64,000 nt of DNA, from assembly GCF_900476395.1 (NCBI RefSeq), contig NZ_UIHB01000003.1, positions 1-64,000 on the forward strand, given 5' to 3'. Position 1 is the stretch's first letter, and each line of letters begins with the position of its first letter. The DNA is from Xanthomonas euroxanthea. Lineage in GTDB: Bacteria > Pseudomonadota > Gammaproteobacteria > Xanthomonadales > Xanthomonadaceae. The notes below the pieces were generated by a model. It saw nothing but the letters and a program-made list of their open reading frames with translations, was not told the origin of the DNA and did not search any database. Below, piece by piece: positions 1-64,000 of the stretch. The translations under genes and the position numbers were made by a program.

Positions 1-864
1 CTCACTGCGCAGCAGCTGCAGGGCTTCGACGCGGTGGTGCACCTGGCGGCGATCTCCAACGATGCGATGGGTAAGCGTTTCGAGCTGGTCACCGATGCGA
101 TCAACTGCCGCGCCAGCGTGGCGGTGGCGCAGGCGGCCGCGCAGGCCGGCGTGGGGCACTTCGTGTTCGCCTCCAGCTGCAGCGTGTACGGCGCCGCCGC
201 CGATGGCACGCCACGGTCGGAAACCAGCGCCATCGCACCGCTGACGGCGTATGCGCATTCCAAGATCGATACCGAGCGTGCGCTCGCACAGCTGGACACC
301 GACATGGTGATCACCTGCCTGCGCTTTGCCACCGCCTGCGGTGCCTCACCGCGTCTGCGGCTGGATCTGGTGCTCAACGATTTCGTCGCCGGCGCGGTGG
401 CCAACGGCACCGTGGAGGTGTTGTCCGATGGCTCGCCCTGGCGGCCGTTGATCCATGTGCGCGACATGGCGCGCGCCATCGACTGGGCAGTGAGCCGTAC
501 ACCCGCGGCCGGCGGGCAGTTCCTGTTCGTCAATGCCGGGTCGGAGCGATGGAACGTGCAGATCCGCGATCTGGCCCATGCAGTCGGCGTGGCGATTCCC
601 AGTGCGCACGTTGCAATCTCCACCAGCGCGCCGACCGACAACCGCTCCTATCGCGTGGACTTCTCCCTGTTCGAACGCCTGGCGCCGGAACATCAGCCGC
701 AGGAAACCCTGCGTTCGACCATCACCGAGCTGCGCGACGACCTGCAGCGCGCCGGGTTCAACGATGGCGACTTCCGCCAGCGGTCGGACTTCATTCGTCT
801 GCGCATCCTGCAGCAGCTGGTCGACACGGGCGCCCTGGCACCGGATCTGAGGGTGGCGGCATGA
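1..864 (+). CDS. NAD-dependent epimerase/dehydratase family protein, 5' end outside window
   Basis: The frame is open from base 1, so the start codon and the N-terminal GxxGxxG nucleotide-binding loop lie upstream of the window. The visible part carries extended short-chain dehydrogenase features: a VVHLAA strand after the Rossmann core, ASSCSVYG (catalytic Ser region) and the YAHSK segment, which matches the YxxxK catalytic pair. Proteins of this family alter NDP-sugars in the cytoplasm by epimerisation, dehydration or reduction. The stop overlaps the next start (ATGA, 861-864), so the gene is translationally coupled to an RmlC-like epimerase. This supports a role in making an activated sugar for a surface polysaccharide or glycan. 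The exact substrate cannot be read from the sequence. Confidence 0.85.
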   Translation, partial: LTAQQLQGFDAVVHLAAISNDAMGKRFELVTDAINCRASVAVAQAAAQAGVGHFVFASSCSVYGAAADGTPRSETSAIAPLTAYAHSKIDTERALAQLDTDMVITCLRFATACGASPRLRLDLVLNDFVAGAVANGTVEVLSDGSPWRPLIHVRDMARAIDWAVSRTPAAGGQFLFVNAGSERWNVQIRDLAHAVGVAIPSAHVAISTSAPTDNRSYRVDFSLFERLAPEHQPQETLRSTITELRDDLQRAGFNDGDFRQRSDFIRLRILQQLVDTGALAPDLRVAA

Positions 865-1442
865 TCTTCCACCCCACCCCGCTGGCAGGCGCGTTCGTGA
901 TCGAGCCGCAGCAGCGTGGCGATGAACGCGGCTGGTTCGCACGCGTGTTCTGCACCCAGGAGATGGCGCAGGCCGGCCTGGTCGATCAGTTCGTGCAGGT
1001 CAACAACTCGTTCAATGCGCAGGCCGGCACCCTGCGCGGCATGCATTACCAACTGCCGCCCGCCGCCGAGGTCAAGATCGTGCGCTGCATCCGTGGTGCA
1101 CTATGGGATGCGATCGTGGACCTGCGCCCGGATTCACGCACGTATCTGCAGTGGTACGGCATTGAATTGACTGCCGACAATCGCCTGGCCCTCTACGTGC
1201 CGCGCGGCTTTGCGCATGGCTTCATCACCCTGCAGCCGCAGACCGAGGCGTTGTATTTCGCCAGTGCGATGTACACGCCGCAGGCCGAGCGCGGCTTGCG
1301 CTGGAACGATCCGCGCCTGGGCGTGCAGTGGCCGCTCGAACCACAGCTGGTGTCCGACAAGGATGCCGCCTGGCCGGACTTCAACGAACACCAACACGGC
1401 ATCCCCACCCTTGCCGGACTCACCCAGCGGGAGCGCGCATGA
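861..1442 (+). CDS. dTDP-4-dehydrorhamnose 3,5-epimerase-like protein (RmlC family)
   Basis: A 193-residue cupin protein with RmlC family hallmarks: TLRGMHYQ (catalytic His region), VKIVRCIRGALWDAIVDLR (conserved Lys/Arg and Asp) and YVPRGFAHGF, followed by the Tyr-containing strand near ALYFASAMY. Family members epimerise C3 and/or C5 of dTDP-4-keto-6-deoxyhexoses. The length fits the family (about 180-200). The ATG at 861 sits inside the upstream stop (ATGA), and the gene's own TGA at 1440-1442 overlaps the following ATG at 1439. The three genes therefore form a tightly coupled unit. rmlA, rmlB and rmlD are not visible here, so it may be a mono-epimerase for another deoxysugar rather than true rhamnose RmlC. 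Confidence 0.85.
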   Translation: MIFHPTPLAGAFVIEPQQRGDERGWFARVFCTQEMAQAGLVDQFVQVNNSFNAQAGTLRGMHYQLPPAAEVKIVRCIRGALWDAIVDLRPDSRTYLQWYGIELTADNRLALYVPRGFAHGFITLQPQTEALYFASAMYTPQAERGLRWNDPRLGVQWPLEPQLVSDKDAAWPDFNEHQHGIPTLAGLTQRERA

Positions 1443-2740
1443 ACATCGATCGTCTATTGCAGGCCCGTGCTGTCGAAGGCCGCCCATTGCGTGTCGGCCT
1501 GTACGGCGCCGGCTTCATGGCACGCGGCATCGTCAACCAGATCGCGCACTCGGTGCCGGGCATGCAGGTGTCGGCGATCTGCAACCGCAGCGTGGACAAG
1601 GCACTGGAGGCCTACCGCCAGGCCGGCCAGCACGCGCGCGTGGTGGATGGCGCCGGCGAGTTGAAGCGCCAGATCGCTGCCGGCATTCCTGCGGTGACCG
1701 ACGACCCCGCACTGTTGTACGAATGCGATGGGCTGGATTGCCTGATCGATGCCACCGGGGCCATCGACTACGGCGCGCGCATCAGCCTGGGCGCCATCGC
1801 CCATGGCCGCCACATGGTCACGATGAATGCCGAACTCGACGGCACCGTCGGCCCGCTGCTCAAACGCAAGGCCGACGCGGCCGGGGTGATCTTCAGCGCC
1901 TGCGATGGCGACCAGCCCGGCGTGCAGATGAACCTGTACCGGTTCGTACGCTCGATCGGTCTGACGCCGCTGCTGTGCGGCAACATCAAGGGCCTGCAGG
2001 ACCCGTATCGCACACCGGCCACACAGGCCGGTTTCGCCGCGAAGTGGGGCCAGGACCCGCATATGGTCACCAGTTTTGCCGACGGCACCAAGATCAGCTT
2101 CGAGCAGGCGATCGTGGCCAATGGCACCGGCATGTCGATCCTGCAGCGCGGCATGACCGGCCATGAGCATCGCGCACATGTCGACGAACTGACCCGGCGC
2201 TACGACATCGAGGCCCTGCGTGCGGTCGGCGGGGCGGTGGATTACGTGGTCGGCGCCCTGCCCTCGCCCGGCGTGTTCGTGCTGGCCAGCCACGACGATG
2301 CCAGGCAGCAGCATTACCTCAATCTCTACAAGCTCGGCGAAGGCCCGCTGTACAGCTTCTACACGCCGTACCACCTGTGCCACTTCGAGGTGCCGCTGTC
2401 GGTGGCGCGGGTGGTGCTGCTGGGCGATGCAGTGCTGCAACCCCTGGGCGCGCCGTTGGTGGAAGTGATTGCCACCGCCAAGCGCGACCTGGCCATCGGC
2501 GAAACCATCGACGGGCTCGGCGGCTACATGAGCTACGGCCAGTGTGAGCGCGCCGACGTCACCGCAAACGCAAGGCTGCTGCCGATGGGCGTGGCCGAAG
2601 GCTGTGTGCTCCGCCATGCGGTGCCCAAGGACCAGGTGCTGACCTACGACGATGTGCAGTTGCCGGCCAATCGCCTGATCGATCGCCTGCGTGCCGAGCA
2701 GGCCAGCGTCTTCGCCGACGCTGCGGAACTGGCTGCCTGA
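1439..2740 (+). CDS. NAD(P)-dependent oxidoreductase with C-terminal SAF domain (homoserine dehydrogenase-like)
   Basis: A 433-residue protein. Residues about 17-35 hold a Rossmann fingerprint (LYGAGFMARGIVNQI), then a NAD(P)-binding domain with DATGAIDYG. The middle part has a homoserine-dehydrogenase-like substrate domain, and the last 70 or so residues form a SAF fold ending in DQVLTYDDVQLP. Proteins of this layout appear in sugar and secondary-metabolite clusters, but their substrates are mostly unassigned. The start at 1439 overlaps the upstream stop by four bases. The reaction is inferred only from domain type; the neighbours suggest work on a carbohydrate-derived intermediate. Confidence 0.8.
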   Translation: MNIDRLLQARAVEGRPLRVGLYGAGFMARGIVNQIAHSVPGMQVSAICNRSVDKALEAYRQAGQHARVVDGAGELKRQIAAGIPAVTDDPALLYECDGLDCLIDATGAIDYGARISLGAIAHGRHMVTMNAELDGTVGPLLKRKADAAGVIFSACDGDQPGVQMNLYRFVRSIGLTPLLCGNIKGLQDPYRTPATQAGFAAKWGQDPHMVTSFADGTKISFEQAIVANGTGMSILQRGMTGHEHRAHVDELTRRYDIEALRAVGGAVDYVVGALPSPGVFVLASHDDARQQHYLNLYKLGEGPLYSFYTPYHLCHFEVPLSVARVVLLGDAVLQPLGAPLVEVIATAKRDLAIGETIDGLGGYMSYGQCERADVTANARLLPMGVAEGCVLRHAVPKDQVLTYDDVQLPANRLIDRLRAEQASVFADAAELAA

Positions 2741-2766
2741 GCGCGCAGACAGCGGCCTGCGGCCGC

Positions 2767-3813
2767 GTGCCGATGCCGCAGCCGACGGCCGCGCTGCCTG
2801 CCCGTCCCACCATCGGCGTGCTGCAGGCCGGGCGTGCGCTGGCCGCCACGATGGTGGTGCTCAGCCACAGCGTGCTGCCCACCACGCACCTGGTGCAGCC
2901 GTTACCGGCATGGCTGGCCGCAGCGCTGGCGCACGGCTACCTGGGCGTGGATTTCTTCTTCGTGCTGTCGGGCTTCATCATCTACTACGTCAACCATGCC
3001 GGTGCGGGCACGCCGGGCTGGAGCCGCGATTACGCCGGCAGCCGTCTCAGCCGCATCTATCTGCCGTACTGGCCGGTGGGGATCGCGCTGGCGCTGGCCT
3101 ATACGTTGCGGCCCAGCCTGGATGATGGCGACACCGGCTGGTCATGGCTTGCCACGCTGACCCTGCTGCCGGTCGGCGGGCAGTCCGCATTGGGCGTGGC
3201 GTGGACGCTGGGTTACGAGCTGGTGTTCTACGCACTGGCGTGGCTGTTCTTCCGCAGCGGGCATCCGCTGCGCTGCGCGCTGCTCTGGGCGAGCCTGACG
3301 CTGCTGCATGCCGCCGTTGGCGCGCCGTTCGCGCAGCCGGTGGAGCTGTCCTGGCGGGCGTTGCTGCTGCATCCCATCACGCTGGAATTCGTGTTCGGCA
3401 TGCTGGCGGCACGCGCGGTCTTGAGCGCTGCACCGTGGATGGTGTGGGTCAGCCATGCAGTTGCGGTGGTCGCGTCCGCGTGCTTCGTGCTCGATGGCAT
3501 GCAACGCGTGCATTCGCCGCTGTTCGGCCTGGCGATCGCCGGAGCAGTGGTCGGCCTAGTGCGCGCGGAGTGGCGTGGCTGGCTACGTATCGGCCCGGTG
3601 CTGCTGTTGCTCGGCAATGCGTCGTATGCGATCTACCTGGTGCACATGCCGCTGATGTCGCTGGTGGCACGCACCACGCGGCGGATGGGGCCGCTGGCCA
3701 CCTGGCCGGTGAACCTGCTGCTCAGCGTGGGCGCCGCACTGCTGCTCGGCGTGCTCTATCACCTGTGCTACGAGCGCATCGCGTTGCGGCATGCGCGCCG
3801 CCTTCTGCGTTGA
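2767..3813 (+). CDS. acyltransferase 3 family membrane protein
   Basis: A 348-residue integral membrane protein with about ten hydrophobic segments. The N-terminal acyltransferase 3 signatures are clear: RALAATMVVLSHS (conserved Arg/His pair) and GYLGVDFFFVLSGFIIYY. The C-terminal part has YAIYLVHMPLM, also typical. Such enzymes transfer O-acyl groups (often acetyl) to exported glycans, LPS or exopolysaccharide at the inner membrane. The start may be GTG 2767 or ATG 2773, two codons later. It lies 26 bp after the SAF oxidoreductase on the same strand and is probably the last gene of that operon. It ends facing cobA, with a GC-rich hairpin between them. Confidence 0.85.
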   Translation: MPMPQPTAALPARPTIGVLQAGRALAATMVVLSHSVLPTTHLVQPLPAWLAAALAHGYLGVDFFFVLSGFIIYYVNHAGAGTPGWSRDYAGSRLSRIYLPYWPVGIALALAYTLRPSLDDGDTGWSWLATLTLLPVGGQSALGVAWTLGYELVFYALAWLFFRSGHPLRCALLWASLTLLHAAVGAPFAQPVELSWRALLLHPITLEFVFGMLAARAVLSAAPWMVWVSHAVAVVASACFVLDGMQRVHSPLFGLAIAGAVVGLVRAEWRGWLRIGPVLLLLGNASYAIYLVHMPLMSLVARTTRRMGPLATWPVNLLLSVGAALLLGVLYHLCYERIALRHARRLLR

Positions 3814-3825
3814 AACGTCACGATG

Positions 3826-3855
3826 CCGCCGCGCGTGGATTGGCGCTCGCGGCGG
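3826..3855. terminator. GC-rich hairpin between convergent genes
   Basis: An inverted repeat with an 8-bp stem, CCGCCGCG (3826-3833) and CGCGGCGG (3848-3855), lies in the 56-bp gap between the convergent acyltransferase and cobA genes. There is no T-tract, so intrinsic termination is uncertain. Confidence 0.3.
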
Positions 3856-3869
3856 TCCGCAGATCGCGC

Positions 3870-4646
3870 TCAGCCCACTGCCTGCTCCAGCACCCTGCCG
3901 ACGCGATCGTCGCACTGCGCTGCCGCCTCGGATAAGGCAGCGCCCACCAGCAGCAGGGTCGGCAAACCGGGCAGCATTGCCGCAGCGGTAATCCCCAGCT
4001 CGCCCAGCGTGGTGAGCCGGCGTTGCTGCTCGGGCCGGGTGGCGGCCTGCACGATGGCCGCCGGCGTGCTGGCCGGCAGATGCACCAGCAAGGCGCTGGC
4101 CAAGGCCTCGGCACGCCGCAGGCCCATGTAGATGCCCAGCGTCGTGCCGCTGGCGGCCAGTGCGCCCCAGTTCGGTTCGCCGTGATCGTGCGTATGCGCG
4201 GTGACGAAGGTGATGCCATGGCAATGGCTGCGATGGGTCAGCGACACCTCCAGCGCGGATGCCGCGGCGAATGCGGCACTGACGCCGTTGATGATCTGCA
4301 CGCCCACACCGGCGCGGCGCAGGAAGCTGATCTCCTCGCCGGCGCGCCCGAACAGCAGCGCATCGCCGCCTTTGACGCGCACCACGCGCAAGCCCTGCAA
4401 GGCGTAGCGTCGCATCAGTCGGCAGATGAAATCCTGCGGCGTCGAGCGGCAACCGCCACGCTTGCCGACCCGGATCACCCGCGCCTGTGGCGCGAGGTCG
4501 ACGATCTGCGGGTTGGCCAGATCGTCCAGCAGCACCACTTGCGCGGCCGCCAGCGCCTTGACCGCCTTGACGGTGAGCAGGTCCAGATCGCCGGGGCCGG
4601 CGGACAACAACACCACATCACGTACGCAGGAAGGAAGGACTGACAT
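3870..4646 (-). CDS. cobA: uroporphyrinogen-III C-methyltransferase (SUMT)
   Basis: A 258-residue single-domain SUMT, which methylates uroporphyrinogen III twice with SAM to give precorrin-2, the first step to siroheme. Seen: LLSAGPGDLDLLTVKA near the N-terminus (SAM loop), VRVKGGDALLFGRAGEE (family signature), INGVSAAFAAASALEVSLTHR and YMGLRRAEAL. The ATG at 4646 is preferred over the longer open frame because the SUMT homology begins a few residues after it. It follows nasA by 38 bp and probably closes the narK-nirBD-nasA operon, supplying siroheme to NirB. It probably replaces the degenerate methyltransferase domain of the cysG product at 14203. Confidence 0.92.
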   Translation of the reverse strand: MSVLPSCVRDVVLLSAGPGDLDLLTVKAVKALAAAQVVLLDDLANPQIVDLAPQARVIRVGKRGGCRSTPQDFICRLMRRYALQGLRVVRVKGGDALLFGRAGEEISFLRRAGVGVQIINGVSAAFAAASALEVSLTHRSHCHGITFVTAHTHDHGEPNWGALAASGTTLGIYMGLRRAEALASALLVHLPASTPAAIVQAATRPEQQRRLTTLGELGITAAAMLPGLPTLLLVGAALSEAAAQCDDRVGRVLEQAVG

Positions 4647-4684
4647 GAGAAGGTCTCGCAGGATGTGGAGGTCAGGAATGCCGC

Positions 4685-7483
4685 TCAGGCGTGCCGTGGT
4701 TGCCGGCACAGCCGGGTGAGTTGCGGGACACAGGAGCCGCAGACCGTGCCGCAGCCCAGGCGTTGCTTGAGCTGGGGCAGATCGGCACCGTCGTCGATGG
4801 CGGCATGGATCGCAGCAGTCGAGACCTGCATGCAGCTGCAGACGATCGGGTCGCTGGGCGCGCCCTGCGTCTGCGCAAATACCGCCAGCCGCGGACCACG
4901 CCACGGCAGGCCCGCCAATGCGGTGCGCAGTAATGCCTGGTTGGCCTCGCTGGGCTGCGCCGCGGTGAGCAGCAGGCCGTCGATATGGCTGTGGCCATCC
5001 TGCATGCGCCAGCCCACACGACGCATCAGCCCGCGGCGCAGGTCGCGGTACTCCAGCACGTCGGCGCCGGCCGGCAGCTGCAGTGCCGCAACCAGACGGT
5101 CGAGCCAGCCGGCATCCGGGGCGCGCTCGCAGGCCGCATGCAAAACTGCCCAGTGCCCGCCGGCCCCCGCCAGCGGCTCGGCATGCAGCCGCAGCGATGC
5201 ATAGCCGCAATCGCGCAACAGCGGCTGCAGCGCCTGTTGCAGGGCCAGCGCATCGCCGCGCCGCGCCGCCAGCAGATGCCAGCCGAACACCGCCTTCTCC
5301 ACCCGCACCGCCGCATGCTTGAGCTCGGGCTGCTGCGAGCGCGCGTCCACCGCCGGGCTGCTGACTTCGTTGATGCCGCCGCTGGACAGGTGCTGCCCGC
5401 TCCAATGCATCGCGGCGAACACGGTGCCCGAGCGCAGCTCGTCGGAGAGTTCCAGCGGCAGCACCAGCGCACCGCGCTTGCTGGCGATCTGCACCAGCTC
5501 GCCAGCGACCAGGCCGCGTCGCGTCGCATCGTCCGGATGCATGCGCAAGGCCGGTTCGGGGCTATGCGCAAACGCCGCCGGTACGCGTCCGCTGCGCGAC
5601 ATGCCATGCCATTGGTCGCGCAGCCGTCCGGTCAGCAGCCGCATCGGGAAACGTGCCGAGGTCGGCTCGGCCACCTTGCGATACGGCGTGGCGTGGAAGC
5701 GCGCGCGCCCGTTGCCGGTGGCGAACACGCCATCGGTATAGCGCCGTGCCTGCCCGTGTGCGGCGCCGGCAGGGAATGGCCACTGCTGCGGCCCGCCATC
5801 CAGCAGCGGGTAGTCCAGCCCGCCGATATCCAGGTCACGGCCCACCGTCAACGCGCGATGCTCGTCGAAGATCTGCGCGGCGCTGTCGAACCCGAACAGG
5901 CCTGCGCCGCTCGCTGGTGCAAGACGCGCCTCGAGCCGGCGCGCCACTTCACTGGCGATCCACCAGTCCGCGCGCGCCTGGCCCGGCGCGTCCACCGCCT
6001 TGCGCACGCGGGTGATGCGACGCTCGGAGTTGGTCACGCTGCCGTCCTTCTCGCCCCAGCTGGTGGCCGGCAACAGCACGTCCGCATATGGCACGGTGTC
6101 GGTGCCGGAGAACGCGTCCTGCACGATCACCAGCTCGGCCTGTTCCAGTGCGGCGCGAATGCCATCCACCTCCGGCATCGAATGCACGGGGTTGGTACAC
6201 ACGATCCACACCGCCTTCAGGCTGCCGGCACGCAGGCGCTCGAACAACTGCACGGCCGGTGTGCCGGCCGTGGCACTCAGCCGGCCGGCCGGCAGATGCC
6301 ACAGGCGTTCCAGTTCCGCACGGTCCTCGGCATTGCCGATCTCGCGATGCGCCGCCAGCATCGTCGCCATGCCGCCGACCTCGCGCCCACCCATCGCATT
6401 GGGCTGGCCGGTCAGCGAAAACGGGCCCGCCCCCGGCTTGCCGATCTGCCCGGTCGCCAGATGCAGGTTGATCAGCGCCAGGTTCTTGTCGGTGCCCTGC
6501 GCGGACTGATTCAGGCCCATGCAGTACAGCGACAAGGCCGCCGGGCTGCGCCCGAACCACTCGGCCGCCTGCACCAGGTCCTCATGCGAGATACCGCAGA
6601 TCTCGGCGCTCATGCGCGGGGTGTATTCGCGCAGCAGGTGCTTGAGTGCGTCGAAGTCCTCGGTATGGGCCGCAACGAAACGCGCATCCACCAGACCCTC
6701 CCAGATCAGGTGATGCAGCATGCCGTTGAACAGCGCAACGTCGGTTCCGGGCTCGATTGCCAGGTGCAGGTCGGCCATGGCCGCGGTGTCGGTGCGACGC
6801 GGGTCGATCACGATCCAGCGAATCCCGGGATTGCGCGCGCGTGCATCTTCCAGGCGGTGAAACAGCACCGGATGCGCATACGCCATGTTGCTGCCGGCAA
6901 ACAGCACGGTCTGCGCCAGCTCCAGATCCTCGTAGCAGGTCGGCGGACCGTCGGCGCCCAGCGCGAGCTTGTAGGCGGTGACCGCGCTGGACATGCACAG
7001 GCGCGAATTGGTGTCGATGTTGTTGGTGCCGAGCAGGCCCTTGGCGAGCTTGTTGAAGATGTAATAGTCCTCGGTCAACAACTGGCCCGAGAGATAGAAC
7101 GCCACCGCATCCGGGCCATGCTGCTCGATGATCGCCGCCAGCTTGCCGGTGACGTGGTCGAGCGCCTGATCCCAGCTCACTACCGCCCGCGGCGCCTGCC
7201 GATGACGACGCAGTTCGGGCGCGAGTACCCGCCCCTGGGTGCTGGCGACGGTCTGCGGCAAGGCCAGGCCCTTGCTGCACAAGCGGCCATGATTGGCCGG
7301 ATGCAGCGGGTCGCCTTCGATCCCGACGATGCGTTCGCCAGTGGCATCGTGCTCGCTGTGGATCAGCACCCCGCAGCCCACGCCGCAGTAGCAGCAGGTC
7401 GAACGCGTGATGCGATGCATCGGCGAGGATGGCTGCGGCGGCACCGCCTCACCGGTCAAGGCTCGCTGCTGGCCGTCGCTCAT
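4685..7483 (-). CDS. nasA: assimilatory nitrate reductase, catalytic subunit
   Basis: A 932-residue molybdopterin oxidoreductase that reduces nitrate to nitrite in the cytoplasm. The N-terminal region binds one [4Fe-4S] cluster (CCYCGVGCGVLIH, then a fourth Cys in GRLCSKG). Central bis-MGD segments include SAVTAYK, GSNMAYAHPV and LTGQPNAMGGREVGG, and a MopB dinucleotide-binding domain follows. The last 60 or so residues form a BFD-like [2Fe-2S] domain (IVCSCMQVS then GCGTVCGSCVPQL), which some NasA proteins carry as an electron entry site. No separate NasB-type reductase is adjacent. The start overlaps the nirD stop (ATGA-type, 7480-7483). Confidence 0.95.
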   Translation of the reverse strand: MSDGQQRALTGEAVPPQPSSPMHRITRSTCCYCGVGCGVLIHSEHDATGERIVGIEGDPLHPANHGRLCSKGLALPQTVASTQGRVLAPELRRHRQAPRAVVSWDQALDHVTGKLAAIIEQHGPDAVAFYLSGQLLTEDYYIFNKLAKGLLGTNNIDTNSRLCMSSAVTAYKLALGADGPPTCYEDLELAQTVLFAGSNMAYAHPVLFHRLEDARARNPGIRWIVIDPRRTDTAAMADLHLAIEPGTDVALFNGMLHHLIWEGLVDARFVAAHTEDFDALKHLLREYTPRMSAEICGISHEDLVQAAEWFGRSPAALSLYCMGLNQSAQGTDKNLALINLHLATGQIGKPGAGPFSLTGQPNAMGGREVGGMATMLAAHREIGNAEDRAELERLWHLPAGRLSATAGTPAVQLFERLRAGSLKAVWIVCTNPVHSMPEVDGIRAALEQAELVIVQDAFSGTDTVPYADVLLPATSWGEKDGSVTNSERRITRVRKAVDAPGQARADWWIASEVARRLEARLAPASGAGLFGFDSAAQIFDEHRALTVGRDLDIGGLDYPLLDGGPQQWPFPAGAAHGQARRYTDGVFATGNGRARFHATPYRKVAEPTSARFPMRLLTGRLRDQWHGMSRSGRVPAAFAHSPEPALRMHPDDATRRGLVAGELVQIASKRGALVLPLELSDELRSGTVFAAMHWSGQHLSSGGINEVSSPAVDARSQQPELKHAAVRVEKAVFGWHLLAARRGDALALQQALQPLLRDCGYASLRLHAEPLAGAGGHWAVLHAACERAPDAGWLDRLVAALQLPAGADVLEYRDLRRGLMRRVGWRMQDGHSHIDGLLLTAAQPSEANQALLRTALAGLPWRGPRLAVFAQTQGAPSDPIVCSCMQVSTAAIHAAIDDGADLPQLKQRLGCGTVCGSCVPQLTRLCRQPRHA

Positions 7484-7845
7484 GCGGCTGGCTCGGCGAT
7501 GGCATCCGGCAGCGATACCGGCTGCAACACGATCCACACCGCATCGGCCTCCACCTTGACCGGGTAGCGCGGCGCGCAGCCCACATCCGGTGCACAGGCC
7601 TGGCCGCTCTGCAGGGCGATCGCCCAGCCGTGCAACGGGCAGGTCACCGTTTCGCCGGCCACGATGCCTTGCGACAACGGCCCGCCCTTGTGCGGGCAGC
7701 GGTCGCGCAACGCAAACACCTGGTCGCTGGCGGTGCGGAACAAGGCGATCGGTGCAATGCCGTCGACTTCGAGCACGCGCGCGCCCAATGCAGGCAGGTC
7801 CTGCAGCGCGCACACGCGGATCCAGGCGGTCTGCTGCATGTTCAT
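7480..7845 (-). CDS. nirD: nitrite reductase (NADH) small subunit, Rieske-type
   Basis: A 121-residue protein with a Rieske fold. The motifs CPHKGGPLSQG and CPLHGW give the Cys-x-His and Cys-x-x-His ligands of a [2Fe-2S] site, more complete than in enterobacterial NirD, where the ligands are lost. NirD partners NirB in the cytoplasmic NADH-dependent reduction of nitrite to ammonium. The start ATG at 7845 overlaps the nirB stop by four bases, and the stop overlaps the nasA start, so nirB-nirD-nasA are translationally coupled. Confidence 0.93.
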   Translation of the reverse strand: MNMQQTAWIRVCALQDLPALGARVLEVDGIAPIALFRTASDQVFALRDRCPHKGGPLSQGIVAGETVTCPLHGWAIALQSGQACAPDVGCAPRYPVKVEADAVWIVLQPVSLPDAIAEPAA

Positions 7846-10295
7846 TCCTCCACCGTCGCGGCCGGCGCGGCGATGCGCAGCGGTTGGTACTCCTGCCGAC
7901 GTTCGCCGGCGATACGCGCCTTCCACGGGTCGACCAGGCCTTCCAGCGAATACAGCAGGCGCTCGTACAAGGCACGCCGGTTGGCCGCGTCGTCCACCAC
8001 TTGTGCGCGGATGTAATCCAGCCCCACCCGTGCGATGTAGTGCACGGTGCGATCCAGGTAATACGCCTGCTCGCGATACAGCTGCAAAAACGCACCGGTG
8101 TATTCGCGCACGTCCTCGGCGGTGCTCACCTTGACCAGGAAGCGGGCCACCTCGGTCTTGATGCCGCCATTGCCACCGACGTGCAGCTCCCACCCCGAGT
8201 CCACCGCGATGATGCCGACATCCTTGATGCCGGATTCGGCGCAGTTGCGCGGGCAACCGGACACCGCCAGCTTCACCTTGTGCGGGCTCCACATATTGGC
8301 CAGCATGGTTTCCAGGTCGATGCCCATCTGCGTGCTGTTCTGGGTGCCGAAACGGCAGAACTCGCTGCCCACGCAGGTCTTCACCGTGCGGATCGACTTG
8401 CCGTAGGCGTGGCCGGAGGGCATGCCCAGATCGCGCCACACATCCACCAGGTCTTCCTTCCGGACCCCGAGCAGATCGATACGCTGGCCACCGGTCACCT
8501 TGACCATCGGCACGGCGTACTTGTCGGCGACATCGGCAATACGGCGCAGCTCGCCCGCATTGGTCACCCCGCCCTTCATCTGCGGAATCACCGAGAAGGT
8601 GCCGTCCTTCTGGATGTTGGCGTGCGCACGCTCGTTGATGAAGCGCGACTGCGGATCGTCGATGGCCTCGTGCGGCCAGCTCGACAACATGTAGTAGTTG
8701 ATCGCCGGCCGGCAGGTCGCGCAACCATTGGGCGTGCGCCATTCCATGAAGGCGTAGGCCTGCGCATGGGTCAGCAACCTGTGCTCGCGAATGGCGCGAC
8801 GCACCTCGCCATGGCTCAGATCGGTGCAGGCGCAGACGGCCTTGGTTTTCGGCGTTTCCTGGAAGTTGGAACCCAGGCAGTTCATCAGGATCTGCTCGAC
8901 CAGCCCCGTGCACGAGCCGCAGGAACTGGCCGCCTTGGTGTGCTTCTTCACCTCATCGACGGTGAACAGCCCCTGCTCGCTGATGGCCTTGACAATCGTG
9001 CCCTTGCACACGCCGTTGCAGCCGCAGACCTCGTCGCTGTCGGCCATCGCACTGGCGCGGTCCTGCCCGCCGGTGCCGGCATCTCCGAGTGCGCTCTCGC
9101 CGAAGATCAACTGGTCGCGCTGCGCCTGGATCGGCGTGCCGTCCTTGAGCAGCTTGAAGTACCAGCCGCCATCGCTGGTGTCGCCGTACAGGCAGGCGCC
9201 GACCAGCACATCGTCGCGGATCACCAGCTTCTTGTAGACCCCGCCGGCCGGATCGGACAGCACGATCTCCTCGCAGCCATCGCCGCCCATGAAATCGCCG
9301 GCCGAAAACAGGTCGATCCCGGTGACCTTGAGCTTGGTCGAGGCCACCGAACCGCGGTAGATGCCGATGCCGAACTGCGCCAGGTGGTTCGCGCACACCT
9401 TGGCCTGCTCGAACAACGGTGCCACCAGGCCATACGCAATGCCACGGTGGTTTGCGCACTCGCCCACCGCATACACGCGCGGATCGAAGCTCTGCAGACT
9501 GTCGTTGACCACGATGCCGCGCGAGCAATGGATGCCGGCTTCCTCGGCCAGGCGCGTATTCGGGCGGATGCCCGCCGCCATCACCACCAGGTCGGCCGGG
9601 ATCTCGCTGCCATCGGCAAACTTCACCCCGACCACCTCGCCCTGCGCATTGCCCAGCAAGGCACTGGTTGCGGTACTCAGCTTGAACTCCAGCCCGCGCG
9701 CGCGCAGCGCCTGCTGCAGCAGGTTGCCGGCCACCGGGTCGAGCTGGCGCTCCAGCAACCACCCGGCCAGATGCACCACGGTCACGTCCATCCCGCGCAG
9801 CTTCAAGCCATTGGCCGCTTCCAGGCCGAGCAGGCCGCCACCGATCACCACCGCATGCTGCTTGCTGCGCGCGGTCTCGATCATCGTGCGCGTGTCCTGG
9901 ATATCGCGGTAGCCGATCACACCGTTCAAATCGTTGCCGGGGATCGGCAACACGAACGGCACCGAACCGGTGGCGATTAACAAGCGGTCGTAGTCGGCCT
10001 CTGTGCCATCGGCGGCGATCACGCGGCGACGCACCCGATCGATGCGCGTGACTTCCTTGTTCAAGTGCAACTGGATGCCGTTGTCCCGATACCACTGCAA
10101 TGGATTGAGCACGATGTCGTCGAACTCCTGCTCGCCGGCCAGCACCGGCGACAGCAGGATGCGGTTGTAGTTGGGGTGCGGCTCGGCCCCGAACACGGTG
10201 ATCTGGTACATGCCCGGCATCAGCTTGAGCAGTTCCTCCACGGTGCGGATGCCGGCCATGCCATTGCCGATGACGACGAGTCTGGGTTGCTTCAT
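7842..10295 (-). CDS. nirB: nitrite reductase (NADH) large subunit
   Basis: An 817-residue enzyme that reduces nitrite to ammonium with NADH. Order of domains: FAD-binding (VIGNGMAGIRT) and NAD-binding (VIGGGLLGLEAANG) in the first 320 residues; BFD-like [2Fe-2S] segment (CGCNGVCKGTI, CGSCTGLVEQIL); a second Cys-rich stretch; then the siroheme/[4Fe-4S] half with CVGSEFCRFG and SGCPRNCAES, whose four Cys bind the coupled cofactors. I chose the ATG at 10295 (MKQPRLVV) because AGGA lies nine bases upstream. An in-frame ATG at 10316 is the alternative. The gap to the narK stop is then 22 bp. Confidence 0.94.
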   Translation of the reverse strand: MKQPRLVVIGNGMAGIRTVEELLKLMPGMYQITVFGAEPHPNYNRILLSPVLAGEQEFDDIVLNPLQWYRDNGIQLHLNKEVTRIDRVRRRVIAADGTEADYDRLLIATGSVPFVLPIPGNDLNGVIGYRDIQDTRTMIETARSKQHAVVIGGGLLGLEAANGLKLRGMDVTVVHLAGWLLERQLDPVAGNLLQQALRARGLEFKLSTATSALLGNAQGEVVGVKFADGSEIPADLVVMAAGIRPNTRLAEEAGIHCSRGIVVNDSLQSFDPRVYAVGECANHRGIAYGLVAPLFEQAKVCANHLAQFGIGIYRGSVASTKLKVTGIDLFSAGDFMGGDGCEEIVLSDPAGGVYKKLVIRDDVLVGACLYGDTSDGGWYFKLLKDGTPIQAQRDQLIFGESALGDAGTGGQDRASAMADSDEVCGCNGVCKGTIVKAISEQGLFTVDEVKKHTKAASSCGSCTGLVEQILMNCLGSNFQETPKTKAVCACTDLSHGEVRRAIREHRLLTHAQAYAFMEWRTPNGCATCRPAINYYMLSSWPHEAIDDPQSRFINERAHANIQKDGTFSVIPQMKGGVTNAGELRRIADVADKYAVPMVKVTGGQRIDLLGVRKEDLVDVWRDLGMPSGHAYGKSIRTVKTCVGSEFCRFGTQNSTQMGIDLETMLANMWSPHKVKLAVSGCPRNCAESGIKDVGIIAVDSGWELHVGGNGGIKTEVARFLVKVSTAEDVREYTGAFLQLYREQAYYLDRTVHYIARVGLDYIRAQVVDDAANRRALYERLLYSLEGLVDPWKARIAGERRQEYQPLRIAAPAATVEE

Positions 10296-10317
10296 TGCCT
10301 GGTTTCCTGTCGACATG

Positions 10318-11526
10318 TCAGACCCGCGCCGCGCCGGCGCTGGACCATTCGCTACGCCACTGCGTCTTGACCCCGGCCAGCAACGCCCAACCACCGAGTG
10401 CGAACGCAGCGAACACCCACATGCCGATCGCGTAGCTGCCGGTGTGCTGCTTGAGCACGCCCAGGCCCGCAGCCAGCGCAAACCCGCCGATGCCGCCGGC
10501 CATGCCGATCAAGCCGGTCATCACGCCGATGTCCTGCGCAAACCGCTGCGGTACCAGCTGGAACACCGCGCCATTGCCGGCGCCCAGGCACAACAAGGTC
10601 AGCACGAACAAGGCCAGCGTCACCATCGCACCGCCCGCACCGACACCTGCGATGCCCACCAGCGCAGCCACCAGGAGATAGACGGTGAGCAAGGCACGCG
10701 TGCCACCAACGCGGTCCGCAATCACACCGCCCAACGGACGCATCACCGACCCCGCCAATACGCAGGCAGCCGTCGCCCAGCCCGCAGTGCGCGCATCGAA
10801 GCCGAACTGGTCGTGGAAGTAGCCCGGCAACGCGCTGGCAAACCCGGAGAAACCGCCAAAGGTCACCGAATAGAAAAACATGAAACGCCAGGCATCGCGG
10901 TTGCCCACCAGCACGCGGCCGTAGTCGGACCAGCGCTTGCGTGCGACCGGTGCAGGCGCCTCCTTCGCAATCAAGACAAACACGATCAGCGTCAGCAGCA
11001 ACGGGATGCATGCCAGTCCGAATACATTCTGGTAACCGAACGCCAACGCCAGCATCGGTGCGAACAACGCCGCCAATACGGTGCCGGAATTGCCCGCACC
11101 GGCAATGCCCATCGCCGTGCCCTGATGCTCGGGCGGATACCAGCGCGAGGCCAGCGGCAGCGCAACCGCGAACGAGGCGCCGGCAATGCCGAGCAACACG
11201 CCCAGCAGCAACACCTGCCCCATGCTGTGCACGCCGAACTGCCAGGCACCAAACAACGACGCGATCACCGCAAGCTGTGCGGCAACGCCCGCACGCTTGG
11301 CGCCGATACGATCGGCCAGCATGCCCAGCGCCAGCCGCAACACGGCGCCGCACAGGATCGGCACCGCCACCATCAGGGCGCGCTGCTGCGTATCCAGTCC
11401 CAGCGATTGCGCAATCGGCACCTGCAGCGGACCGAGCAGATACCACACCATGAAGCTCAGGTCGAAATACAGGAAGGATGCGAACAAGGTGGGCGTGTGC
11501 CCGGATCGCCAGAACGAGCGCTGCAT
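10318..11526 (-). CDS. narK: nitrate/nitrite transporter, MFS NNP family
   Basis: A 402-residue major facilitator protein with twelve predicted membrane spans. It has the NNP-type glycine-rich nitrate signatures in TM5 (GIAGAGNSGTVLAALFAP) and TM11 (LGAGNGAVFQLVPQRF) and the MFS loop GMLADRIGAKR. It should import nitrate across the inner membrane for assimilation. The ATG at 11526 has a good ribosome site (AGAGG, 6 bases upstream). It is the first gene of the narK-nirB-nirD-nasA-cobA operon, and its roughly 146-nt leader carries the regulatory hairpins described separately. Some annotations would call such a protein NasA or NarK/NasA-type; the assimilatory context is clear. Confidence 0.93.
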   Translation of the reverse strand: MQRSFWRSGHTPTLFASFLYFDLSFMVWYLLGPLQVPIAQSLGLDTQQRALMVAVPILCGAVLRLALGMLADRIGAKRAGVAAQLAVIASLFGAWQFGVHSMGQVLLLGVLLGIAGASFAVALPLASRWYPPEHQGTAMGIAGAGNSGTVLAALFAPMLALAFGYQNVFGLACIPLLLTLIVFVLIAKEAPAPVARKRWSDYGRVLVGNRDAWRFMFFYSVTFGGFSGFASALPGYFHDQFGFDARTAGWATAACVLAGSVMRPLGGVIADRVGGTRALLTVYLLVAALVGIAGVGAGGAMVTLALFVLTLLCLGAGNGAVFQLVPQRFAQDIGVMTGLIGMAGGIGGFALAAGLGVLKQHTGSYAIGMWVFAAFALGGWALLAGVKTQWRSEWSSAGAARV

Positions 11527-11551
11527 AGAGACCTCTTCGAATGCGATGGCC

Positions 11552-11593
11552 AAAAAAAAACGGCGCCCCTCCGGTAAAACCGGAAGGACGCCG
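11552..11593 (-). terminator. intrinsic terminator in the narK leader (attenuator)
   Basis: On the minus strand, 14 consecutive pairs (two of them G-U) join 11593-11580 to 11574-11561 around a small U/A loop, followed at once by nine U (11560-11552). It ends 25 nt before the narK start and lies inside the leader, not after a gene, so it should stop transcription of the operon unless prevented. Its 5' arm shares bases 11585-11593 with leader hairpin C, so the two structures are mutually exclusive. Confidence 0.9.
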
Positions 11594-11600
11594 TTGTCCT
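11585..11600 (-). promoter_or_regulatory. leader hairpin C, ANTAR-type hexaloop overlapping the terminator
   Basis: Minus-strand AGGAC-AACGGC-GUCCU forms a 5-bp stem with a six-base loop having A at position 1 and G at position 4, the pattern bound by ANTAR antiterminators such as NasT. It shares nine bases with the terminator 5' arm, so holding this hairpin would block the terminator. nasT lies about 2 kb away. Confidence 0.8.
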
Positions 11601-11608
11601 GGATGCGT

Positions 11609-11628
11609 GCGGATCGCCGTTGATCCGC
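11609..11628 (-). promoter_or_regulatory. leader hairpin B, ANTAR-type hexaloop
   Basis: A perfect 7-bp stem (GCGGAUC with GAUCCGC) closes the same AACGGC hexaloop, with A1 and G4. It is eight bases 5' of hairpin C. B and C together match the usual two-hairpin ANTAR target. Confidence 0.8.
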
Positions 11629-11647
11629 TGCATCGTGTGTGTGTTGT

Positions 11648-11671
11648 TGCAGGTACGCCGTTGCACCTGCA
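11648..11671 (-). promoter_or_regulatory. leader hairpin A, additional AACGGC hexaloop
   Basis: A nine-pair stem (UGCAGGUGC with GUACCUGCA, one G-U) closes a third AACGGC loop. It begins at the predicted transcript 5' end and is 20 bases from hairpin B. A third copy exceeds the two-hairpin ANTAR consensus and may serve as an extra binding site. Confidence 0.7.
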
Positions 11672-11683
11672 CGTGAGTGCCAA

Positions 11684-11698
11684 GCAATCAACGTGCCA
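11684..11698 (-). promoter_or_regulatory. sigma-54 promoter of narK-nirBD-nasA-cobA
   Basis: Minus strand TGGCACG (11698-11692), four bases, then TTGCT (11687-11683) matches the RpoN consensus TGGCACG-N4-TTGCW exactly. Transcription should start near 11672, just 5' of hairpin A. This implies an enhancer-binding activator, most simply NtrC under nitrogen limitation. Confidence 0.85.
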
Positions 11699-11827
11699 AC
11701 TTGCGCACCCGGGCATCATGCCGCTGCAAGTCACTGGAAAATGGTGGCTTTCTTGCAATGCCTGCAGTTCGCCAACGATCTGTCGAGGAACGGATGCAGC
11801 GTGCCGTTCCCGGCTTTCGTGCGCCGA

Positions 11828-11844
11828 TGCACCAATAGCGTGCG
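11828..11844. promoter_or_regulatory. candidate NtrC-binding site
   Basis: TGCACC-N5-CGTGCG matches the palindromic NtrC consensus TGCACC-N5-GGTGCA at 10 of 12 positions and keeps the GC-N11-GC spacing. It lies about 160 bp upstream of the predicted narK start site, a normal enhancer distance. It is the only such site I found, so support is moderate. Confidence 0.45.
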
Positions 11845-11947
11845 TCGGTTGGTGCGCGCCCTGCCCCATCGCATGGCTAAGAGCGCCGAATACATCTGGT
11901 GCACTACAAGGGCGCGGTGTCCTTATTAGATGCAGTCAAATGTTCAG

Positions 11948-12091
11948 GTCAAAGCTTGGCTAGTCGAGGGCGCGATGCCCTCACCGCTTGCGGGACATGC
12001 CGTGAATCCATCCCTGGACGCTCGGTGGCGGCCTCCATGCCGCCACACGGTCCCGCAACCGGCGAGGACACCGCGCCAGACAGTTGGTCGG
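11948..12091 (+). repeat. dispersed intergenic repeat, subtype II copy 1
   Basis: About 144 bp, closely similar along its length to the reverse complement of 53989-54130, including the outer parts (GTCAAA...CTCG and GTTGGTCGG) and the palindromic core CATGCCGCC. The related copy lies 42 kb away. The small open frames that cross it are best explained by the repeat rather than by genes. Confidence 0.75.
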
Positions 12092-12179
12092 CGCTTAGTT
12101 GAAAAGCTGTCTGTATTGTGGCGTGCATCAGACATGGAGCCGATGCTTCATGATCGAACGAGGCGCATCCAGCACTGCT

Positions 12180-12326
12180 CTTGCCATGCACACCGACCCT
12201 CTCCACTGGCCCTTGCCCGCTCACCGTCGCGGGACCCTGAGCGGCATGGATGCCGCGCCGGAGCCTACAAGGACGTACTTGCGCGTGTCCCGCGATGGTG
12301 AGCGGGCAAGGGCCCTGCAACCAAGC
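12180..12326 (-). repeat. dispersed intergenic repeat, subtype I copy
   Basis: Read on the minus strand, this resembles the tandem units at 53345-53903: a GGCTGCAGGG-like start (here GGTTGCAGGG), CTTGCCCGC, GCGGGACACG, GGCATCCATGCCGC, GGTCCCGCGACGG and GGTCGGTGTGCATGGC. The arms GCCCTTGCCCGCTCACC and GGTGAGCGGGCAAGGGC are near-perfect inverted repeats, so the element can fold into a long hairpin. Confidence 0.7.
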
Positions 12327-12466
12327 GGCAGACCACATGCCTCGCGCCGTTGCCATTGCAGTTGCCGTTGTAATTTTTTGCCGCTGCTTCCGCTTCCGCC
12401 CGATCCAATGCATCCAGCCAATGCACTCCGGCCTGGCTAACCGCACGACCCTCATGTCAGCCACGC
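12327..12466. other. remainder of the nasS-narK intergenic region, nothing recognised
   Basis: The 940-bp gap between nasS and narK holds the leader, promoter, possible NtrC site and two repeats. The rest (11845-11947, 12092-12179 and this segment) has no gene or site that I can support. Confidence 0.6.
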
Positions 12467-13543
12467 TCAGCGCGAATCGAACAACCGATTGCTGCGGTGA
12501 TCGCCCTCCGGCACGGCCACGCCGATGCGTGCGGCCGCGCGCCGATAGCTGTCCAGTCGATGGATGTCGCGCAGCCGCGCGATGTCGTCTTCTTGGATGT
12601 CATGCCAACCCCAGCGTTGAAACTGGGTCAGGAACCACTCGCCGTCCGATAGCCATGGCATGTTGACCGCGCCATCGCGGTGAAAGGCCAGCGCCGTCCC
12701 ATCGTTCGCATATGCCTTCGCATCGGCATCGGCCTCGGCATCCAGGCAGGCCGCCAGATGCGCAGCCGACACACCGATATGCTGCGGCTCGGCCAGCCAC
12801 TGCGCACATTGCGCGCGATTTGCCGGGTCCGCATCCAGCCAGCGGCAGGCCTCCAGCACGCAGGCGGTCAGGCGTTCGGTCAACTCGGGTTGCAGCGCGG
12901 CGAATTCGCGCCGGCAGGCCAGCACTTTTTCCGGATGGCCAGCCCACAGCTCGCCACTGCGGATCACGCGTCGACCGCTGCCCTGCGCCTGCGCAACCGC
13001 CGCCCATGGCTCACCGGAGCAATAGCCATCGACCAGGCCACTGGCCAAGGCGTCCGGCATCTGCGGCGGCGGGATGCTGAGCACGTCCACTTCGCGCATC
13101 GGGTCCACGCCGCGTGCGGCCAGCCAGTAGTACAGCCATAACGCATGCGTGCCGGTGGGGAAGGTCTGCGCGAACACGGCGCGGCGACCCAGGCTGGCCA
13201 GCGCCTGTGGCAAGGTCTGCCCGTCGGCCAAGGCCTGTGCGAGCGCAGGTGCCAACGTGATCGCCTGGCCGTTGTGGTTGAGCGTCAGCAACAGCGCCAT
13301 CGGGCACTGCGGCCCGGCAATGCCCAGGTCGATCGCATAGACCAGGCTGGCCAGGGTGTGCGCTGCATCGACCTCGCCCGCCAGCAGACGGTCGCGTACG
13401 CCGGCCCAGGACGCCTGCCGTTGCAAGTGCAACTGCAGCCCATGCACGTGATCCAGGCCCAGTCGTTGCGCCGCGACCAGGGGCGCGCAATCGATCAGCG
13501 GCATGTAGGCCACGCGCAGTACGGGGAGGTCGGCTTGGCTCAT
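12467..13543 (-). CDS. nasS: nitrate-sensing regulator, NrtA-like cytoplasmic binding protein
   Basis: A 358-residue protein of the NrtA/SsuA substrate-binding family (LRVAYMPLIDCAPLVAA at the start; LASGLVDGYCSGEPWAA; NGQAITL; YYWLAARGVDP). It has no signal peptide or lipobox, which separates cytoplasmic NasS from the periplasmic transporter component NrtA. In known systems NasS sequesters NasT when nitrate/nitrite is absent and releases it on ligand binding. Here it follows nasT by four bases on the same strand, the expected nasT-nasS pair, and the predicted RNA target is in the narK leader. No ABC transporter genes are beside it. Confidence 0.9.
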   Translation of the reverse strand: MSQADLPVLRVAYMPLIDCAPLVAAQRLGLDHVHGLQLHLQRQASWAGVRDRLLAGEVDAAHTLASLVYAIDLGIAGPQCPMALLLTLNHNGQAITLAPALAQALADGQTLPQALASLGRRAVFAQTFPTGTHALWLYYWLAARGVDPMREVDVLSIPPPQMPDALASGLVDGYCSGEPWAAVAQAQGSGRRVIRSGELWAGHPEKVLACRREFAALQPELTERLTACVLEACRWLDADPANRAQCAQWLAEPQHIGVSAAHLAACLDAEADADAKAYANDGTALAFHRDGAVNMPWLSDGEWFLTQFQRWGWHDIQEDDIARLRDIHRLDSYRRAAARIGVAVPEGDHRSNRLFDSR

Positions 13544-13547
13544 GTGG

Positions 13548-14120
13548 TCATCCCAGCAACTCGGCCATGGCCACGATGCGTCGCGCCACTTCGGCCAGTT
13601 TGACGCCCTGCTTCATCGCCTGCTGGCGCAGCGCCGCGTAGGCGTCGGCCTCGCTCAGGCCGCGTTTTTCCATCAACAGGCCCTTGGCGCGATCGATCAG
13701 CTTGCGGTCCTGCAGCGCCTGCTGCACATCGTCCAGGCGCTTGCGCATGCTGCTTTCCTGCGCAAACCGCGCAAGCGCCACCTGCACGATCGGCGCCAAC
13801 CGCGCCGGCGCCAGGCCATCGACCACATAGGCAGTGACACCAGCGCCGACGGCCGCATGGATCAAGGCATCGTCGCCATCGCCGGAAAACATCACCACCG
13901 GGCGCGGCGCGTGGGCATGCAGCATCGACAGTTGCTCCAGGGTGTCGCGCGAGGGCGAGTCGACATCGATCACCACCACGTCCGGCTGCTGACTCTGTAC
14001 CGCATGCAGCAAGGCACCGACCGATGCCACATCGTCGAGCACCGTGTAGCCGGCGCGCGTCAATGCCTGACGCAGTTCGCCGATCGGCTTTTCGGTATCG
14101 TTGACCAGCAGGACACGCAT
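13548..14120 (-). CDS. nasT: NasT-type ANTAR antiterminator with receiver-like domain
   Basis: A 190-residue protein. Residues 1-120 are a receiver-like fold (RVLLVNDTE, DVVVIDVDSPS with Asp52/Asp54). Residues about 125-185 form an ANTAR domain (QQALQDRKLIDRAKGLLMEKRGLSEADAYAALR), which binds paired RNA hexaloop hairpins. NasT prevents formation of a leader terminator in nitrate-assimilation operons. The three AACGGC hairpins ahead of narK are the obvious target. The ATG at 14120 opens at the receiver domain. It is divergent from cysG, with an 82-bp shared upstream region. Confidence 0.93.
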   Translation of the reverse strand: MRVLLVNDTEKPIGELRQALTRAGYTVLDDVASVGALLHAVQSQQPDVVVIDVDSPSRDTLEQLSMLHAHAPRPVVMFSGDGDDALIHAAVGAGVTAYVVDGLAPARLAPIVQVALARFAQESSMRKRLDDVQQALQDRKLIDRAKGLLMEKRGLSEADAYAALRQQAMKQGVKLAEVARRIVAMAELLG

Positions 14121-14202
14121 TGGCGGCAGCGAGGCGTGGACGTGGCCTGATGGTGCCATGCAACATGCCGTCGATGCGAGCCATCCTTTCGGAGTACGTC
14201 TG

Positions 14203-15201
14203 ATGCCGTTGTTCCCGTTGTTCGCAAACCTGCAGGCGCGCGCCGTGCTGGTCATCGGCGGTGGCGAAGTCGCCACGCGCAAGGTGCTGGCGCTGCTCAA
14301 GGCCGGTGCGCACATCCGCCTGTACGCGCATGCGCTCTCGCCCGAACTGGCAGAGCTGATGCAGGCCGGCCGTTTCGAACAATTGGGCGGCCAGTTCGAT
14401 CCCGCCTGGATCGATGACGTGTGGCTGGTGGTCGCCGCCACCGACGATGGCGCGTTGAATCAACGTGTCGCCGCTGCCGCCGGTGCGCGTCAGCGCCTGG
14501 TCAACGTGGTGGACGATGCGGAGCTGTCGACCTATCAGGTGCCGGCCATCGTGGACCGCGATCCGCTGGTCATCGCCATTTCCTCCGCCGGTGCCGCACC
14601 GATGCTGGCACGCCGCCTGCGCGAACGGCTTGAGCGCGAACTGGATGTCTCGGTCGGTCGCTTCGCCGGCCTGTTTGCGCGTCACCGCGAGCGCATCCGC
14701 AGCCAGTTCCCCGACATGAACCGGCGCCGGCGCTGGTTCGACCGCGTCATCGACGGCAACGTGCCGCTGCTGCTGCAGGCCGGCAACGACGACGCGGCCG
14801 AAAGCGCCTTCATCGCCGCACTGGACGATGCCGGCGCGGTGCCGGCACGTGGCAGCGTGCAACTGGTCGGCACCGGCCCGGGCGATCCCGGCCTGCTCAC
14901 CCTCAAGGCGCTGCGCGCGATGAATCTGGCCGACGTCCTGCTGATCGGCGACGACATCCCCGAGGCAGTGCTGGAACTGGCAAGGCGTGATGCCTCACGC
15001 CGCGGCTTGCCGCACGATGCCGCGGCACAGCACGATGTCTTGCTGGAACTGGCCACCGAAGGCCTGCACGTGGTCGCATTGCGCAGCGGCGCCGGTTACA
15101 GCGATACCGATGCTGCCGCAATCCAGGCCGCGCTGCAGGCACGTGGCCTGGCGTGCGAGCGTGTGCCCGGCATTGCTGCGCGGCTTGAAGCCGGCGCATA
15201 A
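14203..15201 (+). CDS. cysG: siroheme synthase with intact dehydrogenase/ferrochelatase part and degenerate SUMT domain
   Basis: A 332-residue protein. Residues 1-210 are a complete CysG N-terminal half: NAD loop VLVIGGGEVATRK, NVVDDAELSTYQVPAIVDR, and the dimer/ferrochelatase region ending QFPDMNRRRRW. It oxidises precorrin-2 and inserts iron. From residue about 220 a SUMT start is present (VGTGPGDPGLLTLKALR), but the VRLKGGD signature is missing and the chain ends at VPGIAAR, where a normal SUMT has half its length left. Methylation is therefore presumably done by the separate CobA at 3870-4646. ATG 14203 has GGAG nine bases upstream. It is divergent from nasT. Confidence 0.9.
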   Translation: MPLFPLFANLQARAVLVIGGGEVATRKVLALLKAGAHIRLYAHALSPELAELMQAGRFEQLGGQFDPAWIDDVWLVVAATDDGALNQRVAAAAGARQRLVNVVDDAELSTYQVPAIVDRDPLVIAISSAGAAPMLARRLRERLERELDVSVGRFAGLFARHRERIRSQFPDMNRRRRWFDRVIDGNVPLLLQAGNDDAAESAFIAALDDAGAVPARGSVQLVGTGPGDPGLLTLKALRAMNLADVLLIGDDIPEAVLELARRDASRRGLPHDAAAQHDVLLELATEGLHVVALRSGAGYSDTDAAAIQAALQARGLACERVPGIAARLEAGA

Positions 15202-15229
15202 GCGGTGCGCGCGCGCGGCCACCGCCACC

Positions 15230-15592
15230 TCAGGCTTTCGGAAAGCGCTTGCGCGCACTGTCGCGCACATCGATATCGAAGGTCACCTGCAACGCCGTCT
15301 GTTCGGCGTGGCCAGCACCGGCATCGAAGCTGAAGCGCAGTCCCTCGCGGCTGGGCAATTGCCTTGCATGGTCCTCCAATGCATCGCGCGGCACCGACAA
15401 CTGCCAATGGTCGGTGGCGCAGTTGCAGGCCGCGTGACCGCCGGTCAGGCTCACGCTGTGGCGCACCAGTCGCGCGCCCTGCCCGCTCGGCAAGCGGCTC
15501 AGATTCTCAACACTACGCCCGGCAAGCAACTCGGCCAATTCGGCTTCGTCGATGCGAAAGCGCAGCTGCTGACCTTCAATCTGGATTTTCAT
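15230..15592 (-). CDS. conserved hypothetical protein (120 aa)
   Basis: I do not recognise a characterised function. The 120-residue sequence begins MKIQIEGQQLRFRIDEAELAEL, mostly beta/acidic, with an HAACNCATDHWQLSVP segment holding two closely spaced Cys. The beginning resembles small uncharacterised proteins sometimes grouped as DUF7009, but this is from memory and weak. No signal peptide or membrane segment is seen. Its start lies inside the mobA 3' end (17-bp overlap), so it is probably co-transcribed with mobA and moeA. Confidence 0.65.
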   Translation of the reverse strand: MKIQIEGQQLRFRIDEAELAELLAGRSVENLSRLPSGQGARLVRHSVSLTGGHAACNCATDHWQLSVPRDALEDHARQLPSREGLRFSFDAGAGHAEQTALQVTFDIDVRDSARKRFPKA

Positions 15593-16145
15593 GGATGAGC
15601 TGACTCCACTGCTCGGGCGTATTGCAATTGACGAACGCGGCGCGTTCGCTGGCGGTGACAGCCACGCGATGGCACTGCAATGCGGTCTGCAGGGCGCGCA
15701 GTGAGCGTGACGGCCCGGCGCCGGCCATCAGCGCAGCGAGTGCCTCACGCACAGCGGCATCCAGGTACAGCCGCATCGGCAACATCTGGTCTTCGAAGGC
15801 AACGCAGCGCTGATGTGGCGGGGCCAGCAGCCGCTCCAGCAATGCCCTGGACAGCAGTGGCATGTCGACCGGGACCACCACCAGCGTCACTGCATCGGCC
15901 AGCCGATCGATGACGCTGGCCAGGCCGCCAAGCGGCCCCAGGTCCGGCTGCACGTCGGCAATCCCGGCATAGCCCGGGCGATCGCCGCTGATCACCACAT
16001 CGCGCGCGCCGGCATCACGCAGCAAGGCCTGCATGTGCTCCAGCAATGGACGGCCGTGCCACTGCAGCAGCGCCTTGTCCTGCCCCATCCGAGAGGACCG
16101 GCCACCGGCCAGCACCACACCCGTCCAGGCAGGCGTGGCGCTCAT
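15576..16145 (-). CDS. mobA: molybdenum cofactor guanylyltransferase
   Basis: A 189-residue nucleotidyltransferase. The signature VVLAGGRSSRMGQDKALLQW (residues about 8-27) binds GTP, and VPVDMPLL carries the metal-binding Asp. MobA joins GMP to Mo-molybdopterin to make the MGD cofactor that NasA needs. The ATG at 16145 is placed just before this signature. The gene lies between moeA and a small unknown gene on one strand, 46 bp after moeA. Confidence 0.9.
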   Translation of the reverse strand: MSATPAWTGVVLAGGRSSRMGQDKALLQWHGRPLLEHMQALLRDAGARDVVISGDRPGYAGIADVQPDLGPLGGLASVIDRLADAVTLVVVPVDMPLLSRALLERLLAPPHQRCVAFEDQMLPMRLYLDAAVREALAALMAGAGPSRSLRALQTALQCHRVAVTASERAAFVNCNTPEQWSQLIHENPD

Positions 16146-16191
16146 GCCGCCTGCCCGCCGGCACCACATCGCGCCACGTGCCGGCGCACGC

Positions 16192-17445
16192 TCATGGCAC
16201 AAGCGCCGGTGCGGCCGGCTGCAGATGGCCCAGCCCGAACACTTGCGCCGTCGTCGCGGGCGCGGCGCCCGCGTCCTGCGGTTCCAGCACTGCCCAGACA
16301 TTGGCCTGCAGCAACGGCGCCACGCGGAACGACTCCTGCTGCGGCAGGATCTGCACGCAGAGCACGCCGGCAGCGCTGCAGGTCAAGCGTGCGCGCAGGT
16401 GCTGCCGCCAGAGTGGCCGTGCCTGCATCGGCGTCTCCAGCGCAACCTGCAAGCCGCGCTCGGCCGGCATGCCAAGCAAGCCGCGCAACGCCGGCTCGAC
16501 GAAAAAACGCAGCCCGGCGGCGCTGGCCATTGGATTGCCCGGCAGGCCGACATACAGCACGCCGTCCTCGAAGCGCGCCAGCAACACCGGCTTGCCTGGC
16601 CGCACCGCAACCTTGTGGAACAGCACCGCCGCGCCATGCCGTGCCAAGGCATCCGGCACGAAATCGTAGCGACCGCGCGACACCGCGCCCGTGCTCAGAA
16701 TCACATCGGCGCCCGCATTGCGCGCCTGCGCAAGCGCCGGATCGAAGCCGGCAGCGTCATCGCCCACCTGTCCATGCCACACGACTTCGGCACCGGCTGC
16801 ACGCAGCTGGCTGAGCAGATAGCTGCTGGTGCCATCGCGGATCTGACCAGGCTGCAGCAGCTGCGCCGGATCGCCGACCAGTTCGCGGCCGGTCGCAATC
16901 AGGGCCACACGCGGACGCCGCACCACCTGCACACGCGCACACCCCAGCGCGGCCAACAGCATCAGGTGGGCGGCGCGCAGCACGGTGCCGGCCGCGATCA
17001 CGCGATCGTGCAAAGCCACATCTTCTCCGCGTCGCCGAATGTGCTGGCCGGCGTGAAGATCGGTGCGCAGACGGATGCGGATGGGCCGTGGGCCATCATG
17101 CGCCAGCACGTCCACCTGCTCGATCGGCACCACTGCATCGGCACCCGCAGGCAAGCCGGCACCGGTCATGATTTCCCAAGCGTGGGCAGCCGCGATGCCA
17201 TCGGCATCTTCACCTGCGGCAACGCTGCCGCCGATGACGTGTTCGCTGCCGGCGGTTGCACCGCGGCCGGCGGTGGACAACGCAAATCCATCCATCGCAC
17301 TGTTGTCGAACACCGGCAGCTCGGCCGGACTCGACAAGGCCTGCGCAAGCACCCGTCCCTCGGCATCGGCACTGTCCACCCACTCGCCGGCAAGCACGGC
17401 GATCTGCTGGTGGACAATCGCAAGTGCGTCGGCGTAGCTGATCAT
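16192..17445 (-). CDS. moeA: molybdopterin molybdenumtransferase, MoeA copy 1 (divergent)
   Basis: A 417-residue MoeA/Glp protein that inserts molybdate into adenylylated molybdopterin. Seen: LPVFDNSAMDGFAL, IMTGAGLPAGADAVVPIEQV, IRRRGEDV and YVGLPGNPMASAAGLRFFVEPALR. The segment normally GGVSxGxxD reads TGAVSRGRYDFV, so the second Gly is Ala. A second, more typical MoeA is at 21948-23168. The start is ATG 17445; an in-frame TTG two codons earlier is less likely. It is first in a moeA-mobA unit about 3 kb beyond the nasST/cysG genes, so this copy may be the one tied to nitrate assimilation. Confidence 0.9.
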   Translation of the reverse strand: MISYADALAIVHQQIAVLAGEWVDSADAEGRVLAQALSSPAELPVFDNSAMDGFALSTAGRGATAGSEHVIGGSVAAGEDADGIAAAHAWEIMTGAGLPAGADAVVPIEQVDVLAHDGPRPIRIRLRTDLHAGQHIRRRGEDVALHDRVIAAGTVLRAAHLMLLAALGCARVQVVRRPRVALIATGRELVGDPAQLLQPGQIRDGTSSYLLSQLRAAGAEVVWHGQVGDDAAGFDPALAQARNAGADVILSTGAVSRGRYDFVPDALARHGAAVLFHKVAVRPGKPVLLARFEDGVLYVGLPGNPMASAAGLRFFVEPALRGLLGMPAERGLQVALETPMQARPLWRQHLRARLTCSAAGVLCVQILPQQESFRVAPLLQANVWAVLEPQDAGAAPATTAQVFGLGHLQPAAPALVP

Positions 17446-17655
17446 GAGCAAGGCACGGTCGAGCGATGGATGACCTGGCTAGGATACCGGCCCCCGGCGC
17501 GGCCGGTACAGGTATGGCGGTTGCGGCATCGCTGCGTCCTGCTGCACGCACATGCCTGTCTGGCCGATGGCGCGCGTCGCTTGAAGCCGCTAGAACGCCA
17601 TGCCCACATGGCACCTCGCACTATTGCACGCCGTTCCCCACGGTAGCCGTTCCGC

Positions 17656-17946
17656 ATGCAACCCGTCGACCTTGTGGGCTGGCTCGCCAGTACCATCCTG
17701 ATTGCCACCTTGATCCGCCAGATCTACAAGCAATGGCGCTCGGACGCAGCGCACGGCGTGTCGCGCTGGCTGTTCATCGGCCAGATCAGCGCCTCGGTGC
17801 TGTTCATCCTCTACAGCTACCTGGTCGGCAATGCAGTGTTTATCGTCAGCAACGTACTGATCCTGCTGACCGCCCTCACCGGGCATGTGCTGCACCGGAT
17901 CAAGCAGCGTCGGATGGAGCGTCGCCATGCCAGCGGGACCGGCTAA
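17656..17946 (+). CDS. SemiSWEET-type PQ-loop membrane protein
   Basis: A 96-residue, three-helix membrane protein: GWLASTILIATLIRQIYKQW, then VSRWLFIGQISASVLFILYSYLVG, then AVFIVSNVLILLTALTGHVL, with a basic C-terminus. Length and pattern match bacterial SemiSWEETs (MtN3/PQ-loop), which dimerise into small sugar facilitators. The first proline of the classical PQ motif is replaced (RQIYKQWRS), so substrate and activity are inferred. It stands alone on the plus strand, 11 bp from the convergent exonuclease gene. Confidence 0.75.
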   Translation: MQPVDLVGWLASTILIATLIRQIYKQWRSDAAHGVSRWLFIGQISASVLFILYSYLVGNAVFIVSNVLILLTALTGHVLHRIKQRRMERRHASGTG

Positions 17947-17956
17947 CCCTGCCGCA

Positions 17957-18949
17957 TTATTCAGCGCGTTTCTTCGCCCGCTTGCGCGGCTTGGCGGGTG
18001 CGGTTGACGTGCTGGTGGCGGGCGGCGTTGGCGTCTTCTTCGTCCCGATCTTGGGCGCCGTCTTCGCGGTCGGCTTGCGCACCGCAGCTGCCTTTGCGAC
18101 GGGCCGTTTACGCGGCTTGGACACAGCCTTGGCCTGCGGTGCCGGCCCGGCTACCACGTCCGGCACACGCACGCTGATCCATGTCGGCGCGTGATCGCTG
18201 GCTTTTTCCAATGCACGGACCCACTTGTCCACGCCGGCGTCCTGCAGTCCGGGCGCCAGGGTGCGATTGAGCAGCAAGTGATCGATGCGCAGGCCGCGAT
18301 CACGCGCAAAATGCTGGCGAAAATAGTCCCAGAAGGTATAGATCGGCGTCTGGCCGTGGACGGCAAGCAGGCTGTCGGTCCAGCCCTGGTCGAGCAGGGT
18401 CCGATACGCCTGGCGGCTCTCCGGCTGCAGCAATGCATCCTTGCGCCAGCCTTTGGGATCGTAGATGTCGGCATCGGTCGGCACCACGTTGAAGTCGCCG
18501 ATCAGTGCGACCGGGTGTGGCAGGTCCACCAGCGTCCTGGCATGCCGGATCAGGCGTTGAAACCATGCCAGCTTGTAGTCGAACTTCGGCCCGGGCTGCG
18601 GATTGCCGTTGGGTAGATACAGGCAGGCCACCACGACCCCGTGAATTGCCGCTTCGAGATAACGGCTCTGCGTATCGCCACGGTCCCATGGCAGCCCCCG
18701 ACGGATTTCCACCGGATCGGCGCCACGCGCCAGCAATGCCACGCCGTTCCACGACTTCTCGCCCTGCCAGATCACGCCGTATCCGGCATTACGGATCGCC
18801 TGTTCCGGAAAGGCGTCCTGCGTGGCTTTCAGTTCCTGCAAGCCGACGATGTCCGGTTGCTCGCGCTGCAACCAGTCCAGCAAATGCGGCAGACGGCTAG
18901 TGATGCCATTGACGTTGAAGGTCGCGATCTTGCGGGTGGTGGCGGGCAT
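17957..18949 (-). CDS. xth: exodeoxyribonuclease III (AP endonuclease) with basic C-terminal tail
   Basis: A 330-residue protein. Residues 1-258 are a full exonuclease III/EEP fold: ATFNVNGI, LQELKAT (metal Glu), IGDFNVVPTDADIYDP (Asp/Asn) and KASDHAPTWI (catalytic Asp-His). It should cleave abasic sites and degrade DNA from 3' ends. The last 70 or so residues are an unusual low-complexity tail rich in Lys, Ala, Pro and Thr, repeating KPRKR-like blocks, ending RKRAKKRAE. This tail is absent from E. coli XthA and probably adds non-specific DNA binding. The ATG at 18949 directly precedes the conserved fold. Confidence 0.9.
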   Translation of the reverse strand: MPATTRKIATFNVNGITSRLPHLLDWLQREQPDIVGLQELKATQDAFPEQAIRNAGYGVIWQGEKSWNGVALLARGADPVEIRRGLPWDRGDTQSRYLEAAIHGVVVACLYLPNGNPQPGPKFDYKLAWFQRLIRHARTLVDLPHPVALIGDFNVVPTDADIYDPKGWRKDALLQPESRQAYRTLLDQGWTDSLLAVHGQTPIYTFWDYFRQHFARDRGLRIDHLLLNRTLAPGLQDAGVDKWVRALEKASDHAPTWISVRVPDVVAGPAPQAKAVSKPRKRPVAKAAAVRKPTAKTAPKIGTKKTPTPPATSTSTAPAKPRKRAKKRAE

Positions 18950-19108
18950 GGGCGAACGGCCAGATGAGCGGAATGGAACAGCATTGCCGGCCTGGCATTA
19001 AGCAGATGCTCAAGCGGAGTGAAGCTCCGTCGCGTGCTGGCATAGGTGCCCACGCCTAGCAGACGATCAGCCTGTGGCACCGGTCTTGACCGACACCCTC
19101 GAAACCTT

Positions 19109-19139
19109 GACCGCCCGTTGCAACGGCAACCGGGCGGTC
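19109..19139 (-). terminator. hairpin downstream of the DUF4142 gene
   Basis: GACCGCCCG (19109-19117) and CGGGCGGTC (19131-19139) pair, with an inner TTGC/GCAA extension, 29 bp after the minus-strand stop at 19168. The U-tract is poor, so this is probably an RNA 3' end structure rather than a strong terminator. Confidence 0.4.
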
Positions 19140-19167
19140 AGTCACTTGCCGGCAATACGCACAGGCC

Positions 19168-19746
19168 TCAGCGTCCAGCACCCTTGGTGCCGGCCTGCAG
19201 GGCCTTGGCTGCCGCCAGATGGTCGGCGACATGGCTACGCGTGGTCTGCAGATGCGTCAGCACCTGCGGCGTTTTGGCAGCGGGAATCAGCTGCTTGTCC
19301 AGCGCTGACAATGCATCGGTGTGGTCCTTGACCATCGCCGTGACGTAGGCGGCCTCGAATGCTTTGGCGTCGAGCTTCTGCAGCGTCGCCAGTTCGGTCT
19401 TGCCCTTGCTCATCTGCGCCTTGGCACTGGCAGCAGACACATCCGGCGACCATTTGGCCAGCTTCTGATTGTTCTCGGTGTGCTCCTTGACCATCTGCAT
19501 CGCATAGTCGCGCACGCCGCCTTGCACCTGCTTCTGCAACGCGAGATTGGCCGCGTTGATTTCGCTGGTATTGATGGCGCTCAAGGTGCCCAGCGCCTCG
19601 CGCTCCTTCGCGTTCGGCATGCTGTTGGCCGCCTGTTGCTCGGGGGCGGCCGGCATGTCGGCCTGCGTTGCAGTCTGCGCATGCGCAGCGACGGTGACGC
19701 CCAAATACAGGGCCAGCGCTGCAAACATCGGGTGACGTGCTTTCAT
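19168..19746 (-). CDS. exported DUF4142-type protein
   Basis: A 192-residue protein with a clear signal peptide (MKARHPMFAALALYLGVTVAAHAQ, cleavage after AHA). The mature part is helical, with the DUF4142 pattern: a first helix around LGTLSAINTSEINAANLALQK, then YAMQMVKEHTENNQKL and YVTAMVKDHTDALSALDKQL. Such ferritin-like helical bundles are periplasmic or outer-membrane proteins of unknown activity. The His-Thr repeat (KEHTEN, KDHTDA) is conserved in this family. The ATG at 19746 has GGAG upstream. It is monocistronic. Confidence 0.8.
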   Translation of the reverse strand: MKARHPMFAALALYLGVTVAAHAQTATQADMPAAPEQQAANSMPNAKEREALGTLSAINTSEINAANLALQKQVQGGVRDYAMQMVKEHTENNQKLAKWSPDVSAASAKAQMSKGKTELATLQKLDAKAFEAAYVTAMVKDHTDALSALDKQLIPAAKTPQVLTHLQTTRSHVADHLAAAKALQAGTKGAGR

Positions 19747-19798
19747 GAGAATCTCCACGCTAGAGGATGTGCCTCCATGCTGGATCTCCTCGCGTGAC

Positions 19799-19827
19799 CC
19801 GATCGTCGAACCGGTGTCGACGATCGG
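19799..19827. promoter_or_regulatory. perfect 11-bp inverted repeat upstream of the DUF4142 gene
   Basis: CCGATCGTCGA and TCGACGATCGG flank seven bases, 53-81 bp before the DUF4142 start. There is no T-run on the useful side, so it looks more like an operator or mRNA hairpin than a terminator. The binding protein is unknown. Confidence 0.4.
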
Positions 19828-20236
19828 AGAAAAAACCTTGCTGCAACGCACCGCACTTCACCTCAAGTGAAGGTCACGAAGTTCTTCTACGGCGTCGTCG
19901 GCTGCAGTGCGGTGCGCCAATGGATCCCGTGGCGATCGCGTATGGTTGGGATCGTCGGACTGCTTGCAATCCTCGGCAGCCCGACACCCGCGTTGCGATC
20001 GAACGCAGGACGCACACGCGCCGCGGGCTCGAGCCTCCACCGGTTCCGCGTGGCGGCCTGACGCTGTGCTGGCAGTAATTGCATGCCGATACGGCGACCG
20101 GCGCAGGCACCGCTGCGGGCAAGCCGGCGCTACAGTCATGCCGCGCCGGCTTGCTGCCGGTCGATGCTGGAGATGCGCGGATCGGGCGTAGGCCAATCTA
20201 GCTCACCGCAACGCCCACGCATCGAGGACTGCGGGC
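19828..20236. other. intergenic stretch, no gene recognised
   Basis: About 410 bp between the DUF4142 promoter region and the small gene at 20237. Short open frames exist in several phases, but none has a recognisable product or ribosome site. I see nothing further in it. Confidence 0.5.
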
Positions 20237-20452
20237 TCAGGCGCCGGGATCCGCAGGTCCAAGCTGATTGGCCGCTAGGATGTCGTCGATCCGCTTGACG
20301 ATTTGCGCCGCCTGCTCCTGCGAGCCCGCGGCAGCGGTGATCTTCTCTGCACGTGCGTGGAAGACATCCCAGAAGTCGTCCGGATGCTGGCGACGCATAT
20401 CAGGCAATGCATCGGCAAGTTGTTTCAGTTGCGCGTCGATATCAGGTGTCAT
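20237..20452 (-). CDS. small conserved-looking hypothetical protein (71 aa)
   Basis: A 71-residue acidic, helical protein: two amphipathic stretches (IDAQLKQLADALPDMRRQ and QAAQIVKRIDDILAANQ) around a DDFWDVFHARAEKI segment. There is no signal or membrane segment, and I do not recognise the family. It is divergent from the rhodanese-moeB gene with about 100 bp between starts. The coherent codon use and helical periodicity suggest it is real. Confidence 0.6.
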   Translation of the reverse strand: MTPDIDAQLKQLADALPDMRRQHPDDFWDVFHARAEKITAAAGSQEQAAQIVKRIDDILAANQLGPADPGA

Positions 20453-20556
20453 TGAGGGTCTCCTTGTACGACCACGCTACCGCCGTGCTGGTGAGCCTGA
20501 TGCCAACATGGCAATCCCGTGCATCGCATGCCCTGCGTTTGCGCGACAATGGCGCC

Positions 20557-21699
20557 ATGAGCAGCCACGACATCTCCCCTGCAAACGCCCGCCTGCGCGC
20601 CCTGCAAGGTGCCTTGCTGGTCGATATCCGGCAGCTGCACGAGCGTGCCGGCGGCCAGGCCGAAGGCGCGTTGGCCATTGCGCAACGCGATCTGGAAACC
20701 GCACCCGCACAGCACCTGTCGGAGCAGGCGCGCGAGATCGTGCTGATCTGCCAGAGTGGCAAGCGCTCGGCACACACGGCGGAGATCCTGCGCGCACAGG
20801 GCTATACGCAGGTGTCTTCGGTGCTCGGTGGCACCACCGCATGGACGAGCGCCGGCCTCCCCCTGGTGCGCCCGACCCTGCCGCCCGACGAGCAGGATTT
20901 TCTCGAGCGGTATTCGCGCCATCTGCGCCTGCCGCAGGTCGGTCTTGAAGGACAGCAGCGCCTGGCGCGTTCGCGCGTGTTGCTCGTCGGTGCAGGCGGG
21001 CTCGGCTCGCCTGCGGCGTTCTATCTCGCCGCCGCCGGCGTCGGCCAGCTGCGGATCGTCGATGACGATGTCGTGGACCGCAGCAATCTGCAGCGCCAGA
21101 TCCTGCATGTCGAGGACAGCGTCGGCATTGCCAAGGTTAGCTCGGCCGCACAGCGCATTGCCGCGCTCAATCCACGCGTGCAGGTCCAAGCGCGGCAGGC
21201 GCGCGTGACTGCCGACAATGTCGACGCCTTGCTCGAGGACGTGGATGTCGTGGTCGACGGAGCCGATAATTTTCCTGCGCGTTATTTACTCAACGACGCC
21301 TGCGTCAAACTCGGCAAGCCGCTGGTCTACGGCGCGGTACAGCAGTTCGAAGGGCAACTGAGCGTGTTCGATGCCGGCCGCAAGCGCGGCCAGGCACCGT
21401 GCTATCGCTGCCTGTTTCCCGAGCCACCGCCAGCCGAATTCGCGCCCAGCTGCGCCGAAGCCGGCGTGCTGGGCGTGCTGCCCGGCGTGATCGGCCTGCT
21501 GCAGGCCACCGAGGCAATCAAGTTGCTGCTCGGTATCGGCGACACACTCACCGGACGCTTGCTCAGCTTCGATGCGCTGGCGATGCGGTTCCGCGAGATC
21601 CGCCTGCCGCCCGACCCGCAGTGCCCGGTCTGCGCACCTGGCGTCGCATTCGCCGGTTATGCCGATTACGCCGCGTTCTGCGGCAGCGCAATCGGCTGA
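20557..21699 (+). CDS. moeB: rhodanese-MoeB/ThiF fusion, sulfur-carrier adenylyltransferase
   Basis: A 380-residue protein. Residues 1-105 form a rhodanese domain with active-site loop CQSGKRS (Cys65). Residues 110-380 are an E1-like ThiF/MoeB domain: GAGGLGS (145-150), DDDVVDRSNLQRQ, DGADNFPARY, and zinc Cys pairs CYRC and CPVC. MoeB adenylates the C-terminus of MoaD (or a ThiS-like carrier) so that it can be sulfurated for molybdopterin synthesis. The domain order is reversed from eukaryotic MOCS3, where rhodanese is C-terminal. The ATG at 20557 begins at the rhodanese start. The stop faces moeA copy 2. Confidence 0.9.
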   Translation: MSSHDISPANARLRALQGALLVDIRQLHERAGGQAEGALAIAQRDLETAPAQHLSEQAREIVLICQSGKRSAHTAEILRAQGYTQVSSVLGGTTAWTSAGLPLVRPTLPPDEQDFLERYSRHLRLPQVGLEGQQRLARSRVLLVGAGGLGSPAAFYLAAAGVGQLRIVDDDVVDRSNLQRQILHVEDSVGIAKVSSAAQRIAALNPRVQVQARQARVTADNVDALLEDVDVVVDGADNFPARYLLNDACVKLGKPLVYGAVQQFEGQLSVFDAGRKRGQAPCYRCLFPEPPPAEFAPSCAEAGVLGVLPGVIGLLQATEAIKLLLGIGDTLTGRLLSFDALAMRFREIRLPPDPQCPVCAPGVAFAGYADYAAFCGSAIG

Positions 21700-21718
21700 T
21701 AGCGGCGGCCGAACGGAC

Positions 21719-21743
21719 ATCGGCGGCATTGGTTGCCGCCGAT
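21719..21743 (+). terminator. hairpin after the rhodanese-moeB gene
   Basis: A perfect 10-bp stem, ATCGGCGGCA with TGCCGCCGAT and loop TTGGT, begins 20 bases after the moeB stop. No U-tract follows, so it may protect the mRNA 3' end or terminate weakly. Confidence 0.4.
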
Positions 21744-21947
21744 CCCCCGTGCGCCGGCTTGCTGGGTAAACAGTCGTTCCCTCAGCGTCGCCGACACCAT
21801 GTAACGCACCGTTGGCGGATGCGTGCGAACGGCGCGGAAGCAACCGCATGGACCAGAAACCGGGGCACCTGCCGCATCGTGCAGCGGCCGCGCCCGCTGG
21901 CGTCAGGCACGGTATTTCCTGCTGGCGGCGCCTGGTTCACCAAGGGA

Positions 21948-23168
21948 TCACAGCGCGTAGGGAATCACCCGCACGATCTCGCCCGCCTCGAAGCGCCGCG
22001 CCTGTTCCGGCAGCACGATCAGGGCATTGCTGTCGGCCGCGCCACGTAACAGATGCGATGCATCGCCGCGGTGCGGCAACGCGCTCAGACGTCCGTCTTC
22101 GCCGCACTCCAGGCGCCCGCGCAGGAACTCCAGGCGCTCGTGGCGTTTTTCCCATGGGCTTGCCAGCGCCGCATGCCAAGACGGACGCGGCTCGCTACGT
22201 CCCTGCAGGCCATCCAGCAACGGCACGCCGTAGGCGATCAACGTCGCCAGCACCGAGACCGGGTTGCCCGGCAGGCCCAGCAGCAGGCAGCGCCCAATCT
22301 GGCCCAGCACCGCCGGCATGCCCGGGCGCATGCGCACGCGCCAGAAGTGGATGCGGCCCAGTTCGCCGATCAGTTGCGGCAGATAATCCTTCTCTCCCGC
22401 CGAGACGCCGCCGCAGGTGATCACCACGTCGAAGGCCGCAGCCGCATCTTCCAGCATCGTGCGGATACGCTGTGGATCGTCGGGCAGGGTCGGCCAGGCG
22501 GTCGGCGCATAGCCCAGTGCCCGCAGCTGCGCCATCAGCATGTCGCGGTTGCTGTTGTAGATCTGTCCCGGCCCCAACGGCATGCCCGGCTCCACCAGCT
22601 CATCGCCGGTGGCCAGCACCGCAATGGTCGGCCGCGGCGCCACTGCAAGCCGCGACAGGCCCAGCGCAGCCGCCAGTCCAATCCGGGCAGGCGTCAACAC
22701 CTGCCCGCTCTGTATCACCAGGTCGCCCGCGCGCACGTCGCTACCGGCCTGGCGTACCGCCGCACCCAAGGCAGGCACCGTGCGGAAGCGCACCACGCCA
22801 TCGCGCTCCTGCGCATCTTCCTTCGGGATCACGGTATCGGCGCCATCGGGCAGCGGCGCACCGGTGGTGATGCGCAGGCACTGGCCCGCGCTCAGCGTGC
22901 CGGTCCAGCGCTCGCCGGCGAATTGTTCACCGACCAGTTGCAATGACGCATCGCCAGCAGCAGCATCGGCATGCCGCAACGCAAAGCCATCCATCGCGCT
23001 GTTGGCGGAGGGCGGCAATGCAAGCGGCGCAATCAGATCGGCAGCGCAGATGCGCCCATCGGCACGCGAGGTGGCGATGTTTTCGTCAGGCGGACGGCTG
23101 TTGGCTGCGACAGCCTGCAGGATCTGCAATGCCTGCGCATAGGGAATGCGGGAAGGATAGTCGGTCAT
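21948..23168 (-). CDS. moeA: molybdopterin molybdenumtransferase, MoeA copy 2 (canonical)
   Basis: A 406-residue MoeA with full family motifs: PPSANSAMDGFAL, ITTGAPLPDGADTVIPKEDA, VRQAGSDVRAG, IYNSNRDML, TCGGVSAGEKDYL (complete GGVSxGxxD) and LLGLPGNPVSV, ending in the MoeA C-terminal beta domain. It inserts molybdate into the pyranopterin. It shares only the family motifs with copy 1 at 16192-17445, so the two are old paralogues rather than a recent duplication. It lies between the convergent moeB gene and der. Confidence 0.92.
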   Translation of the reverse strand: MTDYPSRIPYAQALQILQAVAANSRPPDENIATSRADGRICAADLIAPLALPPSANSAMDGFALRHADAAAGDASLQLVGEQFAGERWTGTLSAGQCLRITTGAPLPDGADTVIPKEDAQERDGVVRFRTVPALGAAVRQAGSDVRAGDLVIQSGQVLTPARIGLAAALGLSRLAVAPRPTIAVLATGDELVEPGMPLGPGQIYNSNRDMLMAQLRALGYAPTAWPTLPDDPQRIRTMLEDAAAAFDVVITCGGVSAGEKDYLPQLIGELGRIHFWRVRMRPGMPAVLGQIGRCLLLGLPGNPVSVLATLIAYGVPLLDGLQGRSEPRPSWHAALASPWEKRHERLEFLRGRLECGEDGRLSALPHRGDASHLLRGAADSNALIVLPEQARRFEAGEIVRVIPYAL

Positions 23169-23385
23169 GGCACGCAGGATACCAGTGCGACACGACGGCC
23201 CGGAGCGCCCGGCACCGCGCGTGCAGGTGCCGCAAGCAGGTCAATGCCACTACCCCCCGATGTGGTACGCGCCGCATCGCCATGGCAAGAAAGGGTCCGG
23301 CACTCACTCCACCTGACGATCGCGCGCCACGCGTGGCTGGTGCCTGCCGCCCTGCCGGCACCCGCACATGCCCTAAGTGCCCTGC

Positions 23386-24783
23386 TTACTTGCCCTTGAC
23401 GTGCTTCATCAACCGTCTTTTGCGCGCCACCTGCCGGTCGGTGAGCGTGTTCTTCTTGCCCTCGTACGGATTGGCACCCTCGCGGAAGATGAAACGCACC
23501 GGCGTGCCGACCAGCTTGAAGCGCTTGCGGAAGAAGTTTTCCAGATAGCGCTTGTAGGACTCCGGCAGCACCTTCAGGCGCGTGCCATGCACGATGAAGG
23601 TCGGCGGATTTGCGCCACCCGGATGCACGTAACGCAGCTTGGAGACATGGCCACGGATGCTCGGCGGCGGATTGGTCTCGTAGGCGATTTCCAGCGCCTG
23701 GTTGACTTCGCTGGTGCTGAACTCGTGCGTGGCCGACGCGTGTGCGCGATGGATCGCCTGGAACAACTCGCGCATGCCCGAGCCGTGCAGCGCGGAAATC
23801 CGCACCGCCTCGGCCCAGCTGACGAAGCCCAGCTTGCGCGACAGCAGGTCTTCGGCCTGCGCACGCTGGTAGTCGCTCTGCCCGTCCCATTTGTTGATCG
23901 CCACCACCAGGGCACGACCGGCATCAAGGATCGCCCCCAGGATGGTCGCGTCCTGATCGGTGACGCCTTCGCCGGCATCGAGCATCAGCACCGCGACCTG
24001 GCATTGCTCGATCGCCTGTAGCGTCTTGAACGCGCTGAATTTCTCCACCGCTTCCTCGACCTTGCCACGGCGACGCAGGCCGGCCGTGTCGATCAAGCGG
24101 TACTGGCGCCCGTCGCGGTCCATGTCAACGGCGATCGAATCGCGCGTGGTGCCCGGCACTTCCGAGGCGATCATGCGCTCCTCGCCGAGCAGGCGATTGA
24201 CCAGCGTCGACTTGCCCACGTTCGGGCGGCCGACAAAGGCGATGCGTACACGTGCCGGGTCGGTGTCCAGCAACTCGCCGGCACCTTCCTCGGGCAGGCG
24301 TGCGCCGACTTCCTCGAGCAACTCGTCGATGCCCTGCCGATGCGCGGCAGACAGCGCCACCACGTCGGAGAAGCCGTAGCGCGCGAATTCCGAGCGCACG
24401 GTCTCCTCGTCGGTGCCGTCGATCTTGTTGATGACCAGCACGGTCGGCCGTGCCAGCTTGCGCAGCCAGGCCAGGATCTCGTCGTCGAGCGAGGACGCAC
24501 CTTCGCGGCCGTCGACCACGAACAGCACCAGATCGGCTTCGCCGGCAGCGGCGCGGGCCTGCCGCGCGGTGGCGCCGGCCAGGCCTTCCTCATCGCCGGC
24601 AATACCGCCGGTATCGACGACGATGAACGGACGCTCCTCGTCGAGACGGCAGACCCCGTAGTTACGGTCGCGGGTGACGCCGGGCTGGTCGTGGACCAGC
24701 GCATCACGGGTGCGCGTCAGCGCATTGAAAATGGTGGACTTGCCGACATTGGGCCGTCCGACCAGGGCGACCAGGGGCAGCAT
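23386..24783 (-). CDS. der: ribosome-assembly GTPase Der (EngA)
   Basis: A 465-residue protein with two tandem Era-like GTPase domains. Each has GRPNVGKST (G1), a DTGG/DTAG element (G3) and NKID or NKWD (G4). A KH-like C-terminal domain follows, ending in a basic [15 protein letters not shown] tail. Der acts in 50S subunit maturation. The ATG at 24783 immediately precedes the first G domain; the longer open frame upstream overlaps bamB. The bamB stop is 10 bp away, the usual yfgM-bamB-der order of gammaproteobacteria. Confidence 0.96.
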
Positions 24784-24793
24784 CGCGAAGTCC

Positions 24794-25996
24794 TTATTGT
24801 GCCAACCGGAAGGCGGTGATATCGCCATCGGTGTTTTGTACCAACAGAATGCCATCCACGACGATCGGCTGCGCCAGCAGCGTGTCGCGTCCAGCGCGAG
24901 CGCGCGCGGCCAGTGCACCATCGCTGAGCTTCAGCCAGTGCAGATAGCCTTTGTAATCGCCGACCACGGCGTAATCGCCCTGGATGGCCACACCGGTCAG
25001 GGAGCGACGTGCCAGCGCGGCCTGCGACCACATCGCCGCGCCGCTGCTCTTGTCCAGGCCCCACACCGAGCCGGCGTTGTCGGACACCACCACCACCGCG
25101 GACGACACGCCGACGCCACCGGCGCCGCCGTGATCGCGCGTCCACAGCGGACGACCGCTCGGGCCTTCCAGTGCGAGAGTCTCGTTCTTGAAGCTGGTCG
25201 CATACAGCGTGGTGCCGTCGAGTACCGGCGCGCCGTCCACATCGGACATGCGCTCCAGCTCGGTGCGGCCTTCCGGCACACCAATCGCCTGTTCCCACAA
25301 CGGGCGGCCGTCCTGCAACGCCAGCGCGCTCAAGGTACCGCTATCGTTGCCGACGAACAGCACACCCGGGCCGGTCACGATCGGTGCATTGCCGCGCACC
25401 GACAGGGTCGGGCCTTCTTCGGCATGGAACCAGCGACGTTCGCCGGTGGCTGCGTCGAAGGCAGTGACGCGACCATCGTTGCTGCGCACCAACACCAGGT
25501 TCTGTGCAATGGCCGGTGCAGCGATGACTTCGTTCGGCACCTTGGCCCGCCACTTTTCGGTGCCATCGGCCTGGTTCAACGCAATCACGTCGCCAGACAG
25601 CGTGCCGATCACCACCAGGCCATCGCCGACGCCGGGGCCACCGGACAGGCGCTGCTTGAACTTGCGATCGTTGCGCTCTTCCTTCTTGGGCTTGTATTCC
25701 CACACGCGCTTGCCGGTCTGCAGGTCCAGTGCCTGCACGCCCCCGGTGATCGCCGAGGCGTACACCTTGCCATCGGCCACCGCCGGACGCTGGCGCACGC
25801 CGATATGGCCTTCGCCCTTGCCCACGCCGGTGGACCAGATCTTGTCGACCTTGACCGACGGCTCGAACTTGACCAGCTCGGCAGGTTCCTGCGCTTTCTT
25901 GGCGGCAGCGTCCTTCCCTGCAAACCAGCCCTTGACGGTGCTGCAACCGGCCAGCGACACGCCCATCAGGGCGATCAATGCAATGCGCTTGTACAT
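24794..25996 (-). CDS. bamB: outer membrane assembly lipoprotein BamB
   Basis: About 400 residues with a lipoprotein signal ([18 protein letters not shown]; lipobox LAGC) and an eight-bladed PQQ-type beta-propeller (recurrent GxVxAxDxxTGxxxW elements such as [17 protein letters not shown]). BamB is a scaffold of the BAM complex on the periplasmic face of the outer membrane. The ATG at 25996 is chosen because it opens the signal peptide and has AGG seven bases upstream. An ATG at 26011, overlapping the yfgM stop, would add five residues. Confidence 0.93.
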
Positions 25997-26010
25997 ATCA
26001 ACCTGCTTCA

Positions 26011-26649
26011 TCAAATCGGCTCCGCCGGATCGGGCACCTTGCCGCCCACATCCATCAGCTTGGTTTCCAGCAAACGGCGCTGCGGCGAGGCCACGTCCAC
26101 CGTGGTCAGGGCCTTGGCGTAGAGCGCACGCGCTTGATCCGGCTTGCCCTGCACCACCAGCGCATCGGCGCGGATCTCCAGGCTGGTGTGATCCTGCGCA
26201 TCGGCCAGCAGCGTGATCGCTTCGTCCGGCTTGCCGCTTTCGGTCAGCACGCGCGCCAGGCGCTGCTGCACGATCTGCTTGAGCTCGCCTTCGGCGGGCA
26301 CGTCGCGCAAGGTCTTGATCGCCTCGGCATGCTTGCCGGCATCCACCTGGGCCTTGGCCAGACGCAATGCAGCCAGCTCGGCGTAGATTCCACCCTTGCC
26401 GTCATCAAGCGCCACGATGTCCTTGGCCGCCTTGTCCAGGTCCTTGCCCTGGATGGACTTCACCACCGCCTCGTAACGGGTATTGGCTTCCACCGATTGA
26501 GTGGCGGTGTGCTTCTGCCACCACTGCCAGCCCAGGATCAGGGCCAGGCCCAGTACGACGCCGCCAATCAGCCCTGCGCCATTCTTTCTCAACCAGGAAC
26601 GAACGCGTTCGCCTTGTTCGTGTTCGTCCAGCAGATCGTCGATCGCCAT
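26011..26649 (-). CDS. yfgM: YfgM-type membrane-anchored TPR protein
   Basis: A 212-residue protein: a short cytoplasmic N-terminus (MAIDDLLDEHEQGERVRSWLRKNG), one membrane helix (GLIGGVVLGLALILGWQWW), then periplasmic TPR-like helices. YfgM is linked to the Sec translocon and periplasmic chaperones in E. coli. The start MAIDDLLDEHEQ is highly typical of the family. It lies just upstream of bamB (TGATG junction when the longer bamB start is used). Confidence 0.9.
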   Translation of the reverse strand: MAIDDLLDEHEQGERVRSWLRKNGAGLIGGVVLGLALILGWQWWQKHTATQSVEANTRYEAVVKSIQGKDLDKAAKDIVALDDGKGGIYAELAALRLAKAQVDAGKHAEAIKTLRDVPAEGELKQIVQQRLARVLTESGKPDEAITLLADAQDHTSLEIRADALVVQGKPDQARALYAKALTTVDVASPQRRLLETKLMDVGGKVPDPAEPI

Positions 26650-26719
26650 GCGTACTCTCGCTCCGTCATCCCGGAGGCGCGGAACATCAATAGGGAGAAA
26701 TGAAAAACCGCAGTCCGCT

Positions 26720-27580
26720 TCACTCGGAAGCAGGTACCACGGAGCCGTCGGAGGATACCGCAAAACGGGCGACGTTAGCGCGCTGGAACGGTCTCACGTC
26801 GACGATACTGCCGCCTTGCTGAACCTCTACCGCCGACGCGTTGCCCAGCACGACCCGGCCCACCTGCCCGGGCGAATAACTGCGACGCTCGCCGGCACGC
26901 ACCAGTGCTTTTTCGACCGCGCTGCCATCGGGCGCCAGAATCTGCACCCAGCTGTCGCCACTGAAGCTCAACGACAGACTGCCGCCAGTGGCGGACGCCG
27001 CTGCAGGCGTCTCGACCTCCGGCGTGGCGCGCGGCACTGGCGTCATCGAGGCGATGTACGGGGCCGGCTGCTCGCGCGGCGCGCCGGCCGCCTGTGTTGC
27101 AGCGTTGGCCGGGGTACCGGCCCTGGGCGTTTCGGGCATGCTGTCCAGCGACACCGTGCTGGGCACCGTGCCATCCAGGTGCGAGCGGGTCGCATACCAC
27201 ACCGGCACCGCGAACACGCCGGTGATCACCACATACATCGCCTTGCGCGCCGTACTTTCCAGGATGCGCCGCGCCCGCGGCGTATGCGTATGACTGACCA
27301 GCTTGACCGGCTCGATCGGCGCAATGGTGGCCTGCTTCAGCAATGGCTCCAGGTCCACATGCAGCAGGCGCGCATAGCTGCGCAACTGACCACGCACAAA
27401 GACCGGCGCGCCCAGGCGCTGCCATTCTTCCTGCTCCAGCGAGCGCACCACATGCGCCGGCATGCGCAGCTTGCCGGCGACTTCGTCCACGCTCAGACCT
27501 GCCGCTTCGCGCGCGTCGCGCAAATGCTGTCCGCAGCCCTTTTCCTGCTCGAAAGGGTTCGGATTGGAATCACTGATCAC
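26720..27580 (-). CDS. rodZ: cytoskeletal protein RodZ
   Basis: A 286-residue protein: an N-terminal Cro/CI-like helix-turn-helix (residues about 15-80, LRDAREAAGLSVDEVAGKL), a membrane span near residues 115-135 (AMYVVITGVFAVPVWYA), a Pro/Ala/Thr-rich linker and a C-terminal periplasmic DUF4115 beta domain (LSFSGDSWVQILAPDG). RodZ links MreB to the elongation machinery and shapes the cell. The GTG start at 27580 overlaps the pilF stop (GTGA). ispG and hisS, which often follow rodZ, are absent here; yfgM follows after 70 bp. Confidence 0.9.
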   Translation of the reverse strand: MISDSNPNPFEQEKGCGQHLRDAREAAGLSVDEVAGKLRMPAHVVRSLEQEEWQRLGAPVFVRGQLRSYARLLHVDLEPLLKQATIAPIEPVKLVSHTHTPRARRILESTARKAMYVVITGVFAVPVWYATRSHLDGTVPSTVSLDSMPETPRAGTPANAATQAAGAPREQPAPYIASMTPVPRATPEVETPAAASATGGSLSLSFSGDSWVQILAPDGSAVEKALVRAGERRSYSPGQVGRVVLGNASAVEVQQGGSIVDVRPFQRANVARFAVSSDGSVVPASE

Positions 27581-28389
27581 AATGCATTGGCCCCGGAGTT
27601 GGCGGTCGCTGCGTCAGGAAATTCCCTGACCAACCGCTGTTGGTAACGGCTGGCAGCTACCTTGTCGCCCAGCCCTTGCTCAATCTGAATGGCGAGTTGT
27701 AACACGGAAGCGGTTGCCGGTGCAGCCGCAAGCCGTCGTTCGATAAAGGCGCGCGCTTCGAAATAATTGCGACGTGTCGCTTCCGAACGCGCCATCGACT
27801 CGAGTGCGTACGGATTGACTGGATCCAGTTCCAGCGCTTTCCGCAAGTCACTGGCTGCACGTTCCGGCTGCCCCGCCTTGAGCGCGCAACCGCCTGCATT
27901 GCCCAATGCAGAGGCGGGCGAGGCGTAGTTTCTGTCGGTCAGGGCGCGATCGAACCAGAGCAAGGCTTCGGCCGGCGAGCCGTTCGCGCACAACCATGCG
28001 CCGTAATTGTTCAAGACATCGCCACGCTGGGGTGCAAGTTCCGCAGCCCGGCGGTAAGAGGCACCGGAGCCGGAAACATCGCCCTTGGCACCCTGAATCA
28101 GCGCGAGCAACCCAATGGCATCCACCGATTGGGGATCTTTCTTCAAGGCTGCACGGACCTGTTCCTCGGCAGCGGCATAGTCGCCTATCTGCAGCCGGTT
28201 ATTGGCCAGACCGAGCTTCTCCTGCACCGCCAGACGATTCTTGGTTGCGTTGCTGTCGCGGAACGAGTGCACCTGCGCGACCTCCTCGACCGTCTGGACC
28301 GAGCCCGCCTTTGCATTGCGACCACCGCAGCCGACCACGCTCAGCGCGATCGCCACGGCCGCCATGACGGCAAGATCACGCTGCCGCAT
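27577..28389 (-). CDS. pilF: type IV pilus biogenesis TPR lipoprotein PilF/PilW
   Basis: A 270-residue lipoprotein (signal [20 protein letters not shown] then Cys; lipobox VVGC) with about six TPR units (for example [21 protein letters not shown] and [20 protein letters not shown]). PilF is the pilotin that helps the PilQ secretin assemble in the outer membrane. The rlmN-pilF-rodZ order matches Pseudomonas. The ATG at 28389 overlaps the rlmN 3' end by 14 bp. Confidence 0.9.
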
Positions 28390-29581
28390 CTCGACCGGCC
28401 TGCCCTTCCAGGGTGCGCAGGAAGTCCGCCTGCCGACGGGTGCGGTCCATGACCTGCCCCTTGAGCTGCCCACAGGCGGCGTCGATGTCGTCACCGCGGG
28501 TACGGCGCACCATCGTCAGCACTTGCGCATCGAGCAGGATCTTCTGGAAGGCGCGGATCTCGGTCTCGCCCGAGCGCTCATAACGCGTGCCCGGGAATGG
28601 ATTGAACGGGATCAGATTGACCTTGCCGGCGTCCTTGGACTGCACCGCATTGTCGAACTGCCGCATCAACCGGGCCAGCTGGCGCGCATGCTCGGGCTGG
28701 TCGTTGATGCCCTTCATCAACGTGTACTCGAAGGTGACCGAATCGCGCTTCTTGTTGCCGCGCAGATAGCGCGCGCACGACTCCATCAGCTCGGCGATCG
28801 GGTACTTCTTGTTCAACGGCACCAGGCTTTCGCGCAGCGTGTCGTTGGCGGCATGCAAGGAGACCGCCAGCGAGACATCGCTTTCGGTCGAGAGCCGGTC
28901 GATCATCGGCACCAGGCCCGAGGTCGACAGCGTCACCCGCTTGCTGGCCAGGCCGTAGCCCAGGTCGTCGCGCATCACGCTCATCGCACGCACGACGTTG
29001 TCAAAATTCATCAACGGCTCGCCCATGCCCATCATCACCACATTGGTGAGGCGGCGCTGCTGGTGCGGCACGTTGCCCAGATGGCGCGCGGCCACCCACA
29101 CCTGCCCGACGATCTCGGCAGTGGTGAGGTTGCGGTTGAAGCCCTGGGTGGCGGTCGAACAGAAGGTGCAGTTCAGGCCGCAGCCGACCTGGGACGACAC
29201 GCATAGCGTGCCGCGCCCCTTGTCGGGGATGTAGACGGTTTCGATCGCGTTCTTGCCGTCGGTGCCCATGGCCAGCAGCCATTTGTGGGTCCCGTCGGTG
29301 GACGGCTTGTCGAACACGACATTCGGGACGAGGACCTCGGCATGCTGGTGCAACTTCGCACGCAGCGCCTTGCCGAGGTCCGTCATCTGGTCGAAATCGG
29401 TGACGTAGCGATGGTGGATCCACTTCATCACCTGATGGGCACGGTAGCGCGCTTCGCCGAGCGTGTCGGCGAAGAAGCGCTCCAGTCCCTCGCGGTCGAG
29501 GTCGAGCAGGTTCTGCTTGCGCAGTTCCGGGGCACGGACGGGAACGTCCTGCAGCACGGAGGGGATCACGACCTCATTCAC
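28376..29581 (-). CDS. rlmN: 23S rRNA/tRNA adenine-C2 methyltransferase
   Basis: A 401-residue radical SAM enzyme. The cluster motif CGLNCTFC (CxxxCxxC) lies in the [15 protein letters not shown] segment. [13 protein letters not shown] and [10 protein letters not shown] are family signatures, and a Cys near the C-terminus (DIDAACGQL) is the methyl-carrying residue. It methylates A2503 of 23S rRNA and A37 of some tRNAs. The predicted start is GTG at 29581, since the open frame has no upstream ATG. Part of the ndk-rlmN-pilF-rodZ unit. Confidence 0.95.
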
Positions 29582-29599
29582 GATTCGACTCTCTCGGCC

Positions 29600-30025
29600 T
29601 CAGCGCGAGACCACTTCGGTGGCGGCAAAGAAATACGCGACTTCGTTGGCAGCGTTCTCGACCGAATCCGAGCCGTGGGCGGCGTTGGCATCGATCGAGT
29701 CGGCGAAGTCGGCGCGGATGGTGCCCGGCGCGGCGTCCTTGGGATTGGTCGCGCCCAGCAGGTCACGGTGTGCGGCAACGGCGTTCTCGCCTTCCAGTGC
29801 CTGGATCATCACCGGGCCGGAGATCATGAACTCGACCAGCGCGTTGAAGAACGGACGCTCGCGGTGCACGGCATAAAAGCCTTCGGCTTCGCGACGCGAC
29901 AGCTGCTTGTACTTGGATGCCACGATCTTCAGGCCGGCCTTTTCGAAACGGCTGTAGATTTCGCCGATGACGTTCTTGGCAACGGCGTCGGGCTTGATGA
30001 TGGACAGGGTGCGCTCCAGCGCCAT
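29600..30025 (-). CDS. ndk: nucleoside diphosphate kinase
   Basis: A 141-residue protein of exactly family length. It begins [15 protein letters not shown] and has the active-site His117 in NAAHGSDS, the phosphate carrier for NTP synthesis. The ATG at 30025 is preceded by a GGAG site. It is the first gene of the minus-strand ndk-rlmN-pilF-rodZ-yfgM-bamB-der series. A terminator-like hairpin lies 48 bp upstream, in its leader or promoter region. Confidence 0.97.
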
Positions 30026-30072
30026 GGGAAGATCTCCGTTGGGCGGGCCACTGAAGGCCCGAGATTATCATG

Positions 30073-30097
30073 AAAAAAACCCGCGTCAAAACGCGGG
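30073..30097 (-). terminator. terminator-like hairpin upstream of ndk
   Basis: Minus strand CCCGCGT-TTTG-ACGCGGG followed by seven T (30079-30073) is a textbook intrinsic terminator shape. It sits 48 bp 5' of the ndk start with no minus-strand gene before it. It could attenuate ndk, end a short upstream RNA, or overlap the promoter: the loop region contains TTGACG, and TAATCT follows 16 bases later. Confidence 0.65.
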
Positions 30098-30208
30098 CTT
30101 AGGCTTCTTTGCGATGGTCAATTCTATCTCTTCATCGCTGCATTTGCACACCGCCCCCTGAATCGTGCTGCGCTGCCGCATGACCGGCGCGGCGGCCAGC
30201 CCGTAGAC

Positions 30209-30224
30209 TCAAACAATCGTTTGA
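30209..30224. promoter_or_regulatory. PsrA-type operator
   Basis: TCAAAC-AATC-GTTTGA is a perfect 6-bp-arm palindrome containing CAAAC-N4-GTTTG, the operator bound by the TetR-family fatty-acid regulator PsrA. It sits 19 bp before the ATG of the TetR-type gene, so autoregulation and control of the following fad genes are likely. Confidence 0.75.
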
Positions 30225-30242
30225 TTGAGTTTCCTCCCGCGC

Positions 30243-30875
30243 ATGCCCAAGCCCGCCCACTTCTCCACCAAGGACCGCATCCTCGGCGCGGCCGAGGAGC
30301 TGTTCGCCCAGCATGGCTTCGCCGGGACCTCGCTGCGCCAGCTGACCACCCAGGCCGACGTCAATATCGCCGCGGTCAACTACCACTTCGGTTCCAAGGA
30401 AAACCTGGTCAACGAGGTGTTCCGCCGCCGCATGGACGAGATGACCGCAGCGCGCCTGCAGCAACTGGAGGCGGCCAGGAAGTCGCAGCCAGGCGAGCTC
30501 ACCGCGGTACTCGCGGCCTTCGTCGAGCCGGCCCTGGCGATGGCCCAGGACCGCCAGAGCGGCGGCGCGTTCGTGCGCGTGATTGCGCGCGCCTACGCCG
30601 AAAAGAACGACAACTTGCGCAAGTTCCTGTCCGACCACTACGGGCATGTGCTGCGCGAATTCGGCAAGGCCATCGCTGCCTGCGTGCCGGGCCTGAGCAA
30701 GGAGGAGCTTTACTGGCGCCTGGATTTCCTCGCCGGTGCGCTCACCTATGCCATGGCCGATTTCGGCCTCATCAAGCGGCCGGCCGGCGTCAGCGAGGCC
30801 GACCACCGCGCGCGCGCCGCGCGCGAACTGATCCGTTTTGCAGAACCGGGTTTCCGTACCCATTCCACACCGTAG
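30243..30875 (+). CDS. psrA: TetR-family regulator of fatty-acid degradation, PsrA-like
   Basis: A 210-residue TetR protein. The N-terminal helix-turn-helix reads ILGAAEELFAQHGFAGTSLRQLTTQADVNIAAVNYHFGSKENLV, ending in the NYHFGSK element common to PsrA. The C-terminal part binds a ligand, acyl-CoA or long-chain fatty acid in PsrA. It is placed 25 bp before fadB on the same strand and has the PsrA-type palindrome in front of it. I chose ATG 30243; an upstream TTG at 30225 would lie beside the operator. Confidence 0.8.
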   Translation: MPKPAHFSTKDRILGAAEELFAQHGFAGTSLRQLTTQADVNIAAVNYHFGSKENLVNEVFRRRMDEMTAARLQQLEAARKSQPGELTAVLAAFVEPALAMAQDRQSGGAFVRVIARAYAEKNDNLRKFLSDHYGHVLREFGKAIAACVPGLSKEELYWRLDFLAGALTYAMADFGLIKRPAGVSEADHRARAARELIRFAEPGFRTHSTP

Positions 30876-30900
30876 TCGCTCACACCAAAGGCTCATCGCT

Positions 30901-33273
30901 ATGTCCAATCCGTTGCTAGTCCGTCGTGCTGCCGTGCTCGGTGCCGGCGTCATGGGCGCGCAGATCGCCGCGCATCTCACCAACGCCGGTGTCGACACCG
31001 TGCTGTTCGACCTGCCTGCCAAGGAGGGTCCTGCCGACGGCATCGTGCTCAAGGCCATCGCCAACCTCGGCAAGCTCAGCCCTGCCCCGCTCGCCAGCAA
31101 GGCGCTGGCCGAGGCGATCACCCCGGCCAACTACGAGAGCGGCCTGGAGCAGTTGCGCGATTGCGACCTGATCATCGAGGCGATCGCCGAGCGCATGGAC
31201 TGGAAGCAGGACCTGTACAAGAAGATCGCCCCGTTCGTGGCCGAGCACGCCGTGCTGGCCTCCAATACCTCGGGCCTGGGCATCAACAAGCTCTCCGACG
31301 TACTGCCCGAGCAATTGCGCCACCGCTTCTGCGGCGTGCATTTCTTCAACCCGCCGCGCTACATGCACCTGGCCGAGCTGATTCCCGCAAGGGGCACCGA
31401 CAAGGCCGCGCTGGAAGGCCTGGAGAGCTTCCTGGTCACCACGCTGGGCAAGGGCGTGGTGTATGCGAAGGACACCCCGAACTTCATCGGTAACCGCATC
31501 GGCGTATTCTCGATCCTGTCCACCATCCACCACACCGCCGAGTTCGGTCTGGGCTTCGACGAAGTCGATGCGCTGACCGGCCCGCTGGTCGGGCGCCCGA
31601 AGTCGGCGACCTACCGCACCTCGGACGTGGTCGGCCTGGACACCATGGCGCACGTGATCAAGACCATGGGCGACACCCTGCCCGACGATCCGTGGCATCA
31701 ATATTTCAAATCGCCCAAGTGGCTGGATGCGCTGATCGGCAAGGGCGCGCTCGGCCAGAAGGTCGGTGCCGGCATCTTCCGCAAGGTCGGCAAGGACATC
31801 GTGGTGCTGGACCTGCAGAAGCAGGATTACAGGACCGCCGACCGCAGCGCCGCGCCGGAAGTGGTCGAGATCCTCAAGATCAAGAACCCGGCCGAGAAGT
31901 TCGCCAAATTGCGCGAGAGCCAGCACCCGCAGGCGCAGTTCCTGTGGGCCACGTTCCGCGACCTGTTCCACTACAGCGCCTACCACCTGGCCGATATTGC
32001 CGAGACCGCGCGCGACGTGGACCTGGCGATCCGCTGGGGCTACGGCTGGTCGCTCGGCCCGTTCGAGACCTGGCAGGCCGCCGGCTGGAAGCAGGTGGCG
32101 CAGTGGATTGCCGAAGACATCTCCAACGGCAAGAGCATGAGCAGCGCACCGCTGCCGAACTGGGTGTTCGACGGCCGCGACGGCGTGCATGCAGCCGAGG
32201 GCTCTTACAGCCCGGCACGCGATGCCAAGCTGCCGCGTTCGGCGTTGCCGGTATACAAGCGCCAGCGCTTCCCCGACCCGTTGCTGGGCGAGCAGTTCTC
32301 GCCGGGCGAGATGGTGTTCGAAAACGACGGCGTGCGCATGTGGCACGACGGTGACGACATCGCCGTGGTCAGCTTCAAGACCAAGATGAACACCGTCTCC
32401 GATCACGTGCTCAATGGTCTGCAGGAGGTCGTCGGCCGCGCCGAGAAGGACTTCGCCGGGCTGGTGATCTGGCAGCAGAAAGAGCCCTTCTCCGCCGGCG
32501 CCGATCTGGCCGGTGCGCTGGGTCTGCTGCAGGCTGGTAAGGTCGATGCGTTCGAAGCGCTGGTCGCCAACTTCCAGGCCACCAGCCAGCGCATCAAGTA
32601 TGCGCAGGTGCCGGTGATTTCGGCGGTGCGCGGGCTGGCGCTGGGCGGCGGCTGCGAGTTCCAGATGCATAGCGCCAAGACCGTGGCCTCGCTGGAAAGT
32701 TACATCGGCCTGGTCGAAGCCGGCGTCGGCCTGCTGCCGGCCGGCGGCGGGCTGAAGGAAATCGCCGCGCGTGCCTCGGTGGCGGCAGGTCCGGGCGGCG
32801 ATGTGTTCGCCGAGCTGAAGAAGACCTTCGAAACCATCGCGATGGCCAAGGTCTCCAATTCGGCGGTCAATGCCAAGGAGCTGGGCCTGCTGCGGGCCAC
32901 CGACAAGGTGGTGTTCAACGGCTTCGAGGCCTTGCACATCGCCAAGGCCGAAGCGCGCGCACTGGCCGAGGGCGGCTACCGCGCTCCGCTGCCGGCACGC
33001 CGCATCCAGGTCGCCGGCGACGTCGGCATCGCCACCTTCAAGATGCTGCTGGTCAACATGCTGGAAGGCCGTTTCATCAGCGAATACGACTATGAAATCG
33101 CCACCCGCATCGCCACGGTGATGTGCGGCGGCGAGGTCGATCGCGGCGCGCTGGTCGACGAAGAATGGCTGCTCAAGCTGGAGCGCAAGCACTTCGTCGA
33201 ACTGGCCCAGCAGGAAAAGACCCAGGCACGGATTGGGCACATGCTCAAGACGGGTAAGCCACTCAGGAACTGA
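30901..33273 (+). CDS. fadB: 3-hydroxyacyl-CoA dehydrogenase/enoyl-CoA hydratase, FadN-type domain order
   Basis: A 790-residue bifunctional beta-oxidation enzyme. Dehydrogenase comes first: the NAD loop VLGAGVMGAQIAAHL at residues 12-26, ASNTSGLGI, HFFNPPRYMHLAELI, then the C-terminal HAD helices (DVVGLDTMAHV). The enoyl-CoA hydratase/isomerase domain begins near residue 480 (FSAGADLAGAL, VRGLALGGGCEF). This order is opposite to E. coli FadB and matches Bacillus FadN/YusL in order and length (about 790). The ATG at 30901 has AGG nearby. It forms an operon with the PsrA-like gene and fadA. Confidence 0.93.
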   Translation: MSNPLLVRRAAVLGAGVMGAQIAAHLTNAGVDTVLFDLPAKEGPADGIVLKAIANLGKLSPAPLASKALAEAITPANYESGLEQLRDCDLIIEAIAERMDWKQDLYKKIAPFVAEHAVLASNTSGLGINKLSDVLPEQLRHRFCGVHFFNPPRYMHLAELIPARGTDKAALEGLESFLVTTLGKGVVYAKDTPNFIGNRIGVFSILSTIHHTAEFGLGFDEVDALTGPLVGRPKSATYRTSDVVGLDTMAHVIKTMGDTLPDDPWHQYFKSPKWLDALIGKGALGQKVGAGIFRKVGKDIVVLDLQKQDYRTADRSAAPEVVEILKIKNPAEKFAKLRESQHPQAQFLWATFRDLFHYSAYHLADIAETARDVDLAIRWGYGWSLGPFETWQAAGWKQVAQWIAEDISNGKSMSSAPLPNWVFDGRDGVHAAEGSYSPARDAKLPRSALPVYKRQRFPDPLLGEQFSPGEMVFENDGVRMWHDGDDIAVVSFKTKMNTVSDHVLNGLQEVVGRAEKDFAGLVIWQQKEPFSAGADLAGALGLLQAGKVDAFEALVANFQATSQRIKYAQVPVISAVRGLALGGGCEFQMHSAKTVASLESYIGLVEAGVGLLPAGGGLKEIAARASVAAGPGGDVFAELKKTFETIAMAKVSNSAVNAKELGLLRATDKVVFNGFEALHIAKAEARALAEGGYRAPLPARRIQVAGDVGIATFKMLLVNMLEGRFISEYDYEIATRIATVMCGGEVDRGALVDEEWLLKLERKHFVELAQQEKTQARIGHMLKTGKPLRN

Positions 33274-33275
33274 GA

Positions 33276-33420
33276 ATCGGGAGTGGGGAATCGGGAATGG
33301 GTAAAAGCCCAACCGACTCCCCGCTTCTCCCCACTATTCTGCCGGGTAATGAAAATGGCGAACTCAGGCGAATCCGCACTTGCGATTCCCGACTCCCCAT
33401 TCTCGATTCCCGGCTATCGG
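33276..33420. repeat. inverted GGGAATCGGGA-type repeat pair between fadB and fadA
   Basis: Repeats of GAATCGGGAGTGGGGAATC type (about 33275-33300) face their near reverse complement (about 33380-33418). They could pair across a roughly 80-base loop in the fadB-fadA transcript. The same motif recurs at 60953-61105 and 63921-63950. Confidence 0.7.
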
Positions 33421-33428
33421 AGATAGCC

Positions 33429-34634
33429 ATGAGCAAGCAGATTCAAGAAGCCTACATCGTCGCCGCCACGCGTACGCCGGTGGGCAAGGCGCCCAAGGGC
33501 GTGTTCCGCAATACCCGTCCCGACGACATGCTGGCGCACGTCTTGCGCGCAGTGGTGGCGCAGGCGCCGGGCATCGACCTGTCGCGCATCGACGACGCCA
33601 TCATCGGCTGCGCAATGCCCGAGGGCGAGCAAGGCATGAACGTGGCGCGCATCGGCGTGTTGCTCGCCGGCCTGCCCAACACCGTGGCCGGCCAGACCAT
33701 CAATCGCTTCTGCTCGTCCGGTATCCAGGCGGTGGCGATGGCCGCCGACCAGATCCGCCTGGGCAATGCCGACCTGATGCTGGCCGGCGGTACCGAGTCG
33801 ATGTCGATGGTGCCGATGATGGGCAACAAGGTCGCCATGTCGCCAAACGTGTTCGCCGACGACCATGTCGCCATCGCCTACGGCATGGGCATCACCGCCG
33901 AGAAGGTCGCCGAGGAATGGAAGGTCTCGCGCGAGGATCAGGATGCGTTTGCACTCGCTTCGCACCAGAAGGCGATTGCCGCCATTGCCGCCGGCGAGTT
34001 CCGCGACGAGATCACTCCGTACGAGATCCTCTCGCACCAGCCCGACCTAGCCGGTAATGTCATCGCACTGCGCAAGCGCCTGGTGGACACCGACGAAGGC
34101 CCGCGCCCGGACAGCTCGCTGGAAGGCCTGGCCAAGCTGCGCCCGGTGTTCCGCAATGGCCAGTTCGGCGGCAGCGTCACCGCCGGCAACTCCTCGCAGA
34201 TGAGCGATGGCGCCGGTGCGGTGCTGCTGGCCTCGGAACAGGCGATCAAGGATTACGGCCTGACCCCGTTGGCGCGTTTTGTCAGCTTCTCGGTGGCCGG
34301 CGTGCGCCCGGAAGTGATGGGTATCGGCCCGATCGCGGCGATCCCCAAGGCGCTCAAGCAGGCCGGCCTGACCAAGGACCAGCTCGACTGGATCGAGCTC
34401 AACGAAGCCTTCGCCGCGCAGGCACTGGCGGTGATCCGCGACAGCGAACTGGATCCGTCCAAGGTCAACCCGCTCGGCGGCGCCATCGCCCTGGGCCACC
34501 CGCTGGGCGCCACCGGTGCGATCCGTGCCGCCACCCTGGTGCACGGCCTGCGCCGTCGCCAGCAGAAGTACGGCATGGTCACCATGTGCATCGGCACCGG
34601 CATGGGTGCGGCCGGCATCATCGAAGCGCTGTAA
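33429..34634 (+). CDS. fadA: acetyl-CoA acyltransferase (3-ketoacyl-CoA thiolase)
   Basis: A 401-residue thiolase that cleaves 3-ketoacyl-CoA with CoA in the last step of beta-oxidation. The nucleophile is Cys95 in NRFCSSG. The C-terminal motifs NPLGGAIALGHPLGATG (His) and CIGTGMGAAG (second Cys) are complete. The ATG at 33429 is chosen because the MSKQIQEAYIVAATRTPVG start is typical; longer in-frame extensions run into the intergenic repeat. It follows fadB by 155 bp and is terminated at 34699-34726. Confidence 0.95.
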   Translation: MSKQIQEAYIVAATRTPVGKAPKGVFRNTRPDDMLAHVLRAVVAQAPGIDLSRIDDAIIGCAMPEGEQGMNVARIGVLLAGLPNTVAGQTINRFCSSGIQAVAMAADQIRLGNADLMLAGGTESMSMVPMMGNKVAMSPNVFADDHVAIAYGMGITAEKVAEEWKVSREDQDAFALASHQKAIAAIAAGEFRDEITPYEILSHQPDLAGNVIALRKRLVDTDEGPRPDSSLEGLAKLRPVFRNGQFGGSVTAGNSSQMSDGAGAVLLASEQAIKDYGLTPLARFVSFSVAGVRPEVMGIGPIAAIPKALKQAGLTKDQLDWIELNEAFAAQALAVIRDSELDPSKVNPLGGAIALGHPLGATGAIRAATLVHGLRRRQQKYGMVTMCIGTGMGAAGIIEAL

Positions 34635-34644
34635 GTCACCAATC

Positions 34645-34672
34645 GCGAGATCGGCTGCCAAGCCGATCTCGC
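34645..34672 (+). other. perfect 12-bp hairpin after fadA
   Basis: GCGAGATCGGCT and AGCCGATCTCGC flank GCCA, ten bases after the fadA stop. There is no T-run. It may stabilise the 3' end upstream of the real terminator. Confidence 0.5.
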
Positions 34673-34698
34673 AACGCTGACGCGGCTGTCAGTCAACC

Positions 34699-34726
34699 AA
34701 GGCGTGCGCAAGCACGCCTTCTTTAT
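34699..34726 (+). terminator. intrinsic terminator of the psrA-fadB-fadA operon
   Basis: AAGGCGTGC and GCACGCCTT form a 9-bp stem around a GCAA tetraloop, followed by CTTTAT. It is 65 bp after the fadA stop. The remaining bases up to crcB (34727-34969) show no gene that I can support. Confidence 0.8.
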
Positions 34727-34969
34727 GCGCCAGTGCGGGCGGTCGTCAGCGGATGCAAGCGGCACCATGCATCCGTTGCACGCCCGACAGGCACGCCGGC
34801 CAAGCGTCGCATTTGAGCAGGGCTCATGATCTGCGCATTGACTGCCGCCCGGCGGCATCTGCGGCAAGAACGCCCAGAACGTGCCAGCCGTTCGATAGCC
34901 AGCGTGGCGCGCACGCAATGCCACCGCATCCCAGTCTTCGCTTCTCGCGAGCGCACGGCAGACCCAAGC

Positions 34970-35371
34970 CTAACGCGCCACCAGCCACTGACCGGTACGC
35001 GCACCGGCAAACACCAGCGCCAGTCCGGCCACCAGCGTGATGGCCAGATACACGCCGATCATCGCGGACCGATCCGTGCGTGCAAACACCAGGCATTCCA
35101 TCATCAGCGACGAGAACGTGGTCAGCCCGCCGATCACGCCGACGATCAGCAAGGCCCGTAGCGGCCAGCTCGACGGGCCGCGCGCATCCAGCCAGACCAG
35201 CAGCACGCCGGCGACGAACGAACCGAGCAGATTCACCGTCAACGTGCCCCACGGAAATCCGTTGCCGAAGCGCTGCAGCAATGACGCGCCAATGGCAAAG
35301 CGCAGGCCGGAACCCAGCGCACCGCCGGTCATCGCCAACAGCAATTGCTGCCACCACACCGGTGCGTTCAT
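34970..35371 (-). CDS. crcB: fluoride exporter (Fluc) CrcB
   Basis: A 133-residue, four-helix membrane protein with the CrcB signatures [24 protein letters not shown] and [15 protein letters not shown] (conserved Gly/Asn and Phe/Ser/Thr box). Dimeric CrcB exports fluoride. The ATG at 35371 fits the family N-terminus. The RNA upstream (35449-35548) carries a fluoride aptamer followed by a terminator, so expression is predicted to rise with fluoride. Confidence 0.94.
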
Positions 35372-35448
35372 GCGCGCACTCGGCAGGCGGCCGAAGGGGT
35401 TTTCAACGAAGTGTCGTGCATGGTCAGCAGCATCCAGTTCCTGAGCGA

Positions 35449-35482
35449 GAAAAGATGCCGGGGCACAGACCTGCCGCCCCGG
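35449..35482 (-). terminator. riboswitch-controlled terminator before crcB
   Basis: Minus strand CCGGGGC (35482-35476) pairs with GCCCCGG (35464-35458), followed by CAUCUUUUC. It lies just downstream of the fluoride aptamer and 78 bp before crcB. A CCTGCC/GGCAGG pairing can form instead, offering an antiterminator. Confidence 0.65.
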
Positions 35483-35490
35483 CGGGGGTG

Positions 35491-35548
35491 GGCAGGCATC
35501 ATCAGCGCGCAGACTGCGTGCGGTTCAAGGAGGAATGCCATCTCCTGC
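35491..35548 (-). promoter_or_regulatory. fluoride riboswitch (crcB motif) aptamer
   Basis: On the minus strand the RNA reads GGAG-AUGGCAUU-CCUCC (P1 hairpin, 35545 inward), then GAACCGC, a short variable stem (CGCA/UGCG), then CUGAUGAUGCC. GGCAU in the first loop is complementary to AUGCC at the 3' end, the pseudoknot of the crcB RNA motif. All conserved blocks (GAUGG...UUCC, AACCGC, CUGAUGAUGCCU) are present in order. It directly precedes crcB. Confidence 0.88.
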
Positions 35549-35556
35549 ACGGCCGA

Positions 35557-36930
35557 TTATGCCGTGGGCTTGCCGACCTTGTCAGCCCGCGCCTGTTCGC
35601 GCGCGGCGCGCAGACGGTCGAGCTTTTCCTTGAGCTTGATCTCCAGTCCGCGCGGCACCGGGTTGTAGTAGACCCGCTCGCCCATCGCATCCGGAAAGCC
35701 GGTCTGGTCCAGCGCGATCCCGCCTTCGGCATCGTGGTCGTACTGATAGTCCTGCCCGTAGCCGAGCGTCTTCATCAGCTTGGTCGGCGCATTGCGCAGA
35801 TGCAGCGGCACCTCCTGCGTGCCGGTGGCGCGCACCTCGGCCTTGGCCTGGTTGAAGGCGGCATAGCCGGCATTGGACTTGGCGGTGCTGGCCAGATACA
35901 GCACCAGCTGCGCGAACGCCAGTTCGCCTTCGGGGCTGCCCAGACGCTCGTAGATGTCCCAGGCTTCCAGCGCCATGCTCTGCGCGCGCGGATCGGCCAG
36001 GCCGATGTCCTCGATCGCCATGCGGGTCAGCCGCCGCGCCAGATAGGCCGGGTCGCAGCCGCCGTCGAGCATGCGCGTGAGCCAGTACAGCGCGGCATCG
36101 GGATTGGAACTGCGCACCGATTTGTGCAGCGCCGAGATCTGGTCGTAGAACTGCTCGCCGTTCTTGTCGAACCGACGCGTGCGGTCGGCCAGCACCTGCA
36201 GCAGCGTCTGCGGGGTGATCTGGCCACCCTCGCCGCCTGCCAGTTCCGCGGCAATCTCCAGCAGGGTCAACGCGCGGCGCACGTCGCCGTCGGCGGCGCT
36301 GGCAATTTCCAGCAGCGAGGCATCGCTGACCTGGAGCGTTTCCTGCCCCAGCCCGCGCTCTGGATCATGCAGGGCACGTTGCAAGGCCTCGACGATGTCC
36401 TGCGGCGAAACGCCCTCCAGCACGTGCACGCGACAGCGCGACAACAATGCCGAATTCAATTCGAACGAGGGATTTTCGGTCGTCGCACCCACGAACAGGA
36501 TCGTGCCGCGCTCGATATGCGGCAGGAAGGCATCCTGCTGCGCCTTGTTGAAGCGGTGCACCTCATCGACGAACAACACCGTGCGGCGGCCGCTGGCGAA
36601 ACGCTGCGCGGCCTCGGCCAGGACCTGCCGCACCTCCGGCAAACCCGACAACACCGCCGAGATCGCCTTGAATTCGGCATCGGCGTAATGCGCCAGCAGC
36701 AGCGCCAGGGTGGTCTTGCCGCAGCCGGGCGGGCCCCACAGGATCATCGAATGCACGCGACCGGATTCCACCGCGCGTCGCAATGCGCTGTCGGGGGCGA
36801 GCAGTCGCTTCTGCCCGACCATCTCGTCAAGGGTGCGCGGACGCATGCGCTCGGCCAGCGGGCGCAGATGCTCGCCGTCTACGCTGAGCAGATCGGCTTC
36901 GGGAGCGATGGGGAGCTTGGTTCGTGCCAC
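35557..36930 (-). CDS. rarA: replication-associated recombination protein RarA (MgsA)
   Basis: A 457-residue AAA+ ATPase of the clamp-loader clade. Walker A GPPGCGKTTLA, Walker B TVLFVDEVHRFNKAQQD, sensor GATTENPSFELNSALLSRC, and the C-terminal MgsA tetramerisation domain (RRLTRMAIEDIGLADP, YAAFNQAKAEV). RarA acts at stalled forks. The start is GTG 36930 (MARTKLP); no better ATG exists. It follows lolA by 75 bp, as in many gammaproteobacteria. crcB comes next, beyond the fluoride riboswitch. Confidence 0.94.
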   Translation of the reverse strand: MARTKLPIAPEADLLSVDGEHLRPLAERMRPRTLDEMVGQKRLLAPDSALRRAVESGRVHSMILWGPPGCGKTTLALLLAHYADAEFKAISAVLSGLPEVRQVLAEAAQRFASGRRTVLFVDEVHRFNKAQQDAFLPHIERGTILFVGATTENPSFELNSALLSRCRVHVLEGVSPQDIVEALQRALHDPERGLGQETLQVSDASLLEIASAADGDVRRALTLLEIAAELAGGEGGQITPQTLLQVLADRTRRFDKNGEQFYDQISALHKSVRSSNPDAALYWLTRMLDGGCDPAYLARRLTRMAIEDIGLADPRAQSMALEAWDIYERLGSPEGELAFAQLVLYLASTAKSNAGYAAFNQAKAEVRATGTQEVPLHLRNAPTKLMKTLGYGQDYQYDHDAEGGIALDQTGFPDAMGERVYYNPVPRGLEIKLKEKLDRLRAAREQARADKVGKPTA

Positions 36931-37005
36931 GCGGCATTGTATCGCGTCAGCCAGCGACCTTCTGCGAAGAACGCCATTGGCTGAGTGGATGCTGCAGGCG
37001 ACGGC

Positions 37006-37635
37006 TTACTGCGCGTCGCCGACCACGTCCACGCCCTTGCCCGGCGTGTAGCGGAAGGTGTCGGCAGCGAATGCCGGATTGCGCTTCCAGCCGCTGAAGC
37101 TGATCGCAGTGCGCTGGCCGACCGCATCCACCACTTCCATCCTGGCCAGGCCATCCTTGCCGAACCCCAGCGAGGCCATCTGGAAGCTGGCCTCGGTGTC
37201 GACCTTGGGCGTCAGCGACAGCCACTGCAGTCCGTCACGTGGCGCCGCCTCTTCGCTGACGTCGTACTGCTTGTCCAGGCGCGCCGGGTCGATCAACGCG
37301 ACCAGGGGGCTGTTCTGTTCTTCGCTGCCCTGCGCGCGCACGGTCACCTGCTCCAGATCCGGGTCGAACACCCAGACCTTCTTGCCGTCGGCCACGATCA
37401 ACTGCCGGTAGGGCTTGGCGTACTCCCAACGAAACTGGCGCGGCGCCGACAATGCCACCCGCCCGCTCGCGCGCTCCTTGACCCGACCATTGGCATCGGA
37501 AACCTGCTGGCTGAACTGCCCGTCCAGGCCTTTGAGGCCGCGCGTGAACGTATCCAGCTCCTGGCGCGCGCCGGCGAACGCGGTGCCGGCGAACAGAGCG
37601 GTGGCGAGGACGGCATAACGGAGCTGGCGATGCAT
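37006..37635 (-). CDS. lolA: outer-membrane lipoprotein carrier protein LolA
   Basis: A 209-residue periplasmic chaperone that ferries lipoproteins from LolCDE to the outer membrane. It has a signal peptide (MHRQLRYAVLATALFAGTAFA) and the LolA fold features LKGLDGQFSQQVSDANG, ASGRVALSAPRQFRWEY and KVWVFDPDLEQVTV. The ATG at 37635 opens the signal sequence; an upstream TTG is ignored. It lies between the transglutaminase gene and rarA on the same strand. Confidence 0.93.
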   Translation of the reverse strand: MHRQLRYAVLATALFAGTAFAGARQELDTFTRGLKGLDGQFSQQVSDANGRVKERASGRVALSAPRQFRWEYAKPYRQLIVADGKKVWVFDPDLEQVTVRAQGSEEQNSPLVALIDPARLDKQYDVSEEAAPRDGLQWLSLTPKVDTEASFQMASLGFGKDGLARMEVVDAVGQRTAISFSGWKRNPAFAADTFRYTPGKGVDVVGDAQ

Positions 37636-37732
37636 CGCAGTTTCCAAAAAAGGGAATGCGGGAATTCTGATACTTCGTAGATGAATGGGCGAGCGCTATC
37701 GCGTGATGCGTTCAGACCACGGCGACGGCCGG

Positions 37733-39673
37733 TCAGTCCATTCCCTGTGCGGTCTGCACCCTGGACAGATCGCCATACACGATCTGCCCGCGAAAACCGC
37801 GCCGTACCTGCTGGTAGAGCTCGCGAAACGCGCGGTAATCCTGCGGCTGACACAGCGCCTGCGGCCCACGCACTGCAGCGCGCTGCAACCGGTGCACCGC
37901 CGTCACCGTCTGGCCCTGGCGCGTCCACTCGACGGCATACTCGCCAGCGGCATTGCGAAAGCGGCTGCTGCGCGGGATCGCGATGATCGGCACCGTCGCC
38001 GGAAAGCTCACCACATAGGTCTCTTCGCGCACGCTGTCGTTGCAGTAGAACGGGGTCAGGTTGTCTTCGGCCGAGGTGGTCGTGTAGATGCCACGAGTGG
38101 ATTCGGCGCCGGGCATATCCGGCAAGGTCATGCCGCCGACCACCGAAAAATCCACTGCGTCGTCGGCCTGGAACGCGTAGCGATAGTTGAACGGCGCATC
38201 CAGGTCCAGCGGGTCGCCCTGGATCAGCAGATCGCCGGTGCCATCGAAGCCGGACTGCGCAATGATCGACTCCTCGATGCGATTGCGGTTCTGCGCATTG
38301 AGCTGCACGAACATCGCCCGCAGCCCCACCTCGCCGGTCTGCCCGCTGTCGAGCGTGGTCAGGCCGTGCAGCCCGCCCTGCGGGGTAAAGCGGTACTCGG
38401 TACGCGCGACGTAGCGGTTGACCTTGCGGTCGTTGGGCGGGGTATGCGTGACCTTGCCGTCCAGCGTATGCACCACCGGCGCGCCGAGATCGCCGGCCGG
38501 CAACTGGCCGAAACGCGCATAGGGATTGGTCGAATCCACATACAGGTCGAACGCCGGGATGTAGGTGATGGCGTGGTTGAAGCGCCCAAGCACCGGAATC
38601 GGCGGCAGTGTCGGCCCACCTTCGGCACCGATCAGCACCGGCGTGCTGGCGATGCCCTTGGCCGCCAGCAAGGCTTCCAGGATCACGGTGTGGTCCTTGC
38701 AGTCGCCATAGTGGTTGGCCAGGATGCTGTCGGCGCCATTGGGCTCCAGCCCGCCGTTGCCCAGGTACACCGCCACGTAGCGGATATTGCGCGCCACCCA
38801 CGCGTACAACGCGGCGGCCTGCGCGCGCGGCGCGTCGATACCGCGGGTCACTTCGTCGGCCAGCGCCTGGATCGCCGGCGTCACCGCGGCGGCGCGGCCG
38901 CCCTTGACGTGATAGGCCAGGCCCATCTGTGACCAGCTGTCGAAGGTGCTGGCCATCAGGGTGGGGCTGAATTCCCAGGTCGCCGCACTCCAGTTCTGGT
39001 TCTTCATCGGCGTGGTGCGCTGATAGCGCCACTCCCAGCGCGCCTGGTCGCCGCGCACCACCGGCCTGGTCCCGCCCTGCAGCCCGCGCACCGACAAATG
39101 CATCGGCAATGCCTTCGGCGCCACCAGGGTGACCACTGCATCGTCGTATTGCGCGAACACGCTGAAGGTTTCCCACAGGCTGAAGTACCCGGGGAAGTAC
39201 GGCGTGTTCTGCGCCCGCCGCACGCGATAGACGATGCGCGCACCCGGCGCCAGATTCGGGAACACCACCACCTTGACCTTGCGGTCGGCATACATCGCCG
39301 CCGCGGCACTGGAATAGCTTTCCTGGGTGTAGATCTTGTCGGGCGCCACGTCCTGGCGCAGTCCTTCGGCGGTGACGGTATAGGCCTGCAGCACCTCCAG
39401 GGTCTCCATCTTCTCGCTGTAGCTCAGCCGCACCTGGCTGAACTGCTCCACTGCCGATTTGGTCTTCAGCAGGATCTCGTACTCGTCGGTTTCAACGCTG
39501 CTGGCGTCGGCACGCACTTCGTAGTCGGCGCGGTAGCGCACGAAGCTGTAGTTGGTGTCGGCCTGCGCGCGCGCCGCAGCGGCAGCAGGGGCAGGCTGTT
39601 GCTGGGCCTGGGCCTGGGCCAGCAACGGCAATGGGATCAGCAGCAGGAGCAGCAACACGGAACGACGCAGCAT
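37733..39673 (-). CDS. exported DUF3857/transglutaminase-like protein
   Basis: A 646-residue protein with a signal peptide (MLRRSVLLLLLLIPLPLLAQAQA). An N-terminal DUF3857 beta domain (residues about 60-250) is followed by a transglutaminase-like core whose triad is visible: Cys in NHYGDCKDHTVIL, His in FNHAITYIPAF and Asp in YVDSTNPYARF. A C-terminal DUF2569-like beta region follows. Such proteins are periplasmic or surface-exposed; the substrate is unknown. It sits between ftsK and lolA, where E. coli has no gene. The ATG at 39673 opens the signal peptide. Confidence 0.85.
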   Translation of the reverse strand: MLRRSVLLLLLLIPLPLLAQAQAQQQPAPAAAAARAQADTNYSFVRYRADYEVRADASSVETDEYEILLKTKSAVEQFSQVRLSYSEKMETLEVLQAYTVTAEGLRQDVAPDKIYTQESYSSAAAAMYADRKVKVVVFPNLAPGARIVYRVRRAQNTPYFPGYFSLWETFSVFAQYDDAVVTLVAPKALPMHLSVRGLQGGTRPVVRGDQARWEWRYQRTTPMKNQNWSAATWEFSPTLMASTFDSWSQMGLAYHVKGGRAAAVTPAIQALADEVTRGIDAPRAQAAALYAWVARNIRYVAVYLGNGGLEPNGADSILANHYGDCKDHTVILEALLAAKGIASTPVLIGAEGGPTLPPIPVLGRFNHAITYIPAFDLYVDSTNPYARFGQLPAGDLGAPVVHTLDGKVTHTPPNDRKVNRYVARTEYRFTPQGGLHGLTTLDSGQTGEVGLRAMFVQLNAQNRNRIEESIIAQSGFDGTGDLLIQGDPLDLDAPFNYRYAFQADDAVDFSVVGGMTLPDMPGAESTRGIYTTTSAEDNLTPFYCNDSVREETYVVSFPATVPIIAIPRSSRFRNAAGEYAVEWTRQGQTVTAVHRLQRAAVRGPQALCQPQDYRAFRELYQQVRRGFRGQIVYGDLSRVQTAQGMD

Positions 39674-39857
39674 GGGCCTTGAATCGCGGCGGACCGGAGC
39701 GGCCCTCGTGCAACAGGGTAGCCGGTGCACGCCGCAGCGTCAGGCACCGGTCTCCAAGATCACCGCATCCCTGCGCGCGAGCATGCACAGGCAGCCCGGA
39801 TCAGCGCGCAATCCGCTGCCACCGGCAGGCGGATTCCACCGCGTTGCCGGCCGCCGG

Positions 39858-42215
39858 TTACTTGGGCGGCGGCGGCGCCAGCACGGTGCGGTCGCCATTG
39901 TGCTCGGGTTGGCTGACCACGCCGGCCGCTTCCATCGCTTCGATCAGGCGTGCGGCGCGGTTGTAGCCGATCTTCAAGCGCCGCTGCACGCCGGAGATCG
40001 AGGCACGCCGGGTTTCGGTGACGATACGCAAGGCTTCGTCGTACAAGGGGTCGGACTCGTCGCCGCCACCACCGCTGCTCTCGGGCAAGCCGGTCGCACC
40101 GACTACGGTGCCGTCGCCCATGATCTGCACTTCGTCCAGCACGCCGTCGACATACGACACCGGCCCGCTGGCCTTGAGATGCTCGACCACCCGATGCACT
40201 TCCTCGTCGCTGACGAAGGCGCCATGCACGCGGTCCGGCAGCGCCGTGCCCGGCGGCAGGTACAGCATGTCGCCGTTGCCCAGCAGCGCTTCGGCGCCGG
40301 ACTGATCCAGGATGGTGCGCGAGTCGATCTTGGAGCTGACCTGGAACGCCACGCGGGTCGGGATATTGGCCTTGATCAGGCCGGTGATCACGTCCACCGA
40401 CGGCCGCTGCGTGGCCAGGATCAGATGGATGCCGGCCGCACGCGCCTTCTGTGCCAGGCGCGCGATCAGCTCTTCGACCTTCTTGCCGACGATCATCATC
40501 ATGTCGGCGAATTCATCGATGAAGATCACGATGAACGGCAGTGTTTCCAACGGCCGCGGCGCTTCGCCCAGTTCGGGGTTGGGCTTGAACAGCGGGTCCA
40601 TCATCGGCTGACCGGCGTCGATGGCGTCCTTGATCTTCTTGTTGAAGCCGGCCAGGTTGCGCACGCCCACCGCGCTCATCAGCTTGTAGCGGCGCTCCAT
40701 CTCGGCCACGCACCAGCGCAGGCCGTTGGCGGCCTCCTTCATGTCGGTAACCACCGGTGCCAGCAGATGCGGGATGCCCTGGTAGACGCTCAGTTCCAGC
40801 ATCTTCGGGTCGATCATCAGCATCCGCAGTTCCTTGTGCGAAGCCTTGAACAGCAGGCTCAGCACCATCGCGTTGACCGCCACCGACTTGCCCGAGCCGG
40901 TGGTACCGGCCACCAGCAAATGCGGCATGCGCGCCAGGTCGGCGACGGTCGGGCGTCCGGCGATGTCCTTGCCCAGGGCAAGCGTCAGCGGGCTGGCCGA
41001 CTTGTCGTATTCCTTGGAGCGCAGCAACTCGGACAGGAAGATCATCTCGCGGCTGACATTGGGGATCTCCAGGCCGATCACCGACTTGCCCGGGATCACA
41101 TCCACCACGCGCACCGACTTGACCGACAGCCCGCGCGCGATGTCCTTGTCCAGCGAGCTGATCTGGCTGACCTTGATGCCCGGCGCCGGCTCGATCTCGA
41201 AACGGGTGATCACCGGGCCCGGATAGGCCCCGACCACCTGCGCCTCGATGCGGAAGTCCTTGAGCTTGAACTCGATCTGCCGCGACAACGTCTCCAGCGT
41301 CTCTTCCGAATAGCCCTTGGCCTGCGGCTTGGGGTCGTCCAGCAGCGCGAGCGGCGGCAGGTCGGAACCGTCGGTGCTGACGCCCTGGAACATCGGGATC
41401 TGGGTATCGCGCTTGGCGCGCTCGCTCTTTTCCACCACCGGTGCCGGCGGCGGCTCGATCTTGACCGGCTCGCGCTTGGCCTGCTTGACCGCATCGACCT
41501 TGCGCACTTCCTCGCGCTCTTCGCGCATCACACGGGTCTGCTGCCACTCGCTGGCCTGGTGGGTCTTGCGCTGCATCAACGGGCCCAGCGCCAGCACCCA
41601 GGTGCCGATGCGCTCCATCACCGCAAACCACGACAGGCCGGTGGCCAGGGTGATCGACACCAGCAGCAGCACCAGCACGAACAGGTTGGCACCCAGCGCC
41701 CCGAACCCGGCGCTCAGCGAATTGCTGACCAAGCGCCCGAGGATCCCGCCGGCCCCGGCCACATCGCCGTTGAACAGGCGCAGATGCAGGAAGCCGGTCG
41801 AGGCGATCAAGAACCCGACCATGCCGACCAGCCGCAATGCCGGCCCCAGATCGGCTTCGGCCTGCCCTTCCTTGTCCATGCCGAACAAGGCGATCCAGGC
41901 CACCGCACCCAGCACCACCGGCAGCAGGAAGGCCACATAACCGAACAGCTGCAGCAGTACGTCGGCCGTCCAGGCGCCGACGCGGCCGCCCATGTTGTGC
42001 ACCGGCGCGACCACGCTGCCGGTCTGCGACCAGCCGGGATCGGCGCTCGAATAGGTGAACAGGCTGGCCAGCAGATACAGCAGCAGCGGCGCCACCGCGA
42101 TCAATGCCAGATCGCGCCAGAGCTTTTGCCGACGCGGATTGTCCGCCACCGCTGTCTTGCGCGAGGACGTCTTGCCCTCAGCGGGCTTGCTGCGTTCGGG
42201 AACCTGCTTTGCCAC
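39858..42215 (-). CDS. ftsK: DNA translocase FtsK
   Basis: A 785-residue septal DNA pump. The N-terminus has four to five membrane spans (residues 30-200), a short linker (about 200-290, much shorter than in E. coli), the RecA-like motor with Walker [15 protein letters not shown] and Walker [14 protein letters not shown], and the gamma winged helix at the C-terminus ([24 protein letters not shown]), which reads KOPS. It positions dif sites for XerCD. The GTG at 42215 is the only plausible start because an in-frame stop lies about 35 bases upstream. Confidence 0.95.
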
Positions 42216-42323
42216 CTGTAGCCAGACCTTAGAAAAATGCTGTTAGTGGTTGATAATAAACGACCGAGCCCGCGGTTTCAGCTGTTGTATGAGCGTCGCC
42301 TGCCCGGGCACGCGCCGGTCAAC

Positions 42324-42347
42324 AAAAAACGCCGCACGAGGCGGCGT
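42324..42347 (-). terminator. terminator-like hairpin in the ftsK leader
   Basis: Minus strand ACGCCGC-CTCGT-GCGGCGT followed by a run of six T (42329-42324). It points toward ftsK and lies about 110 bp before its start, with no minus-strand gene behind it. Roles considered are attenuation of ftsK, or the end of a short RNA or antisense transcript from the trxB side. Confidence 0.6.
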
Positions 42348-42411
42348 CGATTACGCGTACGGGGTGGACCATGCCATCTGCGGTTCAAGCAGTTCCATCG
42401 CGCCGCCTTGA

Positions 42412-43467
<1,056 letters not shown>

Positions 43468-43527
43468 GGTGGCCGCTGACCGCCGGCCGCGCCGCGCGGG
43501 CAGCGCCGATGCCGGCGGGCCGGGCGC

Positions 43528-44646
43528 ATGAGCGTCACCGCCCGCTGGTGCCGCCGGCTGGACGAGCTCCCGGCCGGTGCCTGGGACGCGCTGCACGACG
43601 GCGCGCACCCGTTCATTTCCTATGCCTTCCTGGAGGGCCTTGAACGGGAGGGCTGCCTGCGCCCCGACTGGGGCTGGAATCCGCTGCACCTGACGCTATG
43701 GGACGGCGACACGCTGGTCGCTGCGGCGCCGGGGTACCTGAAGAACAACTCGCACGGCGAGTTCGTATTCGACCACGCCTGGGCGCATGCGTATGCGCGT
43801 TATGGCCAGGAGTACTTCCCCAAGTGGCTGTGCGGGGTTCCCTACTCGCCGGTGACCGGCCCGCGCCTGCTGGGGGCACCGCGATGGCGCCCGCAGTTGC
43901 TCGCGGCGATGCGCGAGCTGGTGGAGCGCAGCGGGCTGTCGTCGGCGCATGTGAACTTCTACCCGGCCGACGAAGATGCGGCCTTCGATAGCGACTGGCT
44001 GGAGCGCAACGACCTGCAGTACCACTGGCATAACGCCAGCGACTGGAGCGACTTCGAAACCTTCCTGGCCGCGATGGACCACAAACGGCGCAAGAACATC
44101 CGCCAGGAGCGCGCCAAGGTGCAGCGGGCCGGTGTGCAGCTGCGCGTGGTCCATGGCGATGAAGCCAGCGACGCCGACCTGGAAGCGATGTATGGCTTCT
44201 ATCTCAAGACCTTCAACGAATACGGCAACTCGCCTGCGCTGACGCCGGAATTCCTGCGTCATCTGGCCCGGCACCTGCCGCGCCAGCTGGTGATGTTTCT
44301 GGCCGAGCTGGACGGGCGCCCGATCGCCGGCGCGCTGTGCCTGCGCGGGCGCGACACGCTGTACGGGCGTTACTGGGGCGGCGAAGCCCTGCCTGGGTTG
44401 CATTTTGAAACCTGCTACTACCAGGGCATCGACTACTGCCTGCGCGAAGGCCTGACCCGCTTCGAGCCGGGCGCGCAGGGCGAGCACAAGATCGCACGCG
44501 GCTTTCTGCCCACCCTGGTCCGCAGCCGTCACTGGATTGCCGACCCCGGCTTTCGCGAGCCGCTGGCGCACTGGTGCGCCGACGAACGCCAGGCGGTCGC
44601 CCGGCACGCACGCGAGCTGTCCGAGCACAGCCCGTTCCGCGATTGA
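43528..44646 (+). CDS. FemAB-like GNAT-fold protein (DUF482 family)
   Basis: A 372-residue cytoplasmic protein. N-terminal NPFISYAFLEGLE-like segment (here HPFISYAFLEGLEREGC), ending with LTRFEPGAQGEHKIARGFLPTLVRS, the hallmark of the family formerly called DUF482 or peptidogalycan biosynthesis protein. Structures of relatives show two GNAT folds as in FemABX aminoacyl transferases. The substrate is not established. It follows trxB by 60 bp on the same strand and precedes aat. Confidence 0.85.
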   Translation: MSVTARWCRRLDELPAGAWDALHDGAHPFISYAFLEGLEREGCLRPDWGWNPLHLTLWDGDTLVAAAPGYLKNNSHGEFVFDHAWAHAYARYGQEYFPKWLCGVPYSPVTGPRLLGAPRWRPQLLAAMRELVERSGLSSAHVNFYPADEDAAFDSDWLERNDLQYHWHNASDWSDFETFLAAMDHKRRKNIRQERAKVQRAGVQLRVVHGDEASDADLEAMYGFYLKTFNEYGNSPALTPEFLRHLARHLPRQLVMFLAELDGRPIAGALCLRGRDTLYGRYWGGEALPGLHFETCYYQGIDYCLREGLTRFEPGAQGEHKIARGFLPTLVRSRHWIADPGFREPLAHWCADERQAVARHARELSEHSPFRD

Positions 44647-44874
44647 ACCCGCGCGGCAGCCAGGCCGGCTGCACCCGCCCTGATCGCAGGCAGGCCTCCT
44701 GCAGGCGACACGCGACGCGCCCCGTCCAAGGACAGTCGTCAGCCCGGTAAGAACTGCACGCCCGGCAGCGCGTGCTCGTGCACGCATGCCGCGGCGCGTA
44801 TCGAGGACGCAGTGCAGCGTGCCGGGGACTGCGTGCCCGGGTGCGCCATGGACGACAGGCTCTACACTGCGCGC

Positions 44875-45624
44875 ATGTCCCGCACCCTTCCCTACCTGCT
44901 TGCGACCGACCCGGCCGCGCCCTTCCCGCCGGCCGAACAGGCGCTGCGCGAGCCGGACGGCCTGCTTGCCATCGGCGGCGATCTGTCGCCGCAACGCCTG
45001 CTCAAGGCCTATGCCGGTGGCGTGTTCCCCTGGTTCTCGGACGGCCAGCCGATCCTGTGGTGGAGCCCGGACCCGCGCATGGTGTTTCGTACCGATGGCG
45101 TACGCCTGTCCTCGCGCTTCCGGCGCCAGTTGCGCAGCAGCCGCTGGATGCTGCGCGCCGATACCGCCTTCGCACAAGTAATCGCGGCCTGCGCGTCGAT
45201 TCCGCGCGCCGGCCAGGACGGCACCTGGATCACCACCACGATGCAGCAGGCCTACCTCGAACTGCATCGGCTGGGCCATGCGCATTCGCTGGAAGTGTTC
45301 GATGGCCCACGCCTGGTCGGCGGTATCTACGGAGTGGCGATCGGCCAGATGTTCTTCGGCGAGAGCATGTTCAGTGCCGTCAGCGGCGGCTCCAAGGTGG
45401 CGCTGGCGGCGCTGGCCGCGCACCTGCACGCCTGCGGTTGGCCATTGCTCGATGCGCAGGTGGAAAATCCGCACCTGATACGCCTGGGCGCGCAGCGCCT
45501 GCCACGTGCAGACTTCCTGCAGCAGGTACGGCTGCAGGTCGGCCAGACTGCGCTGCCGGGCAGCTGGTCCGAACGCTACGGCGAGCGGCCTGCCAGCGCG
45601 CTTGCTGAAGTCCGCTTAACATAA
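44875..45624 (+). CDS. aat: leucyl/phenylalanyl-tRNA-protein transferase
   Basis: A 249-residue enzyme of the N-end rule: it adds Leu or Phe from tRNA to proteins with N-terminal Lys or Arg. Conserved: DGLLAIGGDLSPQRLLKAYAGGVFPWF, ILWWSPDPRMV, GTWITTTMQQAYLELH and GQMFFGESMFS. I chose ATG 44875 (MSRTLPYLL); an ATG at 44848 would add nine residues. The products of clpS and clpA, which degrade its substrates, are encoded 1.3-3.3 kb away on the opposite strand. Confidence 0.95.
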   Translation: MSRTLPYLLATDPAAPFPPAEQALREPDGLLAIGGDLSPQRLLKAYAGGVFPWFSDGQPILWWSPDPRMVFRTDGVRLSSRFRRQLRSSRWMLRADTAFAQVIAACASIPRAGQDGTWITTTMQQAYLELHRLGHAHSLEVFDGPRLVGGIYGVAIGQMFFGESMFSAVSGGSKVALAALAAHLHACGWPLLDAQVENPHLIRLGAQRLPRADFLQQVRLQVGQTALPGSWSERYGERPASALAEVRLT

Positions 45625-45704
45625 AATTTGCACCGCGGGGAGATGGAGCGTAAAATGCTGTCCCTTACGGCCCTCCCGGGCCAGCCGTGATTGCACAGGA
45701 TTAC

Positions 45705-45923
45705 ATGTCGAAAGACGACTCCATTGAATTCGAAGGCAGCGTCAGCGAGACGCTCCCCAACACCACGTTCCGGGTCAAGCTGGAAAACGGGCATGAAATC
45801 ATCGCCCACATCTCCGGCCGCATGCGCAAGAACTACATCCGCATCCTGACCGGCGACCGGGTCAAAGTTGAGATGACTCCGTACGACCTGACCAAGGGTC
45901 GTATTACCTACCGCATGAAGTAA
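45705..45923 (+). CDS. infA: translation initiation factor IF-1
   Basis: A 72-residue S1/OB-fold protein of exact family length, starting [11 protein letters not shown], with [24 protein letters not shown]-1 binds the 30S A site. ATG 45705 has AGGA seven bases upstream. It follows aat by 80 bp, and a short AT-rich segment at 45620-45660 may hold its own promoter. An intrinsic terminator follows at 45947. Confidence 0.98.
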
Positions 45924-45946
45924 GCGGTTCTGGTGTGAGACGCGAG

Positions 45947-45966
45947 GCGGCCAATGGCCGCTTTTT
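45947..45966 (+). terminator. intrinsic terminator of infA
   Basis: GCGGCC-AAT-GGCCGC followed by TTTTT, 23 bp after the infA stop. The stem is short (6 bp) but GC-only. The bases from 45967 to 46167 show nothing recognisable. Confidence 0.75.
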
Positions 45967-46167
45967 GTCGTGGCCGGGATCTGTGTATTTGGCAGGCATG
46001 GCTGGCCGATGTCGTCGGCTTGCCCTGCATTCGCTGGTGTCATTGGCGTTTGTGCCCAGCCGATCCATTGCCTCGGTTCCGAGGCGTGCGGTTGTCGCTG
46101 GTGGTTTGCCGCTCCTCCGCGATCGCTGCGGCTGTGCGTCCCTCCCGCTGTGCGTCTCCAGGGACAT

Positions 46168-46196
46168 AAAAAAACCGCTCCTTCGAGCGGTTTTTT
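46168..46196. terminator. bidirectional intrinsic terminator, mainly for clpA
   Basis: ACCGCTC-CTTC-GAGCGGT with seven A before and six T after works on both strands. It lies 22 bp past the clpA stop and also backs up the infA terminator. Confidence 0.88.
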
Positions 46197-46217
46197 CACT
46201 TCAGGACTGCAGGGCGA

Positions 46218-48500
46218 TCAGTCGACGGTCGCCGGCAGCAGACGCTCCGGTTCCGGATGCGCCTCCACCACCAGCTCGCCATCCTTGACGTCGATATTGA
46301 CCCGACCGCCTTCCACCAGCTTGCCGAACAACAGCTCGTCGGCCAGCGGGCGCTTGATCTTCTCCTGGATCACCCGCGACATCGGGCGCGCACCCATCAG
46401 CGGATCGAAGCCGTGCTGGGCCAGCCAGTCGCGCGCAGTCGGCGTGGCCGACAACGACACGTGCTTTTCCTGCAGCAACATTTCCAGCTCGATGATGAAC
46501 TTGTCCACCACGCGCAGGATGTGGTCAAAGCCCAGCGGCTGGAACTGCACGATCGCATCCAGGCGGTTGCGGAACTCGGGCGTGAACCCGCGACGGATCG
46601 ATTCCATCGCATCGGTGGAGTGATCCTGCTTGGTGAAGCCGATCGACCGCCGCGAGGCCTGGGTGGCGCCGGCATTGGTCGTCATCACCAGGATCACGTT
46701 CTTGAAGTTCGCCTCGCGACCATTGGTGTCGGTGAGGATGCCGCGATCCATGACCTGCAACAGGATGTTGAAGATGTCCGGATGCGCCTTCTCCACCTCG
46801 TCCAGCAGCAGCACGCAGTGCGGCGTCTTGACGATCTTCTCGGTCAGCAGGCCACCTTGGTCGAAACCGACATAGCCAGGAGGCGCGCCGATCAGGCGGC
46901 TGATCGAATGCGCTTCCATGTATTCGGACATGTCGAAGCGCACCAGCTCGATCCCCAATTGCAGCGCGAGCTGCTTGGTGACCTCGGTCTTGCCGACACC
47001 GGTGGGACCGGCAAACAGGAAGTTGCCGATCGGCTTCTCCGGATTGGCCAGGCCCGAGCGCGCGAGCTTGATCGAGCCGGCCAGCGTCTCGATCGCCGGG
47101 TTCTGGCCGAAGATCACCATCTTCAGATTGCGCTCCAGATGCTGCAGCACGTCCTTGTCGGTCGCGCTGACCTGCTTGGCCGGAATCCGCGCCATCTTGG
47201 CGACGATGGTCTCGATCTCCTCGATATCGATCAGCTCCTTGCGCTTGCCCTCGGGCAGCAGGCGCTGACGCGCACCGGCTTCGTCGATCACATCGATCGC
47301 CTTGTCCGGCAGCAGACGGTCGCCGATATGCTTGACCGACAGGTCCACGGCGGCCTGCAGCGCATCGTCGGCATAGGTCACGCCGTGGTGCGCTTCGTAC
47401 TTGGGCTTGAGGCCCTGCAGGATTTCGAAGGTCTCGCCCACGGTCGGCTCGACGATGTCGATCTTCTGGAAGCGACGCGCCAGCGCACGGTCCTTTTCGA
47501 AGATGCCGCGGTATTCCTGGAACGTGGTCGAACCGATGCAGCGCAGCTCGCCCGACGACAGCGCAGGCTTGATTAGATTGGAGGCATCCATCGTGCCGCC
47601 CGACGCCGAACCGGCACCGATGATGGTGTGGATCTCGTCGATGAACAGCACCGCATTGGGCACCTTCTTCAGCGCCGCCAGCACGCCCTTGAGGCGCTTC
47701 TCGAAGTCGCCGCGGTACTTGGTGCCAGCCACCAGCGCGCCCAGGTCCAGCGAGAAGATCACTGCGTCGGCCAGCACTTCCGGCACGTCGTTGTCGACGA
47801 TGCGCTTGGCCAGCCCTTCGGCGATCGCGGTCTTGCCGACACCGGCCTCGCCCACGTACAGCGGGTTGTTCTTGCGGCGGCGGCACAGCACCTGGATGGT
47901 GCGCTCGATTTCGTCGCCACGGCCGACCAGCGGGTCGATCTTGCCGTTGCGGGCCTGCTCGTTGAGATTGGTGGCGAACTCGGCCAGCGCATCGCCCTTG
48001 GCCTCGCCCTCCCCGCCCTCGCTCTTGGGCTCGCCATCGGAGGTGGACGGCTGCTCGCCGTCCTCGCCCAGCTTGGCGATGCCATGCGAGAGGTAGTTGA
48101 CGATATCCAGACGCGTGATGTCCTGCTGATTCAGGAAATACACCGCGTGCGAATCCTTCTCGCCGAAGATCGCCACCAGCACATTGGCGCCGGTGACTTC
48201 CTTCTTGCCCGAGGATTGCACGTGATAGACCGCACGCTGCAGCACGCGCTGGAAGCCCAGCGTTGGCTGGGTGTCGCGGCCATCGTCTTCGGCCAGGCGC
48301 GAGACCGAGGCCTCGATCGCCTGCTCCAGATCATTGTGCAGACGCACCTGGTCAGCGCCGCAGGCCTTGAGGACGGCCTGGGCGGACGGGTTGTCCAGCA
48401 GCGAGAGCAGCAGGTGCTCGACGGTCATGAACTCGTGACGCGCCTCGCGTGCTCGCTTGTAGCACTGGCCGATGGTTTGCTCTAGGTCTTTGCTGAACAT
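46218..48500 (-). CDS. clpA: ATP-dependent Clp protease ATPase subunit ClpA
   Basis: A 760-residue Hsp100 unfoldase. N-terminal Clp repeats (residues 1-150: MFSKDLEQTIGQCYKRAREARHEF), first AAA+ module with GEAGVGKTAIAEGLA, second with GPTGVGKTEVTKQLA, and a C-terminal IGL-type ClpP-docking loop region. With ClpP it degrades ssrA-tagged and N-end-rule proteins. The ATG at 48500 is the conserved start. clpS is upstream, separated by 142 bp. It is terminated at 46168-46196. Confidence 0.97.
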   Translation of the reverse strand: MFSKDLEQTIGQCYKRAREARHEFMTVEHLLLSLLDNPSAQAVLKACGADQVRLHNDLEQAIEASVSRLAEDDGRDTQPTLGFQRVLQRAVYHVQSSGKKEVTGANVLVAIFGEKDSHAVYFLNQQDITRLDIVNYLSHGIAKLGEDGEQPSTSDGEPKSEGGEGEAKGDALAEFATNLNEQARNGKIDPLVGRGDEIERTIQVLCRRRKNNPLYVGEAGVGKTAIAEGLAKRIVDNDVPEVLADAVIFSLDLGALVAGTKYRGDFEKRLKGVLAALKKVPNAVLFIDEIHTIIGAGSASGGTMDASNLIKPALSSGELRCIGSTTFQEYRGIFEKDRALARRFQKIDIVEPTVGETFEILQGLKPKYEAHHGVTYADDALQAAVDLSVKHIGDRLLPDKAIDVIDEAGARQRLLPEGKRKELIDIEEIETIVAKMARIPAKQVSATDKDVLQHLERNLKMVIFGQNPAIETLAGSIKLARSGLANPEKPIGNFLFAGPTGVGKTEVTKQLALQLGIELVRFDMSEYMEAHSISRLIGAPPGYVGFDQGGLLTEKIVKTPHCVLLLDEVEKAHPDIFNILLQVMDRGILTDTNGREANFKNVILVMTTNAGATQASRRSIGFTKQDHSTDAMESIRRGFTPEFRNRLDAIVQFQPLGFDHILRVVDKFIIELEMLLQEKHVSLSATPTARDWLAQHGFDPLMGARPMSRVIQEKIKRPLADELLFGKLVEGGRVNIDVKDGELVVEAHPEPERLLPATVD

Positions 48501-48642
48501 TGGTAACTCCGAACGGCTGTTGCCAACAATATGCGGCTTTTGTTGGGATTTACCACAACCCTATCGGATAGGCATGTTCAGACGGCGTTAGCATGTGATT
48601 GCAGCCACAGTGTTGCGCTGCTGGAATGATCCGAACGACCGG

Positions 48643-48963
48643 TCAGGCCTGTTCCATCGTGCACAGCAGCGGATGCTGGTTCATGCGCGAGAATTCGTTG
48701 ACCTGGGCGACCTTGGACTCGGCGACTTCGCGGCTGTAGACCCCGCAAACGCCACGTCCGCGGGTATGGACATGCAGCATGACCTGCGTGGCCCGCTCCA
48801 GATCGAGGTTGAAAAACTGCTGCAGCACCGTCACCACGAAGTCCATCGGGGTGTAGTCGTCGTTCAGCAGAAGCACCTGATAACGCGGCGGTGGCGCCAC
48901 TTCAGGCTTGCTGGCTTCGACCGTGAGGCCGTGATCGTGTTCGTGTGAGGTCTTACGAGGCAT
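48643..48963 (-). CDS. clpS: ClpA adaptor protein ClpS
   Basis: A 106-residue N-recognin that hands N-end-rule substrates to ClpA. After a variable N-terminus it has [20 protein letters not shown] (the NDDxTPMxFV substrate pocket) and [22 protein letters not shown]. The ATG at 48963 gives the usual length. It lies 5' of clpA on the same strand, in the standard order. Confidence 0.96.
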
Positions 48964-49052
48964 CCGGGCATTATACGGTTCATCGCCGCACGCATTGGAC
49001 GATTTACGCCGCGCCCCGCACAATTTGTCTCCGATTCCATGGCTGGCCCTTG

Positions 49053-49217
49053 ATGACCGATTCCCTGACCGCGCCCTTGCTGGCGCCGTCGTTCACCACC
49101 GACTTGTCCAGCTCCATGCGCGAAGCAGGGTCCAACGGCCGCCTGGGCCGGCGTCACGCGCTGCCCCTCGCCGGCAAGGCGAGCAACCCTTCGATCGAGC
49201 AGGACCAGCAGCGATGA
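49053..49217 (+). CDS. possible 54-aa protein coupled to the Nudix gene
   Basis: An ATG at 49053 opens a 54-codon frame whose TGA overlaps the Nudix start (ATGA, 49214-49217). The product starts [20 protein letters not shown] and has no recognisable domain. It might be a genuine leader peptide or small protein; the overlap type is the same as for the other genes of this operon. No strong ribosome site is seen, so it remains tentative. Confidence 0.35.
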
Positions 49218-49672
49218 GCGCCTCCGGACAACGCTGGCATCCGGATGTCACCGTGGCCACCGTGGTGGTACGCGACGGGCGCTTTTTGCAGGTCGAAGAG
49301 CACATCGGTGACCGGCTGCTGTTGAACCAGCCTGCCGGACACCTGGAACCGGACGAAAGCCTGCTCGACGCGGCGGTGCGCGAGACCCTGGAAGAGACCG
49401 GCTGGGATGTGCGCCCGACCCACTTCATCGGCACCTACCAGTGGGTCGCCCCGAGCGGCCAGTGCTTCCTGCGGTTTGCGTTTGTCGCCGAGGCCCTGAC
49501 CCACCATCCCGAGCGCAGCCTGGACACCGGCGTGGTGCGCGCCTTGTGGATGACGCCGGAAGAATTGCGCAGCGCCACCGAGCGGATGCGCAGCCCGTTG
49601 GTGTGGGAGGTGGTGGCTGATTACCTGGCCGGCCAGCGCCATCCGTTGGCATTGGTGCGGCACGTCGCATGA
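49214..49672 (+). CDS. nudJ: Nudix hydrolase, NudJ-like
   Basis: A 152-residue Nudix protein. The box [23 protein letters not shown] fits Gx5Ex7REUxEExGU exactly. The neighbourhood (Nudix-mnmA-hflD) matches E. coli nudJ-mnmA-hflD, and NudJ there hydrolyses HMP-PP and nucleoside di/triphosphates. The stop overlaps the mnmA start by four bases. The function is inferred from family and context. Confidence 0.88.
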
Positions 49673-50805
49673 GTACGCCGCGCATCGTGGTCGGGGTCTC
49701 CGGCGGCGTGGATTCGTCGGTGGCGGCCTGGCGGCTGGCCCAGCAAGGCGAGTCGCTCGCCGGACTGTTCATGCAGAACTGGGCCGACGATGGCAGCGGC
49801 GATTGCCGCGCCGAGGACGACCGCCGCGATGCGGTGGCGGTGTGCGGGGTGCTGGGCATTGCGTTCCATTTCCGCGATTTTTCCGGCGAATACTGGAGCG
49901 GCGTGTTCGAGCACTTCCTGGCCGAATACGCGGCCGGGCGCACGCCCAACCCCGATGTGCTGTGCAATCGCGAGGTCAAGTTCAAGCATTTCCTGGATGC
50001 GGCCCAGGCGCTGGGCGCCGAGCGCATCGCCACCGGCCACTACGCCCGGGTGGCGCACAGCGGCGGGCGCTGGCGCCTGCTGCGCGGCGCCGACCGCGGC
50101 AAGGACCAGAGTTATTTCCTGCATCAGCTGGGACAGGCCCAGCTGGCCGCGACGCTGTTTCCGATCGGCGACCTGGAAAAGAGCACGCTGCGCCGGATCG
50201 CCCAGGATGCCGGCCTGCCGACGCATGCCAAGAAGGATTCCACCGGCATCTGCTTCATCGGCGAGCGCGATTTCCGCGAGTTCCTGGGCCGTTACCTGCC
50301 CGCGCGCACCGGCGAGATCCGCGACCCGCAGGGGCAACGCATCGCCGAGCATCCGGGAGTGTTCTATTTCACCCTGGGGCAGCGCGAAGGCCTGAACATC
50401 GGCGGCGTGCGTGGACGCGCCGCCGCGCCGTGGTACGTGGTCGGCAAGGATGTGGCGAGCAATGTGCTGTATGTGGACCAGGACCGTGACAGCCCGCTGC
50501 TGCAATCACGCTGGCTGCAGTCCGAGCAGGCCCATTGGGTCACCGGCGCGCCGCCGGCGCGCAGCTTCGCTTGCACCGCACAGACCCGTTACCGGCAGCC
50601 CGACGAGCCGTGCACGGTGCAGGTGCAGGACGATGGCAGCGTGCAGGTGCGTTTCGAGCGGCCGCAGCGGGCGGTAACGCCCGGGCAGTCGCTGGTGTTG
50701 TACGACGGCGAGGAATGCCTGGGCGGCGCGGTCATTGCCGCCACCGATGCGCCGCTGGAACGCCAATTGGCGGGATCTTCTTTTTCACCTGAGGTAGTGG
50801 CTTGA
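49669..50805 (+). CDS. mnmA: tRNA-specific 2-thiouridylase MnmA
   Basis: A 378-residue enzyme that thiolates U34 of Lys, Glu and Gln tRNAs. The PP-loop is GVSGGVDSS near the N-terminus. Catalytic Cys residues lie in [12 protein letters not shown] and [12 protein letters not shown]. The C-terminal beta domain is complete ([19 protein letters not shown]). The ATG at 49669 overlaps the Nudix stop. The stop overlaps the hflD start by one base. Confidence 0.97.
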
Positions 50806-51419
50806 TGAGTTCTTCCATGGATCACCGCGTGCTGGCGCTTGCCGGTGTCGCCCAGGCCTTGCAACAGGTGCGGCGGATCGCCGAAACCGGGCATTCGGAG
50901 GCTGCGACGGTGCGTACCGCCATGGACAGCGTGTTCCGGGTGGATGCGGCCTCGCCGGAGGCCGTGTACGGCTCGCCAGCGGACCTGGCACCGGGCCTGC
51001 GGCTGCTGCATAACTATTTCCACAATCAGGGCCAGGACGAGTTCCTGCCGCGGCTGGCGTTGGCGGTGCTGCAGCTGGAGCGCCGCTTCGTGCGCGACAC
51101 CACCACCGTCGCCACGGTCTCCAAGGGCATCGAGGCGGCCGCGCGTCAGGCACAGAGCCTGGGCGACAGCGGCCATCCGGACGTATTGAATTCGCTCGGC
51201 GGGCTGTATGCGCAGACCATCAGCCACCTGCGCCCTAAGGTCATGGTGCAGGGCAATCCGCATTACCTGGGCCAGGCCGGCGTGGTCGCGGAAATCCGCG
51301 CGTTGCTGCTGGCCGCTGTCCGCTCGGCGGTGTTGTGGCGGCAGATGGGTGGCAGCCTGTGGGATTTCCTGTTCGCCAAGCGCGCAATGATCGAGGCGGT
51401 GGACCGCGCGCTGCGCTAA
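50805..51419 (+). CDS. hflD: high frequency lysogenization protein HflD homologue
   Basis: A 204-residue helical protein at the membrane periphery. It matches the HflD family ([15 protein letters not shown] near the start; [52 protein letters not shown]). The E. coli protein binds phage CII; its housekeeping role is unclear. The ATG at 50805 shares its A with the mnmA stop (TGATG), better than the in-frame TTG at 50802. Conserved mnmA-hflD pair. Confidence 0.93.
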
Positions 51420-51510
51420 TCACCTGACAATTCGGGTTGCCACATGCGCCAGCGGTCGCTGGCGCGTGTCAACATCGGTTGAACGGGCGAGACGATGTGG
51501 CGATCGTCGC

Positions 51511-51537
51511 TAAAGACACAGGGGGGACGGCCGATAC
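51511..51537 (+). promoter_or_regulatory. sigma-28 (FliA) promoter of the MCP gene
   Basis: TAAAGACA, 11 bases, GCCGATAC matches the flagellar sigma-28 consensus TAAAGTTT-N11-GCCGATAA closely, with exact spacing. Transcription should start near 51543, 23 bases before the ATG at 51566. Confidence 0.85.
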
Positions 51538-51565
51538 AGCAACCGTGACTCTGCCGAGAACGCCC

Positions 51566-52756
51566 ATGTATTCACGTCCACTTATCCGTCTGGCCGCCCC
51601 TTTGGCCCTGACCTTGCTGTTTCCCTTCGCTGTCGGATTCGACTGGCCCGCTTCGGTGCGCTGGGCGATCCTGGCGACCATGACGCTCAGCTGGCTCGGT
51701 TTCGCTGCCTGGGTGACCTACTCCCAGTTCCGGCGTAATCCGGACCAGACCCGCATCCTGCGCGAGCAGGACCAGCTGCTCAACGAACTGCGTACGTTCG
51801 TCAGCAACGAAGTCGACGGTTCGCGCTCGGAAGTCGAGCGTGCCCGCGAACTGATCCGCCAGGCCGTGTCCGGTCTTGGTGGCAGCTTCGAAGCGATGAA
51901 TCGCAAGTCGCGCCAGCAAAGCCAGGCATTGGCCCGCATCGTCGACCGTGCCGGTGACGACGGCAGCGCCGGTGTCGACGTCGCCCGCTTTGCCCAGCAC
52001 GCCAGCTCCCGGATGGAGCAGCTGGTGGAAGCGCTGGAACAGGTGAGCGGCCAAAGTACCAACACGGTGCACCACATCGATGAGATGGCCCAGCACCTGG
52101 ATGGCATCTTCGCGCTGCTGGAAGACGTCAAGTCGATCGCCGACCAGACCAACCTGCTGGCCCTGAACGCCGCCATCGAAGCAGCCCGTGCCGGTGAAGC
52201 CGGTCGCGGCTTCGCGGTGGTCGCCGACGAGGTGCGCAATCTGTCCGAGCGTTCCACCACCTTCAACGAACAGATCCGCAAGCTGGCGCACAGCTCCAAG
52301 GAATCGATCGCCAAGGTCCGTGAAACGGTCTCGCAGCTGGCCTCGCGTCACATGGATCGCTCCCGCGAAGCCCGCCATGAATCGGCGGCGATGCTGGAGA
52401 ATGTCGCGCAGATCAACGCCTCGTTGGGCGACGGCATGCGCGAAATCTCCGAATGCGCGCGTTCCATCGACGGTAGCGTGGCCGAAGCGGTGCGTGCCCT
52501 GCAGTTCGAGGACATCGCCACGCAGACGCTGAGCGGTATCCATACCCACCTGGATCGTCTCACCGCGATCAACCGTGAAGCGGTGGCGCTGCAGGAACTG
52601 CTGCATCGCAACGGCGGCGTGTACGACAGCGATCTGGTCGCCGCGCTGCAGAAGGTGTCCACCCGCCTGCGCGACATGCGTGTGGAGTGGGAGCGCCCGC
52701 CGCACAAGCCGGTGGCGCAGCAAGGCATGGGTGCCGGTACGGTCGAACTGTTCTAA
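51566..52756 (+). CDS. methyl-accepting chemotaxis-type signalling protein without periplasmic sensor
   Basis: A 396-residue protein. Two closely spaced membrane helices (residues 5-50) leave almost no periplasmic part. There is no HAMP. The cytoplasmic coiled coil carries the MCP hairpin [40 protein letters not shown], which binds CheA/CheW. It presumably senses an internal or membrane-linked signal. A consensus sigma-28 promoter lies 30-55 bp upstream, so expression belongs to the late flagellar class. The ATG at 51566 is placed by that promoter and the first membrane helix. Confidence 0.9.
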
Positions 52757-52789
52757 GACCGCTGCCACGCACTGCCTGATTCCGACATT

Positions 52790-52812
52790 CCCCGGCCTTC
52801 CGGGGATTTGTC
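52790..52812 (+). terminator. terminator-like hairpin after the MCP gene
   Basis: CCCCGG-CCTT-CCGGGG followed by ATTTGTCGTT, 34 bp after the MCP stop. The U-tract is weak, so some read-through into the gene at 52840 is likely. Confidence 0.55.
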
Positions 52813-52839
52813 GTTCCGCAACAACCTGGTATTCCGCTC

Positions 52840-53124
52840 ATGACGCTACTTGCCCCGCCCACCGATGCATCCACCGCCGTGCTCGAATCAGCCGCGCTGG
52901 CGGCTGCACATGCCCAGCGCATTGCACAAAGCGACGCTGCCCGGCCTGCGCTGCGCAGCGTGCGCATGCCGGCCGCGCTGGAACGGCTGGAGCATGCCGC
53001 CCGTGCGGAAGTGCAGGCAATGCAGAACCCCCGCCGCAGCTGCAGCGAAGAAGACCTGCTGTTTGCGACCGTGGCCTGGGATCTGGGTCTGGATGGCGCC
53101 GCTGTCGGCGTGTCTGGAGCCTGA
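52840..53124 (+). CDS. hypothetical protein (94 aa) following the MCP gene
   Basis: A 94-residue Ala-rich helical protein with no signal or membrane segment: LESAALAAAHAQRIAQSDAA, then SVRMPAALERLEHAARAEVQAM, then CSEEDLLFATVAWDLGLDG. I do not recognise the family. It starts 83 bp after the MCP stop on the same strand, so it may share the sigma-28 transcript. The codon pattern looks coding. Confidence 0.55.
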   Translation: MTLLAPPTDASTAVLESAALAAAHAQRIAQSDAARPALRSVRMPAALERLEHAARAEVQAMQNPRRSCSEEDLLFATVAWDLGLDGAAVGVSGA

Positions 53125-53344
53125 CATCTGTGCAACGGCGGGGCGTGCCTCGGCAGGCGCCCCGCCGGTTGTTTCCACTGCCCGACCTGTGGCGCTGGTA
53201 CGCCAGGCCGTGCCACCAGGCGTGGGCCCGAGCATGGGCGACCATTCGATTGCAGCACCCGGGTGACCTCTCCCCTGCCCGTCTGCTCGACGACCTCTAA
53301 GAATCCCACGAAACAATGTCCCGCTTCGCTCGGCTGATCTACGG

Positions 53345-53903
53345 CCTGGCTGCAGGACTCTTCCCCCCGCCCCCGTCGCGAGACACGCCGCGAATCCATC
53401 GCTCGAGGCTCTTATGCGGTATCCGTGCCGCAGGTTTCGAGGTAGTGAGCGGGCTGCACCGAGACGGCCCTGCTGCTCGAAGCTGCCGCATGTGCCTTCG
53501 GTAGTTTGGCGTGTGATAGCTCAGGTGTAGAGCGCCTGGCGCTGTGGCTTGGCTGCAGGGCCCTTGTCTGCCCACCATTGCGGGACACGCCATGACTCCG
53601 TTCCTGAAGTCGCTTAAGCGACATCCATGCCGCACAAGGTCCCCCGCGGTGGTGAGCAAGCTGCACCGGCACGACGCAGCTCCTGCTCTGAATTGCAGCG
53701 TGTGCCTTTCCGGAAGTCCGATAGGTGAGGTTTAGAGCGCCTAGCTTTGCAGCTTGGCTGCAGGGTCCTTGCCCGCCTGCCATCGCGGGACACGCCGTAA
53801 ATCCGTCCATGGAGGCTCTGGCGCGGCAGCCATGCCGCTCAAGGTCCCGCGACGGCAGGCGGACAAGGACCAGTCGGGATGGTCGGTGTGCATGGCTGCA
53901 AGC
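53345..53903 (+). repeat. three tandem degenerate units of a dispersed repeat
   Basis: Units begin with CTGGCTGCAGG/CTTGGCTGCAGGG at 53345, 53548 and 53753, a period of about 204 bp. Each contains a GCG(G/A)GACACGCC element and a core such as CATCCATGCCGC or a variant, then GGT...GGTGAGC-like arms. Links between units (TAGAGCGCCT...GCTTGGCTGCAGGG) are also similar. Related single copies lie at 12180-12326 (-), and subtype II copies at 11948-12091 and 53989-54130. The roughly 1.07-kb gap 53125-54194 has no supported gene. Confidence 0.75.
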
Positions 53904-53988
53904 GGTGCATGACGTCCGCTCTCCGGATAGCCGGGAGTTAGGGCATCTGCCCAACGAAAGCCGAGCAGCGGGCAGGCTTTTAAAGTAA

Positions 53989-54130
53989 CCGACCAACTCT
54001 TGGTGCGGCGTCCCGCCGGTTGACGGACCCTTGGCGGCATGGATGCCGCCAAGGAGCCTCCGCGGACGGATTCACGGCGTGTCCCGCAAGTGACGAAGGC
54101 ATCGCGCCCTCGACTCATCGAGCTTTTGAC
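53989..54130 (-). repeat. dispersed intergenic repeat, subtype II copy 2
   Basis: The reverse complement aligns along most of its length with 11948-12091, sharing GTCGAGGGCGCGATGCC, TTGCGGGACA, GCCGTGAATCC, CATGCCGCC and the end GTTGGTCGG. It closes the repeat cluster that starts at 53345, in opposite orientation to the tandem units. Confidence 0.75.
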
Positions 54131-54194
54131 TTGCGTATGCGGACAGTCAGACGATTGAACAGCCGGACGACGCCAGGCGCTGCGACAGGTTGCG

Positions 54195-56981
54195 TCAGCC
54201 GGCGATGACCAGGCGTGCACCGAGGCGCATGCCGGCTTCGGCCTCGCGCAGCCACTGCGCCATGTCGCGCGGCGACAGCGGCCGTGAATAGAAGTAGCCC
54301 TGGATTTCGTCGCAGCCCTGCTGGCGCAGCAGTGCATCTTCCTGCACCGTCTCCACCCCTTCGGCCACCACCTGCATGCCGAGCGCATGGCCCAGATGCA
54401 CGATGGCCTGGGTCACTTCGGCGGTGTTGGCGTCGTCGAGCATCCCTTGTACGAAGCTGCGGTCGATCTTCAGGCGCTGCACCGGGAAGCGGTTGAGGTA
54501 ATGCAGGTTGGAGAAGCCGGTACCGAAGTCGTCCACCGCCAACAGCACGCCATTCTGTTCGAACAGCTCGAAGCAGCGGCGCAGCGCATCCGAATCACGG
54601 ATCAATGCCGATTCGGTCAATTCCAGTTCCAGGCGCGAGGGCGACCAGCCGTTGTCGCGGCAGATTTCCAGCACGCGCTCGGCAAAGCCGCGCTCGCGCA
54701 GCTGCACCGCGGACACATTGACGGCGATGCGGCTGAAATTGAGCCCGGCGCGATCCCAGACCACGGCCTGGCGGCAGGCTTCGCCGATCACCCATTCGCC
54801 CAGGCGCACGATCTCGCCGCACTCCTCGGCAATGGGAATGAACTCGACCGGGCTGCACTGGCCATGGCCGGGGCGATTCCAGCGCATCAGCGCTTCGATC
54901 GCAGGCGAGGATTCGCCCACCGTATTGACCAGCGGCTGGTAGACCAGGGTGAACTCTTCGCGCTCCAGCGCGCCTTGCAGTGCGTGTTCCAACTCCAGGC
55001 GGCGCTGCGCGCGCATCAGCACGTCCTGGCTGTAGTAATGGAAGGTGTTGCGGCCCGATTCCTTGGCTGCATACATCGCCGCATCGGCGGCGCGCAACAG
55101 GCTGTCGAAATCCGACAGGCCTTCGCCCTGCAGCGCGATGCCGATACTGGCACCGAGCTTGAGGGTGACGTGGTCCTTGCGCAGCGGCTCGCCAAGGGCG
55201 CTGATCAACTTGCGCGCAACGTGGCCGGCGTCTTCCGGTTCGGAGAGATCGCGCAGCAGCACGATGAATTCGTCGTCGCTGAAGCGACCGAACAGGTCGC
55301 TGTTGCGCAGATGCTGATGCAGGCGTGCAGAGGCCAGCTTGAGCAGGTTGTCGCCGGTGGCGTGACCGAACGAATCGTTGATGCTCTTGAAGCCATCCAG
55401 ATCGATCAGCAGCATTGCCAGTACCTGGCCACGCTCGTGCGCCTCGCGAATCGCGTTCTCCGCCTGCTCGCGCAGCAGGAAGCGGTTGGGCAGACCGGTC
55501 AGGCGATCGTAGTGGGCCAGCAGCTCGATGCGCTCGTTGGCCTCGCGTTCGCGGGTGACGTCACGGAACAAGGCGACGAAACGCGGCGGCAGGCCTTCGC
55601 GGCGGTCCAGCTCGATCAGCACCTGTACCCAGATCCGCTGGCCGGAATTGCGGTAGAAACACAGTTCCAGCTGTTCGGGCAGGCCACCGTCGGAGATACG
55701 CAGCAGCGCCGCCTCGAAGGCGTCGCGCGAATCCTGCGTGTACAGCGACAGCGCCTGCTCCAGGGTGATGTTTTCCTTGCGCAGGCCGTGGATGCGGTAG
55801 CACTCCTCGGTCCATTGCATGCGCCGGGTGTCGACCTCGATCTCGCAGCCGCCGATCTTGCCCAGCGCAGACACGCGGTTGAGCAGCTCGGTACGCCAGC
55901 GGATCAATGCATCGGTCTGGCGCTGCTCGGTGACGTTCTGCAACTGGCCCAGCAGGCGCACCATGGCGCCATTGCCGTCGAACACCGGCTGCGCCCAGAC
56001 CCGCAGGTGATGCGGATTGATGCTGGCAGGCCCGTTGATCTCCAGCTCGAAATGCACCGGCAGGCCTTCGTGCTTGATCTTGCGCCAGGCACTGCGCAGA
56101 TGTGCAACCGATGGCCGACCCAGCAGACGCAGGATGTCGCGGATGCCCTGCAGGCGCAGCTCGGTCATGCCGAGCTGCTGCAGGAAATCCGGCGATACCC
56201 ACAGCGCGTCCTTGAGCGTGTCCCAGCTCCAGCTGCCCATGCTGGCGATGCGCTGGGCCTCTTCGAGCTGGGCCTGCTGCTCGCGCAGCTGCTGCTCGAG
56301 TAATTTCTGGTGGTGCACGTCGGTATGCGTGCCGACCATGCGCAACGGGCGGCCGTCGGCAGTCCGCGAAACCACGCGGCCGCGGTCGAGGATCCAACGC
56401 CATTGGCCGTCGTGCTGGCGCAGGCGGAATTCGGCCGTATAGGTATCGGTGCGCCCGTCCAGGTGCGCCTGCACGGCAGCACTGACCTGCGCGTGGTCGT
56501 CCGGATGGATCAGCCCGGACAGCGCGGTGAGATTGTTCGGTAGCGGCTGCTCGGAGTAACCGAGCATGCGGGTCCAGCGCTCGGAGCGGTAGACCACATC
56601 GGCCGGAATATCCCAATCCCACAATCCGTGATCGGCGCTGTCCAGGCCCATTTCCCAGCGGCTGGTGCCGTCGGCGCCCATCGGCTCGGGAATGCTCAGG
56701 GTGAAGGCCATGACCTGGCCATGCTCATCGCAGACCGCGCGGAGCCAGCCTTCCAGGCGCCCGCCGCCGGCCCCCGGCAGCACGCAGGCGGTCATGCCGC
56801 CGCTGCTGGCCACCTGGGCGCGACTGCTTTCCAGGACTTCCACATAGGCGCCAAGGGTGGCCGGCAATCCCAGCGATTGCGCAACACGGTTGGCCGCCAG
56901 AGGCTGACCATGCGCATCCAACAACACCACCGCCGAGGTCAGCGGGTGCTGCAGCATGCTTGCAATGACGCCTGAGTCCAC
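54195..56981 (-). CDS. PAS-GGDEF-EAL c-di-GMP signalling protein (probable phosphodiesterase)
   Basis: A 928-residue cytoplasmic protein. Several PAS folds fill residues 1-470 (GLWDWDIPADVVYRSERW; GSWSWDTLKDALWVSPDF; GGCEIEVDTRRMQWTEEC). The GGDEF domain (about 480-640) has RFSDDEF in place of RxGGDEF, so diguanylate cyclase activity is doubtful. The EAL domain (about 660-910) is intact: AIEALMRW, NVSAVQLRERGF, LTESALI, DDFGTGFSNL and AEGVET. Net effect is probably c-di-GMP hydrolysis. The start is GTG 56981 with GGAG upstream, or ATG 56957. It is divergent from ravS. Confidence 0.88.
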   Translation of the reverse strand: MDSGVIASMLQHPLTSAVVLLDAHGQPLAANRVAQSLGLPATLGAYVEVLESSRAQVASSGGMTACVLPGAGGGRLEGWLRAVCDEHGQVMAFTLSIPEPMGADGTSRWEMGLDSADHGLWDWDIPADVVYRSERWTRMLGYSEQPLPNNLTALSGLIHPDDHAQVSAAVQAHLDGRTDTYTAEFRLRQHDGQWRWILDRGRVVSRTADGRPLRMVGTHTDVHHQKLLEQQLREQQAQLEEAQRIASMGSWSWDTLKDALWVSPDFLQQLGMTELRLQGIRDILRLLGRPSVAHLRSAWRKIKHEGLPVHFELEINGPASINPHHLRVWAQPVFDGNGAMVRLLGQLQNVTEQRQTDALIRWRTELLNRVSALGKIGGCEIEVDTRRMQWTEECYRIHGLRKENITLEQALSLYTQDSRDAFEAALLRISDGGLPEQLELCFYRNSGQRIWVQVLIELDRREGLPPRFVALFRDVTREREANERIELLAHYDRLTGLPNRFLLREQAENAIREAHERGQVLAMLLIDLDGFKSINDSFGHATGDNLLKLASARLHQHLRNSDLFGRFSDDEFIVLLRDLSEPEDAGHVARKLISALGEPLRKDHVTLKLGASIGIALQGEGLSDFDSLLRAADAAMYAAKESGRNTFHYYSQDVLMRAQRRLELEHALQGALEREEFTLVYQPLVNTVGESSPAIEALMRWNRPGHGQCSPVEFIPIAEECGEIVRLGEWVIGEACRQAVVWDRAGLNFSRIAVNVSAVQLRERGFAERVLEICRDNGWSPSRLELELTESALIRDSDALRRCFELFEQNGVLLAVDDFGTGFSNLHYLNRFPVQRLKIDRSFVQGMLDDANTAEVTQAIVHLGHALGMQVVAEGVETVQEDALLRQQGCDEIQGYFYSRPLSPRDMAQWLREAEAGMRLGARLVIAG

Positions 56982-57101
56982 TCTGGAACACTCCGAAGAA
57001 TCGACCCCTGCCTTCGGAGTCGCAATGGATAACGGCCGTTTCCTGGATTAGTTGAGGCGCGTGTTTCGGGCGCGACCGAACCGGGCCGAGTTGCGGCTAA
57101 G

Positions 57102-59234
57102 ATGGTTGCATCGCCAGCACCAAAGGTCGTCCGCGGACCCATGCCCCATCCTGTCGCCGCGCCCGCGTTTTCGTCCGCTCCCGTGTCCCGTCTTCGCCTC
57201 GCCGAGCGTCTGCAGCAAGGTCTGTGGACCTTGACCGGGCTGTATTTGCTGGTCGGCGTGATCTGGCTGCTGCTGGGCAACCGGCTGCTGCACCTGGCCG
57301 GCGCCGCCATGCCGGAGCGCTGGTCGGACGCGAGCTTTCTGCTGCTGTCCAGCGTGGTGATCCATCTGGTGCTGCGCCGTTTCGTGGCGCTGATCGTGGA
57401 AGAGCACGCACAACTGGCGCAGTCGGAGGCAGTGCTGCAGGCCAAGTTCCTGGCCTTGCCCAGCCCGGCCCTGGTCTACGACCTGGCCACGCTGCGCATC
57501 CTGGATGCCAACCCGGCGGCGCTGGAGTTCTTCGGCTGGGAACGCGACGAATTTCTGCAGCAGACGCTGCAGGCGATCTGGCCCAACGCCGATGGCGCGC
57601 GCCTGGAGGAAATCATCACCCAGATCCGCGCCAAGGGCGACGCCACCTGCACCTTGCACGAGGATCTGCTGACCCGCAGCGGCTCGCGCCATGTCGAGAT
57701 CCGCAGCAACCAGCTGCATCTGGCCAGCGGCCCCGCCCGCCTGGTGGTCACCGTGGACCGTAGCGAAGAACGCCAGGCGCAGCATTTGCGCGACGAGGCG
57801 CTGCAGCGGTTGGAAGAAGCGCAAGGCATCGCGCGGCTGGGCTCGTGGCAGCTGGATTGCGCGACCGGGTTGGGACGCTACTCGCCGGCGGTGTATCGCC
57901 TGCTCGGCCGCAGCGTGCCGATGCATCGGCGCGACCACCGGCTGGAAGAACTGTTGACCGCCTCGGACACCGCCACCCAGACGCGGATCGAACGCATGAT
58001 CGAGGACATGTGCACCGGCGGCGAAGTGCAGATCGATGTGCTGCTACCGCTGACCGGCGGCGATTCGCAGCCGCGCACCGTCCATCTGCGCGCCGAAAGC
58101 GTGGCCAGCCCGAACGGCACCCGGCATATCCATGGCACGCTGCAGGACGTCAGCGAACGCGAGCAATCGCGCCGGTTGCTGCGCGAGCGCGAGGAGCAGT
58201 TCCGCGAGCTGGTCAGGGTGCTGCCGGATGGCGTGCTGATCCTGGCCGACGAGCACGTGATGTATGCCAATGCCGCCGGGTCGGTGCAGTTCGGTTTCCA
58301 GGGCGAAACCATCCTGGGCGAACCGCTGCAGACCCTGGTGAGCGACAGCGACCTGCCGGTGGTGCGCGAGTACCTGCGCGCGGGCAGCGATCGCAACGAG
58401 CCGGTGTCCAGCGCACGGGCGATGCGCCGTCGCGATGGCAGCACCTTCTATGCCGGCCTCTCGGCCGGTGACATCCGCTATGGCGGCCGCAGCTGCAAGT
58501 TGCTGGTGGTGCGCGACCTGAGCGAACCCGAACGCATGCGCGATGCGCTGGCCGAGAGCAATGCCGAGCTGCAGGCGATGGCCAAGCGCCTGTTTTCGCT
58601 GCAGGAGGACGAACGCCGCGCGATCTCGCGCGACCTGCATGACGACATCGGCCAAGCCATCACCGCGATGAAGCTGTCCGCTCATGCCGCACTGGACGAA
58701 CCGGACCCGGACGCGCGCCGCGAGGACCTGCTGGAAGTGGTGTCGCTGGCCGACAGCACCGTGACCAAGCTGCGCAACCTTTCGATGCTGTTGCGTCCGC
58801 CGCAGCTGGATGCGCTAGGTCTGGAAGCGGCTTTGCGCTGGCAGGCCTCGATGTTGTTTCGCGCATCGCCGGTGCGCTTGGAGCTGGACATCCAGGCACT
58901 GGACGTGCGGCCGGGCAACGAGATCGAGCAAGCGTGTTTCCGGATTGCGCAGGAAAGCCTGACCAATGCGCTGCGGCACGCCTGCGCGGGCGAAGTGCGC
59001 ATGCGCCTGCACTCGATCGACAGCGAGAGCTTTCGCCTGGAAGTCAGCGATGACGGCGATGGCTTCGAACCGGAAGGCCCGCGCGGGCTCGGGCTGATCG
59101 TGATGCGTGAGCGTGCGCAAACCGTCGGCGGTGCGCTCGCGATAGAATCAGCCCCCGGAGCAGGCACGCGCGTGACGTTGCGCCTGCCCTATCACCCGGT
59201 CGGCGAGTCCGTCCACGACGATGGTGGACGTTAA
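57102..59234 (+). CDS. ravS: PAS-containing sensor histidine kinase, RavS-like
   Basis: A 710-residue kinase. Two membrane helices at residues 40-95 are followed by three PAS-like regions (around 110-210, 235-345, 365-470), then a HisKA_3 dimerisation domain with phospho-acceptor His513 in RRAISRDLHDDIGQA, and a NarL-partner type ATPase (ALRHACAGEVRM, GLGLIVMRERA). It directly precedes, by three bases, a GGDEF-EAL-REC protein of the RavR kind. RavS/RavR of X. campestris tunes virulence through c-di-GMP. Start ATG 57102; ATG 57141 is a plausible alternative. Confidence 0.82.
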   Translation: MVASPAPKVVRGPMPHPVAAPAFSSAPVSRLRLAERLQQGLWTLTGLYLLVGVIWLLLGNRLLHLAGAAMPERWSDASFLLLSSVVIHLVLRRFVALIVEEHAQLAQSEAVLQAKFLALPSPALVYDLATLRILDANPAALEFFGWERDEFLQQTLQAIWPNADGARLEEIITQIRAKGDATCTLHEDLLTRSGSRHVEIRSNQLHLASGPARLVVTVDRSEERQAQHLRDEALQRLEEAQGIARLGSWQLDCATGLGRYSPAVYRLLGRSVPMHRRDHRLEELLTASDTATQTRIERMIEDMCTGGEVQIDVLLPLTGGDSQPRTVHLRAESVASPNGTRHIHGTLQDVSEREQSRRLLREREEQFRELVRVLPDGVLILADEHVMYANAAGSVQFGFQGETILGEPLQTLVSDSDLPVVREYLRAGSDRNEPVSSARAMRRRDGSTFYAGLSAGDIRYGGRSCKLLVVRDLSEPERMRDALAESNAELQAMAKRLFSLQEDERRAISRDLHDDIGQAITAMKLSAHAALDEPDPDARREDLLEVVSLADSTVTKLRNLSMLLRPPQLDALGLEAALRWQASMLFRASPVRLELDIQALDVRPGNEIEQACFRIAQESLTNALRHACAGEVRMRLHSIDSESFRLEVSDDGDGFEPEGPRGLGLIVMRERAQTVGGALAIESAPGAGTRVTLRLPYHPVGESVHDDGGR

Positions 59235-59237
59235 GTC

Positions 59238-60959
59238 ATGTGGAGCCCCGTAATCCCGCCCGGCCTGGAAATCGTCAAGCCCACCCGCCTGGGCGCGGGC
59301 AACCCCGAACTGCTGCATCTGGTGGACGCTGCCGCCTCCGGCGGTCCGCCGTTGATGGTGTTCCATATCGATATCGACCACTTCGCCTCGATCAACGAGA
59401 ACATGAGCGCCGAGGTCGGCGATCAGGCGCTGACGCTGGTCGCGCGCCGGCTGCAGGACTTCCTCGGCGCGCGTGGCAAGTTGTGGCGCCACGGCAGCGA
59501 TGAGATGGTGGTGGTGGCGGTGCGGCGCGAAGACACCCCGCTGCCGGAAGATTTTGCCGAAGAAATCCGCCAGCAACTGGAACTGCCGTTGTCGGTGCTG
59601 CCGTACACCTTGTTCATGACCGGCAAGGTCGGCATCAGCCTGTGCCCGGAACACTCCACCTCGCTGTCGATCCTGCTCGACTACGCCGAGGAAGCCAGCT
59701 ACCAGGCCGCACGCGAAGGCGGCAATACGGTGCGGCTGTATACCCGCAACTCGACCACCAACGCGCATAGCGAAAGCATCATCGCGCGCCAGATCGTCGA
59801 TGCGATCCCGCATGGCGAACTGCGCCTGCGCTACCAGCCGCTGGTGAGCGCGCGCGATGGCCGCATCGTCGGCATGGAGGCGCTGCTGCGCTGGCAATCG
59901 CCCACCCTGGGCATGCTGGTGCCGGAACGCTTCATGCGCACCGCCGAGCGGTTGGGCGTGATCGTGCAGATCGGCGAATGGGTGCTGCAGAACGCGGTGC
60001 GTCAGGCGCGGCTCTGGCGCGACCAGGGCTTCGACGATTTCAGCATCGCGGTGAACGTGTCCACGCTGCAGTTGCTGCGGCCGGGCTTCTTCAACGAAGT
60101 GATGGCGATGCTGCAGACCGCCGGCGTGCCGGCGCAGTTCGTGACGCTGGAGATCAACGAAAGCGCGTTGACCAACAACGTCAACTTCGTCCACGAGACG
60201 ATGGCCAACCTGCGCAACGAAGGCATCAGCCTGAGCCTGGACAACTTCGGCACCGGCGATTCCAGCCTGAGTGCGCTGGTGCGCTATCCGGTGGACCGGC
60301 TGAAGATCGACCGCAGCTTCATCAAGAGCGCGCCGGCCGGCAGCCGCGAGGCGGCGATCGCGCGCGCGATCATCGCGATGGGTCATCAGTTGGGCATGAC
60401 GGTGATCGCCAATGGCGTGGAATCGCAGGCGCAACTGGGCTTTTTGCGTCGCAACGATTGCGACATCTTCCAGGGTTATCTGTTTGGCGAACCGATGTCG
60501 GCCGAGTCGGCCGGCATGGCGCTACGCCGCCGCTATCTGCGCCCGGAATCGTTCGCCGAAAGCCGCCCCGACCGTACGCTGCTGCTGCTGGACGACGAAG
60601 AAAACGTGTTGCGCTCGCTGGTGCGCCTGTTCCGCCGCGATGGCTACCGCATCCTGGCCGCCGGCAACGTGCGCGACGCCTTCGACCTGCTCGCCACCAA
60701 TGACGTGCAGGTGATCCTGTCGGACCAGCGCATGAGCGACATGAGCGGCACCGAGTTCCTGGGCCGGGTCAAGATGCTCTACCCCGACACCGTGCGCCTG
60801 GTGCTGTCCGGCTATACCGACCTGGCCACCGTCACCGAAGCGATCAACCGCGGCGCGATCTACCGCTTCCTGACCAAGCCCTGGAACGACGACGAGCTGC
60901 GCGAGCACATTCGCCAGGCCTTCCGGACGCACGATGAGCTGCGTAACGGCCGGGAATAG
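59238..60959 (+). CDS. ravR: GGDEF-EAL-REC response regulator, RavR-like c-di-GMP phosphodiesterase
   Basis: A 573-residue protein with the unusual order GGDEF-EAL-receiver. The GGDEF is degenerate (RHGSDEMVVV). EAL motifs are present: GMEALLRW at about residue 214, NVSTLQLL, EINESALTNN, LDNFGTGDSSL and ANGVES. The second DD of the canonical DDFGTG is DN here. The C-terminal receiver begins LLLLDDEENV (residue about 448) with phosphoacceptor Asp496 in ILSDQRMSD, then SGYTD and KPW. The architecture and the coupled kinase match RavR. Phosphorylation probably gates the EAL activity. Confidence 0.85.
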   Translation: MWSPVIPPGLEIVKPTRLGAGNPELLHLVDAAASGGPPLMVFHIDIDHFASINENMSAEVGDQALTLVARRLQDFLGARGKLWRHGSDEMVVVAVRREDTPLPEDFAEEIRQQLELPLSVLPYTLFMTGKVGISLCPEHSTSLSILLDYAEEASYQAAREGGNTVRLYTRNSTTNAHSESIIARQIVDAIPHGELRLRYQPLVSARDGRIVGMEALLRWQSPTLGMLVPERFMRTAERLGVIVQIGEWVLQNAVRQARLWRDQGFDDFSIAVNVSTLQLLRPGFFNEVMAMLQTAGVPAQFVTLEINESALTNNVNFVHETMANLRNEGISLSLDNFGTGDSSLSALVRYPVDRLKIDRSFIKSAPAGSREAAIARAIIAMGHQLGMTVIANGVESQAQLGFLRRNDCDIFQGYLFGEPMSAESAGMALRRRYLRPESFAESRPDRTLLLLDDEENVLRSLVRLFRRDGYRILAAGNVRDAFDLLATNDVQVILSDQRMSDMSGTEFLGRVKMLYPDTVRLVLSGYTDLATVTEAINRGAIYRFLTKPWNDDELREHIRQAFRTHDELRNGRE

Positions 60960-61105
60960 GGAATAGGGAGTGGGGAATCGGTACGGCAGCGCACTGGCTC
61001 TGCACGTTTCCCAAGATTTTCACCGCCCGCGTCAAGCGCAAATCACAAGCAAACCCCACTCTACCGATTCCCGATTCCCGATTCCCTACTCCCGATTCCC
61101 AGCGC
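60953..61105. repeat. inverted GGGAATAGGGAGTGGGGAATC-type repeat pair between ravR and the kinase gene
   Basis: GGGAATAGGGAGTGGGGAATC (about 60957-60979) faces GATTCCCGATTCCCTACTCCC (about 61076-61098) in the convergent gap. It can form a long imperfect hairpin in both transcripts and may act as terminator or processing site. Same motif family as at 33276-33420 and 63921-63950. Confidence 0.7.
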
Positions 61106-61112
61106 GCCAGCG

Positions 61113-62339
61113 CTACCGCGGCTGCCGCACCGGCAATACGATCCTGAAACTGGCCCCCTGCCCCGGGACGCTTTCGACATCGATGCGGCCGTGGTGCTTG
61201 TTGATGATGCCGTAGGAAATCGACAGGCCCAGGCCGGTGCCGCTGCCGACCGGCTTGGTAGTGAAGAACGGGTCGAAGATGCGTTGCAGCAGGTCCGGGG
61301 CGATCCCGGCGCCGCTGTCCTGGAACTGGATCCAGACGTTTTCGGCCTCGTCGCGCCCGGTGGTGACGGTGATCGTGCCGCGCTCGACGATTGCCTGGCC
61401 GGCGTTGAGCAGCATGTTCATGTAGACCTGGTTGAGCTCGGACGGCAGGCATTCCACCAATGGCAGCTCGGCGTAGTTGCGCTCCAGCGTCACCTTGTAT
61501 TTGAGCTCGTTCCAGATGATGTTGATCGTGGATTCGAGCCCGGCATGCAGGTCGACCATCTTCCACGACTCGGAACGGTCCGAATACGAGAAGTCCTTGA
61601 GGTCGCGCACGATGCGGGTGACCCGCTCGATGCCTTCGCGCGACTCGGCCATCAACTGCGGCAGGTCGCGGCTGATGAAGTCGATGTCGGCGCGATTGCG
61701 GATCTCGTCGATCTCCGGGATCAACGCCTTCGGATCCGGCGCCTGCAGCGCGCGCTCGTAGGCTTCGATCAGCGTGAACAGGCTGCGCAGGTATTCCTGC
61801 AGGCTGCCCAGATTGGAGTGCACGTAACCGATCGGGTTGTTGATTTCGTGCGCCACGCCGGCGGCCAGCTGGCCGATGGAGGCCATCTTTTCCGATTGCA
61901 GCAGCTTGTCCTGGGCACCGTTCAGACGTAGATAGGCCTGGCGCAGTTCTGCGTGGCGCTGCTGCAGCTCGCGCTCGTAATCCTGCTGGCCTTCGATGTT
62001 GTGGAATAGCGCCAGAAAGTGCCCGACGCCCTGTTCTTCGTTGTAGTACAGATGCGCAATGACCACACGATCGGCGACCGGCAGGCTGCCGGTCCAGCTG
62101 CCCTTGCTGCGCGCCTGATTCAGCGCATCCGACGGCAGCACCTGCGAGATCCGCTCGCCGAGATTGCGGTCGTCGGCGGGATCTTCCCTGCACAGGCTCT
62201 GGCGTGCGATGGCGTTGGCCAGGATCAGCTGCCCGTCTGCGCGGAACAGCAACACGCCCTCAAGCATCTGGTCGCCGAAAGCGCGCAGCATGGCCGAGGA
62301 CGGTAATAAGGCTTGATTGAGAAAAAACTTGGCAGTCAC
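61113..62339 (-). CDS. soluble PAS sensor histidine kinase
   Basis: A 408-residue kinase with no membrane span: an N-terminal PAS domain (residues 20-120, [18 protein letters not shown]), a coiled-coil linker, HisKA with acceptor His164 ([20 protein letters not shown]) and an ATPase domain ([35 protein letters not shown]). It is convergent with ravR, whose receiver is a candidate partner. The third kinase of the Rav locus (RavA) in X. campestris may correspond to it, but I cannot confirm this. The start is GTG 62339. Confidence 0.85.
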
Positions 62340-62492
62340 GGGACAGGGCGGCGTAGAGGACGCTTCAATATACGCCGAACCGCCCAGGCCCCGTATTGCG
62401 CGGCGCCACGCTCCTGCACACCGGGCCCGTCAAGGCTCCACCACCACGCCGCCCGCGCGGCCTGTGCGTGCGCTCGGGCACGCTGTGGCGCG

Positions 62493-62825
62493 TCAGGCCA
62501 CGGCCAGCGAACGACCGCCGCGCAGCACGCTCGACTGGCCCTTGGCATCGTAGGACGGCGCACTCTCGGTGCGGCCCAGATGGCGCAACGCCCAGTTCAC
62601 CTCGCGACGCCGGCGTGCCAGCAGCGCGCCGTTGGCGCGGTTGGCTTCGGCCAGTTCGCGCAGCCGCTCTTCTTCGCCCTGGGGCATTGCCGCTTCCAGC
62701 GCGCGCAGCGCCGACAGCTTGTCCTGCGTGTGCCGCATCAACCCATCGATGTCGTTCTCGAGTAATGCCTGGCGTTCGCCGGCCAGCGCATCGCTGAGAC
62801 GTTGCAGGAACTCGTTCACATTCAT
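62493..62825 (-). CDS. flgN: flagellar export chaperone FlgN
   Basis: A 110-residue helical protein: FLQRLSDALAGERQALLENDIDGL, then a second long helix and RRREVNWALRHLGR. FlgN delivers the hook-filament junction proteins FlgK and FlgL to the export gate. It follows flgM by 15 bp, the standard flgA-flgM-flgN arrangement. The ATG at 62825 suits the family start. Confidence 0.88.
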   Translation of the reverse strand: MNVNEFLQRLSDALAGERQALLENDIDGLMRHTQDKLSALRALEAAMPQGEEERLRELAEANRANGALLARRRREVNWALRHLGRTESAPSYDAKGQSSVLRGGRSLAVA

Positions 62826-62840
62826 CCTTTGGGTCGGGAA

Positions 62841-63152
62841 TTAACCCGCCAGTTGCTGATTCAGATCCATCATGCGGCTGGCGATGGCATCCGGATTGAT
62901 GGAATAGCTGCCGTTCTGCAACGCATCCTTCACGGCCTGGACGCGACCGGTGTCGATCGCCGAGGACTGCGACAGCGTGCGCTGCAAGTTCTGCAGGTTG
63001 GTCGCCTCACCAGTCAGCTTGACGCTGTCGGTCGGCGGCAATGCGGCGATCGGGGACGCGCGGTCTTCACCGGCCGAAGCGATCTTGCTGCTCGTGGCCG
63101 CGGTGCGAAGGGTGGCAGCGGTCGGTAGATTGCCTTCGATTTTCTGTGTCAT
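62841..63152 (-). CDS. flgM: anti-sigma-28 factor FlgM
   Basis: A 103-residue protein, disordered at the N-terminus, with the FlgM C-terminal pattern VKLTGEATNLQNLQRTLSQ, then IDTGRVQAVKDALQNGSYSINPDAIASRMMDL. It holds FliA inactive until secreted through the completed hook. A consensus-like sigma-28 promoter at 63182-63208 would let FliA raise its own inhibitor. It is also read from the upstream sigma-54 promoter through flgA. Confidence 0.95.
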   Translation of the reverse strand: MTQKIEGNLPTAATLRTAATSSKIASAGEDRASPIAALPPTDSVKLTGEATNLQNLQRTLSQSSAIDTGRVQAVKDALQNGSYSINPDAIASRMMDLNQQLAG

Positions 63153-63181
63153 GTCAGGAACTCCTCTACAGGTCGTAGGGG

Positions 63182-63208
63182 ATAACGGCATGCCCAAAAA
63201 AAACTTTA
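63182..63208 (-). promoter_or_regulatory. sigma-28 promoter of flgM
   Basis: Minus strand TAAAGTTT, 11 bases, GCCGTTAT: the -35 is perfect and the -10 differs at two positions from GCCGATAA. It lies in the flgA-flgM gap, with a predicted start about 24 bases before the flgM ATG. Confidence 0.85.
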
Positions 63209-63218
63209 TAGCGAATTT

Positions 63219-63863
63219 CTATCTGGAGACCAAAACGGTCCCGCTCGCTTCGACAATCCCCTGCACCACCCGGCGCGACGAGGAATTTTCCACCGACACA
63301 CGCTCGTTCTCACCGGCATCGGACAGCGCGCGACCACTCATGCGCACCTCCAGACCGCCGTTGCGCGACACCAGCGGGACCGTGTCGCCGCGCCGGACCA
63401 GCCGCTGCGTCACCAGATCGTTGGCCGAGAGCAGCGAACCGGCTGGCAGGATGCGCCGGGCGCTCTTGCCCACTGCGGCCACCGGATCGGCCAGCACCGC
63501 GCCAACGATGCGTGCGGCGTCACGCTTCTCGATACTGATATCGGCCAGCGAAATGACTTCTCCAGCGCTGATGCCGCGTCGCAGCACCAACACGTCCTGA
63601 TTGCGGCGCACCTTCAGCGGCACGAACAGGCGCCAGCCAGCCGGCTGCGGACAGGCCACTTCCACCGTATTGGTGCCGGTCGGCTGCGCCTGCAGCGCAA
63701 TCGGGCAGGCCGGCATGCGCAAGCCCGGATCGAGCGTGGCCTCGGCCTCGGCATCCGGGCCAACGGTGGCCAGTGCCGCAGCGCGGATGGAATCGACAGA
63801 CTGATAGCTCTGGGCCCAGGCCGGAGCGGCAGCCAACAAGATGACAAGCAGGAGCAGGCGCAT
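63219..63863 (-). CDS. flgA: flagellar basal-body P-ring formation protein FlgA
   Basis: A 214-residue periplasmic chaperone for the FlgI P-ring. Signal peptide MRLLLLVILLAAAPAWA, then an N-terminal region with the Cys pair ACPIALQ...EVACPQ, then SAF-type domain (VLVLRRGISAGEVISLADI, RRILPAGSLLSANDLV) and the flagellar tail VRMSGRALSDAGENERV. The ATG at 63863 opens the signal peptide. A sigma-54 promoter lies 34-49 bp upstream. First gene of flgA-flgM-flgN. Confidence 0.94.
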   Translation of the reverse strand: MRLLLLVILLAAAPAWAQSYQSVDSIRAAALATVGPDAEAEATLDPGLRMPACPIALQAQPTGTNTVEVACPQPAGWRLFVPLKVRRNQDVLVLRRGISAGEVISLADISIEKRDAARIVGAVLADPVAAVGKSARRILPAGSLLSANDLVTQRLVRRGDTVPLVSRNGGLEVRMSGRALSDAGENERVSVENSSSRRVVQGIVEASGTVLVSR

Positions 63864-63896
63864 GGGACCAGATCCGGAGGAAGACGGAATAGGCAG

Positions 63897-63912
63897 TGCA
63901 AGTGGCGTGCCT
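63897..63912 (-). promoter_or_regulatory. sigma-54 promoter of flgA
   Basis: Minus strand AGGCACG, four bases, TTGCA matches the RpoN consensus TGGCACG-N4-TTGCA with one change. The predicted start near 63886 leaves a leader of about 23 bases. Early flagellar genes of Xanthomonas use RpoN with FleQ, which fits. Confidence 0.75.
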
Positions 63913-63920
63913 GTTTTTTG

Positions 63921-63950
63921 CCGGGATTGGGGAGTCGGGATTGGGGATTG
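63921..63950. repeat. GGGATTGGGGAGTCGGGATT-type repeat
   Basis: A single arm of the short G-rich repeat seen at 33276-33420 and 60953-61105 lies upstream of the flgA promoter. The opposite arm, if present, is beyond the window or absent. Confidence 0.6.
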
Positions 63951-64000
63951 GTAAAAGCGGCTTGGCGGGTGATTCATTTATCCCGTTGGCGATGCCCTTT

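Follow-up and report, generated by a model that had tools for sequence, protein, structure and literature searches.

A predicted NasT antitermination leader with three hexaloops, one of them close to the promoter, ahead of nitrate-use genes in Xanthomonas euroxanthea

The 64 000 nt of contig NZ_UIHB01000003.1 of Xanthomonas euroxanthea analysed here (the window) contain, just ahead of a narK-like gene, a putative NasT (ANTAR) antitermination leader with three hexaloop hairpins. Antitermination leaders of the NasT/ANTAR class are known; what is new is the third, promoter-proximal hexaloop and its conservation, seen in covariation and in the identity of the loop letters in Xanthomonadaceae and Neisseriales, with sporadic occurrences elsewhere. 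The leader probably switches on the genes for nitrate use, and we favour, with some reserve, a reading of the third hexaloop as an extra, early docking site for NasT.

The locus and the anatomy of the leader

The minus strand carries, in order, nasT, nasS, the leader, narK, nirB and the gene of a nasA-like molybdenum enzyme (Table 1). The listed nirB and nasA ORFs overlap narK and nirB respectively, and the true start of each is probably further in. NasT, which was used as a query of 198 aa starting at 14144, is 99 % identical to NasT of Xanthomonas arboricola (L018) and is the one ANTAR protein found in the 4.9 Mb genome. An earlier note on this DNA had placed nasT and nasS 2 kb away; counted upstream from the inferred transcription start, the distance to the end of nasT is about 1.9 kb and that to the end of nasS about 0.8 kb. 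The sole Rfam match above cut-off in the window is a fluoride riboswitch (RF01734) at 35486-35554 (-), scoring 47.3 bits against a gathering score of 34.

Table 1. Features of the nas locus, in window coordinates
Feature	Position	Strand	Basis and remarks
nasA-like molybdopterin reductase	4685..8095	-	Molybdopterin, E 1.8e-70
nirB-like nitrite reductase	7842..10481	-	Pyr_redox_2, NIR_SIR, Fer2_BFD
narK-like MFS transporter, first gene 3' of the leader	10318..11526	-	MFS_1, E 3.6e-42
Intrinsic terminator, 5' arm overlapping hairpin C	11552..11595	-	Fold -31.8 kcal/mol
Hairpin C (putative antiterminator), 5 bp, loop AACGGC 11595-11590	11585..11600	-	Fold -5.6 kcal/mol
Hairpin B, loop AACGGC 11621-11616	11602..11634	-	Fold -17.8 kcal/mol extended, -11.1 core
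Hairpin A, 9 bp, begins at +2, loop AACGGC 11662-11657	11648..11671	-	Fold -14.3 kcal/mol
Predicted transcription start, +1	11672	-	Inferred from -24/-12 spacing
Sigma-54 promoter TTGGCACGTTGATTGCT (-24/-12)	11683..11699	-	Consensus match
NtrC-like palindrome GCAC-N7-GTGC, starts at -171 from predicted +1	11829..11843		Pattern match
nasS, NMT1-like nitrate sensor	12467..13543	-	PF13379, E 1e-77
nasT, receiver + ANTAR	13548..14441	-	Listed ORF; start codon unsettled

The sigma-54 promoter claimed in the earlier note is indeed a consensus site, and exact TTGGCACN5TTGCW sites number only four in the whole genome. Sequence and fold likewise confirm that the loops of hairpins A, B and C are all AACGGC, and each is closed by a C:G pair. 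Hairpin B has a 7 bp core (11628-11609) which a GAUGC/GCAUC extension lengthens to 12 bp (11634-11602), so that the linker from B to C is 8 nt counted from the core and 1 nt if the extension forms, the range in eut leaders being 5-12 nt. The terminator does overlap hairpin C and does end in nine U residues (11560-11552) 25 nt ahead of the narK ATG at 11526, although its stem has 17 pairs, including G-U (11595-11559), rather than the 14 first described, and its 5' arm has 11 nt (11595-11585) rather than nine in common with hairpin C. Hairpin C, as the last hexaloop hairpin, and the intrinsic terminator are modelled as mutually exclusive.

The leader has a predicted fold of -83.7 kcal/mol (z -7.3), which none of 200 shuffles equalled, and when its 149 nt were dinucleotide-shuffled 5000 times, no such hairpin was present in 4827 of the products, one in 171, two in 2 and three in none. 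We counted as a triple any three such hairpins that fall within 90 nt and have 5 bp or more each; both strands of 910 832 bases (the window and loci L002-L073) hold eight non-overlapping triples, all eight of them at nas leaders. No second triple leader was found in the genome, where our leader model, R1, gives the nas leader 121.1 bits and the next match 15.5 bits. With at least two A1/G4 hexaloops, C:G closing pairs and an ANTAR protein in the same genome, the element can be assigned on sequence to the ANTAR-target antitermination leaders.

Initiation of transcription

The sequence GCAC-N7-GTGC is presumably an NtrC-type site. Of 39 leaders, 23 have a GCACN7GTGC that begins between -170 and -173, and 37 (all but L023 and L054) have one or more GCACN6-7GTGC within 330 bp, in several relatives at other positions from -48 to -247; the background frequency of GCACN7GTGC, taken across the whole set of loci, is 0.029 in 330 nt. 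TGGCA and TTGC of the promoter are invariant in 36 aligned leaders, themselves selected by a sigma-54-like site. The genome has two RpoN genes and an ntrC equivalog with a score of 735.8 bits against a cut-off of 558.6. The -24/-12 consensus, the activator-like site and the presence of an activator gene suggest a sigma-54/NtrC promoter, and to this extent homology bears out the earlier proposal that sigma-54 and NtrC set initiation.

Conservation of the three hexaloops

The search with NasT yielded 72 loci. Candidate leaders, 43 in all, were chosen from 42 loci plus the window for having a T run, two or more AANGGC sequences and a site like that of sigma-54; owing to these criteria the conservation of the three features is partly by choice. 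Four of the candidates were wrong picks (L050, L051, L056 and L061) and three were too distant (L052-L054); the other 36 are alignable from the sigma-54 site through the terminator. Before covariation was counted, the alignment was reduced to 26 leaders by omission of the close relatives L004, L010, L012, L016, L017, L019, L026 and L035, together with L023 and L024, which are without loop A.

Among these 26 leaders 94.7 % of the cells of helix A are paired, and six of its eight pairs have changed on both sides. The figures for helix B are 90.5 %, with both-side changes in six of the seven core pairs, and for helix C 89.2 %, with such changes in one of five pairs; helix A thus covaries like helix B. 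The three-helix structure has 91.9 % of its cells paired, as against 32-49 % for slid pairings, and none of 500 shuffles, which ignore the relatedness of the rows, reached it in any of five measures. The C:G pair that closes the loop is present in 26 of 26 rows for each of A, B and C, and RNAalifold run on all 36 leaders recovers the three hairpins.

The loop letters are kept as well. Loop C is AACGGC in all 36 leaders, loop B has A1 and G4 in all 36, and A1, A2 and G4 of loop A are found in 34 of the 36. The two exceptions, from Luteimonas (L023) and Lysobacter (L024), have a hairpin at the position of A that is without A1/G4. Variation in loops A and B is seen at positions 3, 5 and 6 (for example AATGGC, AACGGG and AACGAG), a pattern that would be expected of contact with an ANTAR domain and not of pairing with the terminator. 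Hairpin B has a mismatch in many Xanthomonas leaders, and in L038, L049 and L100 the minimum-energy fold is without A and B as drawn, though the loop letters are present. The earlier note was right that the third hexaloop exceeds the usual pair: it lies beyond the published dual-hairpin motif, and it is conserved.

Distribution and leader architectures

A pattern for hairpin C and the terminator gave 96 rows, of which six were removed by hand as not C hairpins and 90 were thinned to 66 non-redundant leaders. Plain minimum-energy folds show at least three A1/G4 hexaloops in 22 of the 66, comprising 11 of 17 from Xanthomonadaceae, four of seven from Neisseriales and seven of 42 from other groups (L053, L059, L061, L109, L111, L119 and L130, the last of the P11 type), and with these seven we dropped the view that only Xanthomonas and its kin have triple loops. 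Two further triple leaders, L159 and L160, are among 19 loci of the phylum draw with a recognised C hairpin (22 examined). For the 56 of the 66 leaders whose sigma-54-like site has no more than two mismatches, an A1/G4 hexaloop hairpin occurs in the first 35 nt in 15 of 17 Xanthomonadaceae (0.23 expected) and six of six Neisseriales (0.07 expected). It also occurs in 15 of 33 other leaders, a count that does not speak for a third loop because it includes two-hairpin leaders in which the early loop is the usual first hairpin.

In the family draw of 198 genomes R1 matches 26, of which 24 have E below 1e-10, and the ANTAR profile PF03861 matches 30. All 24 strong R1 matches are in genomes that hold an ANTAR protein and none is in the 168 genomes without one. 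This association, and the place 1.9 kb from the leader of the single ANTAR gene detected in the X. euroxanthea genome, lend support by homology to the proposal that NasS-NasT sets elongation. Of the 30 ANTAR genomes, 24 hold a strong leader and six (G015, G040, G062, G092, G093 and G175) have no R1 match; the weak matches in G026 and G128 (E about 3e-4), without an ANTAR match, were set aside, and L105 and L106 proved on inspection to have no leader of this kind. At E 0.001 the class draw (369 genomes) gave 24 matches to R1, 13 to P11 and 15 to narK RNA, the phylum draw (378 genomes) 22 to R1 and the order draw (101 genomes) three, with the provisos that the draws partly overlap, that weak matches may be lost and that an R1 match is not equal to a three-loop leader. 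In four Xanthomonas loci (L058, L067, L071 and L073) the match to NasT is short or poor and R1 does not match the fetched stretch strongly, some of the contigs ending nearby.

The relatives form a natural series of A+B+C, B+C, A+C and two-hairpin leaders. The distance from the sigma-54 site to loop C is mostly 57-81 nt where one hairpin precedes and mostly 91-104 nt in three-hairpin leaders, and the loop of the start-adjacent hairpin is usually 35-40 nt from TGGCAC, though at 47-61 in the two-hairpin phylum-draw leaders L164-L167, L169 and L171. The unpaired gap between A and B ranges from 9 to 15 nt in Xanthomonadaceae leaders, most of which have 12-14 nt, with an extra small helix in L024; in Neisseriales it is 7-13 nt. 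Between B and C it is 0-5 nt. Seven leaders (L046, L101, L136, L139, L161, L162 and L178) have the A and C hexaloops and a middle hairpin with another loop. In Chitinimonas (L046 10235-10394 and L047 9276-9435) a structured insert replaces B, A (loop AATGTC) and C being kept, and in the Crenobacter leader (L041 7957-8181) more than 100 nt with a terminal inverted repeat stand between A and B/C. A betaproteobacterial MAG (L054) has two candidate NasT leaders, at 2625-2705 and 6707-6799, within a 12 kb locus. Published accounts of ANTAR regulation have two hairpins, and the view of whether the dimer binds both loops together or successively has been revised (PMC8934654). The three-loop leaders and the relatives that miss one loop are a ready test series, suited to asking whether docking is successive, how the spacing of loops matters and whether NasT is titrated.

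For a NasT tree of 50 rows (49 of the 72 loci and the window), 38 rows could be labelled by leader type and 12 were left unlabelled. The A+B+C label needs three changes, a number as low as in none of 500 shuffles, although near-copies among the rows favour such a result; rows labelled as having two hexaloops are on a side of their own, and 22 of the 47 inner branches are weak.

Relation to known leaders

Earlier papers describe between them dual hairpins with A1/G4 and a C:G closing pair that exclude a terminator, dissociation of NasS-NasT by nitrate, and the sigma-54/NtrC start of NalA (PMC3369931, PMC8934654, PMC7496416, PMC3795266, PMC5424462, PMC6759348, PMC8164766, PMC12830290, PMC12316311, PMC3369936). 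In the portions of the ANTAR and NasT literature searched we found no description of a leader with three hexaloops.

One of the closest likenesses is to NalA of Pseudomonas, where sigma-54/NtrC initiation and elongation through NasT make a two-layer logic; as is predicted for the window leader, a nitrate assimilation operon is started there from sigma-54 and antiterminated by NasT (PMC12830290). The eutP, nasF and amiE targets resemble it in their A1/G4 hexaloops, C:G closing pairs and a second hairpin exclusive with the terminator (PMC3369931, PMC7496416, PMC8934654), although they are described with two hairpins, one ahead of the switch hairpin, where the window leader has two ahead. The Paracoccus denitrificans nasA leader, with NasS-NasT and hairpins between nasS and nasA, is also described with two hairpins as against three here; HI is required there for growth on nitrate (PMC5424462). 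EutX/Rli55 has an additional single hexaloop beside the dual motif, but is a small RNA said to sequester EutV, whereas the window element leads an operon and contains a switch of its own (PMC8934654).

Curated Rfam cut-offs miss the three-loop branch. The P11 model (RF00625), which we take to be NalA, the Pseudomonas nirBD leader, matches the window leader across all its 139 positions with 36.4 bits, below its gathering score of 70. In the narK RNA consensus (RF03032) one can recognise a stretch resembling a sigma-54 site, a CCAACGGCGG hairpin similar to B and letters similar to those of C, but the model pairs only the B-like hairpin, and its match of 29.1 bits does not reach the gathering score of 43.2. 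Neither model has a match above gathering in the window or in any of the 11 leader-bearing Xanthomonadaceae and Neisseriales loci scanned. The P11-type leader L130 can be folded with three A1/G4 hexaloops (AACGTG, ACAGAG and AAAGGC), placed differently from those of the window leader. It lies in the class-draw genome G358, 3.7 kb from a second NasT-type leader, L123, one of the two being P11-like (126.2 bits) and the other narK-RNA-like (55.1 bits).

Folding of the growing transcript and a docking model

Prefixes of the transcript from the inferred start were folded at 20 lengths from +30 to +144. Hairpin A is predicted to be intact at all 20, the core of B appears from +66 and full B from +72, and C is present from +90 to +102, its place being taken from +108 by the terminator, with A and B retained. 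In the full-length minimum-energy folds of 56 of 56 non-redundant leaders hairpin C is missing. Hairpin A is complete 88 nt ahead of the U run and B only 42-49 nt ahead, so that A may widen the time available for loading.

We infer binding by NasT, control by nitrate and NtrC, and a recruiting role for hairpin A, and picture events as follows. At low nitrogen, phosphorylated NtrC would start transcription at the sigma-54 promoter, and hairpin A would fold on leaving the polymerase (+2 to +25), followed by B and then C. When NasT is not free, the terminator would capture C by its loop and 3' arm, and transcription would stop some 120 nt past the start. In the presence of nitrate, NasS would release NasT, which would dock on A, B or both and then hold C, so that the terminator could not form and narK, nirB and nasA would be read.

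This docking role, modelled on the recruitment hairpin of EutV (PMC8934654), is the best-supported guess since A folds first and stays available; it refines the suggestion of the earlier note that the third hexaloop could recruit a second NasT. Several observations weigh against it. NasR already binds fully to two hairpins (PMC7496416), so that A may be dispensable. The A-B gap, 12-14 nt in the majority of leaders, exceeds the 5-12 nt between hairpins of the eut leaders, as far as these are described, and a 14 nt linker hurt EutV. In an alignment read by eye, R142, K143, E160, Y164 and M172 of EutV are identical in NasT, a point in favour of docking, whereas K147, N173, R175 and R177 correspond to R, K, G and K, which suggests that NasT keeps the residues that contact G4 and differs in the basic patch; joint loss of N173, R175 and R177 is described as abolishing binding by EutV. 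The loop A sequences of L023 and L024, the folds of L038, L049 and L100, and the mismatches in hairpin B of many Xanthomonas leaders also count against docking.

Alternative roles for hairpin A

Hairpins A and B might instead be interchangeable first hairpins, the triple form being a neutral duplication and A a spare copy. The A+C-only relatives L046, L047, L101, L136 and L139 and the B+C-only relatives L023, L024, L052, L107 and L108 fit this, but A and B both keep their pairing and loop bases across two groups, and the few changes of the A+B+C label on the NasT tree (near-copies helping) also speak against it; we regard a spare copy as doubtful.

A second possibility, to which we give a rather low probability, is that NasT is titrated by the terminated leader. 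This RNA, some 120 nt long, with a stem that begins at +2 and a strong terminator hairpin at its 3' end, would still carry hexaloops A and B, and the negative feedback would last until nitrate frees enough NasT; two-hairpin leaders would keep one loop. In predicted folds of the terminated RNA two A1/G4 hexaloops are left in 16 of 23 Xanthomonadaceae and Neisseriales, and among the others two in five of 33, one in 24 and none in four. The extra single hexaloop of EutX, said to sequester EutV, is a parallel (PMC8934654). Fewer than two loops remain, however, in seven of the 23, and as the sole strong R1 match in the genome is the nas leader, no other target to tune is evident. Titration is compatible with the docking reading, and one RNA could serve both purposes, first as an early loading site for NasT and then as a stable terminated leader of about 120 nt whose A and B sequester it, a combination that we likewise consider rather unlikely. 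If it were true, the switch would make its own sponge and so have a sharper nitrate threshold, and two-hairpin leaders would be without such feedback.

Less probable again is that A mainly stabilizes the 5' end, in which case its stem would protect the 5' triphosphate against 5'-dependent decay and the loop would be a relic of duplication. The stem does begin one base past the predicted start, with similar spacing in relatives, and L023 and L024 retain a hairpin there with a different loop; protection by a stem needs none of A1, A2 and G4 of loop A, which are nevertheless kept in 34 of 36 leaders while positions 3, 5 and 6 vary.

The earlier suggestion of an alternative pairing, in which A would act as an anti-antiterminator through complementarity of its AACGGC loop to GCCGUU in the 3' arm of the terminator, is very improbable and was rejected, since A is intact at every prefix length, with B forming from +66, and the drift of loop A at positions 3, 5 and 6 is unmatched by change in that arm.
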